Below, piece after piece: positions 1-8,126 of a stretch of 8,126 bases of DNA; within the stretch, counting starts at the first letter, position 1, and each line of letters starts with the position of its first letter. The DNA comes from Desulfuromonas sp. (lineage in GTDB: Bacteria; Desulfobacterota; Desulfuromonadia; Desulfuromonadales; SZUA-401), in NCBI GenBank assembly GCA_002869605.1, contig PKUI01000178.1, positions 1 through 8,126 of the forward strand, in the 5' to 3' direction. Below the pieces are notes generated by a model that saw only the letters and a list, made by a program, of their open reading frames with translations, was not told the origin of the DNA and did not search any database. A program made the translations under genes and the position numbers.

Positions 1-440
1 AAAACCTGGAAATGGTCACCCCGGTCGATGAGCTGGATCTTGAACAACGCTTCACCCTGGCTGAAGGTCACAGGAACCTGGTAGGTCACCAGGGTTCTGG
101 GGGCCGTCGGTACGCGGTCATCATCGAAAACCTCGTTGAAAACCGGATCGCCCATCTTTTGCAGGGTTCCAAGCTGTGCAAACAGGCGCATTGCCCGCTC
201 GAGATTTTCAGGAGCGATTTCTTTGAGGGCTTCGGGGGCTAACAGTTGTCGGGTCTTCTCGACGTTCCACCGGGCGAGCTGCGGCAGCACTTCACGTATA
301 TAGGGAACCGCGGTTTCCTCGTATTGAGAGTCCTGGTAGGCACTGTAGATGAACGAACCGCCGATGATGGCCGTGATTGCGACCACCCAGGCGAAAAGGA
401 GCAGAAAAAAACGCTTAATCTTGTCGGGGTGCTTTTCCAT
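1..440 (-). CDS. Membrane-anchored protein of unknown function, 3' end cut by window
   Basis: An open frame on the minus strand starts at ATG 438-440 and stays open to the window edge, giving at least 146 residues with no stop. The N-terminus is short and basic (MEKHPDKIKR), followed by a single hydrophobic segment at about residues 11-33 (FFLLLFAWVVAITAII) and then a soluble region, so the protein is probably anchored in the inner membrane with its C-terminal part in the periplasm. The soluble part begins with a helix-like, charged stretch and ends, at the window edge, in strand-like sequence (TLVTYQVPVTFSQGEALFKI) typical of small alpha+beta folds. No family is recognised with confidence. 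It is transcribed divergently from the DUF554 gene, sharing the 441-621 gap. Codon-phase openness over 440 nt and the TM segment directly after the start support a real gene; function is unknown. Confidence 0.7.
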   Translation of the reverse strand, partial: MEKHPDKIKRFFLLLFAWVVAITAIIGGSFIYSAYQDSQYEETAVPYIREVLPQLARWNVEKTRQLLAPEALKEIAPENLERAMRLFAQLGTLQKMGDPVFNEVFDDDRVPTAPRTLVTYQVPVTFSQGEALFKIQLIDRGDHFQV

Positions 441-621
441 GAAAACTCCGTAACAGCTTATTCGAAAACGTACACTAGGGTAAACGGCCACGCAGCGGAT
501 GTCGAGGGCTGATTTGACTTGTTGTGAAACGCTTGTTGACCAACTAACAAAGATTGTCGCAGAGTTGACGTCTATGTTACCGTGCGGCGCCGAATAGAAT
601 AGGCGAAGGCGAGGTGAGTCG
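441..621. other. Divergent intergenic region (unknown membrane protein / DUF554)
   Basis: This 181-nt gap must hold the start signals for both divergent genes. A TTGACG hexamer at 565-570 and TAGAAT at 595-600 on the plus strand look like -35 and -10 elements but are 24 nt apart, too far for a standard sigma70 promoter. Near 535-550 there is an imperfect inverted repeat (TTGTT ... AACAA, with GTTG-AC-CAAC inside) that could be an operator. Nothing decisive was found for the minus-strand gene. Confidence 0.3.
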
Positions 622-1308
622 ATGCTGTTTTTCGGAACCATAGTTAATGTAATTGCGGTGATCGTCGGGGCTCTGCTCGGGACCTGGGCGGGGGGCTTTC
701 TTTCGGATCGCGTGCGGCGGACCCTGATGGCCGGCCTCGGCCTCGCCGTACTTCTGATCGGTTTGCAACTCGCCTTGGGAAGTCGGCAGTTGTTGGTGGT
801 GATTGGCAGCCTGATTCTGGGCGGACTGATCGGCGAGGGTCTCGCCATCGAACAGCGCCTGCAGATTTTTGGTGAACGGCTGCAGGAGCGCTTCGCCGGG
901 ATGGGCAAGGTCGGGGAAGGGTTTGTCACGGCCAGCCTGCTTTACTGCGTCGGGGCCATGGCGATCATGGGCGCGCTGCAGGATGGCACCGGCAACGAGC
1001 CGACTATCCTCTATGCCAAGTCGGTGCTCGATGGCGTCGCTTCGGTCGCACTCGCATCGACCCTCGGCATTGGCGTAATTTTTTCCATCGTCCCCTTGGT
1101 GCTCTATCAGGGGGGCATTACCTGGGGGGCCGGGCTCGCCGGGACGCTACTGACCGACGCCGTGGTCACGGAGATGAATGCGGTCGGCGGACTGTTGATT
1201 GTGGCCATCGCCCTTGATCTGCTCGATATCAAGCGTTTGCCGATCGTCAATCTGCTGCCGGGAGTGTTTGTTTGTGTTGCGCTGATGTGGGGTTTTGGTC
1301 TGGCTTGA
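622..1308 (+). CDS. DUF554 family multi-pass membrane protein
   Basis: The 228-residue product matches the DUF554 (YdfK-like) family in length and pattern. It begins directly with a hydrophobic, glycine-rich segment (MLFFGTIVNVIAVIVGALLG), and further membrane segments can be seen at about residues 35-52, 55-75, 100-120, 135-165, 185-200 and 205-226. A conserved-looking loop with MAIMGALQDG and the strongly hydrophobic YQGG region are typical of the family. It is an inner-membrane protein, possibly a transporter, but no substrate has been established for the family as far as I know. The start is supported by GAGG at 611-614, seven bases before ATG. It is the only plus-strand gene in the window, with no neighbour to share an operon; downstream lies a structured repeat and then a convergent thioesterase gene. 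Confidence 0.88.
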   Translation: MLFFGTIVNVIAVIVGALLGTWAGGFLSDRVRRTLMAGLGLAVLLIGLQLALGSRQLLVVIGSLILGGLIGEGLAIEQRLQIFGERLQERFAGMGKVGEGFVTASLLYCVGAMAIMGALQDGTGNEPTILYAKSVLDGVASVALASTLGIGVIFSIVPLVLYQGGITWGAGLAGTLLTDAVVTEMNAVGGLLIVAIALDLLDIKRLPIVNLLPGVFVCVALMWGFGLA

Positions 1309-1330
1309 ATGAAAGCAAAGTTTTGAACAA

Positions 1331-1545
1331 AACCGCCGGGGCACCCGACAGCGCCTTACTTTTCTCGCTTGCCCAAGAAAAGTAAGCAAAAGAAGGTACC
1401 CCGAACTCCGTCACCCGACGATCGGGTGCCCTCGCTGGCCGGAAGTTTTAATCCAGCCGGCTCGCGTGCTTGCCAGTCGGCAAGATTAAAATCCCGGCAC
1501 TCGGTGACTGCGCACGGGGCCGTGACCCCGAGCTTGGGTATTTTC
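1331..1545. repeat. Multi-stem intergenic repeat element
   Basis: This non-coding stretch is packed with inverted repeats. A perfect 10-bp pair TTACTTTTCT (1356-1365) / AGAAAAGTAA (1376-1385) has a 10-nt loop. CACCCGA (1412-1418) / TCGGGTG (1422-1428) is a perfect 7-bp pair. TTTTAATC (1446-1453) / GATTAAAA (1484-1491) encloses the palindrome AGCCGGCT (1455-1462) and CTTGCC (1469-1474) / GGCAAG (1479-1484). CACGG-GG-CCGTG lies near 1513-1524. The ACTTTTCT...AGAAAAGTAAGCAAAAGAA core is one I recognise from multi-copy intergenic repeats in many proteobacterial genomes, where it often gives spurious ORFs encoding KKSKQKK-like peptides; copy number here cannot be seen. The element separates two convergent genes and its hairpins may also help terminate transcription. 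Confidence 0.6.
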
Positions 1546-1587
1546 TGTTGACTGCGGGAAATGCTGAGCAGTGTCCCAGACGGTGGT

Positions 1588-2088
1588 CTAAATCGTGATC
1601 TCTGGCGGGAAGTCCTGCGGAGTGAACCAGTCGTTGTCGATGAACTCGGCATCGGTAAACTTTTCCAGCGAGCGGCGCATGTATTTTCCCTCGGCGGTTG
1701 CCGCCACGCTCCCATCCGGCAGGTAGAGCTCGCCGGTCCCTTCGAAGATTCGCCCACCGTCCTTGGTGATTCGTCCTACGACTTTCAGCTCGGTGTCATA
1801 CGGCACCGGTCTCTTGTATTTGACGTTCAGTTCCAGGGTTACCCCGAAGTCGTTACGTTCGCCGTTGCACATGACAGCGCGGCCGATGGTTTCGTCGAGG
1901 ATCGCCCCGGTAATCCCGCCGTGGGTGATCTGCGGGTAACTCTGATGGAACGGGCGCGTGGTGAAGACCGCGATGACCTCGTTATCCTCCGTTTCGAAAA
2001 AACGGGTCTTGAGTCCGAAGTCGTTCTCGACGCCGCAGACCATGCAGTCGCGCGAGATGTTCTGGGTGCCTTTGATCTTGAAGTTCAT
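1588..2088 (-). CDS. PaaI-type hotdog-fold thioesterase
   Basis: The 166-residue product has the hotdog acyl-CoA thioesterase signature: HGG at residues 56-58 followed by ILDE at 63-66, where the acidic residue of the DE pair is the usual catalytic or activating residue in the PaaI/4HBT superfamily. The later part (VTLELNVKYKRPVP, then GTGELYLPDGSVAATAEGKYMR) matches the beta strands that complete the fold. It probably hydrolyses an acyl-CoA thioester in the cytoplasm; the substrate cannot be read from sequence. Unusual for the family is an N-terminal Cys-x-x-Cys (C15, C18) before the hotdog core and a charged C-terminal tail of about 25 residues. An AGGAAAG ribosome site lies 8-9 nt before ATG. 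It follows the PH-like membrane protein gene by 36 nt and is probably the last gene of that unit. Confidence 0.88.
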   Translation of the reverse strand: MNFKIKGTQNISRDCMVCGVENDFGLKTRFFETEDNEVIAVFTTRPFHQSYPQITHGGITGAILDETIGRAVMCNGERNDFGVTLELNVKYKRPVPYDTELKVVGRITKDGGRIFEGTGELYLPDGSVAATAEGKYMRRSLEKFTDAEFIDNDWFTPQDFPPEITI

Positions 2089-2124
2089 GAAGTGTTCTTT
2101 CCTGTTGATGACGTTAAGGCTTGT

Positions 2125-2601
2125 TCAGACTGGATGCTCGACGATAAACCTCTTCGCCTTAGAACTCAAGGGGACCCCCCGGTTTTTTAAAAACCCCAGC
2201 ATGCCGGACAGGTTGCGTCGATTGAGCAGATTGGCAGTAACCGTCTCCTCGCGGTCGCGTACGTAGAAAGTGAGGTTGCGCGTCATAAACGTATCCCAGA
2301 CATCGACACTCTCGATTTCCTCATAAGTAATCGACCAGTTCTTCAGTACCCGGCATTCGAGGCGTTCGGCATAGAGGGTCAGGGTTGGGAAAGCATTATT
2401 GTAGGCCACGTTGGTTTTTCGCGGCAGGTGTCTGATCCCGGTGAATGTGGCAAGTACCGGGACCTCGAAGCCCTGCTTGGGGATTTCGGATGGAATTGAG
2501 CCGAGTTCATTGATGCGCTCAATCTTGCGCTGGTAAAACTGCCATACGAAGTAAAGTGCCGCAGCGCAGATGCATAGACCGATAATGACGTGTATTTGCA
2601 T
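2125..2601 (-). CDS. Single-TM protein with possible PH-like domain
   Basis: The 158-residue product has an N-terminal membrane segment at about residues 5-22, then a soluble domain. From about residue 72 it has the rhythm of bacterial PH-like domains: LTLYAERLECRVL, then ITYEEIESVDVWD, then NLTFYVRDREETVTANLL, and a final helix with RGVPLSSKAKRFI. That assignment is by pattern only. The frame is open further upstream, but the extra residues overlap the DUF1499 gene in another frame and look non-coding; ATG at 2601 is preferred because it lies 2 nt after the DUF1499 stop codon and has a weak AAGAGA ribosome site inside that gene's last codons. Such spacing suggests translational coupling. The product is probably inner-membrane with its domain in the cytoplasm or periplasm; function unknown. 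Confidence 0.75.
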   Translation of the reverse strand: MQIHVIIGLCICAAALYFVWQFYQRKIERINELGSIPSEIPKQGFEVPVLATFTGIRHLPRKTNVAYNNAFPTLTLYAERLECRVLKNWSITYEEIESVDVWDTFMTRNLTFYVRDREETVTANLLNRRNLSGMLGFLKNRGVPLSSKAKRFIVEHPV

Positions 2602-2603
2602 GG

Positions 2604-3119
2604 TTATTTCTCTTGATCTGGGGCTTGACCTTGAGTGAATGCCTGGCGCAGTTTCGCGACCCGCTTGCGATTCACACCGAGGTAGGAATAGCCGACGCGT
2701 GCTGCAGAGCGAACATGGATGCGTTGATTTTCCACGTCGACTCGAAACTCCACATCGTCGATAAACCTGAAAAGTCGTGAGGTGAATGTCGCCCACAAGT
2801 ACTCGCCGTCGTCCTGCTGGATAGTTCCACCGTGCAGTACGATAATCTGCTTAAGGGTTGTCCACGCCACGCTGGCTTCGCCATCGAAGATAAAGGGCTT
2901 CGTGAAGGCGCTGCTATCGGTTTCTTCACTCGAAACGCAGTTCGGAGACCCGGGACAGGGGGCGAGGTGTCCATCGAGTAGCCCTGGCGGCTGTTTTCCG
3001 CGTGAGGCGCAGGAGAGGATCAGCAGTGAGGTCACGATCAACGCAAACGTAAGCAGTAACATCGGTCTTCTCCGTTGCTGCCGGGTGGGCGCGGGCGTTT
3101 TTGTTGTCAGGGTCTTCAT
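2604..3119 (-). CDS. DUF1499 domain lipoprotein
   Basis: The 171-residue product shows the DUF1499 hallmarks: CPGSPNCVSS at residues 55-64 with two cysteines, a helical FDGEASVAWTTLKQII region, and VGYSYLGVNRKRV at 142-154. The N-terminus has a basic n-region (RQQRRRP), a hydrophobic stretch at about 20-35 and a lipobox-like ILSC with Cys37, so it is probably a lipoprotein exported by Sec and anchored in the envelope. The n-region is rather long; an internal Met20 could also start it, but ATG at 3119 has an AAGG 7-8 nt upstream. DUF1499 proteins have no firmly established function that I can name. It heads an apparent unit with the one-TM PH-like protein (2-nt gap) and the thioesterase. Confidence 0.87.
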   Translation of the reverse strand: MKTLTTKTPAPTRQQRRRPMLLLTFALIVTSLLILSCASRGKQPPGLLDGHLAPCPGSPNCVSSEETDSSAFTKPFIFDGEASVAWTTLKQIIVLHGGTIQQDDGEYLWATFTSRLFRFIDDVEFRVDVENQRIHVRSAARVGYSYLGVNRKRVAKLRQAFTQGQAPDQEK

Positions 3120-3207
3120 GGGGGTACCTTGAAGGAGCGATGTTTGCGGGTCTGATCCACTGACCCTGTACAGAGGATAGCATAAAAGATACCGTTCAAT
3201 GCAGAAA

Positions 3208-3229
3208 GACCCCGGTACAGCGCGGGGTC
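3208..3229 (-). terminator. Terminator-like hairpin after the 3D-domain gene
   Basis: GACCCCG (3208-3214) and CGGGGTC (3223-3229) form a perfect 7-bp GC-rich stem with an 8-nt loop, 40 nt past the stop of the 3D-domain gene. Read on the minus strand it is followed by CTTTCTGCATT, so the T tract is short (three T). It separates the riboswitch-controlled gene from the DUF1499 unit. Confidence 0.55.
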
Positions 3230-3268
3230 CTTGAGGGTAAGGAAGGGATTTGTTTCCGAGCTGTCGGG

Positions 3269-3859
3269 TCAGCTCAGAGGACCGGAGGTTGTTTTAACCT
3301 GCTGCGCCATTTGGGTGTCGCGTAGCCACATGATCTCGACATTGCGCTTGGCGAATCGCCTAGCGGCTTCGACGTTAGCGTGCAGGATGTCGACCCGTTT
3401 CCTCCAGCGCTTGTTCATGCGGTCTTCAACACGAAACAGTCCCATCCCTTTGATGATGACGAAATCGCCCAGCTGCACGCCGAGCTCCTCGAGGTCGCGG
3501 CTGACGGCAACGACTCCGACGCGTGACGGGGTGCCGCTGGCGGTGATCCATGGCTGCGCGTTGCACTCCTCTTTGCGCGCCGAGTAGGCGGTTGCGGTGA
3601 CCTTCAGGGTCTCTAGCGGCTGGTCGCTGTACTCCTGTAACATGGCCTGCGAGACGATCTGCTTGAGCTGATCGATCTTGGCCGCCTGGGCCTCGATCAG
3701 TTCTTGCTTGGCTGTTAACTCTGCCTTATGAGAGGCGGCATTGTGCGCGGCGACCTTTTCGGCAAAACGTTCCTGCCGATAGACTCCCTTGAGGGTGCCA
3801 CCGATAAGGCACAGCCCCACGGCGAAGACACACAGTGTACGCAGTAGTAAGATTCGCAT
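3269..3859 (-). CDS. 3D-domain envelope protein, under riboswitch control
   Basis: The 196-residue product has a membrane segment or signal anchor at residues 4-25, a charged heptad-like region at about 28-75 (likely coiled coil), and a C-terminal 3D domain at about 87-178. Visible 3D-domain features are TATAYSA (88-94), TASGTPSRVGVVAVSRDL with D122, GDFVIIKG with D132, VEDRMNKR with D146 and RVDIL with D157, followed by EIMWLR. The 3D domain is named for its three conserved Asp residues and is the double-psi barrel of MltA-type lytic transglycosylases and related wall proteins; here it would face the periplasm and may act on peptidoglycan, which is inference. The frame is open to 4093, but ATG at 3859 is chosen because AGGGGAGG (3866-3873) lies 6 nt before it; ATG at 3865 abuts that site. 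A GEMM-I riboswitch precedes it. Confidence 0.88.
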   Translation of the reverse strand: MRILLLRTLCVFAVGLCLIGGTLKGVYRQERFAEKVAAHNAASHKAELTAKQELIEAQAAKIDQLKQIVSQAMLQEYSDQPLETLKVTATAYSARKEECNAQPWITASGTPSRVGVVAVSRDLEELGVQLGDFVIIKGMGLFRVEDRMNKRWRKRVDILHANVEAARRFAKRNVEIMWLRDTQMAQQVKTTSGPLS

Positions 3860-3882
3860 GATCATCCTCCCCTGAAACGTAT

Positions 3883-3948
3883 CGAGCCCTCTTCGGCCGG
3901 AGAGAGCTCGCGACGCCGTAGTGCAGCCCCTGTGGCTGAGGCGGCGTC
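3883..3948 (-). promoter_or_regulatory. Expression platform: two stable leader hairpins
   Basis: Between the aptamer and the start codon the RNA can form two hairpins. The first pairs GACGCCG with CGGCGTC (3942-3948 / 3912-3918) and encloses CAGCC / GGCTG (3934-3938 / 3924-3928). The second pairs 3901-3910 with 3883-3892 over 10 bp with one G-U, loop 3893-3900. Neither has a T tract, so they are not simple terminators. The CTCTCC at 3899-3904 can alternatively pair with GGGGAG of the Shine-Dalgarno (3867-3872), which would allow switching of ribosome access. Confidence 0.55.
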
Positions 3949-3950
3949 TG

Positions 3951-4030
3951 GTTCTTCGGCAGCCCGGCGATCCGCATGGGATCCGTAGCTTTGCGTCACT
4001 GGATTGCTTCAGCTTTGCTCTTGTCGGAAC
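3951..4030 (-). promoter_or_regulatory. GEMM-I cyclic-dinucleotide riboswitch aptamer (GEMM-Ib-like, candidate 3',3'-cGAMP sensor)
   Basis: The minus strand holds the GEMM-I core in order: CGACAAGAGCAAAGC (4026-4012), a short stem capped by a GCAA (GNRA) tetraloop (4004-4007), GACGCAAAGC (3997-3988), a 5-bp stem GATCC/GGATC (3979-3983 / 3969-3973) and GCCGGGCTGCCGAA (3968-3955). The outer helix closes with GTTC (4027-4030) and GAAC (3951-3954). In known GEMM-I structures the tetraloop docks on a receptor in the other arm and the ligand sits between G20, A47 and C92 (Vc2 numbering). I align these with A4019, A3992 and C3959. The A at the G20 position is the feature of GEMM-Ib riboswitches from Geobacter-type bacteria that prefer cGAMP. 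The aptamer ends 91 nt before the start of the 3D-domain gene. The class is clear by eye; ligand choice is inferred. Confidence 0.88.
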
Positions 4031-4185
4031 GATATTTTTTTGTCCCGCTCCGGATGGTGGCTGTGAGCGGAGTCGATTCACCCGGTGTGTCAAAACACTG
4101 TCATGGTGAACCGCCTATGCCGATAATTAGCAAGACACAGGCCGAAATTTAAAAATGTGTTAAGGGGATGTTTAGCTAGCTTAAA
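4031..4185. other. Intergenic region upstream of the riboswitch
   Basis: This AT-richer gap lies between the lipoprotein stop and the riboswitch and should contain the riboswitch promoter (minus strand). No convincing -35/-10 pair could be set. Seen are the palindrome AGCTAGCT (4174-4181), a direct repeat TGACAGTG / TGACACAC on the minus strand near 4089-4106, and an inverted pair CCGCTC / GAGCGG (4045-4050 / 4065-4070 approximately) that is followed on the minus strand by an A run, not a T run, so it is not a terminator for that strand. Confidence 0.3.
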
Positions 4186-4644
4186 TTATTGATTTTTTTG
4201 GTTGATGTTGCGCTCGATGGAGAGCCTTGGCGGGGTTTTGGGGTCCTGGTAGGCTTCGATGATTATCCGGTCTGCTGCATCGTCGGCACGCAGGACCACC
4301 TGCTTGCCGAGGCCAGGGTCGGGGCGTCTGGCAACCAGCGCGACAGTCGCGGGGAGTGCCGGGATCCCGGCGCTGCGCAGCTGTTGCTGTTCCATTTCGT
4401 CCAGGGCCAGAGGCCACTCGGCGACGCCGAGGTCAGAGAAGATATAGCCGACGAACTGAGACGGTTTTGCCTCGGGGAAAAGATAGCGGAAGCTGGAACG
4501 GGAGAGAAAGCGTTCACTGGTCATGTAGCGTGCAGCATTGACCGCCTGCTGCAGGTCGTGGTCGAGCCGCTGTCCGCTGCAGGCAACGGAGATCAGGAGC
4601 AGGGTGGTCAGGGCCAGTTTAAGCAGGAGGGGTCTGGTTTTCAT
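4186..4644 (-). CDS. Small lipoprotein of unknown function
   Basis: The 152-residue product begins with a clear lipoprotein signal: basic start MKTRPLLLK, hydrophobic stretch, and lipobox SVAC with Cys22. The mature part is soluble, with a helical, glutamine- and arginine-containing first half (DLQQAVNAARYMTSERFLSR) and a second half with strands (ATVALVARRP, QVVLRADDAADRIIIEAY). No family is recognised. Residue 23 is Ser, so the +2 rule does not predict retention in the inner membrane; an outer-membrane site is likely. Its ATG overlaps the stop of the methyltransferase gene as ATGA (4641-4644), so translation of the two is probably coupled. It is the last gene of the TsaA/methyltransferase cluster; no clear terminator follows its stop. 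Confidence 0.8.
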   Translation of the reverse strand: MKTRPLLLKLALTTLLLISVACSGQRLDHDLQQAVNAARYMTSERFLSRSSFRYLFPEAKPSQFVGYIFSDLGVAEWPLALDEMEQQQLRSAGIPALPATVALVARRPDPGLGKQVVLRADDAADRIIIEAYQDPKTPPRLSIERNINQKNQ

Positions 4645-5216
4645 GCCGGATCTTTCTTCGTATAGTGCTGCAGGTAGGTGTACTTGCCAAGCTCTGCTGT
4701 AGCGCTTTTGCTGAAACCGTACGGGGTAACAAGCGCATCGATCTGTGCCTCGTCGAGGCGGATGGTGATGCGTGGTCCCGGGCCGTAATCGAGTTTTTTG
4801 AACTCGACGATGGTCAATGTCCCGTCCTGCTTGAGCAGGCGAGCGGCTTCGCGGATCACCTGGCCCTGTTCGTCGCTGGAGAGGTCATGGAGGATGGTGG
4901 CCAGCAGGCATGCCTCGATGGCGTTGTCTGGCAGCTGCAGAGGGGTGCAGATGTCGGCGAGCAGGGTTTCGATCTGGGCCAGTCCGGCACGCGTCGCTTT
5001 ATCATCGAGCTGGCTCAACCCCTCCTGCCACAGGTCGACGGCGTAGACCTTGCCCTGCGGCCCGACGGCGGCCGCGAGCGCGGTACTGTACCTGCCGGCG
5101 CCACACGCCAAATCGAGCACCGTAGCGCCCGGGTCAAGGGCGAGGATCCCCATCAGTTTATCGCTGTCGATCAGGTCGTAGCTGCTCTTGCCGGCAGCAA
5201 CCGGTTTCTGTGACAT
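4641..5216 (-). CDS. Class I SAM-dependent methyltransferase
   Basis: The 191-residue product is a Rossmann-fold methyltransferase. Motif I is VLDLACGAGR at 33-42 (SAM binding), the acidic residue ending strand 2 is in VYAVDL at 58-62, and the later elements LLADICTPLQLPDN (85-98), a post-motif stretch ILHDLSSDEQ and LLKQDGTLTIVEFKK (127-141) follow in the order seen in the UbiE/ArsM-like Methyltransf_11/25 group. It is cytoplasmic; the substrate cannot be deduced. The frame can be read from a TTG codon at 5237, but ATG at 5216 is preferred since AAAAGGAAA lies at the right distance before it and the TTG has no such site. It lies 33 nt after the HXXEE gene and overlaps the lipoprotein gene by 4 nt. 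Confidence 0.88.
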   Translation of the reverse strand: MSQKPVAAGKSSYDLIDSDKLMGILALDPGATVLDLACGAGRYSTALAAAVGPQGKVYAVDLWQEGLSQLDDKATRAGLAQIETLLADICTPLQLPDNAIEACLLATILHDLSSDEQGQVIREAARLLKQDGTLTIVEFKKLDYGPGPRITIRLDEAQIDALVTPYGFSKSATAELGKYTYLQHYTKKDPA

Positions 5217-5249
5217 CGATTTTCCTTTTCTGTGCAACGGGTTCGATGG

Positions 5250-5645
5250 TTAAAGCGAACCGAGGATTTTTAGGAACAGCACCAGGCCGATGATTGCCAG
5301 CGGTATTGAGGAGTAGAACCCGGCGCCGAAACGGATCGGTTTGCGTCCCTGGATCATAAAGCCGATGGCATGCGCCGGTAGCTGCAGGATCCCGATCACC
5401 GACGTGGTGAACAGCCCCAAGTAGAGACCGTATCGATGCCCTGCGACGATCAGCGCCAGCGTGCCGAGGTTGACGGTGGTGATGCCGCTGGCGGCGAGCA
5501 GGTATTTGTTGCGTGTCGGTTTAAAGGGGCCCAGCTCAATGGTGTACATCCCCTGTGCGATTTCTTCAAGTGTATGCAGGATCACTATCCAGATAAACAG
5601 GATATAGAGCAGGATCAGCGTCTGGTGGTCGGTCATGTTGAGCAT
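5250..5645 (-). CDS. HXXEE domain membrane protein
   Basis: The 131-residue product has the HXXEE family signature: HTLEE at residues 24-28 inside or at the end of the first membrane segment, and a further His in LPAHAIG (H92). Membrane segments are at about 9-25, 48-68, 74-95 and 108-128, so it is a small inner-membrane protein. The conserved His and Glu residues within a helical bundle could bind a metal or protons, but the biochemical role of the family is not known to me. The start is uncertain: ATG 5645 and ATG 5636 (Met4) both have only weak ribosome sites. It starts 20 nt after the upstream TsaA-domain gene and lies 33 nt before the methyltransferase, supporting one operon. Confidence 0.85.
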   Translation of the reverse strand: MLNMTDHQTLILLYILFIWIVILHTLEEIAQGMYTIELGPFKPTRNKYLLAASGITTVNLGTLALIVAGHRYGLYLGLFTTSVIGILQLPAHAIGFMIQGRKPIRFGAGFYSSIPLAIIGLVLFLKILGSL

Positions 5646-5665
5646 CTTTAGTCGCGTTGTTCTGG

Positions 5666-6139
5666 TTAGGTAAAGCGTTTGTCCGAGGTGTGGCGGGTGA
5701 CATCACTGTCGGACTTTTCAAACCAGCCGGTGCGCACCTCACCGCGGCTGTCGAATTGCGGAACATACGGCTTGATATCTAGCAGCGGCGTCCCGTCGAG
5801 TACGTCGATCCCCTTGATATGCAGAATGTTTCCCTCGACCCTCTCCAGGTGAACCACCGACAGGCCGATCGGGTTGGGACGTTTCGGTGCGCGCGTGGCT
5901 AACAGTCCGCGCGGCACCTTGTCCATGAAGGGGGTCACCTCGAGTTTGTAGCCTTCGCTGCGGTGGAATTGGTAGATCAGGATCAGGTGTGAGAAGCCTT
6001 CGAGGTCCTTGAGGCCGGCCGCGAACTCCCCGTTTACGACGACAGTGCCTTGCACCTCACTTGCCCCGGCAGGCTGGATCGGCATGCCCTCCAAGTCGGT
6101 AAACGGGGTGTGGATGGTTCCGATCGGTGTGCATTCCAT
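5666..6139 (-). CDS. tsaA: TsaA/TrmO-domain protein, short form (1)
   Basis: The 157-residue product is a TsaA-like (UPF0066, TrmO N-terminal) protein. It has PIGTIHTPF at 5-13, then EGFSHLILIYQFHRSEG, the SAM-binding signature TRAPKRPNPIGLSVV at 82-96 and DVLDGTPLLDIKPYVP at 112-127. In E. coli, TrmO uses SAM to N6-methylate t6A37 of certain tRNAs and is about 235 residues, with a C-terminal domain; this protein lacks that domain, as do many archaeal and deltaproteobacterial homologues, so the tRNA role is uncertain. An AAAGGA ribosome site lies 10 nt before ATG. It follows a second, divergent TsaA-domain gene and precedes the HXXEE gene by 20 nt. Confidence 0.9.
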   Translation of the reverse strand: MECTPIGTIHTPFTDLEGMPIQPAGASEVQGTVVVNGEFAAGLKDLEGFSHLILIYQFHRSEGYKLEVTPFMDKVPRGLLATRAPKRPNPIGLSVVHLERVEGNILHIKGIDVLDGTPLLDIKPYVPQFDSRGEVRTGWFEKSDSDVTRHTSDKRFT

Positions 6140-6153
6140 GTGTGTAGGTCCTT

Positions 6154-6231
6154 TCAGACGGCAACCTTACCCGCTGGCGACCAGGCGGTTAATCGGCAGG
6201 AAGGGCATGGCGGCAGGAGTTTGGCGTTCAT
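6154..6231 (-). CDS. Possible 25-aa peptide with CPSC motif, coupled to the upstream gene
   Basis: A short ORF starts at ATG 6229-6231, which overlaps the stop of TsaA-domain gene 2 as ATGA, and ends at TGA 6154-6156, 14 nt before the next gene. The peptide would contain CPSC at residues 9-12, a Cys-x-x-Cys pair as in small metal-binding proteins, followed by RLTAWSPAGK. The overlap suggests coupled translation and would fill most of the otherwise odd 88-nt gap inside the operon. There is no homologue known to me and the peptide is very short, so it may be chance. Confidence 0.3.
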   Translation of the reverse strand: MNAKLLPPCPSCRLTAWSPAGKVAV

Positions 6232-6647
6232 GCTCGTACGTTCTCTCCCGCTGTGTCCTCACCCTGCCGTGCCGGCTTGATGTCGAGCAGAGGGGTGCCC
6301 GAGAGACAGTCGAGCCCGCGCACGTAGATCGTGGTTCCCTCGATTTTTTCGATCCGGACCACCGCGGCACCGATCGGGTTGGGGCGGTTGGGGGTGCGCA
6401 GGGCAAAGATCCCTGCGTACTCGCCGCTCTTACGCGAGGTCTGCCGCCGGCGGGTGCGGTCTACATGCTCGAACCAGTAAAGGATCAGGATATCCCTGCC
6501 CGCCTCGAGGCCGAGCAGCGCCTCGGACAGTTCGGCGTGTAGCTGAAGTTTGCACAGTGGACCATCAGGCTCGGTGTTGCGCGGACACTGCTCGAGGGTG
6601 GTATAGGGGGTCTCGATGCTGCCGATCGGCGTGAGCGTCGCATTCAT
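6228..6647 (-). CDS. TsaA/TrmO-domain protein, short form (2)
   Basis: The 139-residue product is a second TsaA/TrmO-domain protein: PIGSIETPY at 7-15, ILILYWFEHVDR (53-64), RTPNRPNPIGAAVV at 84-97 and GLDCLSGTPLLDIKPA at 111-126. It differs from its downstream neighbour across most positions, so the pair is not a recent duplication; this copy has two extra cysteines near the N-terminus (C21, C32) and a basic stretch (DRTRRRQTSRKSG) absent from the other. Like it, it lacks the C-terminal domain of E. coli TrmO. It probably binds SAM and methylates an unknown substrate, or together with the neighbour forms a heteromer. AGGAA lies about 6 nt before ATG. It is the first gene of the cluster. Confidence 0.87.
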   Translation of the reverse strand: MNATLTPIGSIETPYTTLEQCPRNTEPDGPLCKLQLHAELSEALLGLEAGRDILILYWFEHVDRTRRRQTSRKSGEYAGIFALRTPNRPNPIGAAVVRIEKIEGTTIYVRGLDCLSGTPLLDIKPARQGEDTAGENVRA

Positions 6648-6903
6648 GAAGTTTCCTCGCGGAGGTACCTTCTCGCTTCGGGGGTAGAGTTCGGTGGCTC
6701 CAGTGAACGCGGGTCAGGAGTGCCAGGGGGCGTGCTCCCGCCAGAGCTGCAATAATCCATGCTGTGTAGAGCCTGGTATCATCGAGTACGATCTCCTGGG
6801 GAGTGACTGAATATGGTGTCGAGGACGCCGCATACGCCTGCCTGGCAGCTTGCTTCGCAAAGGTTGAGCGGCTGGTAGCAAGGCAGGGAGGGCGAGCTTG
6901 TGA
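6648..6903. other. Leader/intergenic region before the TsaA cluster
   Basis: This stretch has no recognisable gene. On the minus strand it can fold around 6837-6887: CCTGC (6837-6841) with GCAGG (6883-6887) and CTTGCT (6849-6854) with AGCAAG (6877-6882), an interrupted two-part stem that could be part of a leader RNA. A 22-codon ORF (MIPGSTQHGLLQLWREHAP..) starts at 6781 on the minus strand, with AGGAG 10 nt upstream, and ends at 6713; it is too short to call. The promoter of the TsaA cluster must lie here but no good hexamer pair was found. Confidence 0.3.
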
Positions 6904-6938
6904 CGGCCGGGCGTGCAGGGGTACCGCACGCCCGGCCG
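6904..6938 (-). terminator. Strong hairpin after the dehydrogenase gene
   Basis: CGGCCGGGCGTGC (6904-6916) and GCACGCCCGGCCG (6926-6938) form a perfect 13-bp GC-rich stem with a 9-nt loop, starting 6 nt past the stop of the dehydrogenase gene. Read on the minus strand it is followed by TCACAAGC, with no T tract, so it may act as a factor-assisted terminator or as a 3'-end stabiliser rather than as a classical intrinsic terminator. Confidence 0.6.
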
Positions 6939-6944
6939 CAATTG

Positions 6945-7811
6945 TTAGCTGCGCAGGGTCTTGATCACGGCGGAGAAATCCTCCTCGCCGCGGCCATCTT
7001 TGTCGGCCTGGTCGAACAGGTTGCAGACGCACTCTACGCCGGGCAACTTGAGATCGGCCTTCTCGGCGGCGCTGCGTACCAGCTCCAGTTGTTCGTGTAC
7101 ATACTTGAGGGCCAGGTTACGGCTGAAGTCGCCGCGTGCGATCGAACGCCCCTTGGAATGAAAGAGCGGCGAGGCGACCCCACCGGAGTCGAGGACCTCG
7201 AGAATTTTGTCGGCCTGGAAACCGAGTTTCTCGCCGAGAACCAGCCCTTCGGCCAGTGCCTGCATCTGCTCGGCCTGCACCAGGTTGACCACGAACTTCA
7301 TGCGCGTACCGCTGCCGATTTCGCCGACGCGGATGATGTTGATTCCGATCAGGGAGAAGGCCTCGCGACAGCGGCTGAGCACCGACTCGTCACCGCCGAC
7401 CAGGATGGTCAGAAAACCGTGAGCCGCGTGTTCCTTGGTTCCCCAGACCGGGGCATCGAGGAACATGACGCGTTTGTCCGCTGCAGCCTCGGCGATCTCC
7501 AGGGTGCACTCCTGAGAGGTGGTCCCCATCCCGGCGAAGATCGTTCCCGGGTCGATTCCGGCGAAAAGCCCCTCCGGTCCGTAGATGTCTGGGCGTAGCG
7601 ATTCCTTCTCGGGGCGGATCATGATCACCAGGTCTTTGCCAGCGGCCGCCTCTTTGGGAGAAGCGACTCCCTTGGCGCCGAGTTTCTCCATCTCCTTGAC
7701 CACTTCCGGGTCCGAATCGAAGACGTCCATCTCGTATTTAGCCTTGAGCAGATTGGCGGCCATGTGCCTGCCGACCGTACCTAACCCGAGAAAACCAATT
7801 TTCTTGATCAT
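6945..7811 (-). CDS. NAD(P)-dependent beta-hydroxyacid dehydrogenase (HIBADH/GLYR family)
   Basis: The 288-residue product is a full-length beta-hydroxyacid dehydrogenase. The nucleotide-binding motif GLGTVG (9-14) starts the Rossmann domain; VFDSDPE after strand 2 has an acidic residue, which suggests NAD over NADP. The conserved catalytic Lys is K172 in GSGTRMKFVVN (166-176), with N176, and the helical C-terminal domain follows. The family oxidises 3-hydroxyacids or reduces aldehydes such as succinic semialdehyde or glyoxylate. The substrate-binding loop reads DAPVWGTKEHAAHG (119-132) where most members have DAPVSGG or DAPVSGS, so Trp replaces the usual Ser and the substrate may differ. AGGAGG lies 5 nt before ATG, a strong ribosome site. 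It seems to be monocistronic, with its own promoter and a hairpin after the stop. Confidence 0.9.
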   Translation of the reverse strand: MIKKIGFLGLGTVGRHMAANLLKAKYEMDVFDSDPEVVKEMEKLGAKGVASPKEAAAGKDLVIMIRPEKESLRPDIYGPEGLFAGIDPGTIFAGMGTTSQECTLEIAEAAADKRVMFLDAPVWGTKEHAAHGFLTILVGGDESVLSRCREAFSLIGINIIRVGEIGSGTRMKFVVNLVQAEQMQALAEGLVLGEKLGFQADKILEVLDSGGVASPLFHSKGRSIARGDFSRNLALKYVHEQLELVRSAAEKADLKLPGVECVCNLFDQADKDGRGEEDFSAVIKTLRS

Positions 7812-7834
7812 TCACCCCTCCTGTTAAATGTGTA

Positions 7835-7873
7835 GTATCGATACATTATGCCTAATATTTCCAGCAGACTCAA
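7835..7873 (-). promoter_or_regulatory. Sigma70-type promoter with start-site palindrome, for the dehydrogenase gene
   Basis: On the minus strand TTGAGT (7868-7873) and CATAAT (7845-7850) are spaced by exactly 17 nt, matching the sigma70 consensus at 4 and 5 of 6 positions. Immediately downstream, overlapping the likely transcription start, is the perfect 10-bp palindrome GTATCGATAC (7835-7844), a plausible operator. The start codon of the dehydrogenase is at 7811, leaving a leader of about 30 nt. Confidence 0.65.
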
Positions 7874-7974
7874 TCCCGGTTTGTAGTGCATTTTTAATTG
7901 CCCAAACACCCCTGATCGCTTTCGTCCGGGTGATGAGTATAACAGACTGTCTCCATCGACGTAAGCGACGCTTT

Positions 7975-8126
7975 TTACTCCGGAATGGATAGCACTCCCT
8001 CGAGGTCGATGAGCTTCTCGCGGATGAAGGCGCCGGCATCGTCGAGTGCCTGGTTGTAGATCCTGGGACCAAGCTGCGCGAGGAAAAACTCGATCAACAT
8101 CTCGGCCCGTAAATCCCCGATCGTTT
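7975..8126 (-). CDS. DUF2164 family protein, C-terminal part
   Basis: An open frame enters from the right edge on the minus strand and ends at TAA (7975-7977), giving the last 49 residues. They read TIGDLRAEMLIEFFLAQLGP, then RIYNQALDDAGAFIREKLID and LEGVLSIPE, which fits the DUF2164 family pattern of IG.L.AE..L.FF...(L/I)GP..YN....DA followed by a helical charged end. DUF2164 proteins are small (about 80-90 residues), cytoplasmic and of unknown function, so roughly half the protein lies outside the window. It is probably separately transcribed from the dehydrogenase, because the roughly 160-nt gap downstream holds that gene's promoter. Confidence 0.85.
   Translation of the reverse strand, partial: TIGDLRAEMLIEFFLAQLGPRIYNQALDDAGAFIREKLIDLEGVLSIPE

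Follow-up and report, generated by a model that had tools for sequence, protein, structure and literature searches.

The window, by which we mean the whole 8,126-nucleotide stretch of DNA analysed here, carries on its minus strand a GEMM-I (RF01051) aptamer of the A20 type at 3955..4029, within the 5' leader of the gene that encodes a 196-amino-acid protein (3269..3859, minus strand). The 3' end of the aptamer (3955) lies 95 nt before the ATG at 3859, on the same strand; this second ATG is preferred as the start of the gene by its spacing from the Shine-Dalgarno (SD) sequence AGGGGAGG (3873-3866, minus strand). Upstream of the aptamer, and not part of the switch, is a minus-strand gene (4186..4644) whose product looks lipoprotein-like by eye and is without a family match. 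Other minus-strand genes encode a DUF1499 protein (2604-3119, E 1.2e-33), two adjacent TrmO/TsaA-type tRNA methyltransferase paralogues (5666-6139 and 6228-6647) and a 3-hydroxyisobutyrate dehydrogenase-type reductase (6945-7811). The last of these serves as a marker of kinship: 27 of the 141 genomes examined from one order have it at 66-74% identity, so the host is probably a Desulfuromonadia-like bacterium outside the genera sampled. An inverted repeat noted by eye near 1355-1386 was dropped since the repeat finder returned none.

Scanning of the whole window with Rfam, the check that had been proposed when the aptamer was recognised by eye, matched 4029-3955 (minus strand) to RF01051 at 56.5 bits (E 2.8e-9, model positions 1-87), compared with a gathering score of 35 bits, and returned nothing else over a gathering score. 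All of the GEMM-I landmarks reported on this strand in the initial annotation, namely AGCAAAGC, a GCAA loop, GACGCAAAGC and GCCGGGCUGCCGAA, are present in the aptamer. With R1, a covariance model of six other A20 aptamers from which the window was left out, the window scores 67.8 bits. When 35 rows are aligned to the covariance model, 95.7% of cells pair and 19 of the 20 base pairs vary in both partners (2-8 in slid versions), figures that favour the model because the rows had been fitted to it. The initially annotated range, 3951-4030, adds to the Rfam match an extension of P1 in which, by eye, GUUC (4030-4027) pairs with GAAC (3954-3951); the pairs C4026-G3957 and G4025-C3958 complete our reading of this helix, whose 5' strand is GUUCCG (4025..4030, minus strand) and whose 3' strand (3951..3958, minus strand), likewise assigned by eye, forms when constrained in folding. 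The riboswitch of A20 kind at 3955..4029 is real.

The Rfam alignment and our position table put an A (4019) at the ligand-discriminating position, an intercalating A at 3992 and, at 3959, the C that base-pairs with the G of the ligand, all on the minus strand. The alignment sets UUCCGACAAGAGCAAA against uaaugaaAAaGGCAAA; A4019 falls on model position 11, which in the consensus is the first G of GGCAAA. It is thus A4019, and not a G, that the covariance alignment places in the G20 column, and the earlier reading of this site, like that of A3992 and C3959 as kept, is borne out. On the sequences and numbering assumed here, we take A4019 to correspond to Vc2 G20 and to A14 in the Geobacter cGAMP aptamer, A3992 to Vc2 position 47 and Geobacter A41, and C3959 to Vc2 position 92 and Geobacter C75. 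With this assumed mapping, and the aptamer of locus L161 as a stand-in for the usual GEMM-Ib, 10 of 13 Geobacter contact nucleotides are kept by position in the window. The departures are G4020 for U13 and the swapped pair G4018-C3993 for C15-G40. The 13 contacts are those given together by the available portions of PMC7288161 and PMC6274999 (G8, A9, A11, A12, U13, A14, C15, G40, A41, A42, G74, C75 and C76).

The type of scaffold was examined in three relatives (G608, G347 and G547) from the order with the best matches to another window protein, the dehydrogenase at 6945-7811. Their GEMM-I matches number 82, and in the 74 that were listed the discriminating position is A in 50 and G in 24. Among these listed matches, 44 of the 50 A aptamers are without the following G, nearly all having the usual GEMM-Ib form AUACUAAACC...GACGGAAAGC or one close to it, and six share the window's form AAGAGCAAA...GACGCAGAG. 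Judged from its sequence, the window scaffold is of the c-di-GMP type with A20 and is distinct from the usual Geobacter GEMM-Ib. When R1 was run against 138 genomes of the order and 29 of the best loci were read, the assumed place held A in 17, G in 9 and C in one, and was unreadable in two; these loci are a sample of best scores and include some of the training aptamers. Two GEMM-I aptamers (L062 1501-1588 and L253 1501-1577) have C at the discriminating position, where an altered ligand is possible. Two further loci, L246 and L263 (from 1501), hold similar GEMM-I leaders with terminators before rplU/obg-like genes, as judged by eye; one is A20 and the other G20, a natural A/G exchange apparently at one site. 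At L171 and L148, G20 aptamers stand just 5' of GGDEF genes, a placement that suggests c-di-GMP feedback on its own synthesis.

Between the aptamer and the gene, folding and a terminator search define a putative expression platform (3866..3950, minus strand) of two predicted hairpins that ends in the SD. The region 3800-4300 is free of terminator-like sites, whereas the related aptamers at L139, L144 and L151 are followed, by eye, by a hairpin and a U run. Because no intrinsic terminator was found, control would be at translation initiation or Rho-type, and ligand binding would most likely turn the gene ON. Of five leader starts assumed, forcing P1 in the folding freed the SD (from 0.27-0.28 to 0.72-0.73) with two, 4045 and 4040, and did not free it with the other three, 4060, 4090 and 4110. 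An SD-antiSD duplex switch was dropped because shuffled sequences did as well in 87 of 1000 cases, which makes it no better than chance. A sigma-54-like site noted by eye near 4135 was also dropped, as it was absent among matches with at most two mismatches; three such matches were found and 8.3 expected, which is at or below chance. No sigma-70-type promoter was found on the minus strand in 3800-4300.

For the downstream protein, the predicted fold is a long N-terminal helix and then a 3D/Sps-like double-psi beta-barrel with the conserved Asp residues that mark the 3D/Sps-like muralytic fold, and there is a weak profile match to YuiC. The family has no Pfam match below E 0.009, and the 3D domain, which we take to be PF06725, is absent from the 20 families matched by any of 25 members at E up to 1. 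Thus the wall-related target suggested in the initial annotation stands on the fold and the weak profile matches and finds no counterpart in Pfam. On the model, the protein is membrane-anchored, with a barrel like those of YuiC and MltA, and is probably murein-lytic. Homologues P0002-P0004 stand at 67-80% to it. No GEMM-I over the cut-off lies near distant homologues in the 21 loci scanned out of 32 (four of the 21, L002, L007, L020 and L031, have less than 300 nt upstream), nor near relatives of the wall gene at class level in 13 loci, so the pairing of the riboswitch with a 3D gene has been seen once. A search for the wall gene itself at E up to 1e-5, covering 117 genomes of the order, found none. 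By eye, none of the six same-scaffold aptamers in the three relatives precedes an obvious murein enzyme; the genes after them are cytochrome-like, secreted-protein-like and others. Next to the usual-type A20 aptamers, with 36 distinct genes and the best 25 of 41 families, we found YkuD L,D-transpeptidase twice and NlpC/P60 once, and the G20 neighbour-gene set (best 25 of 58 families) shares two genes with the A20 set.

A sample of 282 genomes from a second phylum, which we infer to be probably Myxococcota, gave 84 GEMM-I matches in 46 genomes, 82 of them over the cut-off. The discriminating position is A in 10 of the 84, C in 1 and G in 73. Each of the ten A20 aptamers comes from a different genome; their core is that of the window, AAGAGCAAA (in one case AAAAGCAAA), and the AUG follows after 11 nt. 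For nine of them the next gene encodes an SLT lytic transglycosylase (Pfam, E 4e-12 to 1e-28); the tenth next gene, counted as a miss, is cut by the contig end and by eye resembles the gene at L060. SLT was absent from all 17 families found for 61 genes that follow G20/C20 aptamers, a set that leaves out the next genes of 13 further aptamers; next genes were picked by script and some may be wrong or cut. The association of A20 with SLT has a Fisher p of 1.3e-10, on rows that are not independent because the module was probably inherited once. The A20-linked transglycosylases share 33-57% identity with each other, which implies that A20 was retained through a long divergence. Five of the ten genomes (G024, G029, G068, G096 and G233) have both A20 and G20 aptamers, the G20 ones before other genes; in one of the five it is the next gene of the A20 aptamer that is cut by the contig end.

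Four of the A20 genomes (G024, G029, G096 and G117) encode a response regulator-GGDEF protein that has Ser (GHLVGS...GGDEF) in place of the Asp which, on the precedent of PleD, we presume to contact guanine. The same residues (ghlvgs) are contained in PDB 6d9m, presumably GacA. A Ser at the guanine-contacting position is described for GacA in the available text of PMC8835794. Relatives of this Hypr-type cyclase (E up to 1e-70) were found in 56 of the 282 second-phylum genomes. They are present in all 10 A20 genomes versus 12 of the 36 GEMM-I genomes without A20 (p 1.6e-4, rows not independent). In 30 loci read, the motif has Ser in 27 and Thr in one, and two are without it. Of the ten A20 genomes, seven show the Ser (G024, G029, G082, G096, G117, G233 and G283), G002 has a partial match without the motif, and G068 and G161 lie outside the loci read. 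In the window's order, 43 loci read from 44 matches include Ser-type GGDEF genes, two in G608 and one in G347, together with one Thr-type gene in G347 and one Asn-type gene in G608. The host of the window may itself produce cGAMP.

What the window aptamer binds depends on how these observations are weighed. An A at the discriminating position is known to turn GEMM-I aptamers towards c-AMP-GMP; according to the available part of PMC9481103, it is with this nucleotide that the ligand's G or A base makes contact. The same source describes a variant of the window's sort that can bind both ligands, and since the window combines A20 with a c-di-GMP-type scaffold, we consider cGAMP sensing likely, possibly shared with c-di-GMP, and selectivity unproven. 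The proposal of a candidate 3',3'-cGAMP sensor in the initial annotation is accordingly retained in part: the A20, A41- and C75-type residues agree with it, while a preference for cGAMP is plausible but unproven and G4020 and G4018-C3993 differ. If A20 on such a scaffold relaxes specificity and does not switch it, the riboswitch would answer both ligands or mainly c-di-GMP. The window has the G-C pair and the purine of the c-di-GMP-type scaffold, making dual binding possible. The Desulfobacca A-variant, as described in part in PMC9481103, binds c-AMP-GMP markedly better and c-di-GMP perhaps slightly more weakly, so that it may have lost little c-di-GMP affinity, and the omcST riboswitch is reported to be sensitive to both ligands (PMC6456294, in the portion available). 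However, in half of the second-phylum A20 genomes there are G20 aptamers as well, and these stand ahead of other genes, a pattern that fits a separate signal for A20; we judge relaxed specificity to be the unlikely reading, though one to be taken seriously.

It could also be argued that a true aptamer sits here with no regulatory role for the downstream gene, as an orphan or decaying leader. Such a view would account for the missing terminator-like site, for the lack of a robust SD switch in folding and for the absence of the pairing from the distant relatives scanned. Against this, the pocket landmarks and helices are intact, and the aptamer, on the strand of the gene, ends 95 nt before its start codon with a good SD in between; we regard an idle leader as improbable. 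That the match is a chance look-alike of GEMM-I is scarcely credible given the Rfam E-value and the score of the independent model.

We therefore favour, with a probability of about 0.6, an A20 GEMM-I riboswitch in the leader of the gene for a membrane-anchored, 3D/Sps-type, probable murein lytic enzyme; the aptamer would bind cGAMP at least as well as c-di-GMP and switch the gene ON. The wall connection, which depends on the modelled fold, is plausible and is strengthened by the independent association of A20 aptamers with transglycosylases. It would not be the first for the GEMM-Ib subclass, as GSU0181-0183 provide an earlier wall link (PMC6456294, in part). The cGAMP riboswitches described in the literature available to us are mostly tied to extracellular electron transfer. 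More tentatively, and at somewhat less than even odds, we suggest that a second A20 scaffold (AAGAGCAAA...GACGCAAAG) links Hypr-type cGAMP signalling in two phyla to enzymes that cleave peptidoglycan, SLT in the probable Myxococcota and the unrelated 3D/Sps-type in the window's lineage. Sensors of this type are known; a circuit leading from cGAMP to murein hydrolases in two phyla would be novel. Among the open-licence PMC matches listed, none dealt with cGAMP riboswitches that act on transglycosylases or murein, and the target lists of Kellenberger 2015 and Nelson 2015 may include transglycosylases. If A20 aptamers control murein lytic enzymes, also in a second phylum where a Hypr-type cyclase is conserved alongside them, wall remodelling would be among the roles of cGAMP, and the five genomes with both A20 and G20 aptamers form a natural experiment in which one base could separate two second-messenger regulons.

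Among known systems, the usual Geobacter GEMM-Ib riboswitches (Gs1761, Gm0970 and pilM) share with the window the GEMM-I fold, the discriminating A and the equivalents of A41 and C75. They differ in the core, which is AGAGCAAAG with G-C in the window and AUACUAAAC with C-G in theirs (compared through the aptamers of G608, G347 and G547 and not the Geobacter records), in the target gene and in that the window has no terminator-like site. The A-variant of Desulfobacca acetoxidans may be likened to the window by description, being highly similar to neighbouring c-di-GMP aptamers apart from the A change; unlike the window aptamer, it stands in tandem with an AdoCbl riboswitch (PMC9481103, in part). 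Vc2 and its G20A mutant have the c-di-GMP-type scaffold in common with the window, and a crystal structure of the mutant with cGAMP (PDB 4YB1) is used in PMC6274999, as far as its available text goes; in the window the A is natural. On the side of the protein, the YuiC/Sps-type 3D muralytic proteins and MltA have the double-psi barrel and conserved Asp in common with the window protein, which matches the YuiC profile weakly, is without Pfam-level similarity to them and has a long N-terminal helix, its muralytic activity being putative.
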